Of a stretch of DNA of 39,345 nucleotides, positions 1 through 39,345 are shown piece after piece (the first letter of the stretch is position 1; every line of letters begins with the position of its first letter). The DNA lies in assembly GCA_963170165.1 (NCBI GenBank), contig CAUJGQ010000105.1:1-39345 (forward strand). The letters run 5' to 3'. The position numbers were made by a program, and so were the translations under genes. This stretch comes from Chloroflexota bacterium (GTDB lineage: Bacteria; Chloroflexota; Dehalococcoidia; CAUJGQ01). Under the pieces are notes generated by a model, which did no database searches, was not told where the DNA came from, and saw only the letters and a program-made list of their open reading frames with translations.

Positions 1-791
1 GCCAGGCTGGGGCGGGTGAGGAACAGCGAGCCGCGGTTCTGCAGCTCGCGCACGTCCACCGGCGGCACCAGCCCGCTGGACGCGCCGTACGACACCAGCA
101 TGCCGCGCGGGGCGAGGCTGGCCAGGCTGGCCTCGAAGGTCGTCAGGCCGACGCTGTCATACACCACCGGCACGCCGCGGCCGTCCGTCAGCTTCCGTAC
201 CTGGGAGGGCACGTCCTCGCGCGTGTAGTAGATGATCTCCTCCGCCCCCGCGCCGCGCGCCAGCTCGGCCTTCTCCTCGGTGGAGACGGTGCCGATCACA
301 CGCGCGCCGCGCAGCTTGGCAATCTGGCACAAGAGCAGCCCCACGCCCCCGGCGGCGGCATGCACCACACACCATTCGCCGGGCTGGAGCGGGTACGTCG
401 TCAGCGCCAGGTAGTGAGCGGTCATCCCCTGCAACATCACGGCCGCGCCCAGGCGCGTACTCACCCCCGCCGGCAGCCGCACCAGCTTGCCAGCGGGCAC
501 CACGGCGTATTCGGCGTAGGCGCCAGAGACGCTGCTGTAGGCCACGCGGTCCCCCGCCGCCACCTCGCTGACACCCGCACCCACGGCGGTCACGACCCCG
601 CCGCCCTCCTGACCCAGCGTCATTGGCATGGCGGCAGGGTAGCGGCCAGTGCGGAAATAGACATCGACGAAGTTCACCCCGGCGGCGTCGAGCCGCACCA
701 GCGCCTCACCCGGTCCCGGCTCCGGTTGGGCTATCTCCTCCCAGGCCAGCACCTCCGGCCCGCCCGGTTGGTGCACCCGTATCGCCTTCAT
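1..791 (-). CDS. NADPH:quinone oxidoreductase, zinc-independent MDR family (3' end outside window)
   Basis: Medium-chain dehydrogenase/reductase of the quinone oxidoreductase type, which passes electrons from NADPH to quinones or similar carbonyl acceptors in the cytoplasm. The first 263 residues are visible. They start MKAIRVHQPGGPEVLAWEE, continue with the GroES-like domain (about residues 25-110, with GQEGGGVV) and enter the Rossmann fold with the nucleotide loop AAAGGVGLLLCQIAK, which matches the QOR signature AxxGGVG. The Cys/His ligands of zinc alcohol dehydrogenases are not seen. The ATG at 791 gives the normal family N-terminus. The C-terminal part, roughly 60 residues, lies beyond base 1. 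It diverges from the kinase gene that follows. Confidence 0.9.
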   Translation of the reverse strand, partial: MKAIRVHQPGGPEVLAWEEIAQPEPGPGEALVRLDAAGVNFVDVYFRTGRYPAAMPMTLGQEGGGVVTAVGAGVSEVAAGDRVAYSSVSGAYAEYAVVPAGKLVRLPAGVSTRLGAAVMLQGMTAHYLALTTYPLQPGEWCVVHAAAGGVGLLLCQIAKLRGARVIGTVSTEEKAELARGAGAEEIIYYTREDVPSQVRKLTDGRGVPVVYDSVGLTTFEASLASLAPRGMLVSYGASSGLVPPVDVRELQNRGSLFLTRPSL

Positions 792-930
792 CACGGTCCT
801 CCCACATCCACGGCGCCGCATCGCCGGCCCACCGGCAGCGTGGCGCACTTCGCAGCCAGTATGACCGATACGCCGGTGGACTGCCGGCGGATGGTTCCCT
901 GAATCACGAGTGGCTGCTAGAGTTGCGCCC

Positions 931-2649
931 ATGGTGGCGTTCGGACGGTACCGGCTGCGCGAGGTGCTGGGCGAGGGCGGCTTCAGCATCGTGCACCGCG
1001 CCCATGACACCGTGCTGGAACGCGAGGTCGCGCTGAAGCAGCTGCGGCCCGAGCTGGCCACCTCCGAGGATACGCGCCGCCGCTTCCTGCGCGAGGCGCA
1101 TACCCTCGCCCGCCTGCGCCACCGGCACATCGTCCGCATCTACGACGTGGGCGAGGAAGGCGGCCTGCCGTATCTGACCATGGAACTGATCCAGGGAGAG
1201 ACCCTGGCCGGCCTGCTCCAGCGCGAGGGGCCGCAGCCGCCGGCCCGGGTCGCGGCGCTCTGCACCGGTCTGGCCGGGGCGATTGACCACCTGCACACGG
1301 CCGGCATCATCCACCGCGATATCAAAGCGGCCAATGTGATGGTGGAGCCGGGCGGCGATGTGATCCTGATGGACCTGGGCATCGCCCGCCTGCTGGAGAG
1401 CACGCCGCAGACGCACACCGGCGCGATGATCGGCTCCCCACACGCGATGTCGCCGGAGCAGGTGCGCGGTGAGCCGCTCGGCCCGGCATCGGACATCTAC
1501 GCACTCGGCACCCTCGCTTATCATCTGCTCACCGGCCGGCCGCCCTTCACCGGCGCCGTCGCCTATATCCTCCACGCTCACGCCTATGCCATGCCGGAGC
1601 CGCTCACCAGCCTGCGGCCGGAGCTGCCTGCCGCGATTGACGGCCTGTTCGATGCGGTGCTGGCCAAACAGCCGCACGAGCGCCCCGCCAGCGCCGCCAA
1701 GTTCGCCGAGGCGCTGGCGGGATTGCTGGCCGCCACCAGCCCAGCGCCACCGGCGCCGCCCGCGTTGCCCGCCGTTCCTGTCACCACGACGGCGCGTGAC
1801 CTACCGGCCGCGGAGGTCGCGGGGATGCAGACCGAGCGCGTGCTGCCGGTGGCCGTGCGCCCCGCTCCCCGCCGCCGGCGCTGGCCGGCCGTTGGCGGCG
1901 CGGCGGTGACGGCCGGGGCTCTGGCGGCAGCACTGCTGCTGACCCGCGGTGAGCAGGCGCCGCCCGCCGCGCCGGCGGCCGTTGCATCACCCACGCCCTT
2001 CGTCGCGCTGTCGGTGCCCGCTACCGGCTCTCCCGCAGCCACCGCCACCAGAACGGCCACACCGGCGCCGCAGGCCGCCACGGTTACGGACATGCGTGTG
2101 TTTGACAGCGTCTTTTCCGGGCAAACCGGGACGTTCATCGTGGGGGCCAGCGTCGTCGTGTGCCTGAGCATTGAGCAGGGCACGGACAGCGCACCGCTGA
2201 TGCTGGCGCTGACGGACGGAGACTACCGGCCAGGCGATGCCGGCGACGCCGCGGTGATCGCCCGTACTGCCGTCGCAGACGGGCCCTGCACGGCACTCAT
2301 GATCCCGGGTGGCGCGCTCGCCCCGGGCGCGTACAGCGTGTGGGCGATGCAGGGCAGGAGCGCGCTGGCCCGCGCGCCGTTTGCGGCGCTGCCAAGGCCA
2401 GACCGGACCCCAGCCCCAGCGCCGTCCCCGAGAACCGCCACACCATCTCCGCCCGCGGCGGCTGCGAGTGCGCCCCCGGCCATCGCCACCAGCGCGCCAC
2501 TACCCGTGGCCACGCCGCCACCGGTGCGCACCGCGGCGCCGGTGGTGCCGGTGGCGACCAGCACGGCCGTTCAGGCGACACCGCCCCCGAGCGCGGCCAC
2601 CGCCGAGCCGCCGGCCCAGCGCACGCCACCACCGGCGGTGCCCCGCTGA
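931..2649 (+). CDS. membrane-anchored Ser/Thr protein kinase (PknB/Hanks type)
   Basis: Eukaryotic-type serine/threonine kinase, 572 residues from the ATG at 931. The kinase domain (about 6-270) has the glycine loop GEGGFSIV, the ATP lysine in VALK (K36), the catalytic loop HRDIKAAN (D130), DLG in place of DFG (D148), and SPEQ in the activation segment. A Pro/Ala/Thr linker leads to a basic stretch and one membrane helix (about 318-337). A small predicted beta-rich domain and a long Pro/Ala/Thr tail follow, presumably outside the cell. There are no PASTA repeats. A GTG at 910 adds seven residues; neither start has a clear Shine-Dalgarno sequence. The convergent FHA regulator ends 7 bases beyond the stop and is a plausible substrate or reader. 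Confidence 0.93.
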   Translation: MVAFGRYRLREVLGEGGFSIVHRAHDTVLEREVALKQLRPELATSEDTRRRFLREAHTLARLRHRHIVRIYDVGEEGGLPYLTMELIQGETLAGLLQREGPQPPARVAALCTGLAGAIDHLHTAGIIHRDIKAANVMVEPGGDVILMDLGIARLLESTPQTHTGAMIGSPHAMSPEQVRGEPLGPASDIYALGTLAYHLLTGRPPFTGAVAYILHAHAYAMPEPLTSLRPELPAAIDGLFDAVLAKQPHERPASAAKFAEALAGLLAATSPAPPAPPALPAVPVTTTARDLPAAEVAGMQTERVLPVAVRPAPRRRRWPAVGGAAVTAGALAAALLLTRGEQAPPAAPAAVASPTPFVALSVPATGSPAATATRTATPAPQAATVTDMRVFDSVFSGQTGTFIVGASVVVCLSIEQGTDSAPLMLALTDGDYRPGDAGDAAVIARTAVADGPCTALMIPGGALAPGAYSVWAMQGRSALARAPFAALPRPDRTPAPAPSPRTATPSPPAAAASAPPAIATSAPLPVATPPPVRTAAPVVPVATSTAVQATPPPSAATAEPPAQRTPPPAVPR

Positions 2650-2655
2650 GCGACG

Positions 2656-3288
2656 TCATTCCATCAACAGGCGGTACCCGAGTCCACGGACATTGGGCAG
2701 TTGCAGCCGCTCCGGGCCGCCGTCCGGCGGGCGCAGCTTGCCGCGCAACCGGTGGATCAGCTGTTCGATACTGGCGTCAGACACCACACCGCCATCCTCA
2801 ATCCACACCGCCCGCGCCAGATCCTCCTTGCTGACCAGCGCAGGTGAGCGCCGGTGCAATAGATCCAGCGCCCGCTGCTCAAACAGGGTGAGCGCCACCC
2901 GCCGGCCCTCAATCCAGACTTCAGCGCTTTGCAGGTCCAGGTGGACCCCATTGCCGCTGGTCCGATCCAGATCGCGCACCGTCTCCAGGTCTTCGTCAAA
3001 CACCAGTTCCACGCCCAGATCCAGGCCGGACAGGCGGATGTGGTCCCCGTGGCGGAGGACACGCACGCCGCTGATCAACTCACCGTTGACCCGGACACCG
3101 TTGGTGCTGCCCAGATCAGCGATCTCGTAGCGATCGGACGCCATAGCAATGCGGGCGTGATAGCGGGAGACGCGGGCGTTATCGATCACCACGTCGTTAT
3201 CCCCCGCCCGGCCGACGGTGAGTGGGGCAGCCGAGAGGTCAAAGGACCGGCTCGGTTTGCCTTCCAGGCGGAGCACGATCCGCGCCAT
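2656..3288 (-). CDS. FHA domain + winged-helix DNA-binding regulator
   Basis: A 210-residue regulator with an N-terminal FHA phosphothreonine-binding domain (about 18-90; VGRAGDNDVVI, SRYHA, DLGSTNGVRVNG) and a C-terminal OmpR/PhoB-type winged helix (about 115-208; LTLFEQRALDLL, SIEQLIHRLRGKL, NVRGLGYRL). FHA domains bind phospho-Thr peptides and the C-terminal fold binds DNA, so it probably links Ser/Thr phosphorylation to transcription. It lies tail to tail with the kinase gene. ATG 3288 gives the natural FHA start (MARIVLRLEG); longer starts at 3309 or 3345 add an unconserved leader. EmbR joins the same domain types in another order, with a BTAD domain that is absent here. Confidence 0.9.
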   Translation of the reverse strand: MARIVLRLEGKPSRSFDLSAAPLTVGRAGDNDVVIDNARVSRYHARIAMASDRYEIADLGSTNGVRVNGELISGVRVLRHGDHIRLSGLDLGVELVFDEDLETVRDLDRTSGNGVHLDLQSAEVWIEGRRVALTLFEQRALDLLHRRSPALVSKEDLARAVWIEDGGVVSDASIEQLIHRLRGKLRPPDGGPERLQLPNVRGLGYRLLME

Positions 3289-3473
3289 GCCGTCCCGGCC
3301 TCTCCACATCGTGACATGCTGCGCCCGGCCGTCTGCCGGACCCACATCCTGACAACCAACAACTACCAGAGTCTAAGAATTCCGTCAGCCAATCGTAAGT
3401 CCCCTGTGAGGACGGGCCAGAGACGGCCGGCTGATACTGGCGCTGCCACCACGAGGCAAATAGGGGTCGCAGC

Positions 3474-3761
3474 ATGGATGAGAGTATCCGCACGTTCCCA
3501 GGAGAGCTAACGGCCATCGCGGGGCTGCTCGCCGCGGCCGGCGGGCTGACGCTGGCCATTGCCGCCGGCGGAGCGCGCGGCTGCCATGCCTGCCTGACGC
3601 GCGAGGCGGTTACGCCGGCGGCGACGGAGATCCCCGTCGCCGGTGGCGGCTGGCACTACCAGTTGCAGCTACACGCCGGGGCAGAGGGCGCCGGGGAGGT
3701 GGAGTTCAGCGGGCGGCTGGTGGTGGCGGAGGGCCGTACGCCCGGGCCAGCACGTCCATGA
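3474..3761 (+). CDS. small hypothetical protein with one hydrophobic segment
   Basis: A 95-residue reading frame I do not recognise. Residues about 12-32 (LTAIAGLLAAAGGLTLAIAA) could be a membrane helix or uncleaved signal, followed by a short tail with two Cys (GCHACL) and a beta-like stretch (WHYQLQLHAG). Its last 56 bases overlap the 3' end of the opposing Fe-S protein gene. A GGGGTCGCAGC stretch before the ATG is a poor ribosome site. It may be real because the hydrophobic N-terminus looks designed, but it could be chance in GC-rich DNA. Confidence 0.4.
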   Translation: MDESIRTFPGELTAIAGLLAAAGGLTLAIAAGGARGCHACLTREAVTPAATEIPVAGGGWHYQLQLHAGAEGAGEVEFSGRLVVAEGRTPGPARP

Positions 3762-5115
3762 GGTGCACCACCGGTGTTTCGCCGTCACGCCCGGCCCGCA
3801 ATTGCAGGATGCAGCCGGGGTTGGCGGAGACGATCAACCGCGCCCCGGTCGCGCGGGCGTGGCCGAGCTTGCGCGCTCGCAGCCGCCCGCTCATCTCGGG
3901 CTGGGTGAGGCTGTAGGTGCCGGCGCTGCCGCAGCACAGGGCAGGCTCGGCCATCTCCGCCAGCCGCAGGCCGGGAACCTGGCGCAGCAGCGCGCGGGGG
4001 GCAGCGCTCTGCCGCTGGGCATGGGCGAGGTGGCAGGCGTCCTGATAGGTCACCACCTCTGGTAGCGCCCGCAGCGGCCCGCGCAGCGGCGTTTCCGCCA
4101 GCAGCTCGGTGACGTCACGCGCACGGGCGGCCAGCGCCGCGGCCTGTGCTGCCCATTGCGGGCTGTCCGCCAGCAGCTCGCCGTATTCCTTCAGCATCGC
4201 CCCACAGCCGGCGGCATTGCTGACGATGACGTCCGCATCCGCGAAGGCGGTGATGTTCGCGCGGGCCAGGGCGCGGGCCGCCTGCCGTTCGCCGGCGTGG
4301 GCATGGAGGGCGCCGCAGCAGCCCTGCCCGGCGGGCAGCGACACCTCCCAGCCGTTCCGGGTGAGGACGCGGATCGTGGCGGCATGCGTTTCGGCAAAGG
4401 CGGTGCTCATGATGCAGCCGGTGAGCAGGGCCACCCGCCCGCGCCGCTCCCCAGCGGCGGGGATGATCTGCCCGCGCGGCACGAGAAAGCGGCGGCTGAT
4501 GGGCGGCAGTTGCCCCTCCAGCCGCGCCAGACCCAGCCGCCGCAAGAGGCCGCTGCGCCGGGCGAACGCCTGCGCGCCGGAACGCTGGTACAGCCACGCC
4601 GCCCGGCCCGCCCCGCGCAACAGGCGCAGGTCGCGGAACAGCGCGCCGTACACCACCTGCCGGAGCAGCCGCTCCCGCCACGACAGCAGGCCACGCTGCC
4701 GCCGGGCAGCCAGGATCTGCGCGCGGGCCGGTTCCAGCGCCGCGCCGTAACGGACACCGCTGGGGCAGTTCGCCTCGCAGGAGCGGCAATCGAGGCACTC
4801 CGCCATCTGCCCGGTGAACACCGGATCCAGCACGTCGATGCGGCCCTCATGCACCGCGCGCATCAAGTGCAGCCGCCCGCGCGGGGAGGACTGCTCGCGG
4901 TACGTCTCCCGATAGGTGGGGCAGGCCGGCAGACACAGGCCGCACTGGACGCACGAGTCGAAGATGGCTGCCGGAAGCGGCTCTGCAACCCCCTGTCCTC
5001 CTGCACCGGCCTGCGAGCGAGATGGGAACGTGCGCTTGGGTCGCGTGCGGCCGGGCCAAAGGGGGAGCGGGGAGCGGCGCGCAAGGCGGGGGAAGCCGAA
5101 CCTCAGCCCAGCCAC
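3706..5115 (-). CDS. glcF: glycolate oxidase Fe-S subunit (GlcF-like), uncertain N-terminus
   Basis: Electron-transfer subunit of glycolate/D-lactate dehydrogenase type enzymes. It has two 4Fe-4S motifs (SCVQCGLCLPACP and CLDCRSCEANCP) and two CCG domains (GCCGALHAHAGE and CCGSAGTYSLTQPE), in the order expected for GlcF. The FAD subunit GlcD is not in the window. The conserved part begins near base 4970, but no ATG, GTG or TTG in frame lies just before it. The nearest starts are GTG 5115 (after a GGGAGG) and ATG 5193, giving 469 or 495 residues. Either adds more than 45 low-complexity residues encoded by 7-base repeats and a palindrome. A frameshift, a rare start codon or a real extension are all possible. 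The upstream amidohydrolase ends at 5201. Confidence 0.85.
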   Translation of the reverse strand: MAGLRFGFPRLARRSPLPLWPGRTRPKRTFPSRSQAGAGGQGVAEPLPAAIFDSCVQCGLCLPACPTYRETYREQSSPRGRLHLMRAVHEGRIDVLDPVFTGQMAECLDCRSCEANCPSGVRYGAALEPARAQILAARRQRGLLSWRERLLRQVVYGALFRDLRLLRGAGRAAWLYQRSGAQAFARRSGLLRRLGLARLEGQLPPISRRFLVPRGQIIPAAGERRGRVALLTGCIMSTAFAETHAATIRVLTRNGWEVSLPAGQGCCGALHAHAGERQAARALARANITAFADADVIVSNAAGCGAMLKEYGELLADSPQWAAQAAALAARARDVTELLAETPLRGPLRALPEVVTYQDACHLAHAQRQSAAPRALLRQVPGLRLAEMAEPALCCGSAGTYSLTQPEMSGRLRARKLGHARATGARLIVSANPGCILQLRAGRDGETPVVHLMDVLARAYGPPPPPAAR

Positions 5116-5125
5116 AATCCCTCCC

Positions 5126-5160
5126 CCCCTCGCCCGCCGTGCGGGAGAGGAGCCGGGGGG
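5126..5160. repeat. GC-rich interspersed palindrome (REP-like)
   Basis: An imperfect hairpin: CCCGC (5133-5137) and GCGGG (5141-5145) around CGT, with outer C-run and G-run pairing. It resembles the small palindromes often seen between genes, but here it falls inside the longest reading frame of the GlcF-like gene, which is part of the reason for doubting that start. Confidence 0.5.
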
Positions 5161-5200
5161 GTGAGGGTCTGTCTGCCCGCTAGCTTCGACCATTGGCGCC

Positions 5201-6430
5201 CTATCCCCCGCTGCCCTTAAAGGCCGCGCCGTCTTTCATGATCAGCGCCAGCTTGTCCCGGTTCTGGAGGACGGCGATATCAGCCAGCGGATCGCCGCTG
5301 ACACCGAGCAGATCGGCGCGTTTGCCGGGGGTGAGGGTGCCGGTCAGGTGGCCAATGCGGCTGCACTCGGCGGCGGTCTTGGTGCTGGCGACGATGGCGG
5401 CCATCGGGCTCATGCCCAGATCCACCATCACTGCCAGCTCTTCGGCGTTGCTGCCGTGCGGGCCTACGCCGGTGTCGGTGCCCATGGCGATGGTGACGCC
5501 CTTCTCCACGGCCATGCGGAAGCTGGCGTGGTGCGCCTCCTTTACCTCCTGCGCCTTGCGCAGCGCGTACGGCGGCACGCTGCCCGGGTCCTTCTCGGCG
5601 CGGCGGATCACCCACAGCGGCGCGATCAGAGTCGCGACCAGGTAGGTGCCGCGCGCCTTCATCTCGTCGATCACGCGCTCGTCCAGGTAGATGCCGTGCT
5701 CGATGGACTCCACGCCTTCGACGACGGCGTTATAGATACCCGCGGTGGCCTGGGCATGGGACATCACCGTCTTGCCGGCGGCGTGCGCCTCGTACACGAT
5801 CGCGGCGATCTCCTCGCGGGTAAAACCCATCGCCCCCGGCTCATCGTTGGGGGACATGACGCCGCCGGAGGTCATGATCTTGATCTGATCGGCGCCGGCG
5901 CGCAGTAGCTCGCGGGTGGCGCGGCGGGCGGCGTCGGGGCCATCGACGACGGTCCAGGGGTGCTCGGGGTCGGGCACGCGCAGGTTGGCGCCGCTGGGCA
6001 TCAGGCTATCGCCGTGGCCGCCGGTTTGGGAAAGCGCGCCGACGGCGATGCGTGTGCGCGGGCCGGGAAATAGCCCCTGGTCAATCGCCATCTTCACGCC
6101 GCGGGGGGCGCCGCCGGCGTCGCGCACGCTGGTGAAACCGCAATCCAGCGTCAGGCGGGCATTGGCCAGCGCCTGGGCGATGTTCAGGCTGTACGGCGTC
6201 ATCAGCCGCTGCTGGATGCTGCTGGCCGTAGAGGTCAGGTGCACGTGGCAATCGATTAGCCCGGGCATGATCGTCAGGTGACCGGCATCGATCACGGTGG
6301 CATCGCGCGGGATGCTGCCATCGGGGTGCACCGCGGTGATGCTCTGGCCCTCGATCACCAGCGTGGCGCCGCGCACGGGTTCCGCGCCGGTGCCGTCGAT
6401 CAGCGTGCCGCAGCGAATGGCGAGCGTCAT
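5201..6430 (-). CDS. metal-dependent amidohydrolase (imidazolonepropionase/Xaa-Pro dipeptidase-like)
   Basis: A 409-residue amidohydrolase-superfamily enzyme that hydrolyses an amide or related bond in a substrate I cannot name. It has the N-terminal beta-sandwich start (IRCGTLIDGTG), PGLIDCHVHL with the first metal ligands H62 and H64, a possible bridging lysine (QIKIMTSGG), downstream His residues in VMSHAQ and SIEHGIYL, and the final acidic ligand in MGTDTGVGPHG. The C-terminus closes the sandwich (GKRADLLGVSGDPLADI). This is the pattern of the subgroup often called amidohydrolase family protein or prolidase. ATG 6430 follows an AGGAG. It may be cotranscribed with the downstream GlcF-like gene. 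Confidence 0.93.
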   Translation of the reverse strand: MTLAIRCGTLIDGTGAEPVRGATLVIEGQSITAVHPDGSIPRDATVIDAGHLTIMPGLIDCHVHLTSTASSIQQRLMTPYSLNIAQALANARLTLDCGFTSVRDAGGAPRGVKMAIDQGLFPGPRTRIAVGALSQTGGHGDSLMPSGANLRVPDPEHPWTVVDGPDAARRATRELLRAGADQIKIMTSGGVMSPNDEPGAMGFTREEIAAIVYEAHAAGKTVMSHAQATAGIYNAVVEGVESIEHGIYLDERVIDEMKARGTYLVATLIAPLWVIRRAEKDPGSVPPYALRKAQEVKEAHHASFRMAVEKGVTIAMGTDTGVGPHGSNAEELAVMVDLGMSPMAAIVASTKTAAECSRIGHLTGTLTPGKRADLLGVSGDPLADIAVLQNRDKLALIMKDGAAFKGSGG

Positions 6431-6460
6431 GCCTGGCTCCTGGAAGAGATAGGGCCAGTA

Positions 6461-6883
6461 TCACGAAGCCGGCGCTTGGATGCCAGCGCGGCCGTGGCCG
6501 GACAGCCACACCTCGACGGAGCCGGCAACGGTGAGGTGACGCGGGCGGTCATCGAGCCGCAGCACGCCGTCTGCAATCAGCCGGGCGGTGAGGGCACGGC
6601 CCAGCGGCCCGCCCAGGTGGGGGCGGCGCTCCGTCCAGTCCAGGCAGGCACGGCCGGTCTGCTCCTGCACACAGGCCAGCGCCTGCATCCCCGCGGCGGT
6701 GAGCCGGTAGCCCGTGCCGCCGCGCGGCACAGGGCCGGATGACACCCAGCCACGCTGCCAGAGCGCATCAAGCAGCGTCACCCCGGCCACTCCGGCCAGG
6801 TGGCCGTAGCAGGTGCGCGCCTGACGAAACGGTGTGTTGTGCGCCACCGCGCGGGCCGCTGCCGGGCTGATGCGCAGCGCCAT
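6461..6883 (-). CDS. orphan ArsR-type C-terminal domain protein without its HTH
   Basis: A 140-residue protein matching the C-terminal half of a subgroup of ArsR-like regulators: ARTCYGHLAG near the start, then GYRLTAAGMQAL, then CLDWTERRPHLGGPLG and a closing LTVAG. In that subgroup an N-terminal winged helix of about 80 residues precedes RTCYDHLAG; here the protein starts just 20 residues before it. GAGGTG stands 5 bases before ATG 6883, so the short start looks genuine. No HTH-coding sequence is seen upstream. It may be a partner or sensor domain rather than a repressor, or an old truncation that became fixed. Confidence 0.65.
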   Translation of the reverse strand: MALRISPAAARAVAHNTPFRQARTCYGHLAGVAGVTLLDALWQRGWVSSGPVPRGGTGYRLTAAGMQALACVQEQTGRACLDWTERRPHLGGPLGRALTARLIADGVLRLDDRPRHLTVAGSVEVWLSGHGRAGIQAPAS

Positions 6884-7095
6884 CGGTCACCTCGTGACAG
6901 GCTCGGTCAGCGCAGCGTACCCGCCGGGAGCAGCGCTGTCGAATTGCCAAACCGGCGCCGGAACGACCGTCAACCGTGCCTCACGACCCATCACGATATC
7001 CGGCGCCCGGTACTTCCGCTGTTATCAGAAAGCTGAGACAATCGGCCGGGCGTTTGTGTGGTTAGTGGTGGCACCCCACGAGAAGAGAGGTATGT

Positions 7096-7464
7096 GTGAC
7101 CACTCTCAAGGAGTCAATCACGAACCTCTACTCATGTGTACTGCGTGGTGATCTGGAGGGGGTCAAGCAGCTGGTAACCGCTGACTTCATCGATCATGCC
7201 GGCCGGCCGGACACACCCAGCGGGCTGTTCTCGATGGTGGTGATCGCGGCGCAGGGCATCACCCCGGTGCCATCGATGGGGCTGACCATCGATGACATGA
7301 TCGAAGAGGGCAACCGGGTGGCGGTGCGCTGGTCGCTGGAGGCGATGCGGCTGCAGGAACGGGAGCGCGGCCCCGTGGCGACCTGGGTACAGGCGAACGG
7401 TATCACCATCTACCGGGTGGAAGACGGGCGCGTCGCCGAACGATGGGCGGCGATCAGCGTCTGA
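7096..7464 (+). CDS. SnoaL-like / ester cyclase family protein
   Basis: A 122-residue cone-shaped alpha+beta barrel protein of the SnoaL type (LYSCVLRGDLEGVKQLVTADFIDHAG, then DDMIEEGNRVAVRWSLEAM and ITIYRVEDGRVAERWAAISV). Family members include polyketide cyclases and many proteins of unknown substrate. GTG 7096 is preceded by AAGAGAGG and gives a full-length domain. It is convergent with the GntR gene, and the gap holds a perfect hairpin. Confidence 0.85.
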   Translation: MTTLKESITNLYSCVLRGDLEGVKQLVTADFIDHAGRPDTPSGLFSMVVIAAQGITPVPSMGLTIDDMIEEGNRVAVRWSLEAMRLQERERGPVATWVQANGITIYRVEDGRVAERWAAISV

Positions 7465-7478
7465 GCAGCCCGAGGGAA

Positions 7479-7507
7479 GACGCGGCGGCCGCCGCTGCCG
7501 CCGCGTC
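7479..7507. terminator. perfect hairpin between convergent genes
   Basis: GACGCGGCGGC at 7479-7489 pairs perfectly with GCCGCCGCGTC at 7497-7507 (11 pairs, 7-base loop). It fills the 45-base gap between the stop codons of the SnoaL-like and GntR genes. There is no T-run, so it may stop transcripts from both sides by another mode or protect 3' ends. Confidence 0.7.
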
Positions 7508-7509
7508 GC

Positions 7510-8274
7510 TTAGGGCTCCAGCAGTTGGGCGCGGCTGAGCGTCATGTGGAAGGAGAAGCGCGCGCCGGAAACGAACGTCTGCCGGTACTCGACAGCCGCA
7601 TCGCTGGTGTAGGTGCGCCGCTCCGTGGCGAAACCGATGCTCTGCTCGGCAGCGCGCAATATCTGAGTGACGTCGTCGGGCAGGAAGGTGGCCCGCACGG
7701 TGACATCGGCGCGGGTGAGTGTCCCGCCCGTCACCTGCTCGATCTGCTCGTACAAGGCGCGGTCGCTGCCGGCGGCGGACATGACATCACCCACCTCAAC
7801 ACCGGGCAGCCAGATCGTCTCGAGCAGGGCGGGCTCATCATCCTGCGACCACAGCCGCACGATCACCGCGGCGCTGGTGGCAGGATCCAGCCCAAGCGCC
7901 TCAGCCGCCTGCTTGCCCAGCGCCTCCTGCGACAGGCGGGTGACGCGGGCGACAGCGCCAGACGGGCGGCTCTGCAGCGCGGCGCCGGTGCCGTTGTCGT
8001 AGCCGCCGGCACGAATGGGCGGTGTGGAGACAAAGGTGCCGTGGCCGCGGTGACGGCGCAACAACCCCTCGCGCACGAGCTCTTCGATGCCCTGGCGGAC
8101 CGTCGCGCGGGAGACGCCGGCCATCTGGGCAAGCTGGGGCTCGGATGGCAGAATGTCGCCGGTGCGCAGCGCCCCGCTCTTGATCGCCTCTTTGAGCTGC
8201 GTGCGTAACTGGTAGTGCAGCGGCACCGGCGTATCACGATCCAGATTGAAGGTCACCTTGCTTTGACTTGTCAC
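7510..8274 (-). CDS. GntR family transcriptional regulator (HutC type, UTRA domain)
   Basis: A one-component repressor or activator of about 254 residues. The N-terminal winged helix (about 12-75) has PVPLHYQLRTQLKEAI, ILPSEPQLAQMAGVSRATV and LLRRHRGHGTFV. The UTRA ligand-binding domain covers about 95-245. The ligand is unknown. GTG 8274 is preferred to GTG 8283 because AGGTGG stands 5 bases before it. The CoA transferase gene ends 187 bases upstream on the same strand and is a possible target, but this is inference. A GTAC-nnnn-GTAC motif at 8311-8322 could be its own operator. Confidence 0.92.
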   Translation of the reverse strand: MTSQSKVTFNLDRDTPVPLHYQLRTQLKEAIKSGALRTGDILPSEPQLAQMAGVSRATVRQGIEELVREGLLRRHRGHGTFVSTPPIRAGGYDNGTGAALQSRPSGAVARVTRLSQEALGKQAAEALGLDPATSAAVIVRLWSQDDEPALLETIWLPGVEVGDVMSAAGSDRALYEQIEQVTGGTLTRADVTVRATFLPDDVTQILRAAEQSIGFATERRTYTSDAAVEYRQTFVSGARFSFHMTLSRAQLLEP

Positions 8275-8310
8275 CGTTTCCACCTATCTGGCGCTTGTCC
8301 GCTCCCTTTA

Positions 8311-8322
8311 GTACTAGGGTAC
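8311..8322. promoter_or_regulatory. possible operator before the GntR gene
   Basis: Two GTAC half-sites separated by TAGG, 37 bases upstream of the GntR start on its coding strand, in the only AT-richer stretch of this gap. GntR proteins usually bind short palindromes near their own gene. No family consensus can be confirmed here. Confidence 0.25.
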
Positions 8323-8461
8323 ACGCTACCGCAGGTTTGTGGCGGCCCTGTGCCACAATGAGACACGATCCGTGCATGACCGAATGGCAAGATGAAAGTG
8401 ACTCGGGCTTGGTCCTGCGGTGGTTCCTCTGCGCCTGCCTGCATGCCTGACCCACATCGTG

Positions 8462-9724
8462 CTATATCGCAACAGTAAGACGCAAGTTATCAAGTTCCTC
8501 ACTGCTCAAACCGAGCAGTTTGCCGTAGACATCTTCGGTGTGTTCGCCGAATAGTGGTGAGGCGGTGCGTAGCTGCCATGGCGTGCGCGATGCCTGGACC
8601 GGCATTCCCTCGAAGGCATGACGTCCCAGGTCAGCATGATCCGCTTCGGGGTAAAATCCTCTCGCGCGCAGCTGTGGGTCGCGTTCCTGCTTATCACCCG
8701 CCGTCTGCACCACACCCGCCGGCACACCGGCTGCCTGAAGGGTAAACATCACATCATAGGCAGTACGTTCCCGTGTCCAGGCGGAGATGCAGGCATCAAG
8801 CTCATCCTCATGGGCCGTGCGGCCGGCGTTGGTGGCAAAGCGCGGCTCTGCCGCCCAGGCGGGCGCGCCCAGCTGCTGCACCATTGCCTGCCACTCCGCT
8901 TCGCTAAAGCAGGCAATGGTCACCCAGCGCCCCTGGCCATAGGGGTCCTCTCCCTCGTCCAGGCAGCGGTAGCTGTTGTGCGGGGCAACGCGCGGGTGCC
9001 GGGAGCGGTTGCCGGTACGGCCACCGGCGGCGGCGTAGCCCCGGCCATTGACGGTGGCATCGAGCAGGGCGGGCCCGGCCAGCACCATCCCGGTCTCAAT
9101 CTGCGCCAGGTCGATGTACTGTCCCTGGCCGGTGCGGTTGCGGTGGTGCAGCGCCAGCAGCAGCGCCGCCGCGCCGTAGTAGCCGGCGGTATGGTCCAGG
9201 TACGAGTAGCCCCAGCCCGCCGGCGGGGCATCGGGCAGGCCAGACATGGCGGTGACGCCGGAGACGGCCTGGGCCGTCGGCCCCCAGGTGACGTTCTCGC
9301 GGTCGCGGCCCAGGTGGCCGAAGCCGGACAGGGACAGGTAGATGATGCCGGGGTTGACCGCCGCCATTGTCTCCCAGGTCCAGCCCATGCGCTCCATGAC
9401 CGAGGCGGAGAAGTTCTCCACGACGCAATCGGAGACCATCAGCAACTGCCGGAACAGGTCGCGGCCCTCCGGATGTTGCATGTTCAGCGTGGCCGAGCGC
9501 TTGTTGCGGTTGAAATTGTTGAACATCCCCGAGGCGTTGAGCGAGTCCGCGGGGGTATTCGGATCGCGCATGCCGATGCGGATGGAATCGATCCGCCCTT
9601 CATACTCGAGGCGGATCACATCCGCGCCGAAGTCGGCGAGAATGCGGGTGGCCTGCGGTCCGGCAACGATCCATGAGAAATCGATTACCCGGACGCCACG
9701 GAGCGGCAGCACGGGGGCAGCCAT
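8462..9724 (-). CDS. family III CoA transferase (CaiB/BaiF)
   Basis: A 420-residue enzyme that moves CoA between acyl-CoA and a free carboxylic acid through an aspartyl-CoA mixed anhydride. It has the family start (LPLRGVRVIDFSWIVAGPQATRILADFGADVIRLE), NRNKRSATLNM, DCVVENFSASVMERMG, SGFG and the C-terminal GVVQTAGD region. ATG 9724 lies 6 bases after GAGGTT; GTG 9730 touches that motif and is less likely. The substrate cannot be read from sequence. The GntR regulator follows on the same strand. Confidence 0.93.
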   Translation of the reverse strand: MAAPVLPLRGVRVIDFSWIVAGPQATRILADFGADVIRLEYEGRIDSIRIGMRDPNTPADSLNASGMFNNFNRNKRSATLNMQHPEGRDLFRQLLMVSDCVVENFSASVMERMGWTWETMAAVNPGIIYLSLSGFGHLGRDRENVTWGPTAQAVSGVTAMSGLPDAPPAGWGYSYLDHTAGYYGAAALLLALHHRNRTGQGQYIDLAQIETGMVLAGPALLDATVNGRGYAAAGGRTGNRSRHPRVAPHNSYRCLDEGEDPYGQGRWVTIACFSEAEWQAMVQQLGAPAWAAEPRFATNAGRTAHEDELDACISAWTRERTAYDVMFTLQAAGVPAGVVQTAGDKQERDPQLRARGFYPEADHADLGRHAFEGMPVQASRTPWQLRTASPLFGEHTEDVYGKLLGLSSEELDNLRLTVAI

Positions 9725-9791
9725 GCACACAACCTCAAGCTCGGCAGGATAAACCCCGCCGCACTATACCCGAACCGTATACCAAAGTGAA

Positions 9792-10769
9792 CTATGTAGA
9801 TGGCTTCACGCAACTCACAAAGGTGAAAGCATACAGCTGCAGCCCGCCTGACCCGGCGCGCAGCCCCAATTCGTGCTCGCCGAAGCGGTCGCCCCGCACC
9901 AGCCGGTACATGCGCGGGCCGTCCACCGGGACCACTGTCCGTCCGTCTGCCGCCTGCCGGACGTCCTCTCCCCACCGATCAGGTGGCACGGGTGCGTCAT
10001 CCAACGTCAGGGTCACCTCCGCCGTGCCCGCCATCACCAGGTTCACCTCGGCCGCCTGGTACCACACCGACAGCGCGGCCCCGGCGGTCTCCGCGGTGCT
10101 GCGGTCACGGCTCACGGTCCAGGCGCCGTCCAGGTAGGCGGCGTTCATCGCCCGGCGGGCGGGGCGGGTGTACTGGTGCACCACATCCTCGCGCAGCCCC
10201 TCCTGCTGGCCAAACAGCCCGCGGGCGTAGCCGAGGTACAGCTCGGGCGTGGGCCGAAAGCAGACGGCGCCAGGGGTATCCCGCCCGCGCAGTGGCGCCA
10301 GGATCTCAGGCAGCTCCACCTCAGGATCACGGATGCGCAGCAGCGCCTGAATGGCCTCCTCGGTTTCGCCGTAGCCGCCTTCACCGAAGTGGTAGTAGCG
10401 CAGGTAGCCGCGCACATCCGCCAGGTACTTGGCCGGCCAGTAGCGGTTGGCGTAGGCCTGCCAGTTGCGGTAGTCGTTGTCCAGCGCCACCGGCCAGGTG
10501 ATGCCCAGTTCGCCGATGGCGCGCTGCACATGCCCGGCCTCCCGCGCAAAGGGGAACTCCGGCGCGTGCACCCCCACGATCTGAAGCCCTTTGTCCGCGT
10601 AGCGCGCCTGCCACGCTTGGAGATACGGCAGGGTGTTCAGGCAGTTGACGCAGGTGTAATCCCAGAAATCGACCAGCACCACATCACCGGCGCCAATGCG
10701 CACCGGCGCGCCAAACCAGGTGTCTGATTCGATCTGCGGGCAATGCACCGGTTCCTTCACCAGCGGCAT
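9792..10769 (-). CDS. TlpA/DipZ-like redoxin domain protein
   Basis: A 325-residue thioredoxin-fold protein. The redoxin domain (about 1-150) has the active site WDYTCVNCLNTLPYL (CxxC) and VGVHAPEFPFAREAGHV, as in AhpC/TSA-related and DipZ C-terminal proteins. The rest (about 170-325) is a beta-rich domain of the kind found after redoxin in DipZ-like proteins (PELYLGYARG, WYQAAEVNLVMAG). No signal peptide or membrane helix is seen, so it may act in the cytoplasm. ATG 10769 follows AGGAG. Confidence 0.88.
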   Translation of the reverse strand: MPLVKEPVHCPQIESDTWFGAPVRIGAGDVVLVDFWDYTCVNCLNTLPYLQAWQARYADKGLQIVGVHAPEFPFAREAGHVQRAIGELGITWPVALDNDYRNWQAYANRYWPAKYLADVRGYLRYYHFGEGGYGETEEAIQALLRIRDPEVELPEILAPLRGRDTPGAVCFRPTPELYLGYARGLFGQQEGLREDVVHQYTRPARRAMNAAYLDGAWTVSRDRSTAETAGAALSVWYQAAEVNLVMAGTAEVTLTLDDAPVPPDRWGEDVRQAADGRTVVPVDGPRMYRLVRGDRFGEHELGLRAGSGGLQLYAFTFVSCVKPST

Positions 10770-10821
10770 AGCGTGACTCCTCTGCGTGCCGGGCTCTTGC
10801 CGGGGGGTGAACCCCTCACCC

Positions 10822-11529
10822 CTATGCTCGCATCAGTCGCAGGCGGGCGAGGTGGCGGAGGAAGCGCAGTCCCTGACGGAAATCGGCCTTGGTGACGCCA
10901 TGCCGGCGGGGGCGGAAGCGGTACGGCGTCTCGGCCACGCGCTGCCACGGGCAACGGACCAGCACTTCCAGCAGGATCTTATAGCCAATGGGGCGCAGGC
11001 GGACACCGGCCAGCAGATCGCGGCGCAGCAGGAAGAAGCCGCCCAGCGGATCAGAGACGCCGCGTAGCCGCCGGGGGAACAGCAGCCGCGCCAGCGCCTT
11101 GAGCCCGCGCGAGTAGAACCGGCGCATTCCGCCGTCGAGGCCGCCGGGGCTGCCGCCGGCGATGTAGCGGCTAGCGATAACGATGTCGGCGCCGCTGCGC
11201 TCGGCCTCGGCCAGCAGCGCGCGGATGCCGGCCGGCGGGTGTTGCAGGTCGCCATCGAGCACGCACAGATACAGCCCCTGGGCGGCGCGGAACCCGGCCA
11301 CCACTGCCCCCGCCAGTCCGCCGGTGTTGCGCGCGCGGTGTAGCAGCCGTACCCGTGGCTCGCTCTGCGCCACCCGCTGCACCTCGGCGTCGGTGCCGTC
11401 GGTACTGTCATCGACGAAGAGCAGCTCCCAATCTAGACCTGCCACCGCCGCGCCGATTTCTGCCACCAGGGGGCGCACGTTCTCCCGCTCGTTATACGTT
11501 GGCACAATCAATGACAGCAGTGGCGGCAT
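10822..11529 (-). CDS. GT2 glycosyltransferase, polyprenol-phosphate mannosyltransferase type
   Basis: A 235-residue GT-A fold enzyme like dolichyl/polyprenyl-phosphate mannose synthase, which makes lipid-linked mannose for glycosylation at the membrane. Motifs: LIVPTYNERENV at the start, LLFVDDSTDGT, the metal-binding VLDGDLQHPP, ASRYIAGGSPGG, and the C-terminal YKILLEVL. It lacks the C-terminal membrane helices of longer dolichol-phosphate glycosyltransferases. The start has only a weak ribosome site. Confidence 0.9.
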   Translation of the reverse strand: MPPLLSLIVPTYNERENVRPLVAEIGAAVAGLDWELLFVDDSTDGTDAEVQRVAQSEPRVRLLHRARNTGGLAGAVVAGFRAAQGLYLCVLDGDLQHPPAGIRALLAEAERSGADIVIASRYIAGGSPGGLDGGMRRFYSRGLKALARLLFPRRLRGVSDPLGGFFLLRRDLLAGVRLRPIGYKILLEVLVRCPWQRVAETPYRFRPRRHGVTKADFRQGLRFLRHLARLRLMRA

Positions 11530-11571
11530 GGTCCCACGGTAGCAGGGGCCGGACCCGGGCGGAACGCGGCG

Positions 11572-12192
11572 CTACTGCCAGAGGTCCTGGTCTGACAGAT
11601 CCAGCAGGATGCCCTCTGGCACACCAACGGCCACGCACATCCGGTGAAAGCGATCCGCGTTGCCGGCCGCCGCCAGCAGCTTTTCTACCGGCGGGGTGGC
11701 GTCTGGCGGCAGGCCCATGCCGGCGATCTGGTCACGCACGGCCGCCCGCCGCCAGGCGCGCAGCCGCTCCATGCGGATGAACAGCGTTCCCACCGCGCCG
11801 GCAAAGGCGTCCAGCTCGCGCACCGGCCCGCCACCCCGCAGGAAGACGCCGTTCATCAGCGAGTGGCGGCCGGCTGGGATCAGCGGTACGCCCGCGCGTT
11901 GGTTAATGCGCACCACCCGCTCGTGGCAGCAATCACAGAAGAAGCGGCTGAACCGGCTGCCGCTGGGGATGACCTCAGCCACGCAGCCATGGCACAGCTC
12001 GGCGATGGTATTGAAGTCGCGGAACGGCCAGCGCCGGGCCAGCACCTCGTCGGGCGTACGCGGCGGCTGGCAGCCGCACTCCTGCATCCACGTCTGCCCC
12101 CGCCGTCCCATGTCCATGGAGAACGGTCCGCGCAGCTCGCCACAGGCGCCGCACACCACCATCAGAGCCGCCAGTTCCCGCGCTTCCGTCAT
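11572..12192 (-). CDS. unknown protein with several CxxC zinc-ribbon-like pairs
   Basis: A 206-residue protein I do not recognise. The first half carries Cys clusters: VVCGACG, ECGCQPP, ELCHGCVAE and FFCDCCHERV. These probably form one or two zinc ribbons. The second half is helical with a basic helix (RMERLRAWRRAAVRDQIAG). GGAGGTG stands 5 bases before ATG 12192, which decides against the longer reading frame. A nucleic-acid or protein-interaction role is only a guess. It diverges from the DUF3320 gene. Confidence 0.7.
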   Translation of the reverse strand: MTEARELAALMVVCGACGELRGPFSMDMGRRGQTWMQECGCQPPRTPDEVLARRWPFRDFNTIAELCHGCVAEVIPSGSRFSRFFCDCCHERVVRINQRAGVPLIPAGRHSLMNGVFLRGGGPVRELDAFAGAVGTLFIRMERLRAWRRAAVRDQIAGMGLPPDATPPVEKLLAAAGNADRFHRMCVAVGVPEGILLDLSDQDLWQ

Positions 12193-12290
12193 GCACCACC
12201 TCCCGCGCGCCCGCCGGGGCTCACTCCCTACTATTCCGGCAGCAGCCACGCAATCCGACAGGGGGTCGGTGTGCGAGCCCTCCTGCTATC

Positions 12291-12332
12291 CCCTGTTCCC
12301 GCTTCCCGAACCCCTGTACCCTATCCCCCGCG
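12291..12332. repeat. six degenerate 7-base repeats (CCCnnnn) ending at a start codon
   Basis: The 42 bases before ATG 12333 divide exactly into six units starting CCC (units include CCCTGTT and CCCTATC). The last unit touches the ATG, so the tract takes the place where a Shine-Dalgarno sequence would be expected. Similar units occur at 20550-20576 and 27360-27387. Confidence 0.75.
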
Positions 12333-12863
12333 ATGCTTCAGCCCTACACGGCCTTTGTGATCGAGCGGCCGCGGCCAAGCAGTGACTTGTACGCGCTCAG
12401 TGACCGGCTGATTGCCCAGGATGTGACGGCAATTACCGCCACGGAGGGGCCGATTCACGCCGATATGCTGTACCAGCGCATGGCCAAGCTGTACGGCATC
12501 GAGCGGGCGGGCAGTGAGGTACGGCGGGTGGTAGACCGGGCGCTGCGCGAGGCAACGCGCGCCGGTGATGTGGTGCGGCGCGGGCGGTTCTACTGGCCAC
12601 GGGGGGTGGAGCGCATCGCCCCGCGCGAGGCCGGGCCGCGCACGATAGACCACATTGCCCCCGAGGAGCTACAGGATGCGGTGCTGCTGGCGCTGCGCGA
12701 GAGCGGCCCGCTGGACCACGCCGCCGCCATCCGCGCCACCAGCCGTGCCCTCGGCTTTCAGCGCACGGGCAGCGCCCTCCAATCCGGCATCAGCGCCACG
12801 ATTGACGCGCTGCTCGCTGCCGGCCGGGTACAGGGAGCGGGCGGGCTGCTCCAAGCGGAGTGA
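12333..12863 (+). CDS. stand-alone DUF3320-like protein
   Basis: A 176-residue protein resembling DUF3320, a domain usually found at the C-terminus of large DUF4011-type helicases. The matching features are TEGPIHADMLYQRMAKLYGIERAGSEVRR (quoted in parts: EGPIHADML and RAGSEVRRVV), a GRFYWPRGVERIAPRE stretch, and IAPEELQDAVLLAL followed by a ALGFQRTG segment and ISATIDALLAAGRV. It has no helicase motor here. The two halves look like tandem winged-helix folds. No ribosome site is seen; a 7-base repeat tract ends at the ATG. Function as a free domain is unknown. Confidence 0.65.
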   Translation: MLQPYTAFVIERPRPSSDLYALSDRLIAQDVTAITATEGPIHADMLYQRMAKLYGIERAGSEVRRVVDRALREATRAGDVVRRGRFYWPRGVERIAPREAGPRTIDHIAPEELQDAVLLALRESGPLDHAAAIRATSRALGFQRTGSALQSGISATIDALLAAGRVQGAGGLLQAE

Positions 12864-12906
12864 CGCCGGTACGGACAGCGGGCCACGCTCCGCTCCCTTG
12901 TCTGCC

Positions 12907-13830
12907 CTACGCCAGCACCTCCGTCGCGACGCGCACCATCTGGCCCTGCACATCGCCACCGGCAAACACAAGGTTGAAGTGGCGGACACCGGCGGCGGCG
13001 AAGGCAGCGATGCGGGTGCGCCAGGTATCGGGCGGGCCGAAGATGCAGTAGCGCTCGAAGCGTTCGAACGGTGTACGGTACATGCGCTCGATGGCCGGGG
13101 CGATGATGGCGCGGGCTTCGGCATCGCTGTCTGCCAGCGCGCACCACAGTTGCAGGCCCGGCGTCAGCGCCGCGGGGTCGCGCCCGGCGGCGGCGGCATG
13201 GGCGCACACGGCCGCCCAGCCCTCGGCGAAGCGCTCAGGCGTCACCACAAACGCCAGCCAGCCATCGCCCAGCAGCCCCGCCCGCTGGAGCGCACCGGGG
13301 GCACGGCCGCCGGCCCACACCGGCGGACCGCCCGGGGTGAGCGGTGGCAGGTCAAAGCGCACGCCTGCCAGCGTGGTGAACCGCCCCGTGAAGTGGACCG
13401 GCTGCCGCCCGGCGGACCACAGGGCCCGGCAGACGCGGATGCACTCAGACAGGCGGGCGCCGCGCTCGGCCAGCGGCACCCCGGCAGCGGCGAACTCGGC
13501 GGGGTTCTCACCGCCCGCGCCCACGCCCAGCACGAACCGGCCGCCAGAGAGATGATCGAGCGTCGCTGCCTGCTTGGCCACCACCACCGCCGGGCGCAGC
13601 GCCGCCAGCATCACGGCCGTGCCTAGCCGGACGCGGGTGGTGCGCAGGGCGATGGCGCCCAGCAGCGCCACCGGGTCCAGGCTGGGGACATACCACAGCA
13701 GGTGGTCGCCCACCCAGACGGAGTCAAAGCCCAGCGCCTCCGCCAGCTCCACCGTGCCGAAGAAATCCCCGGACTGGTCGTGCCCGGGGATGACGCCGAA
13801 GGTCAGGCCGTCCGGTACTGTCACGTTCAT
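12907..13830 (-). CDS. LLM class oxidoreductase (F420/FMN-dependent)
   Basis: A 307-residue luciferase-like monooxygenase fold protein: FGVIPGHDQSGDFFGTVELAEALGFDSVWVGDHLL at the start (key part DSVWVGDHL), RLGTAVMLAALRPAVVVAKQAATLDHLSGGRFVLGVGAGG (key parts AATLDHLSGGR and LGVGAGG), and APVWAGG-type sugar/flavin pocket PPVWAGGRAPGALQRAG. These features fit the F420-dependent branch, but FMN use cannot be excluded. Substrate unknown. It is followed 33 bases upstream on the same strand by an ester-cyclase-like gene. Confidence 0.9.
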   Translation of the reverse strand: MNVTVPDGLTFGVIPGHDQSGDFFGTVELAEALGFDSVWVGDHLLWYVPSLDPVALLGAIALRTTRVRLGTAVMLAALRPAVVVAKQAATLDHLSGGRFVLGVGAGGENPAEFAAAGVPLAERGARLSECIRVCRALWSAGRQPVHFTGRFTTLAGVRFDLPPLTPGGPPVWAGGRAPGALQRAGLLGDGWLAFVVTPERFAEGWAAVCAHAAAAGRDPAALTPGLQLWCALADSDAEARAIIAPAIERMYRTPFERFERYCIFGPPDTWRTRIAAFAAAGVRHFNLVFAGGDVQGQMVRVATEVLA

Positions 13831-13863
13831 GCTGCCAGCGTACCGCAGCCCGGCGGGGCGGCA

Positions 13864-14283
13864 CTACGCGGTGAGCTGCGCCATCATGCCCGCGAGGTCG
13901 TAGCTGGTGTGCTGCTCGATAACGCGGCCATCGCGCAGCGTGAAGAAGGCGATGGCGGAGATCGCCATGGTGCGGCCGGTGGCGGGCAGCATCCCCATGA
14001 GCTCGCCCTGGTGGGTGCCGCGCGCCGTCGTCTGCACAACCACCGTATCGCCCTCGCAGATCACCTGCTCGATATCGTGGCGCAGATCGGGGAATGCGGC
14101 GGTGAAGCCGCCCAGAAACTGCCGGAAGCCCTCCGGACCGCGCACCGGCTGCGGCGCGCCGCTGTAGAAGCCGGTGTAGTCCGGCGCCAGCAGCTCATCT
14201 GCCAGCGCCATGTTGCCGCCGTCTACCAGCTCGCGGTACGCCCGCAGCACCGTTTGCGTGTTCGCGTTCGTCTCGGTGGTCAT
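13864..14283 (-). CDS. SnoaL-like / ester cyclase family protein (first of a tandem pair)
   Basis: A 139-residue SnoaL-type protein: YRELVDGGNMALADELLAPDYTG, FPDLRHDIEQVICEGDTVVV, GTHQGELMGMLPATG and IAFFTLRDGRVIEQHTSYDLAGMMAQL. The central GTHQGxxxGxxPTG and His/Asp positions are those of the ester cyclase group, which includes SnoaL polyketide cyclases, but most members have no known substrate. A paralogue lies 58 bases upstream on the same strand. Confidence 0.88.
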   Translation of the reverse strand: MTTETNANTQTVLRAYRELVDGGNMALADELLAPDYTGFYSGAPQPVRGPEGFRQFLGGFTAAFPDLRHDIEQVICEGDTVVVQTTARGTHQGELMGMLPATGRTMAISAIAFFTLRDGRVIEQHTSYDLAGMMAQLTA

Positions 14284-14341
14284 CGCCGCTGCCCGTCCTT
14301 TCGCCGCATCGGTCCGTCGCTCCGCGCTCGTCCCTGATCCC

Positions 14342-14782
14342 TCATCCTCCCACTGCCGTTGCCGGGGCGGGCGCCGGAGTGAGCTGCTGCATCATCCCGG
14401 CGAAATCGAACACGACCCAGCCCTCCGCCAGCTTGCCGCCGGTGATGCGGTGAATGGAGCAGGCGTTCACGCGCACCGATTGGCCCGTGGGCGGCAGGTC
14501 ATTGAGCGGGCCAGTATGCGTGCCGGTCCAGTGCCAGCGCATTGCTACGCGGTCCCCCTCAGCCACCACGCCGTCTACGGTCACGTGCAGGTCAGGAAAG
14601 CCGGTGAGGAAGCCGCCGAAGGCGGCCGCGTATTCCGCAAAGCCGCGCGTGCCGCCGCCGGGAAAGGCGGGGTCGTGGTGCTGGTAGTCCTCGATATGGA
14701 GCGCCTCCAGCGCCGGGATATCCCGCGCGTTCACCAACGCCATGCTGCGTCGTACCAGCGCCTTGTTCTCCTCCATCGACAT
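14342..14782 (-). CDS. SnoaL-like / ester cyclase family protein (second of a tandem pair)
   Basis: A 146-residue paralogue of the next gene on the same strand: RSMALVNARDIPALEALHIEDYQHHDP, FPDLHVTVDGVVAEGDRVAM, HWTGTHTGPLNDLPPTGQSV and a shared C-terminus FAGMMQQL. AAGGGAG stands 8 bases before ATG 14782, so this start is preferred over 14806. The two copies probably arose by duplication and may act on related substrates. Confidence 0.88.
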   Translation of the reverse strand: MSMEENKALVRRSMALVNARDIPALEALHIEDYQHHDPAFPGGGTRGFAEYAAAFGGFLTGFPDLHVTVDGVVAEGDRVAMRWHWTGTHTGPLNDLPPTGQSVRVNACSIHRITGGKLAEGWVVFDFAGMMQQLTPAPAPATAVGG

Positions 14783-14920
14783 CGTGCGGTCTCCCTTCGC
14801 CTTCACCGTTGCCGTTGGGACACGACCGGCGTCCCTGACCGGCTACTACGGCCATGGCAGCACCGCAGATCACCGCACGACGAGCGGATGCGGAGCGGTG
14901 GGGTCAGGAGGATGGGAAGG

Positions 14921-15190
14921 TTAAAGCGGCGGTGGCCCGGCGGCTTCCTCGAAGCGCCAGATGTAGCCGGTCAGCCGCCAGACGCGTTCGGCGGTGCGCA
15001 CCCAGCCGGCCATTTCGGCGGCGTCATCGGCTGGCACCTCGTGGGCCTGGGCGCGATACTCCGGGCCGAAGTGAACGAGCTGGACGGTGTCACCGATGCG
15101 GTTGACCATGATCCGCACCTGCGGCCCCAGCAGCAGCGGCGTGCCCGCCAGGTCCCCAATGCGGCGATGGCGTGGAGCAGTACGGCGCAT
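14921..15190 (-). CDS. small hypothetical protein
   Basis: An 89-residue protein I do not recognise. It looks like a compact folded domain: TPLLLGPQVRIMVNRIGDTVQLVHFGPEYR is beta-rich and the C-terminus (AAEMAGWVRTAERVWRLTGYIWRFEE) is an amphipathic helix with several Trp. GGAG lies close to ATG 15190. There is no signal or membrane segment. Confidence 0.5.
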   Translation of the reverse strand: MRRTAPRHRRIGDLAGTPLLLGPQVRIMVNRIGDTVQLVHFGPEYRAQAHEVPADDAAEMAGWVRTAERVWRLTGYIWRFEEAAGPPPL

Positions 15191-15255
15191 GACTCCAGGG
15201 TAGCGGAGGGGAGAGCAGGGAGCGAGCAGCGGCCCTGGGGGGAACCGCCCCCCAA

Positions 15256-16506
15256 CTACCGGTGAAGCAGCAGCGGGTCGCGGTTGTAGAGGAACTCGGG
15301 GCCGAAGGTGGCTCCCTTGAGCTTCACCTCCAGTACGCGGCCTTCGACCTTGGACTCAACACCGGTAATCTGATCCTTCCACGGCTTGCCGGTCTTCGCG
15401 CTGCTGCTCTCGGCGATGCGGCGGGTAAGGTGAGCGGCGTTCTGCTGCGCCGCCTGCTCGGTGGCGTGGACCAGGACGATGACCGTGATCGTCGTGCCGC
15501 CCTCGACACTCCAGCCGGCCGCGACATACTGGTAGCGCTCCAGGACCGGCTTGCCGGCGGCGGTGCTCCAGGCGGCCTCAACAGCGGCGCGGCCGGCGGC
15601 GGGCGCAAGCTCAATCTCCGCCTTGGCCACATCAGCACCCTGCGTTTCGCTGGTGAGAAAGGCATAGTGGGCGGCAAGCCGGTCCATGCTGCGCGCCGCG
15701 AGCCGCACATCCTCCGCCTGGCGCAGCGAGCCGGTGTTACCCTTCCACACCTTCAGCATCTGCTCCATGCCGGCGGTCCACAGCGTGCGCAACACGTATT
15801 GCTCCGTGACAGCGATACGGCCGCCACGGCCCAGCTGATCCAGCACCGGTGGCATGAAGCGGCTGCGCAACTCCTGATGGAAATCCTCACCCCAGCGGTA
15901 ATAGACCACGCCCTCTACCTGAGAGCGCCTGGCAGGGATGGGGCAGGTGTCCGCGGCGCAGCCGGTAATCGCCCGTTCCGCCGCTGCGGGATCGAACAGC
16001 CCGCGCACGGCCTCGTACTGCTCCGGCGGGCCGCCCGCCAGGATATCCTGGTCTACCCGCCGGTAGCCGAGATAGCGTTCGATGGTGACGAGCGAGGCCG
16101 ACGGGCGCTCGTGGCCGCTGGCAAAGCCGCCAGTGCCGCCCTTCGCTCCCTTTTGCAGCGCCGCGGCGGAGATGGCCTCGAGGTAGGCCGTCTTCTGCTG
16201 CTCGTCCGCCGGGTTGGCCGGGGGCTGGATGTTGTATGCCCGGCGGAAGCGGTCGATGTTCGACAGATACACCTGCTGGCGCGTCTGCTCGGTGTCCGGC
16301 ACCAGCGCCAGCAGCTCCTCGAACGCCCCGGCCGTCTGCGCCGCCGTCGCGGTCGCCGTCCTGGTCGCGGCGGCGGCGGTGGCCGGCGCCGTGCCGGTCC
16401 CCTTCACCCCATCCAGCAGCGAGCCCTTGTCTCCATCGGAGCCGGAGCAGCCCGCCAGCACCAGTACCAACGCCACCACCGCCAGGCCACGCCTGCGCCA
16501 CACCAT
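15256..16506 (-). CDS. hypothetical lipoprotein
   Basis: A 416-residue protein with a lipoprotein signal: WRRRG, a hydrophobic core and the lipobox VLAGC. It should be anchored to the outer face of the membrane. A short Thr/Ala linker follows, then a mixed alpha/beta body I cannot assign; a region near residue 300 has ERYQYVAAGWSVEGGTTITVIVLV (key part GGTTITVIVLV), which looks like a beta sheet. GGAGGT lies 4 bases before ATG 16506 and fixes the start. It is the last of three same-strand genes after the UDP-sugar dehydrogenase-like gene. Confidence 0.8.
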   Translation of the reverse strand: MVWRRRGLAVVALVLVLAGCSGSDGDKGSLLDGVKGTGTAPATAAAATRTATATAAQTAGAFEELLALVPDTEQTRQQVYLSNIDRFRRAYNIQPPANPADEQQKTAYLEAISAAALQKGAKGGTGGFASGHERPSASLVTIERYLGYRRVDQDILAGGPPEQYEAVRGLFDPAAAERAITGCAADTCPIPARRSQVEGVVYYRWGEDFHQELRSRFMPPVLDQLGRGGRIAVTEQYVLRTLWTAGMEQMLKVWKGNTGSLRQAEDVRLAARSMDRLAAHYAFLTSETQGADVAKAEIELAPAAGRAAVEAAWSTAAGKPVLERYQYVAAGWSVEGGTTITVIVLVHATEQAAQQNAAHLTRRIAESSSAKTGKPWKDQITGVESKVEGRVLEVKLKGATFGPEFLYNRDPLLLHR

Positions 16507-16611
16507 CGCTACCTCCGGCACCGCACCATCCACCGGGTTTCCCGTGGCAGGAACGCACGCCACGCGCCCGGAAGATCGCCATCCTACGCCACCCGCGCGA
16601 CTGACGGCCAG

Positions 16612-17592
16612 TCAGTCATCAACCGCCAGCCCGGCGCGGATGGCGGAGTGCGCCCGCTCCTCGCAGGCCAGCGCTTCGCGCAGGGCGGCGGCGGCCACCA
16701 TGCGGGCCGCGGTGGTGTCTGGGTCGCCACCGGCGGGGTAAGGGAACATGGTCGCCATGCGTGACAGGGCGAGCACCTCGGCGTCGTAGGCGGCGGCGGC
16801 GCGGGCCAGAGCGGGGGCAACGGCGGGCAGATGGCGGGCGGCATCCCCGCGCAGAAAGACGGCAGCGGCGCGGCGGGCTGCCTGCAGCTGCTGGACGAGC
16901 AGCGCATTGCCGCTGGGGGCGATGGCATCTCCATGCCGGAAGGCGGCAGCCCAGCGCTGGTAGGCGGCCGTGCCGTGGATGGCGGCAGTGGGGTCGCCGG
17001 GGTCGCCGCGGCCGGCGTAGCCGAGGGCGAAAGCCAGCGCCTCGCGCACCGCCCGCGCCGGTTCGATGGGCGCGCGCCGGCCCAGGGTAAAGGCCAGCAC
17101 GGCGCCGGGGTACTGGGGCGGTGTCCAGCGCTCCAGCGGCAGCCGCCCGCCGAACTGGCTGCTGAGCACCGTCGCCACCCGCCACGCCTGCCCGTCCGGC
17201 TCCACGCCGGTGACCAGACCAAAGCGAGGCAGATGCAGGTTCCACACAATCGCGGGGATGCCACCAGCCACCGCCCGGTTGATGCGACGGATGGTCGCAG
17301 CCCGCTGAGCGGCGTCGCCCGGCACGGACCCCGCGGAGGTGAGCACCGTGAGGCGCCGGCCCAGGTTGCCGGCGAGGGCAGCGAACTGGTGCGGGTCGAG
17401 CGCCGGCTCGGCGCTGGCGGCGGCGATCTCCTCACCGGCAACCGGCAGCGCCAGGCGGAAGGCGAGGCCGGAGACGCCCAGCACGCGCGACAGCGGCGCC
17501 CCGATGCCCGCCGCCCGCAATGCCGCCGCCAGCGCCCCGGCCAGCGAGGACCAGGTGTGCTCCAGTTCCGGCGGGGGCGGGGAGGGGCTCAT
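16612..17592 (-). CDS. unknown protein coupled to a UDP-sugar dehydrogenase-like gene (weak BtrH_N resemblance)
   Basis: A 326-residue protein without signal peptide or membrane helix. The N-terminal half (HTWSSLAGALAAALRAAG, LGVSGLAFRL, GIPAIVWNLHLPRFGLVTGVE) faintly recalls BtrH_N or C39-like papain folds, which sense or process peptidyl/acyl carriers, but the usual active-site Cys is not evident. The C-terminal half is Ala-rich and helical. Its ATG overlaps the stop of the preceding gene as ATGA, so the two are translationally coupled. Function unknown. Confidence 0.7.
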   Translation of the reverse strand: MSPSPPPPELEHTWSSLAGALAAALRAAGIGAPLSRVLGVSGLAFRLALPVAGEEIAAASAEPALDPHQFAALAGNLGRRLTVLTSAGSVPGDAAQRAATIRRINRAVAGGIPAIVWNLHLPRFGLVTGVEPDGQAWRVATVLSSQFGGRLPLERWTPPQYPGAVLAFTLGRRAPIEPARAVREALAFALGYAGRGDPGDPTAAIHGTAAYQRWAAAFRHGDAIAPSGNALLVQQLQAARRAAAVFLRGDAARHLPAVAPALARAAAAYDAEVLALSRMATMFPYPAGGDPDTTAARMVAAAALREALACEERAHSAIRAGLAVDD

Positions 17593-18371
17593 GCCTCGCG
17601 CCCGCGCACGCGGCGATTGGATTCGAGGATCGCGCGCAGTAACACCGGTTCGGCGCCGCTGAGGGCGGCGGCGGTGGCAACAATGGCGCTGACATCCTTA
17701 GGCAGGCACTTGCCACCGAAGCCGCGGTCATCAGGGAAGACGAAGGTGTGGGAACGGCCGATGCGCGGGTCGAGCAACCACAGCTCGCGCAGTTCGTTGT
17801 AATCCACGCCCATGCCCTCGGCGATGTCGTAAAACTCGTTGCAGAAGGCCACCTTCAGCGCCAGGAAGGTGTTCTCCATGTACTTGCACAGCTCAGCGGT
17901 CTCGGCCGTGGTCTGGTGGATAGTGATATTGGCGTTGAAGACGCGCTTGTACAGGTCGGCGACGGGGATCGTGTCCTCGCGCGGGCCGCCGAGGATGATC
18001 CAGCGGATGTCCCACAGGCTCTTGAAGGGGTGGTCCGGCGTCTCGCCCGGGCCGTACTCCGGCTGAAAGATGATGCGCTTACCGGTGCGGCGGCGCAGGC
18101 GGGCGGTGGTGCCGGTGGAGACGGTGGAGCGGATGATGATGTGCTCGCACTCCAGCCACGCGCAGGCATCCTCGACGATGCTGGTATCACACGCGCCATC
18201 CTCGCTGGCCGGGGTGGGGACACAGATGAAGGCGTAGCGGCAGGTATTGACCTGCTCGCGCGTGCCCAGGCCGAGGGGCGGGTCGTACACCACCGCGCCG
18301 GGGAACAGATCGGCCAGCGCCCGGCCCACGGCCCCATACCCGATAATCGCCACCCGTGGTAGCTGCGCCAT
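17589..18371 (-). CDS. short UDP-glucose/GDP-mannose dehydrogenase family protein
   Basis: Family enzymes oxidise the C6 alcohol of a nucleotide sugar to a carboxylate with NAD. This 260-residue form has the Rossmann domain (VAIIGYGAVGRALAD), ICVPTP, STVSTGTT, the central helical domain (ELCKYMENTFLALKVAFCNE, quoted to ENTFLALKVAFCNE) and the catalytic Cys motif GFGGKCLPKD. It stops soon after, so the C-terminal sugar-nucleotide-binding domain of the usual 430-residue enzymes is missing. Normal stop and coupling to the next gene argue against a sequencing break. ATG 18371 begins at the Rossmann fold; longer starts add unrelated sequence. Confidence 0.85.
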   Translation of the reverse strand: MAQLPRVAIIGYGAVGRALADLFPGAVVYDPPLGLGTREQVNTCRYAFICVPTPASEDGACDTSIVEDACAWLECEHIIIRSTVSTGTTARLRRRTGKRIIFQPEYGPGETPDHPFKSLWDIRWIILGGPREDTIPVADLYKRVFNANITIHQTTAETAELCKYMENTFLALKVAFCNEFYDIAEGMGVDYNELRELWLLDPRIGRSHTFVFPDDRGFGGKCLPKDVSAIVATAAALSGAEPVLLRAILESNRRVRGREA

Positions 18372-18534
18372 GCGTGTTGCAGTCCTTCTCACCAAGCTGG
18401 TGGCCGCCCGCACGGGGGAGGACAGCGGCCACCGTATCGAGCGTACCCAGGGCGGCGCGCTGCCGCCAGCTACCCACAGCGGCGTATACTGGGCCGCGAT
18501 GCCATCAACGCGCACCGGGGAAGGAGCTATAACG

Positions 18535-19020
18535 ATGGATGAACAGGCAGAGGCGGCGAAGAAAGCGGCACTGCTGATGATGCCGTACGGCCTGTATGTG
18601 CTGGGCACGGTGGACGGCGACAGCCTGGGAGCGGCAACGGTGAACTGGGTGACGCAGACGTCATTCAAGCCGCCACTGGTGGCGATCGGTGTCAAGCGTG
18701 ACAGCGGCGCTTATGCTCACCTCCAGGCCAACCCCGTGTTTGCCCTCTCCTTCCTGGAGAGCGGGCAGAAGGATATCGCCTTCGGCTTCTTCCGGCCCAC
18801 CAAACACGAGGGGGACACACTCAACGGCCAGCCGTTTGAGCAGCACGAGACAGGTGCGCCCGTGATCCGCGCCGCCCCCGCCTGGGTGGAAGGCCGCGTG
18901 GTGGGGGAGGTGGCCATTGGTGACCATGCCTGCATCGTCGGCGAAGTCACCAATGCCGGCCAGAACCGCGAAGCCAAGCTCCTGACGCTGGAGGAGTGCG
19001 GCGTCAAGTACGGCGGGTGA
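18535..19020 (+). CDS. flavin reductase family (FMN-binding split barrel) protein
   Basis: A 161-residue split-barrel flavoprotein: MPYGLYVLGTVDGDSLGAATVNWVTQTSFKPPLVAIGVKRDSGAY (key parts GAATVNWVTQTSFKPPLVAI and KRDSGAY), FALSFLESGQKDIAFGF and a C-terminal GDHACIVGEV. Such proteins reduce FMN with NAD(P)H for partner monooxygenases or act as flavoredoxins. AAGGAG lies 8 bases before ATG 18535, ruling out the longer reading frame. Partner not visible locally, although LLM proteins elsewhere in the window use flavin-like cofactors. Confidence 0.92.
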   Translation: MDEQAEAAKKAALLMMPYGLYVLGTVDGDSLGAATVNWVTQTSFKPPLVAIGVKRDSGAYAHLQANPVFALSFLESGQKDIAFGFFRPTKHEGDTLNGQPFEQHETGAPVIRAAPAWVEGRVVGEVAIGDHACIVGEVTNAGQNREAKLLTLEECGVKYGG

Positions 19021-19051
19021 GGCGAGCGAACCGGGAATAAGCAACCAGAAT

Positions 19052-19119
19052 CCCCTACGGTCGCAGGGGGCTTAGATCCCCCTGCTCGGGAGATTGACCG
19101 AGAGCCGCCCCCCGGCGGC
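19052..19119. terminator. hairpin-rich gap between convergent genes
   Basis: Two stem-loops lie between the flavin reductase and M20 stop codons: CCCCT/AGGGG around an 8-base loop (19052-19069) and GCCGCC/GGCGGC around CCCC (19104-19119). No T-run follows. Likely bidirectional 3' end structures. Confidence 0.5.
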
Positions 19120-19123
19120 CGGC

Positions 19124-20434
19124 TCACGCCGCGCAGAAGCGACGCACCAGCTCGTACATGATCTCGCAGCCGAGATTGAGGTTATCGATGCTGAGATGCT
19201 CATCGTTACCGTGGAAGCCGCTGGCCTCCTCCGGGGAAAGCAAGGCAGGGATAAAGCCGTAGGCAGGGATGCCGCGCTGGCGCAGGAAACGGTTGTCGGT
19301 GCCGCCGACGGTCATCGTGGGCGTGACAACGGCGTCCTCCATCGCATCCTTGACGACGCTGTTCATCAGGTGGAACAGCTCCGTATCCCACGCGCTGGCG
19401 CCGGGGTCATCGAGCGGCACCTCTTCGTGGAAGCTGACCTCGATGCGCGGGTCATCGATACGGGCGATCACCTCCTGCCGCCATTGCTCGTGGGAGTACC
19501 CGGGCAGCAGGCGGCAATCGAGCACCGCCTCAGACAGCGCCGGGATGACGTTGGCCTTAATGCCGGAGTGAAACATGGTGGCATTGAGGGTATTGATGAA
19601 CATCGCCTTGACAGCGGCATGGCGCTCCACCAGCGCCGGCAGCGTCTCCAGCGTCGTGTCTGCGGGCAGCAGCCCGGCCTCGATCATCCGCCGCATAAAC
19701 TCGGCCGTCTGCGGGATGACCGTCAGCGGCCGGTCCCAGTCTGTCAGGCGGATGAGCGCGCGCGAGAGGTGAATCAGGCTGTTGTCGGCGTGGGGGCGGC
19801 TGCCGTGGCCGGGGGTGCCGATGGCGCGTAGCCGCAGCCAGCAGATGTTCTTCTCGCCCATGGCGACGCCGAACATGCGGGTCTCCTGGCCGAGGAAGCG
19901 GGTGCTGCCCATGCCGCCCTCGTTGATCTCATAGGCGACATCGACCAGTGCGGGCCGGTGGTCACACAGCCATTTCATCCCCCACTGGCCGCCCGCCTCC
20001 TCATCCGGCACGCCGCAGAAGATGACGTCGCGCGCCAGCGGCGTCCCCTGCCGTGCCAGCAGCAGGAAGGCGATCAGTTGCATGACGCCGCCGCCCTTCA
20101 TGTCCACCGCACCGCGGCCGTAGACCCGGCCATCGCGGATCAGCCCCTCGAACGGTGGCACGGTCCAGAAGCGCTCCTCCACGGGAACGACATCGGTGTG
20201 ATTGCAGAGCATGAGCGCGCCCTTGCTGCCGTCACCGTGCAACCGGGCATAGACGATCTCGCGGTTAGGCGCGGTTTGGATGTACTCGACCGGCACACCA
20301 GCGGCCTCGATCAGCGCGCCGAGGAACCGGGCGGCGGGCGCCTCATCGCCCGGCGGGTTGACGGAGGGGATACGCAGATACCGCACGAAGATATCCAGCG
20401 CCTCGGCATGTACCTGCGCCCAATCAATCGCCAT
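19124..20434 (-). CDS. M20 family metallopeptidase
   Basis: A 436-residue zinc hydrolase of the ArgE/DapE/carboxypeptidase G2 group, which removes amino acids from dipeptides or N-acyl amino acids. Metal and catalytic motifs are in order: LCNHTDVVP (His ligand and Asp), GRGAVDMKGG (bridging Asp), VPDEEAGG (catalytic Glu and ligand) and the C-terminal FHGNDEHLSIDN (His ligand). The dimerisation lid sits between about 190 and 310. GGAGGTG lies 7 bases before ATG 20434. Substrate not assignable. Confidence 0.94.
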   Translation of the reverse strand: MAIDWAQVHAEALDIFVRYLRIPSVNPPGDEAPAARFLGALIEAAGVPVEYIQTAPNREIVYARLHGDGSKGALMLCNHTDVVPVEERFWTVPPFEGLIRDGRVYGRGAVDMKGGGVMQLIAFLLLARQGTPLARDVIFCGVPDEEAGGQWGMKWLCDHRPALVDVAYEINEGGMGSTRFLGQETRMFGVAMGEKNICWLRLRAIGTPGHGSRPHADNSLIHLSRALIRLTDWDRPLTVIPQTAEFMRRMIEAGLLPADTTLETLPALVERHAAVKAMFINTLNATMFHSGIKANVIPALSEAVLDCRLLPGYSHEQWRQEVIARIDDPRIEVSFHEEVPLDDPGASAWDTELFHLMNSVVKDAMEDAVVTPTMTVGGTDNRFLRQRGIPAYGFIPALLSPEEASGFHGNDEHLSIDNLNLGCEIMYELVRRFCAA

Positions 20435-20549
20435 GAATCAGCACCTCCGGCATCCGGCCTCCGGCAGCCGCAATGGCGGCGCCGTGCCTGGTCTGAAGTG
20501 TGCCACAGAACGGGGGAAAGGGAGGGCGCAAGGGGATTGGCTTCGTCCT

Positions 20550-20576
20550 CCCGCATCCCTCTCCCCTGTTCCCTGC
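20550..20576. repeat. degenerate 7-base repeats abutting a stop codon
   Basis: Units such as CCCTGTT and CCCTGCT repeat with exact 7-base phase up to the stop of the minus-strand gene ending at 20577. Same CCCnnnn type as at 12291-12332. Confidence 0.6.
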
Positions 20577-20897
20577 TCACTGGTCCTCATGCTGGGCTTC
20601 GGCGACGATCTCCTCGGCTTGGGCAAGGGCGTCGGACTCAGCCAGATAGGAGGCCTCGGCGGCGGCGATCAGGGCGTAGTCGAGGGGGGCATCTTCGACA
20701 TAGGCGATGATGGCAGACAAGTGTAACTGCGTGCCGATGGCGCTGCTCTGGATCTTGAGGTCGAGAATGCGGCAGGTGGGGTGGTCGGCGCACCAGTGAT
20801 CGAGCCGCTCGGCGAGCACGCGGGCCGCCTCGGTGGCGGCGCCGGCGGAGGCGCCGAGGCCGGCAAAGCGCAGGCCCAGGGTGGGAAAATCGGTCAT
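20577..20897 (-). CDS. small hypothetical protein
   Basis: A 106-residue protein I do not recognise. It starts MTDFPTLGLRFAGLG, has a helix, a CADHPTCRILDLKIQ strand with two Cys, a hydrophobic strand (QLHLSAIIAYVED) and an acidic Ala-rich C-terminal helix ending EDQ. GAGGTG lies 7 bases before ATG 20897. A strong stem-loop sits 33 bases further upstream. Cytoplasmic by appearance. Confidence 0.65.
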   Translation of the reverse strand: MTDFPTLGLRFAGLGASAGAATEAARVLAERLDHWCADHPTCRILDLKIQSSAIGTQLHLSAIIAYVEDAPLDYALIAAAEASYLAESDALAQAEEIVAEAQHEDQ

Positions 20898-20929
20898 GCG
20901 CGCACCTCGGCGGCCGCGGGCAACAGAAA

Positions 20930-20987
20930 AGAGCAGGTTCGGTCGCTGGTGGCACCCCGCCTTGCCAGCAACGACCGTCCCTGCTCT
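20930..20987 (-). terminator. long stem-loop followed by T-run on the minus strand
   Basis: AGAGCAGG (20930-20937) pairs with CCTGCTCT (20980-20987); an inner 13-base arm pair (20941-20953 with 20964-20976) has 11 matches, with a 10-base loop. On the minus strand the stem is followed by TTTTCTGTT. It lies 71 bases after the stop of the small membrane protein gene (21059) and before the next gene, so it reads as that gene's terminator or a leader attenuator of the 106-residue protein. Confidence 0.7.
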
Positions 20988-21058
20988 GCCTTCATCCTAG
21001 GTCCGCCGGCACGGGCGCTCATCACCCAATTGCGGTAGCTTGGCCGGCAGGCGGCGGC

Positions 21059-21325
21059 TCAGTCGCCGGTGATCTTGCGGCCGGGCTCCAGCAGGGTGAC
21101 CGGCGGGGGCTTGTCCACGCCGACGGCGCGGCGGAAGACGTAACCGACCGTGCACAGCAGCATGGTGGCGAAGACGATAGCGGCAGTGATAAAGATCACG
21201 CGCCAGCGGTCATCGCCGCCGGCCTCCTGGGCAAGCGGCGCCGCCAGGGCGGGTTGCGCTGCCAGGGCGAGCAACAGGCCGGCGGTGACGGCGGCGCTGA
21301 GGCGGGAGCACCGAGAACGGATCAT
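21059..21325 (-). CDS. small membrane protein with signal peptide
   Basis: An 88-residue protein: basic N-terminus, hydrophobic signal (AVTAGLLLALAAQPALAAPL, likely cleaved after ALA), a short acidic loop, a membrane helix (VIFITAAIVFATMLLCTVGYVF) starting near residue 46 and a cytoplasmic tail RRAVGVDKPPPVTLL. GGAGG lies 8 bases before ATG 21325. Unknown function. Its place just downstream of the receiver gene on the same strand (65-base gap) may be coincidental. Confidence 0.65.
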   Translation of the reverse strand: MIRSRCSRLSAAVTAGLLLALAAQPALAAPLAQEAGGDDRWRVIFITAAIVFATMLLCTVGYVFRRAVGVDKPPPVTLLEPGRKITGD

Positions 21326-21390
21326 ACGCCGGGCCTCCAGACAATCATGCGCGGGTTGATCATGCCCCGCCACCGGCGTAGCCGCAAGCG

Positions 21391-21774
21391 CTAGGGTGGC
21401 GGCAGCCGGCGGGCGACGAGCTGCAGCAGATCATCGATATCAAACGGCTTGATCAGCACCTCAATGCCGGCGCGCCGCAGCCGCTCGGCCGCTTCGTCCA
21501 CCTCCTGGATGGCGCCGGTGCAGAGCAGCACGGGAATATCACGGGTCTTGGCGTCCGCGGCCAGCATGTCCAGCACGGCGAACGCGGCCAGCCCGGGCAT
21601 CCGCACGTCTGCGATGACGAGGTCGGGCCGCTCGATCAGCAGCCGCTCGCGCAACGCGGGCGCCGAGCCGGCCACCGCAACGGCGTATCCCTCGGAGGTG
21701 AGGAGTGTCTCCATGAAACCAAGAAAGTCTGGTGCGTCATCCACCACCAAGATTCGCCGAGGGGTATGGGTCAT
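21391..21774 (-). CDS. single-domain response regulator (CheY-like receiver)
   Basis: A 127-residue receiver domain and nothing else. Acidic pair in ILVVDDAPDFLGFM, phosphoacceptor Asp in LVIADVRMPG (about residue 57), the Thr of LLCTGA and the Lys of LIKPFD are all in place, so it should accept phosphate from a histidine kinase. No kinase or output domain is nearby; it probably acts through protein contacts. Confidence 0.93.
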   Translation of the reverse strand: MTHTPRRILVVDDAPDFLGFMETLLTSEGYAVAVAGSAPALRERLLIERPDLVIADVRMPGLAAFAVLDMLAADAKTRDIPVLLCTGAIQEVDEAAERLRRAGIEVLIKPFDIDDLLQLVARRLPPP

Positions 21775-21879
21775 CGCTTGCCGCCTGACGGGCAGGAGGC
21801 GCCGTCACGTCGTTGGGTGTGGCGCATATGCGCACCGTCATTGTACGGAGCGGCAGGGGATGGCGTATAGATCAGCGCC

Positions 21880-22362
21880 TCAGGGGACGATCGCCCAATC
21901 ACGCGGGAGCCGGTAGGTGAACATCCGGCCGGTATGGGCGGCGCCATCGAAGATCGGGGCGCGCCCGGTGCGGGTGATCTCGCGGTAGCTGTTCTGCAAC
22001 TGCACGATCCGCTTTTGCGTCAGATTGAACAGCACCACACCGGTCTTAACCGGACGCAGGCTGACCTCGCGCGTGCGGCTATCCACCACGCGAAACGGCG
22101 GCAGCTCGTGCGGCTGGCAGAAGTCGAAGGCCTGGTGAATGGCGTCGTAGCAGCCGGGGACGTTGCGCTCATCAAAGATTGCCAGCCCGTTCATGACACG
22201 GTCGCGCAGGCCGCCGTAGTAGCTGTCAGCGCCGGCCAGCAGGTCGCCGGCGCTCAGCGGATTGCGCGAGCAGGCGGCGGCGAACGCGGTCAGCGATTCG
22301 GCCTCTGCCACAAAGCTGAGGCCGCCGGCCATATCGACGATGGTGATGCGCACCAGGTTCAT
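21880..22362 (-). CDS. hypothetical protein
   Basis: A 160-residue protein I do not recognise. It looks globular and cytoplasmic: beta-rich start (LVRITIVDMAGGLSFVAEA), a helical centre, and PVKTGVVLFNLTQKRIVQLQNSYREI (key part VVLFNLTQKRIVQLQNSY), ending RMFTYRLPRDWAIVP. The start at 22362 has AGAGG before it. It is the last minus-strand gene before gene polarity changes. Confidence 0.7.
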   Translation of the reverse strand: MNLVRITIVDMAGGLSFVAEAESLTAFAAACSRNPLSAGDLLAGADSYYGGLRDRVMNGLAIFDERNVPGCYDAIHQAFDFCQPHELPPFRVVDSRTREVSLRPVKTGVVLFNLTQKRIVQLQNSYREITRTGRAPIFDGAAHTGRMFTYRLPRDWAIVP

Positions 22363-22529
22363 CCGCGCCTCTGCCTACCCGGAGTGTACCAAGCTGGTTG
22401 TGCGCTTTCAGCACGCATCTTGCAGTGTTCAGCGCGTTCATCGCGTCACCGGTTGAGCGCCGGTGCCGCACCGGTGCCCATTTCGTCTCACCAGGCTTGC
22501 ATCTTGACAGAAGCATCAGAGCAGGCCGT

Positions 22530-22558
22530 TTGCCGCTCGGGAAGTGGTGAGCTACACT
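22530..22558 (+). promoter_or_regulatory. sigma70-type promoter of the rpmH block
   Basis: TTGCCG at 22530-22535 and TACACT at 22553-22558, separated by 17 bases, fit the -35 and -10 elements with four of six matches each. Transcription would begin about 25 bases before the rpmH GTG. A better TTGACA at 22504 has no -10 at the right distance. Confidence 0.5.
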
Positions 22559-22587
22559 GATGGGCGATTCCCCAGGGAGAACGCACA

Positions 22588-22728
22588 GTGCCGAAGCGCA
22601 CCTACCAGCCGAAGGTGATCCCGCGCCGCCGGGAGCACGGTTTCCTGAAGCGAATGGCGACGCGGGCCGGCCGGGCGGTGCTGGCCAATCGCCGCCGCCA
22701 GGGCCGCAAGCGCCTGACGGTCGTCTAG
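22588..22728 (+). CDS. rpmH: 50S ribosomal protein L34
   Basis: A 46-residue, strongly basic ribosomal protein: [37 protein letters not shown], and RKRLTV at the end, as in L34 throughout bacteria. GTG 22588 follows AGGGAGA at 8-base spacing. It starts the classical rpmH-rnpA block, 225 bases from the divergent gene on the left. dnaA, which often precedes it, is not present. Confidence 0.97.
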
Positions 22729-22758
22729 CCACGGCGGCCGGGCCGCCATCATCTCCGA

Positions 22759-22787
22759 GGGTCCCGGGCGCTGCCGCGGGGCCCTTT
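22759..22787 (+). terminator. weak terminator or attenuator between rpmH and rnpA
   Basis: GGGTCCCG (22759-22766) pairs with CGGGGCCC (22777-22784) with one G-T pair, followed by TTT. L34 is needed in greater amount than RnpA, so partial stopping here would fit. Confidence 0.5.
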
Positions 22788-22849
22788 CGTGTTCGCAGTC
22801 TTCGCGGGGCCGGCCCATCCGCAGACCGCTGAAAGCTTACGGCCCTGCC

Positions 22850-23221
22850 ATGCGCCGTGCCGAACGCCTGCGCCGCTCCACCGAGGTGGCCGCCGTCTAC
22901 CGCAAGGGCCGGCCGGTGCATGGCGCGCTGCTGTCCCTGCGGGTGTTGCGCACCGGCGGAGCGCACAGCCGCTTTGCCTTTGCCGTGGGCAAGAAAACCG
23001 GCGGGGCGGTGGTGCGCAATCGGGTGAAGCGCCGGCTGCGGTCGGCGATCATGGCGCTACGGCCGCCCGGCGGCTGGGATGTGGTGGTGATCGCCCGTGC
23101 GCCCGCGGCACAGACGGACTATCATGAGCTTATGCAGGCCATCGCTGGTTTGCTCACCCGAGCGCGCATCCTCCCGCCACCCGCCGAAGCGCAGGAGGAT
23201 GCGCCGGGACAGGACGCATGA
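22850..23221 (+). CDS. rnpA: ribonuclease P protein component
   Basis: A 123-residue basic protein that binds the catalytic RNA of RNase P to cut 5' leaders from pre-tRNA. Family features: [20 protein letters not shown] at the start, [23 protein letters not shown] (the RNR signature as [11 protein letters not shown]) and DVVVIARA. The acidic C-terminal tail is normal variation. The stop overlaps the yidD ATG (ATGA). No clear ribosome site; two 7-base units (GCTGAAA at 22828 and GCTTACG) lie just before the start. Confidence 0.96.
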
Positions 23222-23433
23222 GACCAATCGCGCTCGCCACCATCCGCGGCTATCAGCGCCTGCTCTCCCCCCTGCTGCCCGCCGCCTGCCGCTACCAGCC
23301 CACCTGCTCCCAATACGGCTACGAGGCAGTCGCCCGCTACGGCGTATGGCGCGGTGGATGGCTGACGCTGCGCCGGCTGGGCCGCTGCACCCCCTTCGGT
23401 GGCAGTGGCTACGATCCCGTCCCCGAGCGCTGA
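23218..23433 (+). CDS. yidD: membrane protein insertion efficiency factor YidD
   Basis: A 71-residue protein assisting YidC at the inner face of the membrane. It has the N-terminal amphipathic helix ([16 protein letters not shown]) and the conserved [15 protein letters not shown] with its three Cys, including Cys in the [17 protein letters not shown] end. Translationally coupled to rnpA. yidC lies 1.2 kb further on, behind an inserted lipoprotein gene. Confidence 0.96.
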
Positions 23434-23439
23434 CGTACC

Positions 23440-23453
23440 GTTTCACATGAAAC
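23440..23453. promoter_or_regulatory. parS-like centromere site
   Basis: GTTTCACATGAAAC matches the core of the bacterial parS consensus (GTTTCACGTGAAAC) in 13 of 14 positions, the single change breaking the central CG. It lies 7 bases after the yidD stop and 4.0 kb from parAB. ParB spreads from such sites in the origin region. Confidence 0.75.
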
Positions 23454-23519
23454 CCGACGGACCGGCGCCCGCAGCGCGCCGGGGGGAGGACCGCCATTCG
23501 CACCCCCACGCGACTTCGG

Positions 23520-24662
23520 ATGCTTGCGCTGGCCACCGCGCTGGCGCTGCTGGCCGCCGGCTGTGGCCGCATCGCCAAGCCCCTGGGCTGGGCCGCTCCC
23601 GTGGCCGAAGGTGACCAGCTGTTCGTCTCCCTTGATCACGGCGCCATCACCGCCGTCTCCGCGGCCGACCCGCCGCAGCCCCTCTGGCACTTCCCGCAGA
23701 AGGACACCCGCGTCTCGCTCACGGTCAAGGACGGCGACAACCAGAGCAACCCCAAGGCCGAAAAGCTCAAGCTAGAAGGTATCTACGGCGATCCCGCCGC
23801 CACTGCCGGCATGGTGTACATCACCGCCTACTCCGGTCATGTCGTCGCCATCAACCGCGCCGATGGCACCGGTAAATGGGCGGCGCAGCTGCCGGGGCGG
23901 ATCATCGGCGGCGCGCTGGCCGAGGGCGGACGGGTGTACGCCGCCACCAACCGCGGCGAACTCTTCTCGCTGGCGGCAGACAGCGGCTTTGTCCAATGGC
24001 GGCGGCATGTCGCCGGCGGGGTGTGGTCCACGCCGTTGCTGGTCAATGGACTGGTCGTCATCGCCGGCATGGATGGCAGCGTCTCCGCCTATGACGCGGA
24101 CGGCAACCGCCACTGGCGGGAGCGGCCCGCCGCCCGCGGCATCGCCGCCGCCCTGACGCTGGCCGACGGCCGCCTGTACGCCGCATCGTTTGACCAGCGG
24201 GTGTACGCACTGGACCCCACGACCGGCAAGACCCTATGGCGCTCCGCCGCCGCCGATAACTGGCTGTGGACGCCACCGGTCGTGAGCGGCGGGCTGGTGT
24301 ACGCCGGCAGCCTGGACGGCACCCTGTACGCCTTCGATGCGGCGGCCGGCGACACGATCAAGTGGCAACACGACCTGGGCGAGATGCTGCGCAGCCGGCC
24401 GGTGGTGGTAAACGGCACGGTGATTGCCGGGGCCACCGACGGGCGGCTGCTCGGCTTCCAGGCAGCAGACGGCACACCGCTGTGGGAGCAGGCTGCCTCC
24501 GGGCTGCCGAGCGAGCCGAATGCGCCGCGTGGTGACCTGTATGCCGCCCTGCTGGCGCGGCAGAACGCGGTATACTTCATCACTGAGCGCTCGCGCGGCA
24601 ACGACAGCCTCTATGTCTTTGATGTCAGCGCGCGCACGGTGCGCGAGGTCAAACTTCAGTAA
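23520..24662 (+). CDS. PQQ-like beta-propeller lipoprotein (BamB-like)
   Basis: A 380-residue lipoprotein with signal LALATALALLAAGC (lipid on Cys15) and then a propeller made of repeated blades: GTGKWAAQLPGRIIGG, VYAATNRGELFSLAA, VVIAGMDGSVSAYDADG, LYAASFDQRVYALDPTTGKTLW, LVYAGSLDGTLYAFDAAAG and VIAGATDGRLLGFQAADGTPLW (each quoted in part). Blade signatures are of the PQQ/BamB type. It lies between yidD and yidC, so a part in membrane or envelope assembly is plausible. A GGGGGAGGA 7 bases before an ATT at 23496 suggests a rare start eight codons upstream, which would supply the basic n-region missing from the ATG form. Confidence 0.88.
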   Translation: MLALATALALLAAGCGRIAKPLGWAAPVAEGDQLFVSLDHGAITAVSAADPPQPLWHFPQKDTRVSLTVKDGDNQSNPKAEKLKLEGIYGDPAATAGMVYITAYSGHVVAINRADGTGKWAAQLPGRIIGGALAEGGRVYAATNRGELFSLAADSGFVQWRRHVAGGVWSTPLLVNGLVVIAGMDGSVSAYDADGNRHWRERPAARGIAAALTLADGRLYAASFDQRVYALDPTTGKTLWRSAAADNWLWTPPVVSGGLVYAGSLDGTLYAFDAAAGDTIKWQHDLGEMLRSRPVVVNGTVIAGATDGRLLGFQAADGTPLWEQAASGLPSEPNAPRGDLYAALLARQNAVYFITERSRGNDSLYVFDVSARTVREVKLQ

Positions 24663-24685
24663 GCGCACAGCAAGGTTGGACGCGC

Positions 24686-25660
24686 GTGGGCTTTATCTGG
24701 GATACCCTCATCGTCAACCCCATGATCAACGTGATGATCGTGATGGAGCAGTTGCTGTTTGGCAGCTTCGGCCTCGCCATCGTCGCGTTTACGATTCTGG
24801 TGCGAGTGGCAACCCTGCCCCTCACCCTCCGCCAGCTCCACTCCTCCCGGCGGATGCAGGAGCTAACACCGCGCATCCAGGAGATCCAGAAGAAGTACAA
24901 AGACCCCAAGCGCCGCCAGGAAGAGACGATGAAGCTCTACCGGGAGGCGGGGGTCAACCCGCTCGGCTGCCTGGGGCCGATGATCATCCAGTTCCCGATC
25001 TGGTTCGCGCTGTACCGCGTGCTGACGTTGACCGTGGGCGGGACGCCGGAGACGGTGGCCGGGCTGTCGCACCGCCTGTACAACGTCAGCCTGATTCAGG
25101 ACGCCGTGCCACTGCCCACGACGTTCTTGTGGCTGGACCTGGGCCGCCAGGACACAACCTACATCCTGGTGATCCTGGTCGGTATCACCACCTGGCTGCA
25201 GACCAAGCTATCGATGGCCTCCGCCACCGCGCCCCAGAGCGCCCAGACCCAGCAGACCAACAAGATGCTGCTGTGGATGATGCCGGCGATGTTTGCCTGG
25301 TTCACGCTTACCGTCCCCAGCGGCCTGGCACTGTACTGGACGGTGACGAACATCATCGGTATCGTCATGAACTACTTCGTTTACGGCTGGCACCGCAAGG
25401 ACTGGCGCGACATCTTCCGCCCGGGCCAGCCCGCCACCGACGGCCCGCGCCCCACCCGCTCCGCCCCGGCGGCCGCTGCCCTGACAGACGGCGAGCGCGC
25501 CACCCCCACCAGCAAACGCCCCGCCCGCAGCGGCGGGTCAGACACGAGGACCAACGATGAACAGCCTGGAAGCAAGCGGAAAGACCGTCGAGGAGGCGGT
25601 GGACCGGGCACTCCGCCAGCTCGGTCTCGACGAGTCCCAGGTGGAGATCGAGATCCTTAG
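24686..25660 (+). CDS. yidC: membrane protein insertase YidC/Oxa1
   Basis: A 324-residue Oxa1-type insertase. The first hydrophobic segment has FTILVRVATLPLTLRQL with the groove arginine; a coiled cytoplasmic loop (ELTPRIQEIQKKYKD) follows; then NPLGCLGPMIIQFPIWFALYR, two further helices (YILVILVGITTWLQ; LLWMMPAMFAWFTLTVPSGLALYW, quoted in part) and a basic tail. No large periplasmic domain, as in Gram-positive-type YidC. GTG 24686. The basic tail overlaps jag by 104 bases in another frame. Confidence 0.95.
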   Translation: MGFIWDTLIVNPMINVMIVMEQLLFGSFGLAIVAFTILVRVATLPLTLRQLHSSRRMQELTPRIQEIQKKYKDPKRRQEETMKLYREAGVNPLGCLGPMIIQFPIWFALYRVLTLTVGGTPETVAGLSHRLYNVSLIQDAVPLPTTFLWLDLGRQDTTYILVILVGITTWLQTKLSMASATAPQSAQTQQTNKMLLWMMPAMFAWFTLTVPSGLALYWTVTNIIGIVMNYFVYGWHRKDWRDIFRPGQPATDGPRPTRSAPAAAALTDGERATPTSKRPARSGGSDTRTNDEQPGSKRKDRRGGGGPGTPPARSRRVPGGDRDP

Positions 25661-26333
25661 CCAGGGCCGGGCCGGCATCCTTGGCTTCGGCGGTGAGCCC
25701 GCCCGTGTGCGCGTCCATCCCATCGACACCGGTCCCCAGCCCGGCAATATCCGCGAGGAACCCGAGCCGGAGGATGAGGACGGCGAGGAGGACGACGAGC
25801 CCCAGCCGGCCGCCATCCGCCGCGTCCACCGCGCCGAACGTGGTCCTCGTCCGGACAGCGACGCTGTGACGACCGCTGCCGTGGACATCGTCGAAGACCT
25901 GCTCGACATCCTCGATATCGATGCCGACGTCAATCCGCGCCCGCCGGTTACCCCCGGCGACGGCGCCGGCATGGTCAGCGCCGTGATCGACATCGAGGGC
26001 GATGACCTCGGCCTGCTCATCGGCCGCCGCGGTGAAACGCTCGCATCCTTCCAGTACGTCATCAACCTGATGCTCGCCCGCAAGCTGCACAACAAGGCGC
26101 TGGTCGGCATCGATGTCGGCGGCTACCGGCGACGGCGCGAGGAGTCGCTGCGCAACCTCGCCGGGCGCATGGCCGAGCGCGTGCGCATGACCGGCCAGTC
26201 CGTCACGCTCGAGCCCATGCCCCCCAACGAGCGCCGCATCATTCACATTGCCCTGTCCGAGAGCCCCCACGTCGTCACCGTCTCCATCGGCGAAGGCGAC
26301 GCCCGCAAAGTGGCGATCACGCCGCGACGGTAA
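25557..26333 (+). CDS. jag: Jag (SpoIIIJ-associated) RNA-binding protein
   Basis: A 258-residue protein with three domains: Jag_N (about 1-52, ASGKTVEEAVDRALRQLG and GRAGILGFG), an acidic linker, a KH domain (about 130-190, LLIGRRGETLASFQYVIN) and an R3H domain (about 195-255, PMPPNERRIIHIALSE). Jag/KhpB-type proteins bind RNA and affect cell wall synthesis, and jag is almost always beside yidC. GAGGA precedes ATG 25557. Starts inside the yidC 3' end. Confidence 0.95.
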   Translation: MNSLEASGKTVEEAVDRALRQLGLDESQVEIEILSQGRAGILGFGGEPARVRVHPIDTGPQPGNIREEPEPEDEDGEEDDEPQPAAIRRVHRAERGPRPDSDAVTTAAVDIVEDLLDILDIDADVNPRPPVTPGDGAGMVSAVIDIEGDDLGLLIGRRGETLASFQYVINLMLARKLHNKALVGIDVGGYRRRREESLRNLAGRMAERVRMTGQSVTLEPMPPNERRIIHIALSESPHVVTVSIGEGDARKVAITPRR

Positions 26334-26406
26334 ACCGGCAACGGGCAGCACAAGAGGACCGCAGATCGCAGCAGAACCACGCTCCACACACCACCCGCCC
26401 GCCCGG

Positions 26407-27249
26407 ATGGCGGATGCTGCTCTCCCCGACTTCGTCATCGCCGGCAATGTGGCGCGGGATATCGTGCCGCAGCCGCCGGGGTGGCGGGCCGGCGGGGCCG
26501 CCGTCTACGCGGCGGCGATGGCGCGCGGGCTGGGACGCCGCGTCGGGGTGGTGACCGCCGCGACGGCAGCGGCCGCACGTGCCGGGTTGCCCGCGCCGAT
26601 CCTCGTCGCCCGCCATCCCGCCGCCGCAGATGTCTCCTTCGAAAACCACTACGACGCGGACGGCCACCGCACACAGATCCTACGCGCCACCGGCGAGCCG
26701 GTTCCCCCAGAGACGGTGCCCGATGCCTGGCGGGACGTGCCGGTAGTGCTGCTGGGTGCGGTCTACCACGAGATCACGCCCGTCCTGGCCACGCGCTTTT
26801 CCGGCCGCATCGGGCTGTGCGCCCAGGGCTTCCTGCGCCGGGCCGATGCGACCGGTCGGGTGTGGCCGCTTGTCCCACAGCAGTGGGACGCTGCGCCGCT
26901 GCTGGCACGGGTGCAGGTGATGTTCTGCTCCGAGGAGGATCTCGGCGGAGCGGCGCCCCCGGCCGCATGGGTGGCACGCGTCCCGGTGCTGGCCGTCACC
27001 CGTGGCCGCGCCGGCGTGTGGATCTACGCCGGCGGGGAGCGGCGGCTGATCCCTGCCTACCCCGCGCGTGAGGTTGATCCCACCGGCGCGGGCGATGCCT
27101 TCGCCGCCGCCTTCCTCATCGCCCAGGACGAAGGTCACGACCCCTGGCAGGCCGCCCGCTTCGCTGCCGCCGCCGCCGCCCTCACCGTCGAACACCCCGG
27201 CCCCTACACCCCCACCCGTGCCGGCATCACGGCGCAGACGCAGCAATAG
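26407..27249 (+). CDS. PfkB-family sugar kinase-like protein
   Basis: A 280-residue ribokinase-like protein: FVIAGNVARDIV and GGAAVYAAAMARGLG at the start, ADVSFENHY, and the C-terminal signature DPTGAGDAFAAAF with its catalytic Asp and anion hole. A short lid is expected. Substrate unknown, perhaps a sugar or nucleoside. ATG 26407 has no obvious ribosome site; the longer frame begins inside jag and is not convincing. Its place between jag and parA is unusual, and it may be a later insertion in the block. Confidence 0.88.
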   Translation: MADAALPDFVIAGNVARDIVPQPPGWRAGGAAVYAAAMARGLGRRVGVVTAATAAAARAGLPAPILVARHPAAADVSFENHYDADGHRTQILRATGEPVPPETVPDAWRDVPVVLLGAVYHEITPVLATRFSGRIGLCAQGFLRRADATGRVWPLVPQQWDAAPLLARVQVMFCSEEDLGGAAPPAAWVARVPVLAVTRGRAGVWIYAGGERRLIPAYPAREVDPTGAGDAFAAAFLIAQDEGHDPWQAARFAAAAAALTVEHPGPYTPTRAGITAQTQQ

Positions 27250-27275
27250 GGAACAACCACCCCTCCCCGACAGCC

Positions 27276-27336
27276 GCCCCCCTGCGAGGGGGCGGGCGCT
27301 GAGGTGCGTCCGGGGCGGCGGGCTCGCCCCTCGCAG
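27276..27336. repeat. inverted repeat before parA
   Basis: CTGCGAGGGGGCG at 27282-27294 is inversely repeated as CGCCCCTCGCAG at 27325-27336 (one extra G), and the left arm alone also folds as CGCCCCC/GGGGGCG. Possible terminator of the yidC-jag-kinase transcript or insulating structure for parA. Confidence 0.5.
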
Positions 27337-27359
27337 CGCGCAGGGGGAACCCTGGCTCC

Positions 27360-27387
27360 ATTCCCTATCCCCTATGCCCTCCGCCCG
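27360..27387. repeat. degenerate 7-base repeats upstream of parA
   Basis: Units ATTCCCT, ATCCCCT and ATGCCCT follow in phase, then CCGCCCG. Same family as the tracts at 12291 and 20550. They lie 51 bases before the parA start. Confidence 0.6.
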
Positions 27388-27438
27388 GTAGAGTGAAGGG
27401 GCAGCCGCGCGGTCGCAGCGGCCACCCCCGAGGTCCTC

Positions 27439-28224
27439 ATGCCCGTGATCGCCTTTGCCAATCAGAAAGGTGGCGTGGGCAAGACCACCACCGTCATCAA
27501 CCTGGGTGCGGCGCTGGCGGCACGGGGCCAGCGCGTGTTGCTGCTGGACCTGGATGCTCAGGCCAATGCCACCAGCGGCCTGGGGCTGCGCGCGCCGGAG
27601 GGACGGTCCAGCTACGATGTGCTGCTGGGCGAGGTGCCCGCCGCGCGCGCGGTGCTGCCCGCCGGGGTCGACAATCTGTGGCTGATCCCCTCCTCGCCCG
27701 CCCTGTCCGGCGCTGATGTTGAGCTGGTGCCGCGCGAGCGGCGCGAGTACGTCCTCCGCCGGGCGCTGCGCGAGGGTGAGGCGCCCCTGTCCGCCGCCTA
27801 CGATGCCCTGCTGATCGACTGCCCGCCGTCCCTGGGGCTGCTGACGCTCAACGCGCTGACCGCGGCAGACGAGGTGATTATCCCCGTCCAGTGTGAGTAC
27901 CTGGCGCTGGAAGGGTTGGGCCAGCTGGCGCGCACGCTGGAGCTGGTGCGGCGGGAACTCAATCCCGCGTTGCGGCTGCGCGGTCTGGTGATGACCATGT
28001 ACGATGCGCGCACCAACCTGGCGGCGCAGGTGGTGGAGGAGGTGCGGCGCCACTTTCCCCAGACCTTCCAGACGGTGATTCCCCGCTCCGTCCGCCTCAG
28101 CGAAGCGCCCAGTCACGGGCTGACGATCTTCGCCTATGATGGAGCTTCGCGCGGGGCGCAGGCATACGCGGCGCTGGCCGATGAGCTGCTGGCCCGCCCG
28201 TCCGCGCCGCGGCGGCCGAGGTGA
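27439..28224 (+). CDS. parA: chromosome partitioning ATPase ParA/Soj
   Basis: A 261-residue deviant Walker ATPase: KGGVGKTTT (Walker A with signature Lys), LLLDLDAQANATSGLG, DALLIDCPPSLGLLTLNAL (Walker B) and a C-terminal basic DNA-contact region. It binds DNA as an ATP dimer and is released by ParB, moving origins apart. GAGG precedes ATG 27439. parB starts 4 bases after its stop. Confidence 0.96.
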   Translation: MPVIAFANQKGGVGKTTTVINLGAALAARGQRVLLLDLDAQANATSGLGLRAPEGRSSYDVLLGEVPAARAVLPAGVDNLWLIPSSPALSGADVELVPRERREYVLRRALREGEAPLSAAYDALLIDCPPSLGLLTLNALTAADEVIIPVQCEYLALEGLGQLARTLELVRRELNPALRLRGLVMTMYDARTNLAAQVVEEVRRHFPQTFQTVIPRSVRLSEAPSHGLTIFAYDGASRGAQAYAALADELLARPSAPRRPR

Positions 28225-28228
28225 CCCC

Positions 28229-29128
28229 ATGAAATCCGGAGCATCCCGCGGGCTGGGCCGCGGCCTCGAAGCGCTCATCCCCCGCGGCGGCGGCGTCGAT
28301 GAGGTCGATATCGACCTGATCGCCCCCAACCCCGAGCAGCCGCGCGCGCACTTTGATGACGCCGCACTGGACGAGCTGGCGGACAGCGTCCGCGAGCACG
28401 GCATCCTCCAGCCGCTGATCGTCTCCCGCCTGGTGACCGAGAACGGCGCCGTCAGCTACCAGTTGGTGGCCGGAGAACGGCGGTTGCTGGCCGCCCGCCG
28501 CGCGGGCCTGGCCCGCGTCCCCGTCGTCGTGCGCGAGACGACGCCGCGCGACCGGCTGGAACTGGCGCTAGTGGAGAACCTGCAACGCGCCGACCTGGGC
28601 CCGCTGGAGACCGCCCAGGCCTACCGGCGGCTGGCGGATGAGTTCGGCCTGTCCCAGGAGGAGATCGGCCGGCGGGCGGGTAAGAGCCGCGTGGCCGTAA
28701 CCAATGTCCTGCGCCTGCTGGCGCTGCCTGATCCGGTGAAAGCCGGGCTGGCCGCCGGCGCCATCACGGAGGGGCACGCCCGTGCCCTGCTCGGCCTGCC
28801 GGATGCCGCCGCCCAGACCCGGCTGTTCGGCGAAGTCGCCGCCCAGGGGCTGACCGTACGCGAAACCGAAGAGCTGGTCCGCCGCCTGCGCGAGGGTCCC
28901 GCCGCGCCCGCGCCTGCCCCTGCCCCCGCCGCCAAGCCCTCCGCCCAGCGCGAGCGCCGCACCGACCCCGACCTGGAAGCAATCGAGGAACGCCTGCGGG
29001 CCGCACTCGGCACCCAGGTGCGGCTGGAGCGCTCGCGCAAGGGCGGCCGCATCGTCATCCAGTTCTACGGAGACGAAGACCTGGAAGGGCTGATTCTGCG
29101 GCTGCTCGGCAGCGACACCTGGGAGTAG
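28229..29128 (+). CDS. parB: chromosome partitioning CTPase ParB/Spo0J
   Basis: A 299-residue centromere-binding protein. The N-terminal ParA-stimulating peptide is basic (SRGLGRGLEALIPR). The CTP-binding domain has NPEQPR, GILQPLIV, VAGERRLLAARRAG (GERR) and ENLQRADLGPLE (ENLQR). The HTH (LSQEEIGRRAGKSRVAVTNVLRLL) reads parS. A Pro/Ala linker leads to the C-terminal dimer domain. The parS-like site at 23440 is its expected target. Confidence 0.97.
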   Translation: MKSGASRGLGRGLEALIPRGGGVDEVDIDLIAPNPEQPRAHFDDAALDELADSVREHGILQPLIVSRLVTENGAVSYQLVAGERRLLAARRAGLARVPVVVRETTPRDRLELALVENLQRADLGPLETAQAYRRLADEFGLSQEEIGRRAGKSRVAVTNVLRLLALPDPVKAGLAAGAITEGHARALLGLPDAAAQTRLFGEVAAQGLTVRETEELVRRLREGPAAPAPAPAPAAKPSAQRERRTDPDLEAIEERLRAALGTQVRLERSRKGGRIVIQFYGDEDLEGLILRLLGSDTWE

Positions 29129-29177
29129 CCCCAAGCGCCGCGATTGCCGCTTACCGCCGCGGCGCAGGCAATTGGGG
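29129..29177. terminator. stem-loop after parB
   Basis: GCGCCGCG (29135-29142) pairs perfectly with CGCGGCGC (29158-29165), and flanking CCCCAA/TTGGGG (29129-29134, 29172-29177) extends the stem past a 6-base bulge. It begins at the base after the parB stop and overlaps the 3' end of a tiny minus-strand gene. Confidence 0.6.
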
Positions 29178-29285
29178 CGGCAGCTTGGGCAGTATGCCCA
29201 GCATAGGCAACGTGGCGGCCGTGTTGCCGCCTGTCATCGCCCGCTCCGCCTGCCGGATCAACGCCATCGCCTCGCTGTAGCTCAT
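29151..29285 (-). CDS. very small protein (44 residues) convergent with parB
   Basis: Starts MSYSEAMALIRQAERAMTG, then a Gly/Thr/Leu/Pro segment ending PKLPPQLPAPRR. The first 17 residues form an amphipathic helix. GAGGTGAAGGA stands directly before the ATG, the strongest ribosome site in this part, and the frame closes before parB. No known family. Confidence 0.5.
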   Translation of the reverse strand: MSYSEAMALIRQAERAMTGGNTAATLPMLGILPKLPPQLPAPRR

Positions 29286-29492
29286 TCCTTCACCTCTGCG
29301 CTGTGCTGGCGCCATTACTACACACGCCCGGCCAGGCGGCTGTCACCCCGATGACAGCAGGCGGCATCGTTCAGGCAACGTGCAGGCCCGATCCGTGCTG
29401 CCTGAAGAACGGCCGCCACTGTATCGCCGGCGACAGGCAGCGCCGGCCACACGGGCTTACACTCGGGCCATCACAACACACGAGGTGACCCG

Positions 29493-29669
29493 ATGACCGG
29501 AACCGAACAACGGCCGCTCGAGCGCGAAGACGACGTCCAGGGACACCTACTGCCTCTGCTGGCGGGAGCAGTGGTGGTCGTATTCCTCGCCTCCGGCTGC
29601 CGCAAGGAGCCCGCCGGCGATGACCGCTTCCGCAGCGATGGCCTGCCCTCCTCTGCTAGCCGCGGGTAG
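29493..29669 (+). CDS. very small membrane peptide with a DVQGH motif (58 residues)
   Basis: Begins MTGTEQRPLEREDDVQGH, followed by one hydrophobic helix (LLPLLAGAVVVVFLASGC) and a hydrophilic tail with acidic and Ser-rich parts. The EDDVxGH stretch before a hydrophobic segment recalls short actinobacterial and Chloroflexota peptides, but this is memory, not a search. LASGC is close to a lipobox. GAGGTG lies 6 bases before the ATG. Unknown role; could be a membrane peptide or a modified-peptide precursor. Confidence 0.5.
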   Translation: MTGTEQRPLEREDDVQGHLLPLLAGAVVVVFLASGCRKEPAGDDRFRSDGLPSSASRG

Positions 29670-29821
29670 GTGTGCGGGAGCAAAGCGCAGCGGTGGCGCG
29701 ACCGTGCGCCGGTAGTGAAGCGACCAGCACGCCCGCCTCAGACAAGAGACCTCACCCGGTGAGGAGACGGGGCGCGCCATCACAGCCACCCTGCCGATTG
29801 CCAGCAATTCGCCATCTATTC

Positions 29822-29838
29822 CGGATATTGATTATCCG
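29822..29838. promoter_or_regulatory. AT-rich palindrome before the PEP-utilising gene
   Basis: CGGATA and TATCCG flank TTGAT, in an AT-rich island 54 bases before ATG 29892. A second TATTGCCGTATCC stretch follows. It looks like an operator or promoter zone; binding protein unknown. Confidence 0.35.
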
Positions 29839-29891
29839 TATATTGCCGTATCCTCCACCTCATGCACCTGGAGGGAGGGGAGCAGGCACGG

Positions 29892-31541
29892 ATGGTGACG
29901 GAGCAGGCAACGACGATCTATACCTGTCCAGACGGCACACCGTTTCCGGTGGTGTGGCCGGAGCCGGAGAACGAGCAGCACGGCTGGCGCTGGGATCACC
30001 TTCACGTGCCGCTGCCGCTGACGCCGCTGGCCCAACGCTTCTCGGACAGTAAGCGGCAGGGCTTCGGCCAGGCGATGGACGCCATGGGCGCCCCCGCCGG
30101 TCCGGCGCGCGTTATCGCCAACGGCTTCACGTACATCCGGCAGCAGCCGTTTGCTGATGACCCGGCCATGCGCGAGCACATGCGGACCCGAGACCTCGCC
30201 CGGCGCATGGACCGCATCGGCGCATTATGGGAGGAGCAGTACCGCCCGGAGGTGGAGGCGCTCACCCACGCCCTGCGCTCCTACGCGGGCCTCAGCCTGC
30301 GCGCCCTGGTGGAGCGCCTGGAACAGCTCCACGCCATCGACCGCCGGCTGGGCGAGCTGCATATGCTGGTGATGGGGCCAACCCAGCCCGGCTATCTCCG
30401 CCTGGTGGAGTTCTGCGGGCCGCTCTACGGCGCTGAGGCAGAGCAGGTGGCCGCCGAGCTGGCCCGCGGCATGCCCAACCGTTCGCTGGATTCCGCACAG
30501 GGACTGTGGGACCTCTCGCGCGAGGCGGCCGCCCGCCCGGCGGTTGCGGCGGTGTTTCGCGATGCGCCGGTGGCCGAGCTGGCAGCCCGCATCCCAACGG
30601 TCGCCGGCGGGGCGACCTGGTGGACGCTGTTCCAGGACTACCTCGAGGTATTCGGCCTGCGGACCGAGTCGTTCACCGAGCTGGTGCTACCCTCCTGGCA
30701 GGAGCAGCCACGTTTCCCGCTTCTCACTATCCGCGCCTATCTGGCCACGCCGGAGGAGAGCAGCCCGGAAGCTCTGCACGCCGCCAGCGCCCGCGTCCGC
30801 GAGCGGCGGCAGGCCGAGGTGGAAGACCGGCTGGCAGGCGACCCGGAGCGGCTGGCCCGCTTCCGCGCCATCCTGCCCGTAGCCCAACAGCGTACCGTGC
30901 TGATCGAGGACCACAACTTCTATATCGATCAGCAGGGACCGGCCTCGCTGCGGCTGGTGCTGCTGGCGATGGGCGGCGCACTGGCCAGGCAGGGCAGCCT
31001 GGTCGCGGCGGAGGACATCTTCTACGTAACCGAGGAGGAGATCCGCAAGGCCGCGGCCGTGCCCGAGACGGACCTACGCCTCATCGCCGCCGCCCGCCGC
31101 ACCGAGCGGGAACGCTGGCTGCACGTGATCCCGCCCGCGTTTATCGGCAACGGCACGGTGGAGACCAATCCCTTCACGCGCGGCTTCCTCGGACCGGATG
31201 AAGGCTCGGAGCCGGAGCCGGGGGCCGTGGGCGGGGTGGCCGCCAGCCCCGGTGTGCGTCGCGGCCGGGCGCGCCTGATCCTCACGCTGGAGGAGGCGGA
31301 GAAGCTGGAGCCGGGCGACATCCTCGTGACCTACGCCACCGCCCCGCCGTGGACGCCGCTGTTTGCCGTGGCCGGCGCCGTGGTGACGGACGCCGGCGGG
31401 ATGCTGTCTCACTGCGCCGTCGTGGCGCGCGAGTACGGCATCCCCGCCGTCACCGGCACCCGCACCGCCACCCGCCGCATCCCCGACGGCGCCCTGATCA
31501 CTGTCGATGGCACCCGCGGCCTGGTGCGCGTGGAAGCCTGA
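29892..31541 (+). CDS. PEP-utilising enzyme mobile (His) domain protein lacking ATP-grasp
   Basis: A 549-residue protein. The C-terminal 80 residues are the swivelling phosphohistidine domain of PEP synthase, pyruvate phosphate dikinase and rifampicin phosphotransferase: GGVAASPGVRRGRARLI, DILVTYATAPPWTP, TDAGGMLSHCAVVAREYGIP (catalytic His in LSHCA) and GALITVDGTRGLV. The rest is helical, like the substrate-binding middle part of rifampicin phosphotransferases. No ATP-grasp domain exists here or nearby, so phosphorylation must use a separate partner, as in phenylphosphate synthase. ATG 29892 follows GGGGAG at 9 bases. Confidence 0.88.
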   Translation: MVTEQATTIYTCPDGTPFPVVWPEPENEQHGWRWDHLHVPLPLTPLAQRFSDSKRQGFGQAMDAMGAPAGPARVIANGFTYIRQQPFADDPAMREHMRTRDLARRMDRIGALWEEQYRPEVEALTHALRSYAGLSLRALVERLEQLHAIDRRLGELHMLVMGPTQPGYLRLVEFCGPLYGAEAEQVAAELARGMPNRSLDSAQGLWDLSREAAARPAVAAVFRDAPVAELAARIPTVAGGATWWTLFQDYLEVFGLRTESFTELVLPSWQEQPRFPLLTIRAYLATPEESSPEALHAASARVRERRQAEVEDRLAGDPERLARFRAILPVAQQRTVLIEDHNFYIDQQGPASLRLVLLAMGGALARQGSLVAAEDIFYVTEEEIRKAAAVPETDLRLIAAARRTERERWLHVIPPAFIGNGTVETNPFTRGFLGPDEGSEPEPGAVGGVAASPGVRRGRARLILTLEEAEKLEPGDILVTYATAPPWTPLFAVAGAVVTDAGGMLSHCAVVAREYGIPAVTGTRTATRRIPDGALITVDGTRGLVRVEA

Positions 31542-31598
31542 CTGCAGAGGGAGAGAGTACGGGATACAGCATCACGAGTGCCCGTGCTACGCCTGCGC

Positions 31599-31653
31599 GA
31601 CCCGCCCCGCCTGCCCCCGCTCCGTGGCGAAGCAGGGGCGGTGGGGCGGGGTC
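31599..31653. terminator. long GC-rich bidirectional hairpin
   Basis: Bases 31599-31619 pair with 31633-31653 over about 18 pairs with two single-base bulges. It lies between the convergent PEP-domain and GGDEF-EAL stops, where a two-way terminator is expected. The right side is followed by TCTTCC. Confidence 0.7.
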
Positions 31654-31662
31654 TTCCCGGTC

Positions 31663-34062
31663 CTATGCCGGCCGTAGCAGCTCGCGGGTGGGGGTGATCA
31701 GGGCGGCGAATGGCGGGGCAGCGGCGGCATCCAGCAGCAGAGCGGTGCAATCGCGGGCGGAGAGCGGGCGGGAGAACAGGTAGCCCTGGGCCAGCTCGCA
31801 ACCAGCAGCGCGCAGCCGCCGGGCCTGGGCGGTGTGCTCGATCCCTTCCGCCACCACGCCCAGACCGAGTGTGTGACCCAGCGCGATGATCGAGCGGGCC
31901 AGCGCCGCCGCGTGCGGGTCCGTATCGATGGCTTCGATAAACGAACGATCCAGCTTCATCACATCAAACGGGTAACGGCGCAGGTAGCTGAGCGACGAGT
32001 AACCGGTGCCAAAGTCATCGATACCCAGGGTGACGCCCAGCCGCTTGAGCGCATTCAGCGCCGCCGCTGCGCCGCCGGTATCCTCAATCAGCACGCTCTC
32101 CGTCACCTCGATGCCGAGCGCGGCGGCCGGCAGTCCCTCTGCCTTCAGGATGGCATCCACCTCAGCGGCGAACCCCTCCTGCACCAGCTGGCGCGGCGAC
32201 ACGTTGATCATCAGCCGGGGGGCATCGGGCAGCGTCTGCCGCCATAGCGCCGCCTGACGGCAGGCCGTCTCCATAATCCAGCGGCCGGCCGGCACAATCA
32301 GCCCGGTCTCCTCGGCCAGCGGGATGAAGGTGGCAGGCGAGATCACACCATGGACCGGATGGTCCCAGCGCACGAGCGCCTCTACCGCTACCACCCGGCC
32401 GCTGTCCATCGCTACCACCGGCTGGTATTGCAGGCGCAGGCCGCCATACTCCAGCGCCGCGCGCAGATCCGTCTCCAGCTCCAGCCGGCGGCGGGCATCC
32501 TCACCCATCACCTCGTCGAACAATACGGCACAACGCCCCCCCCGCCCCTTCGCCTGGTACATCGCCAGGTCGGCGCGGCGCAACAGCTCTTCGGGGGTGG
32601 CGGTCACCTCACCGGAGAGGGCAATTCCCACGCTGGTGGTGACCGACAACAACTGGCCGCCGAGGAGAAACGGCTCCAGCAGCGCCCCCAGCACGCGTTG
32701 TGCGGCACTCTCGGCATCGGCATGGGTGGCGCCGGGCGGCAGCAGCACGGTGAACTCATCGCCACCGATGCGCGCCAGCAGGTCTCCGCGGCGCAGGTGC
32801 GTGGACAGCCGCGCCGCCACCGCCTGCAACAGCGCGTCGCCGGCGCCGTGGCCCAACGTGTCGTTCACCGTCTTGAACCGGTCCAGGTCGAACAGCAGCA
32901 CGGCCACCGCCTGGTTGCCGCTGGCGGCACGGCTGATGGCGTGGCCCAGCGCCTCCTGAAAGGCGGGGCGGTTGGGCAGCCCGGTGAGGTCATCGTGAAA
33001 GGCACGGTGGCGCAGCTCCGCCGTGAGTGTGGCGTTCTCCAGCGCTCGGCCGGCCTGAATCGCCAGCAGCTCGAACGCCTCCACCTCCTGGCGGCTGACG
33101 CAGGTGGCCGTGCGGCTGCCACCCAGTAGCGCGCCGGTGATCCGGCCGCGGTCACGAATGGGGCTGCCGATCGCGGTGCGCACCCCGGCACTGCGCAGCG
33201 TCTGGATCGCCGCTGGGTGGTTCAGGTAGTCCTCCACCAGCACCGTCGCGCCGCGACTGAGCACCAGGCTGGGGACCCCCTCGGTGGCGGGCTGTAACGC
33301 CGCCATGATCGCAGGCGGCACCCCACGGCTGCGCAGGATGCGGTAGGTGGTGTGGCTGTCGTCAAACTGGGTAATGGCCACCAGGTCAAACCCTAACCCG
33401 GAGGCTGCGCCGAGCACGGCATCGAGTGCACCGCCGCTGTCCAGCGTGTTTGATTCGCCCGCCGCCGCCGCCACCGTGGCCAGCAGCGCCGAGCGCCGCG
33501 CCGACTCGGCATGTGCGGCCGCGCGGCCTTCAATCTCCCGCACCAGCTCCCGCGCCAGAAACACCGCCATGTACGAGATCAGTCCCATCAGGCCGAAGCG
33601 CAGGATGAGCACGGCCGGCCCGGGCATGGTGCCCGTGAGCAGGCATACCAGCAGATATGACCCGGCCGTGATGCCGTACAGCGCCGCTTGGCCACGGGGT
33701 GGGTAAGCAATGGCGATGAAGATCGAGGTGAGCCCGTACGTCCAGAACGCCTCGGAGTAACCACCGCCGGTGACACCGATGAAGATGGAGATCAGCAGGA
33801 TATCGGCCGCGGTCCAGGTATAGAACACCCACAGCCCGGCGCGGCCAGCCAGCAGCCGCTGCCAGGGCAGTGCCGCCACCACCAGCCCGCCGGCCACGGT
33901 GAGCGCCACCAGCACCAGGGTCAGCAGGTGATCGGCATGGTGCGGGAAACCGGGCAGAAAATGGAACAGCAGAATAATAGCCGCGGTGGCCAGGGAAACC
34001 TGCACACCAATGGCGACGGTGCGCAGGCGGAAGGGTGCGAGCAGACGGTCTCGGGGGGTCAT
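31663..34062 (-). CDS. membrane GAF-GGDEF-EAL cyclic di-GMP protein
   Basis: A 799-residue regulator of c-di-GMP. About five to six membrane helices (residues 15-170) form an N-terminal sensor; a GAF domain follows (about 200-350); GGDEF is intact (IGGDEFTVLLP, about residue 432) with an RRGD inhibitory site five residues before; EAL is intact (VEALVRWDHP, about 562) with EVTES and IDDFGTGYSS. Both synthesis and breakdown look possible, so net activity is undecided. ATG 34062 is chosen; longer starts add 49 residues with no membrane character. Divergent from hisS. Confidence 0.95.
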   Translation of the reverse strand: MTPRDRLLAPFRLRTVAIGVQVSLATAAIILLFHFLPGFPHHADHLLTLVLVALTVAGGLVVAALPWQRLLAGRAGLWVFYTWTAADILLISIFIGVTGGGYSEAFWTYGLTSIFIAIAYPPRGQAALYGITAGSYLLVCLLTGTMPGPAVLILRFGLMGLISYMAVFLARELVREIEGRAAAHAESARRSALLATVAAAAGESNTLDSGGALDAVLGAASGLGFDLVAITQFDDSHTTYRILRSRGVPPAIMAALQPATEGVPSLVLSRGATVLVEDYLNHPAAIQTLRSAGVRTAIGSPIRDRGRITGALLGGSRTATCVSRQEVEAFELLAIQAGRALENATLTAELRHRAFHDDLTGLPNRPAFQEALGHAISRAASGNQAVAVLLFDLDRFKTVNDTLGHGAGDALLQAVAARLSTHLRRGDLLARIGGDEFTVLLPPGATHADAESAAQRVLGALLEPFLLGGQLLSVTTSVGIALSGEVTATPEELLRRADLAMYQAKGRGGRCAVLFDEVMGEDARRRLELETDLRAALEYGGLRLQYQPVVAMDSGRVVAVEALVRWDHPVHGVISPATFIPLAEETGLIVPAGRWIMETACRQAALWRQTLPDAPRLMINVSPRQLVQEGFAAEVDAILKAEGLPAAALGIEVTESVLIEDTGGAAAALNALKRLGVTLGIDDFGTGYSSLSYLRRYPFDVMKLDRSFIEAIDTDPHAAALARSIIALGHTLGLGVVAEGIEHTAQARRLRAAGCELAQGYLFSRPLSARDCTALLLDAAAAPPFAALITPTRELLRPA

Positions 34063-34139
34063 TGGCGCCAACCTACAGGAGTGCCCGCCGGTCCGGAGTC
34101 TCCTTACACAGGTATCGCGCGCATCGTGAAAACCTGAAC

Positions 34140-34152
34140 GGTTACCGTAACC
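34140..34152. promoter_or_regulatory. palindrome in the GGDEF/hisS divergent region
   Basis: GGTTACCGTAACC has 6-base arms around one C. It sits in the 309-base divergent gap with TTGGCGCCAA at 34062-34071 and two CCGGCGCCGG copies at 34167 and 34218 (51 bases apart). Possible operator for one or both genes. Confidence 0.35.
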
Positions 34153-34241
34153 TTGCCGCCCGCAGGCCGGCGCCGGTACCATACAAGGCACCATGCACGC
34201 AGGTAGCATCCCCTCAACCGGCGCCGGACATGCGCATCCCT

Positions 34242-34290
34242 GGCCGTGCGGCGGCGTTGTCGCGGTCGCACGGCCGGCCCGCTAACGGGC
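34242..34290 (+). promoter_or_regulatory. double hairpin in the hisS leader
   Basis: GGCCGTGCG (34242-34250) pairs perfectly with CGCACGGCC (34267-34275); a second stem GCCCG/CGGGC around CTAA follows at once (34277-34290), and CTCTTTCT comes 10 bases later. Two serial stems before an aminoacyl-tRNA synthetase suggest a leader control element. T-box signatures are not seen. Confidence 0.45.
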
Positions 34291-34371
34291 ACACCCAGCC
34301 TCTTTCTGCCTGCCGGCTGCCCAGCGATCCGCGCCCGTGCCCTGCGCCGGGACGTCGTGAGGAGATCTGCC

Positions 34372-35628
34372 ATGTACACCGCCCCACGCGGCACCACCGA
34401 CGTGCTGCCCGCCGATCAGCCCTACTGGCGGCTGGTGCGCGACACCGCCGAGCGGCTGGCCGCCGCGTACGGCTACCTGCCCATCGAGACACCGATGTTT
34501 GAGGAGCTGGGCGTCTTCGAGCGCGGCATCGGCGAGGGCACAGACATCGTCGAGAAGGAGATGTTCCTGCTCCAGTCGCGCACGGAGGAAGCGCGGCGCT
34601 TTGCCCTGCGTCCGGAGGCCACCGCCGGCCTGTGCCGCGCCTATGTCGAGCGGGGCATGTCCAGCCTGCCCGCCCCGGTGCGGCTGTACTGGGCCGGTCC
34701 CAACTTCCGTTACGAGCGCCCCCAGGCCGGCCGGCTGCGCCAGTTCACCCAGGTCAATCTGGAGGCCATCGGCTCCGATGACCCGCTGCTGGACGCGGAG
34801 ATCATCGGCTATGCCTGGCGGCTGTACGAGGAACTCGGGCTGCGCAACCTGACGGTGCTGGTCAACTCCATCGGCACCAAAGAGGCGCGCGCGCCCTACC
34901 TGGAGGCGCTGCGCACGTACTTCCGCCCGCACCTGGAGCGGCTGAGCGCCGATGACCAGATGCGCTATGCCAAGAACCCCCTGCGCCTGCTGGATAGCAA
35001 AGATGCCCGCACGCGCGAGCTGCTTGACGGCGCGCCCGACCTCCAGGAGGCGCTGCCACAGGGGAGCCGCGACCACTTTGCCAGGCTACAGGCGTACCTG
35101 ACCGCGGCGGATATCCCGTATCAGATCGAGCCGCGGTTGGTGCGCGGCTTCGATTACTACACGCATACGGTGTTTGAGATTGTGCCGCCGGACGCGGGCG
35201 CACAGGGGACGATTGGCGGCGGTGGCCGCTATGACGGGCTGATTGAGCTCCTGGGTGGCCGGCCAACCCCGGCGGTAGGCTTTGCCACCGGCGTGGAGCG
35301 CATCATCCTCAACCTCAAGCGGAACGCGATCACCCCGCCGCCTCTGCCCAGCCCGCAGGTGTTCATCGCTACCGGCACGCCCGCCGCTGCCGCTCCCGCC
35401 TTCGCCCTGGCTGATGCGTTGCGCCGGGCCGGGGTCGCCGTGCAATCCGCCGCCGGCGGCGGCAGCCTCAAGGCCCAGCTCCGCCACGCCTCCCGCTCCG
35501 GCGCCCGCTTCGTCGCCATCCTCGGCGAAGACGAACTATCGGCGGGCACGGTCGCCCTCAAGGACATGGAGACCAACAGCCAGGTGAGTATCCCGCGCGC
35601 CGAGGTGGCCCGGCGGGTGGCGGGGTGA
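34372..35628 (+). CDS. hisS: histidyl-tRNA synthetase
   Basis: A 418-residue class II synthetase that charges tRNA-His. It starts MYTAPRGTTDVLPAD; motif 1 region LPIETPMFEELGVF; motif 2 FRYERPQAGRLRQFTQVN (YERPQxGRxRxFxQ); His-binding LVRGFDYYTHTVFEI; motif 3 GGGGRYDGLIE and FATGVERIIL; then the anticodon-binding domain (about 325-418). GAGGAG lies 7 bases before ATG 34372. Confidence 0.97.
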   Translation: MYTAPRGTTDVLPADQPYWRLVRDTAERLAAAYGYLPIETPMFEELGVFERGIGEGTDIVEKEMFLLQSRTEEARRFALRPEATAGLCRAYVERGMSSLPAPVRLYWAGPNFRYERPQAGRLRQFTQVNLEAIGSDDPLLDAEIIGYAWRLYEELGLRNLTVLVNSIGTKEARAPYLEALRTYFRPHLERLSADDQMRYAKNPLRLLDSKDARTRELLDGAPDLQEALPQGSRDHFARLQAYLTAADIPYQIEPRLVRGFDYYTHTVFEIVPPDAGAQGTIGGGGRYDGLIELLGGRPTPAVGFATGVERIILNLKRNAITPPPLPSPQVFIATGTPAAAAPAFALADALRRAGVAVQSAAGGGSLKAQLRHASRSGARFVAILGEDELSAGTVALKDMETNSQVSIPRAEVARRVAG

Positions 35629-35643
35629 CGGAGAGCGGGGCGA

Positions 35644-35692
35644 CCCTCCTCCCCGGTGCTGACGGCTGACTGGTGAAAGCTGAGCGCTCATG
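35644..35692. repeat. seven in-phase 7-base repeats running into a start codon
   Basis: Two C-type units (CCCTCCT first) are followed in the same phase by five G-type units (GCTGACG, GCTGACT and relatives). The last unit, GCTCATG, contains the ATG of the LOG gene. No other ribosome site is visible. Confidence 0.75.
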
Positions 35693-36271
35693 CACCGTAT
35701 CTGTGTCTTCTGTGGCTCCAGTGAAGGGGCGGACCCGCGCTATCGGGCGGGGGCGGAGGGGCTTGGGCGGCTGCTGGCGGCGCGCGGGATAGAGGTGGTG
35801 TACGGCGGCGGCAGCGTGGGGCTGATGGGCGTCATGGCGGATGCGGCGTTGGCGGCGGGCGGGCGCGTCACCGGCGTGATCCCGCGGACGCTGTGGGAGC
35901 GGGAGGTGGGCCACCGCGGCCTAAGCGATCTGCGCACCGTCGAGAGCATGCACGAGCGCAAGGCGCTGATGGCGGAACTGGCAGATGCATTCATCGCCCT
36001 GCCCGGCGGCGCGGGCACGCTGGAGGAGTTCGCCGAGGTATGGACGTGGGCGCAACTCGGGCTGCATCCCAAGCCCTGCGGCCTGCTCGATATCGGCGGC
36101 TACTATGACCCGCTGATCGCCTTTCTGGACCGGATGGTGGAGCAGCGCTTCCTGCGCGCCGAGCACCGCGCCATGGTGCTGGCCGATACCGACCCCGAGC
36201 GGCTGCTGGCCCGCTTCGCCGCCTATGTCCCGCCCGCCGTGCCCAAGTGGCTGGACCGCAAGCAAACGTAG
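35690..36271 (+). CDS. LOG family protein (nucleoside 5'-monophosphate phosphoribohydrolase)
   Basis: A 193-residue Rossmann-like enzyme of the TIGR00730/LOG family, which releases a base from a cytokinin or AMP-like nucleotide. Starts [57 protein letters not shown]; and the catalytic [17 protein letters not shown] with PGGxGTxxE complete. Preceded by 7-base repeats in place of a Shine-Dalgarno sequence. Confidence 0.94.
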
Positions 36272-36332
36272 TCTGATCCTCTCCGGCGCCTGCTCCGTAC
36301 ACACAGACGAACAACAGAAGCGGAGCGCCTCT

Positions 36333-36728
36333 ATGCGTCCGGCACCTGAGCTGTTGGGGTTCCTGGAGCGATTTTACGCCGCGTACCGGGCGGGCGATGC
36401 GGAGGCGGTGACAGCGATGTACGAGCCTGGTGAGGGTGTGCTGTGCATCGGCACCGCCGCAGAGGAATGGTGGACCGACAACGACAGCCACCTGCGCGAT
36501 GTGGCGGCGCAACTCCAGGCAGCGGGCGGCTTTCCGTTCTACGGTGGCGATGCCCAGGCCTGGGAGGAAGGTTCCGTTGGCTGGATCGGAGACCGGCCGG
36601 TGCTGCGCGTACCAGAGGGCGATGTCCCGCTACGGCTGACGCTCGTGCTGCACCGCACCAATGACTGGAAGATCGTCCAGGTCCATTGCTCGGCCCCGGC
36701 CCGCAACCAGGACATTGGCTGGGAGTAG
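36333..36728 (+). CDS. SnoaL-like nuclear-transport-factor-2 fold protein
   Basis: A 131-residue protein of the SnoaL_3/DUF4440 kind: FLERFYAAYRAGDAEAVTAMYEPGEGVLCIGTAAEEW (key part YRAGDAEAVTAMY), then GWIGDRPVLRVPEGDVPLRLTLVLHRTNDWKIVQVHCS (key part LHRTNDWKIVQVHCS). ATG 36333 lies behind AAGCGGAG. Function unknown, probably binding or hydrolase-like. It is 61 bases downstream of the LOG gene. Confidence 0.82.
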   Translation: MRPAPELLGFLERFYAAYRAGDAEAVTAMYEPGEGVLCIGTAAEEWWTDNDSHLRDVAAQLQAAGGFPFYGGDAQAWEEGSVGWIGDRPVLRVPEGDVPLRLTLVLHRTNDWKIVQVHCSAPARNQDIGWE

Positions 36729-36743
36729 CTTTCAGTGGTCAGC
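36727..36743. repeat. 7-base repeat units on the minus strand
   Basis: On the minus strand this reads GCTGACC then ACTGAAA then GCT, the G-type unit. Another pair (GCTGAAA, GCTGCCC) is at 36798-36811. Both lie between genes. Confidence 0.4.
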
Positions 36744-36816
36744 AGAAGACAGGCTCACCGTGTGCCGGACGCAACGCGCAGCAGGCATGGGACCAGGGCT
36801 GAAAGCTGCCCGGCTG

Positions 36817-37086
36817 CTACCGCACCTCCAGCGGCATGACGGAGGCGGTGGCGGCGTAGCGCTTGAGGCGGAAGACGGTGCGGCGGGAGACGCCCATCGC
36901 GACGGCGGCCTCATCGGCGCTGAGGCCCTCAGACAGCAGCGTACGCAACTGCGCCTCGCGCAGCAGTGCGCCGGCGCGCTTGGGAGGCAGGTCATACCGG
37001 CAGGCCGGCAGCGGGCAGGCAAGGCATTTGGGGGCAATCTCGCAGCCGTCATCGCGGTAATGCTGGAACTCGTCGACAGTGCTCAC
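36817..37086 (-). CDS. Cys-cluster helix-turn-helix protein
   Basis: An 89-residue protein. The N-terminal half has four Cys in CEIAPKCLACPLPACRYD (a metal or Fe-S site in appearance). The C-terminal half is an HTH: LLSEGLSADEAAVAMGVSRRTVFRLKR. GTG 37086 follows GGGAGAGA by three bases. The combination suggests a small DNA-binding regulator whose metal site may be structural or redox-sensing. It is not WhiB: spacing and helix differ. Confidence 0.8.
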   Translation of the reverse strand: MSTVDEFQHYRDDGCEIAPKCLACPLPACRYDLPPKRAGALLREAQLRTLLSEGLSADEAAVAMGVSRRTVFRLKRYAATASVMPLEVR

Positions 37087-37635
37087 GGCTCTCTCCCAGC
37101 GCGCATAATGAACATCTGTTCCAAGATTGCCGCGCCGGAAGGAGGCCCGTCAACGTGATACAGAAGCCCCGGCTGGTTTGGGGGCGATAGAGGCATCGCC
37201 CGAGGTCCAAGCGAGCAACGGATGGCGGACGCATTACGTCTGCGCAGCGCAAGTCAACCAGGACCGAGCACCTTGACGTAGGGGCACAACCGGTGAATCT
37301 GTATATACGTTATGGCTGATTTGCAGAAGAGAATTATCGGTGCGGTAGCGGTACGGCCGGAGCATCCGTGTTTATAGCCGGAGGTATCGGATCGCGCCGA
37401 GGCGGGGAATCGAGGGTCACGCAGGCTCGCGTTTTCGCCCATCGCACATTGAGTTTGATAGCTGAGCCATAGCCCTGCGACCTGCCGCTCGCTTGTGAAA
37501 AGAGGGAATAACGCCGCCGGAGCCGGAAGACCGCCGCTTGGCTCGGCGCGCGGTTATGGAGCTTGCGCTGACATTACGCTAGCACACGACCGCCGCCGCG
37601 CCGAGAGCCAAACGGCACTTTCTCGAACAGATGCG
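37087..37635. other. 549-base stretch without a convincing gene; several hairpins
   Basis: Base composition is less GC-biased than in the genes, and stop codons are frequent. Visible structures are GGGCGAT/ATCGCCC (37182-37201, 6-base loop), a 7-pair stem at 37225-37243, and the large inverted repeat at 37533-37616. No tRNA, SRP RNA, RNase P RNA or tmRNA signature was found. A tiny frame at 37155-37190 has a fair ribosome site but encodes 11 residues. Confidence 0.5.
37533..37616 (-). repeat. 84-base imperfect inverted repeat after ridA
   Basis: Arms 37533-37554 and 37589-37616 pair over about 22 positions with 2- and 4-base bulges; the 34-base loop itself can form GCTTGCG/CGCTAGC. The one arm mismatch is C-A on the plus strand but G-U in minus-strand RNA, favouring an RNA read with ridA, whose stop lies 20 bases away. 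Terminator, stable 3' RNA or small element relic. Confidence 0.6.
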
Positions 37636-38094
37636 CTACTCGACCTCCAAGATCATCTCCACCTCGACCGCCGCGCCGAGCGGCAGCTCGGCAGCGCCCA
37701 GGGCAGCACGGGAGTGGCGGCCCTGCTCACCGAAGATCTCTACCAGCAACTCCGAGGCGCCGTTGATCACGCCGGGCTGGCCGGTAAAGCCGGGGGCGCT
37801 GGCCACATGGCCCATCACCCGGACGACGCGCGTCACCCGGTCCAGGCTGCCCAGCTCCCCCTGCGCCACCGCCAGCGCGTTGATCGCTGCCAGCCGCGCC
37901 GCCGCGTAGCCATCCTCCGGCGAGACGTCTGCACCGAGCTTGCCGGCGTACCGCAGCCGGCCATCGGCACTGGGCAGCTGCCCGGAGATGAACAGCAGGT
38001 TGCCGGTGCGCACCGCCGGCACATACGCCGCCACCGGCTTGGGCGCGGGCGGCAGGGTGATGTTGAGCTGTTGCAGTCGATCGGCGATGGACAT
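37636..38094 (-). CDS. RidA family (YjgF/UK114) protein
   Basis: A 152-residue Rid protein, usually a trimer that removes reactive enamine/imine intermediates. Conserved parts: VRTGNLLFISGQLP, LARLAAINALAVAQGELGSLD (quoted as AAINALAVAQGELG), RVVRVMGHV, HSRAALGAAELPLGAAVEVEMI (quoted as SRAALGAAELPLGAAVEVE). The usual catalytic Arg of RidA proper (in the R-x-A-x-x-V segment) appears as SRAALGAAELP, so it belongs to the YjgF-like subgroup with a longer N-terminus. GGAGGT lies 5 bases before ATG 38094. Confidence 0.93.
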   Translation of the reverse strand: MSIADRLQQLNITLPPAPKPVAAYVPAVRTGNLLFISGQLPSADGRLRYAGKLGADVSPEDGYAAARLAAINALAVAQGELGSLDRVTRVVRVMGHVASAPGFTGQPGVINGASELLVEIFGEQGRHSRAALGAAELPLGAAVEVEMILEVE

Positions 38095-38104
38095 GCTCTA
38101 CCTC

Positions 38105-38118
38105 CATCAGCGGTCAGC
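38105..38118. repeat. pair of 7-base repeats before ridA
   Basis: Minus strand reads GCTGACC then GCTGATG, in phase, 11 bases before the ridA start on its coding strand. A plus-strand pair GCTGACG, GCTGACC is at 38274-38287 before the DUF169 gene. Confidence 0.5.
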
Positions 38119-38309
38119 GGAGGACGGAACCCACCTGGATGAACCGGGGAGACCGGATGCCCGTCCGTGTCCTCGCCGCTGCTGTCCACCCTGTTCATCT
38201 CGGTGCGTGCTCATCCCCAGATGCCGCCTGTATGCTGTCTGGAACCGCACGAGATAGTGTAGCGTTACGGCCTGCTGACGGCTGACCACGACCAGGAAGG
38301 GAGCCCCAC

Positions 38310-39122
38310 ATGCCCGAGCCTGTCATCCCCCTGGATGCCATCGCGGATACTCCGGCTGAGCCGGAGGCGTATGACTGGAATAGTATCGTCAACGACCTCA
38401 ACCAGTTACTGCGGCTGCGGGTAACGCCCATCGGCCTGCAACGGTTCCGCACCGAGGAGGAGATGGCGGCCATCCCCCGGCTGCGCCGCCCGACGGCGGT
38501 CCACACCTTTGACCAGATTGTGGCGCAGGCAGCGCGGCTGGGCTGGACGGTGGGGGCAACGGCCAAAGACCTGTCCGGCACGCAGTGCACCGCCGTCATC
38601 GGCCTCACCCCGCGCGACGAGGACTGGCTCTCCGGTAAGCGGATGGCCGGGGTGTGGTTCGAGACGCTGGAGGATTCGGCGGCGCACCAGGCAGCGATGG
38701 ACCTGGCCGAGCACGGCCGGTACGAAGCGATCGTCGCCTCACCCCTGACCAGCGGGCGGCTACCCCGGCCGGATGTGTGCCTGATCTACGGCACGCCGGG
38801 GCAGATGATCATCTTCATCAACGGCTTGCAGTGGAGCGGCTATCGCAAGTTTCAGTTCAGCGTGGTGGGCGAATCCTCCTGCGCCGACTCCTGGGGCCGG
38901 GCGCTCGCGACGGGCGAACCCAGCCTGTCTATTCCCTGCTTCGCCGAGCGGCGCTATGGCGGCGTGCTCGACGATGAGCTGTTGATGGCACTGCCGCCGC
39001 GCTTTATCCCCAAGGCGGTCGCCGGTATGGCCCGCCTGGCCGCCAACGGCCTGCGCTACCCTATCCCCCAGTACGGCATCCAGTCCGACGCCCGCGCCGG
39101 CCTGGGCCGCAGCTACGGGTAG
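38310..39122 (+). CDS. DUF169 family protein
   Basis: A 270-residue protein resembling DUF169: LNQLLRLRVTPIGLQRFRTEEEM at the start (key part LLRLRVTPIGLQRF), FDQIVAQAARLGWTVGATAKDLSG, an apparent C-centred motif TQCTAVIGL, DVCLIYGTPGQMIIFINGLQW and SSCADSWGRAL. Function is unknown, although related proteins sit near metal or CoA enzymes. AGGAAGGGAG precedes ATG 38310. Confidence 0.8.
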   Translation: MPEPVIPLDAIADTPAEPEAYDWNSIVNDLNQLLRLRVTPIGLQRFRTEEEMAAIPRLRRPTAVHTFDQIVAQAARLGWTVGATAKDLSGTQCTAVIGLTPRDEDWLSGKRMAGVWFETLEDSAAHQAAMDLAEHGRYEAIVASPLTSGRLPRPDVCLIYGTPGQMIIFINGLQWSGYRKFQFSVVGESSCADSWGRALATGEPSLSIPCFAERRYGGVLDDELLMALPPRFIPKAVAGMARLAANGLRYPIPQYGIQSDARAGLGRSYG

Positions 39123-39256
39123 CTCAGCGCCGGTCACCGCCCGCCCTTCCGCCGTCCCCTTGACGGCACGCCCCTGGCTGCCGCACTATCGCCGGGCGAT
39201 GGGCCGTATTCGGGTTGCCCGGAGGCGCCAGGATACGGCAGGGGAGGAGAGGGTTC

Positions 39257-39345
39257 ATGAGCGCGGTCACCACCGGGCAGGAGCGCGACGTCACCGTCGC
39301 CGGCCTGCGGGTGCGCTACTGGGAGGGCGGAACCGGGGAACCGCT
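39257..39345 (+). CDS. alpha/beta hydrolase, N-terminal fragment (cut by window end)
   Basis: Only 29 codons are visible: MSAVTTGQERDVTVAGLRVR then YWEGGTGEP. This matches the beta strands before the oxyanion HG motif of alpha/beta hydrolases. GGGGAGGAGAGGG precedes the ATG. Catalytic residues lie outside. Confidence 0.6.
   Translation, partial: MSAVTTGQERDVTVAGLRVRYWEGGTGEP

Follow-up and report, generated by a model that had tools for sequence, protein, structure and literature searches.

Which enzyme charges a phosphohistidine domain whose own chain has no ATP-binding domain? The question is raised by a gene at 29892–31541 of the window, by which we mean the whole analysed stretch of 39,345 nucleotides from a Chloroflexota bacterium. 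A sequence-only reading of this DNA had seen a substrate-type part and a phosphohistidine domain with no ATP-grasp, and had suggested, by analogy with phenylphosphate synthase, that an ATP-grasp partner may be encoded elsewhere in the genome. Throughout, G000 denotes the window's own genome and C105 the window contig, and a "half" is a substrate domain plus a swivel His domain without an ATP-grasp. We propose, at a probability of roughly 0.6, that the window protein is the alpha subunit of a two-component small-molecule dikinase, and that one ATP-grasp protein, encoded on contig C32, is common in trans to many such alpha subunits.

Domain content and fold of the window protein

The features of the gene, all on the forward strand, are as follows.

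29892..31541, + strand: alpha-type ("half") subunit of a putative two-component RPH-like dikinase, 549 aa, stop included (open reading frame; AlphaFold match to RPH)
29870..29882, + strand: purine-rich, RBS-like run GGAGGGAGGGGAG before the ATG at 29892 (read from the sequence)
29892..31229, + strand: predicted substrate-binding domain (RIF-binding-domain-like), aa 1–446 (alignment and AlphaFold match to RPH)
30906..30932, + strand: motif E339-D-H341-N-F-Y-I-D346-Q347, at the position of the RPH Arg-Glu-x-x-Lys set (RPH alignment; conservation)
31230..31538, + strand: phosphohistidine swivel domain (PF00391), aa 447–549 (Pfam; AlphaFold model against RPH)
31386..31412, + strand: motif T499-D-A-G-G-M-L-S-H507, of the form T/SxxGGxxxH (sequence; alignments)

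An alternative upstream ATG at 29862 would add 10 residues and give a 559-aa form; since the purine-rich run GGAGGGAGGGGAG at 29870–29882 precedes the ATG at 29892, the latter start, also chosen by the sequence-only reading, is favoured. In the Pfam search only PEP-utilizers (PF00391) was above cut-off (E 4.9e-24, aa 483–553 of the 559-aa form); neither PPDK_N nor PEP-utilizers_C, the pyruvate/PEP-binding domain of PEP synthase and PPDK, was detected, and one match to CHASE3 fell below threshold at 13 bits. Searched against PDB sequences with phmmer, aa 194–557 align with residues 508–865 of RPH-Lm (E 4e-37). The AlphaFold model (mean pLDDT 92.6, pTM 0.92, alignment depth 40 sequences) has RPH for all of its best six PDB structure matches, the match to 5FBT covering RPH residues 316–867 (489 residues aligned, Z 30.3, rmsd 3.3). 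As modelled, the window protein is the RIF-binding and swivel domains of RPH without the ATP-grasp domain, and the domain content first read from the letters is confirmed by Pfam, phmmer and the structure match alike. Among the NCBIfam models listed, none was above its curated cut-off: the Rifampin phosphotransferase model NF041857 scored 153.4 bits against a cut-off of 999 and the PRK08296.1-5 model NF006153 scored 171 bits against 578, a placement that is RPH/PEP-synthase-like.

The absence of the ATP-grasp domain is real: the reading frame has no break, and three orthologs (43–46% identity) are halves as well; truncation or an assembly artefact as its cause was rejected on these grounds. 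The window protein also has what is described for the alpha subunits HpeH, CreH and PpsA, namely RIF-like and swivel domains, a His within T/SxxGGxxxH and a chain without an ATP-grasp. The available text of PMC12167813 gives this motif for HpeH and its homologs, and TDAGGMLSH fits it.

The catalytic His507 (codon CAC, 31410–31412) is invariant in several alignments of halves. Among 131 half-like open reading frames, some of which may be terminal pieces of fused proteins interrupted at contig boundaries, it is kept in all 128 that reach its column, the other three being gapped there; loss of this residue in relatives, named beforehand as evidence against a split phosphotransferase, did not occur. 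The phosphate-binding set of RPH (Arg-Glu-x-x-Lys, residues as given in the accessible part of PMC4844700) is not kept in the window protein, where I338-E339-D-H-N342 (Ile-Glu-Asp-His-Asn) stands instead. The Arg of this set is found in 28 of 32 fused proteins and the Glu in 32 of 32; the half-like frames have the Glu in 106 of 131 and a His two places on in 92 of 131, like the EDH of the window protein.

A lone ATP-grasp protein in the same genome

A profile search of the contigs found PPDK_N in three genes of G000: a full PPDK on C67, a short PPDK on C28 (ATP-grasp and His domain, without a PEP-binding domain) and, on C32, a protein with an ATP-grasp only. This last protein (C32:16430–17395, 321 aa, 302 bits to PPDK_N) stops at the end of the domain, without a His domain; its gene is single in G000 and lies on a different contig from the window gene, outside the shared gene cluster that is usual in the described cases and is not a defining feature of them. 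The check proposed by the sequence-only reading, a search of the genome for a PPDK_N protein without a His domain, thus returned one protein; the idea of a partner elsewhere is supported, with the 321-aa protein as the candidate, and the contrary outcome, that no such partner exists, did not occur.

In an alignment of six lone ATP-grasps the C32 protein retains the invariant residues, K20, R117, E301, Q313 and R315 among others. It matches HpeI (PDB 9GOJ) at E 2.1e-47, and in the PDB ranking two PEP synthases (E 7e-64 and 4e-52) stand above HpeI and RPH below it. The lone ATP-grasps of G000, G001, G236, G237 and G242 form one clade (SH-aLRT 95). Among five lone ATP-grasps compared for gene context, no neighbour genes are conserved except one M20 peptidase gene in G236 and G237.

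Eight halves in one genome

PF00391 was found by profile search at ten places in G000, corresponding to eight halves, the full PPDK and the short PPDK. Seven of the halves are intact (the window gene on C105 and those on C37, C9, C112, C116, C78 and C10), while the eighth, which adjoins the short PPDK, is split in the assembly between one end of C85 and one end of C28; these ends, compared and not joined, have at least 100 identical bases in common. C32 carries none of the eight. Six other halves are 28–38% identical to the window half, and in a quick 71-protein tree from hand-chosen loci (support here, as in the other trees, by SH-aLRT only) the eight fall in eight separate places, most of them with relatives in other genomes. 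Because of these separate positions the halves appear, from their sequences, to be old and distinct lines, not decaying copies.

Two other sources of the extra halves were considered. Recent gene duplication was rejected, as eight label changes were needed on the tree for eight halves. Contamination was not supported: the tetranucleotide correlation with the window is at least 0.974 for 10 other stretches of the same genome, against at most 0.940 for seven stretches of other genomes, and contamination is made less likely by the recurrence of the one-ATP-grasp, many-halves pattern in G001. The half on C78 (L020 3949–9718) lies among CoA-transferase III, methyltransferase and aldehyde:ferredoxin oxidoreductase genes, surroundings that may hint at the substrate of that half and are suggestive only.

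Recurrence in other genomes

Full PF00391 counts cover 41 relatives and 33 further genomes, and full PF01326 counts the 41 relatives and 40 further; in a phylum sample of 201 genomes, alignment searches scored the best 8 and the best 11 candidates per genome. Frame lengths in the profile-count tables are measured between stop codons.

Eight further genomes show the same imbalance, a single lone ATP-grasp facing three to seven halves (G001, G117, G232, G233, G236, G237, G239 and G242). G001, of the same family as G000, has five halves, one of them cut by a contig end, and two C-terminal fragments at contig ends; G117, from the phylum sample, has two halves and a third that is interrupted where its contig stops. 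The other six are among 12 genomes (G232–G243) reached through named relatives: in G232 the lone ATP-grasp is the sole PPDK_N protein and there are six PF00391 halves and one more cut at a contig end, G233 has at least five halves, G236 five (on other contigs than the ATP-grasp), G237 four confirmed halves and a fragment, G239 three and G242 four. Smaller sets were found in G238 (one lone ATP-grasp, two halves), G240 (one ATP-grasp open reading frame, two halves) and, in the phylum sample, G132 (one of each, unlinked), while G152 and G201 of that sample have two lone ATP-grasps and four halves each. In G235 and G243 there is one half each and in G241 there are two, and no lone ATP-grasp was found in these three by the PF01326 search.

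In two genomes the genes stand in a run on the same strand, ATP-grasp–half–half in G238 (L156) and, in G232 (L227), an ATP-grasp with three halves after it, of which the third is truncated where the contig stops. In G033, an assembly of four contigs, the open reading frame of the lone ATP-grasp (L278 1802–3109; stop-to-stop frame 658) ends with that domain, without a His domain, and the only half of this genome is some 460 kb away on the same contig. The first of the three tandem halves of L227 (3318–4968) is in two overlapping frames, perhaps through a frameshift or an assembly error. A half in G031 (L100 2253–5267) is extended at its N terminus by about 400 residues that have no match to the ATP-grasp profiles used, and open reading frames of 1833 and 993 aa in G241 (L279 2577–8078) and G242 (L280 1525–4506) match ATP-grasp weakly and the His domain not at all. 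Among 158 plasmid records searched by tblastn, one (Thermomicrobium) matched at least 80% of the window protein. On the Thermomicrobium roseum plasmid (L083 472–12817) a half and a lone ATP-grasp are in one gene run, together with PEP-hydrolase-family, cyclase, fumarylacetoacetate-hydrolase-family and xanthine-dehydrogenase-family genes.

The window gene groups with its three orthologs (L147, L148 and L149, located in G232, G233 and G234) at SH-aLRT 100. In G234 the lone ATP-grasp is the sole PPDK_N protein detected and the sole PF00391 protein is the window ortholog, on a different contig, so that this genome, whose completeness is not stated, offers the cleanest pairing by exclusion. Like G232, it has the lone ATP-grasp only, with no PPDK or short PPDK detected.

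Co-occurrence, exceptions and alternative partners

Among the 41 relatives, which were drawn without regard to halves, eight have both a lone ATP-grasp and halves (G000, G001, G002, G006, G017, G022, G031 and G033), five have halves only (G003, G005, G021, G023 and G036), none has a lone ATP-grasp only and 28 have neither. These hand-tallied counts give a Fisher p of 1.3e-5, uncorrected for relatedness and with G003 and G005 treated as half-bearing, or of 1.7e-6 if those two are scored half-free. Elsewhere, G125 has a lone ATP-grasp open reading frame of 440 aa (C48; L266 4055–5377) and no half found by PF00391, and G018 a broken ATP-grasp fragment and no halves. For the halves of at least nine genomes, no lone ATP-grasp and no linked short PPDK was found (G003, G005, G021, G023, G036, G054, G227, G235 and G241); G036 and G243 give identical matches, and in G003 and G023 the halves extend past the start of the contig and might be terminal parts of fused proteins. 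Absences of this kind are soft because most of the genomes are fragmented.

A single ATP-grasp among many halves need not serve them all. It might serve one or two, the rest, perhaps with the window's among them, having lost kinase activity or using an unrelated donor, a reading that we hold to be unlikely, if the least so of the alternatives. The described alpha/beta pairs, in one gene cluster and with congruent phylogenies (according to the available portion of PMC9618137), would accord with it, as would the nine or more genomes in which no charger was found. So would the swivel domains, which bear no mark of adaptation to a shared partner, their similarity within one genome not exceeding expectation (permutation p 0.54; 43 proteins, 800 pairs, 71 of them within-genome). 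Against this reading are the catalytic His present in every readable half-like frame, the halves in G000 that form separate old lines with relatives elsewhere, and G234, where no PF00391 protein other than the window ortholog was detected. Conservation of the swivel domains, both within and between genomes, is roughly double that of the substrate domains, and one docking surface common to all halves is possible.

Somewhat less probable again is that the half works without ATP, as a transphosphorylase swapping phosphate between small-molecule phosphates and alcohols via His507. The co-occurrence speaks against this, with a lone ATP-grasp in 8 of 13 half-bearing relatives and in 0 of 28 half-free ones, and so does G234, which has both single genes together. 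The reading draws on the same genomes without a detected charger and on two biochemical precedents, as described in the accessible text of the sources: HpeH on its own transfers phosphate from 4-phosphoacetophenone to acetovanillone (PMC12167813), and the alpha subunit of phenylphosphate synthase alone exchanges phenol (PMC6114531).

At least ten genomes of the phylum have a half without a lone ATP-grasp (G056, G065, G088, G142, G157, G165, G184, G198, G209 and G225), and a short PPDK shares the contig of the half in nine of these ten, all but G088. The short PPDK is directly beside a half on C26 of G001 (L090 5214–7424) and on C28 of G000 (L022 383–2575), where the protein has an ATP-grasp, a His domain and roughly 240 more residues that match no Pfam family, and it is one gene from a half on Rhodococcus pRZP2 (L085). 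We read half plus short PPDK, including these three cases, as a second partner architecture. That the half is itself charged by a PPDK-type enzyme, either the full PPDK of C67 or the short, VadK-like PPDK of C28, would fit these linkages and the autophosphorylation of VadK on its own His (PMC13400623, in the part available), but is the least probable of the alternatives, since G232 and G234, with window orthologs, have the lone ATP-grasp and no detected PPDK or short PPDK, and the short-PPDK-linked halves lie away from the window clade in a tree from which rows of L105, L141 and one of two of L139 were left out as partial or weak.

Gene context, lineage and possible acceptor

Flanked by parB and a convergent GGDEF-EAL gene, the window gene is just downstream of a run of yidC, jag, pfkB-like, parA and parB genes (24686–29128), a context that gives no hint of the substrate. 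The yidC/jag/parA/parB arrangement is usual near the replication origin. Among called open reading frames, no neighbour gene is common to the window gene and its orthologs. At 38310–39122 the window encodes a DUF169 (COG2043) protein.

A second quick tree from hand-chosen loci, which included fused and CreH-like proteins, is split at SH-aLRT 98. One branch contains all the fused proteins included and the G000 halves on C37, C112, C10 and C85; the other consists of split proteins only, namely the CreH-like protein, a half from Desulfatiglandales, that of T. roseum, the window half and the G000 halves on C9, C116 and C78. Within it the window protein branches with L274 (27% identity over 443 columns), which we take to be a CreH-like protein from a cre gene cluster. 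Because of this phylogeny, and because the described HpeH/CreH/PpsA/Pas-type kinases act on phenols or aniline (PMC12167813 and PMC7500099, as far as their available text goes), we weakly favour an aromatic hydroxyl over an antibiotic as the putative acceptor. The sequence-only reading had also allowed for an antibiotic, an option that loses favour as the window protein does not retain the Arg-Glu-x-x-Lys set of RPH and groups with split, CreH-like proteins.

Proposed mechanism

For the window protein as an alpha subunit served by the C32 ATP-grasp, we infer the chemistry by analogy with HpeHI, PpsAB and RPH. The C32 protein, as an HpeI-like beta subunit, would present ATP to the alpha subunit; the swivel His507 would attack the beta-phosphate of ATP, with loss of the gamma-phosphate; and the swivel domain would then turn back and pass the phosphate to a hydroxyl of the alpha subunit's small-molecule ligand. 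The one ATP-grasp would probably act in trans for eight alpha subunits in G000, or for seven if the half adjoining the short PPDK uses that enzyme, and the same sharing would hold in other genomes of the phylum. Such sharing would be mechanically easy, because HpeH does not stay bound to HpeI in a stable complex and can by itself transfer phosphate from one phenol to another (in the accessible part of PMC12167813).

More tentatively, and at somewhat less than even odds, we suggest an organization resembling the PTS, in which one soluble ATP-grasp is the energy input for up to eight anciently diverged and scattered substrate subunits, with the short PPDK (VadK-like) as an alternative hub. If so, a new small-molecule kinase could be gained by acquiring a substrate subunit alone, and VadK-type enzymes, if the short PPDK is a second hub, would get a class of acceptors. 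It would also explain orphan "PEP-utilizing enzyme" genes annotated without a function. The two-component dikinases described so far in the available text of PMC12167813 and PMC9618137 are dedicated pairs for single aromatic pathways, and no description of a shared ATP-grasp subunit was found in the open-access literature searched; an ATP-grasp with many acceptors would represent a new wiring of small-molecule phosphorylation with a known type of enzyme.

Comparison with known systems

The closest likeness is to HpeHI, CreHI and PpsAB (PMC12167813 and PMC9618137, from the portions available), which similarly have a separate ATP-grasp subunit and an alpha subunit made of a RIF-binding-like domain and a swivel His domain with T/SxxGGxxxH. 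In those systems the alpha and beta genes are in one cluster, usually side by side, with one beta per alpha; by contrast, the system proposed here has a single beta on another contig and eight alphas, and the window gene stands among yidC, jag, parA and parB, not in a catabolic cluster. RPH (5FBT/5HV1) resembles the window protein in the fold of its substrate and swivel parts and, by analogy, in a swivel-His mechanism, but only in RPH is the ATP-grasp fused, and its Arg-Glu-x-x-Lys set is replaced in the window protein by Ile-Glu-Asp-His-Asn.

The short PPDK VadK (Rv1127c) is likewise an ATP-grasp enzyme without a PEP-binding domain, and related genes are near halves in several genomes; unlike the lone ATP-grasp it has a His domain of its own, and the window gene is not linked to a short PPDK. 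VadK of Mycobacterium tuberculosis is reported to bind PrpC and PrpD, and in the available text of PMC13400623 no small-molecule acceptor is named for it. The bacterial PTS (enzyme I/HPr and many enzymes II) differs in that its donor is PEP, where ATP is the probable donor here, and in its membrane transport component, of which none was seen here; what it offers, as an analogy only, is one general charger for many substrate-specific acceptors, in a system whose enzyme I carries a swivel domain homologous to that of the window protein.
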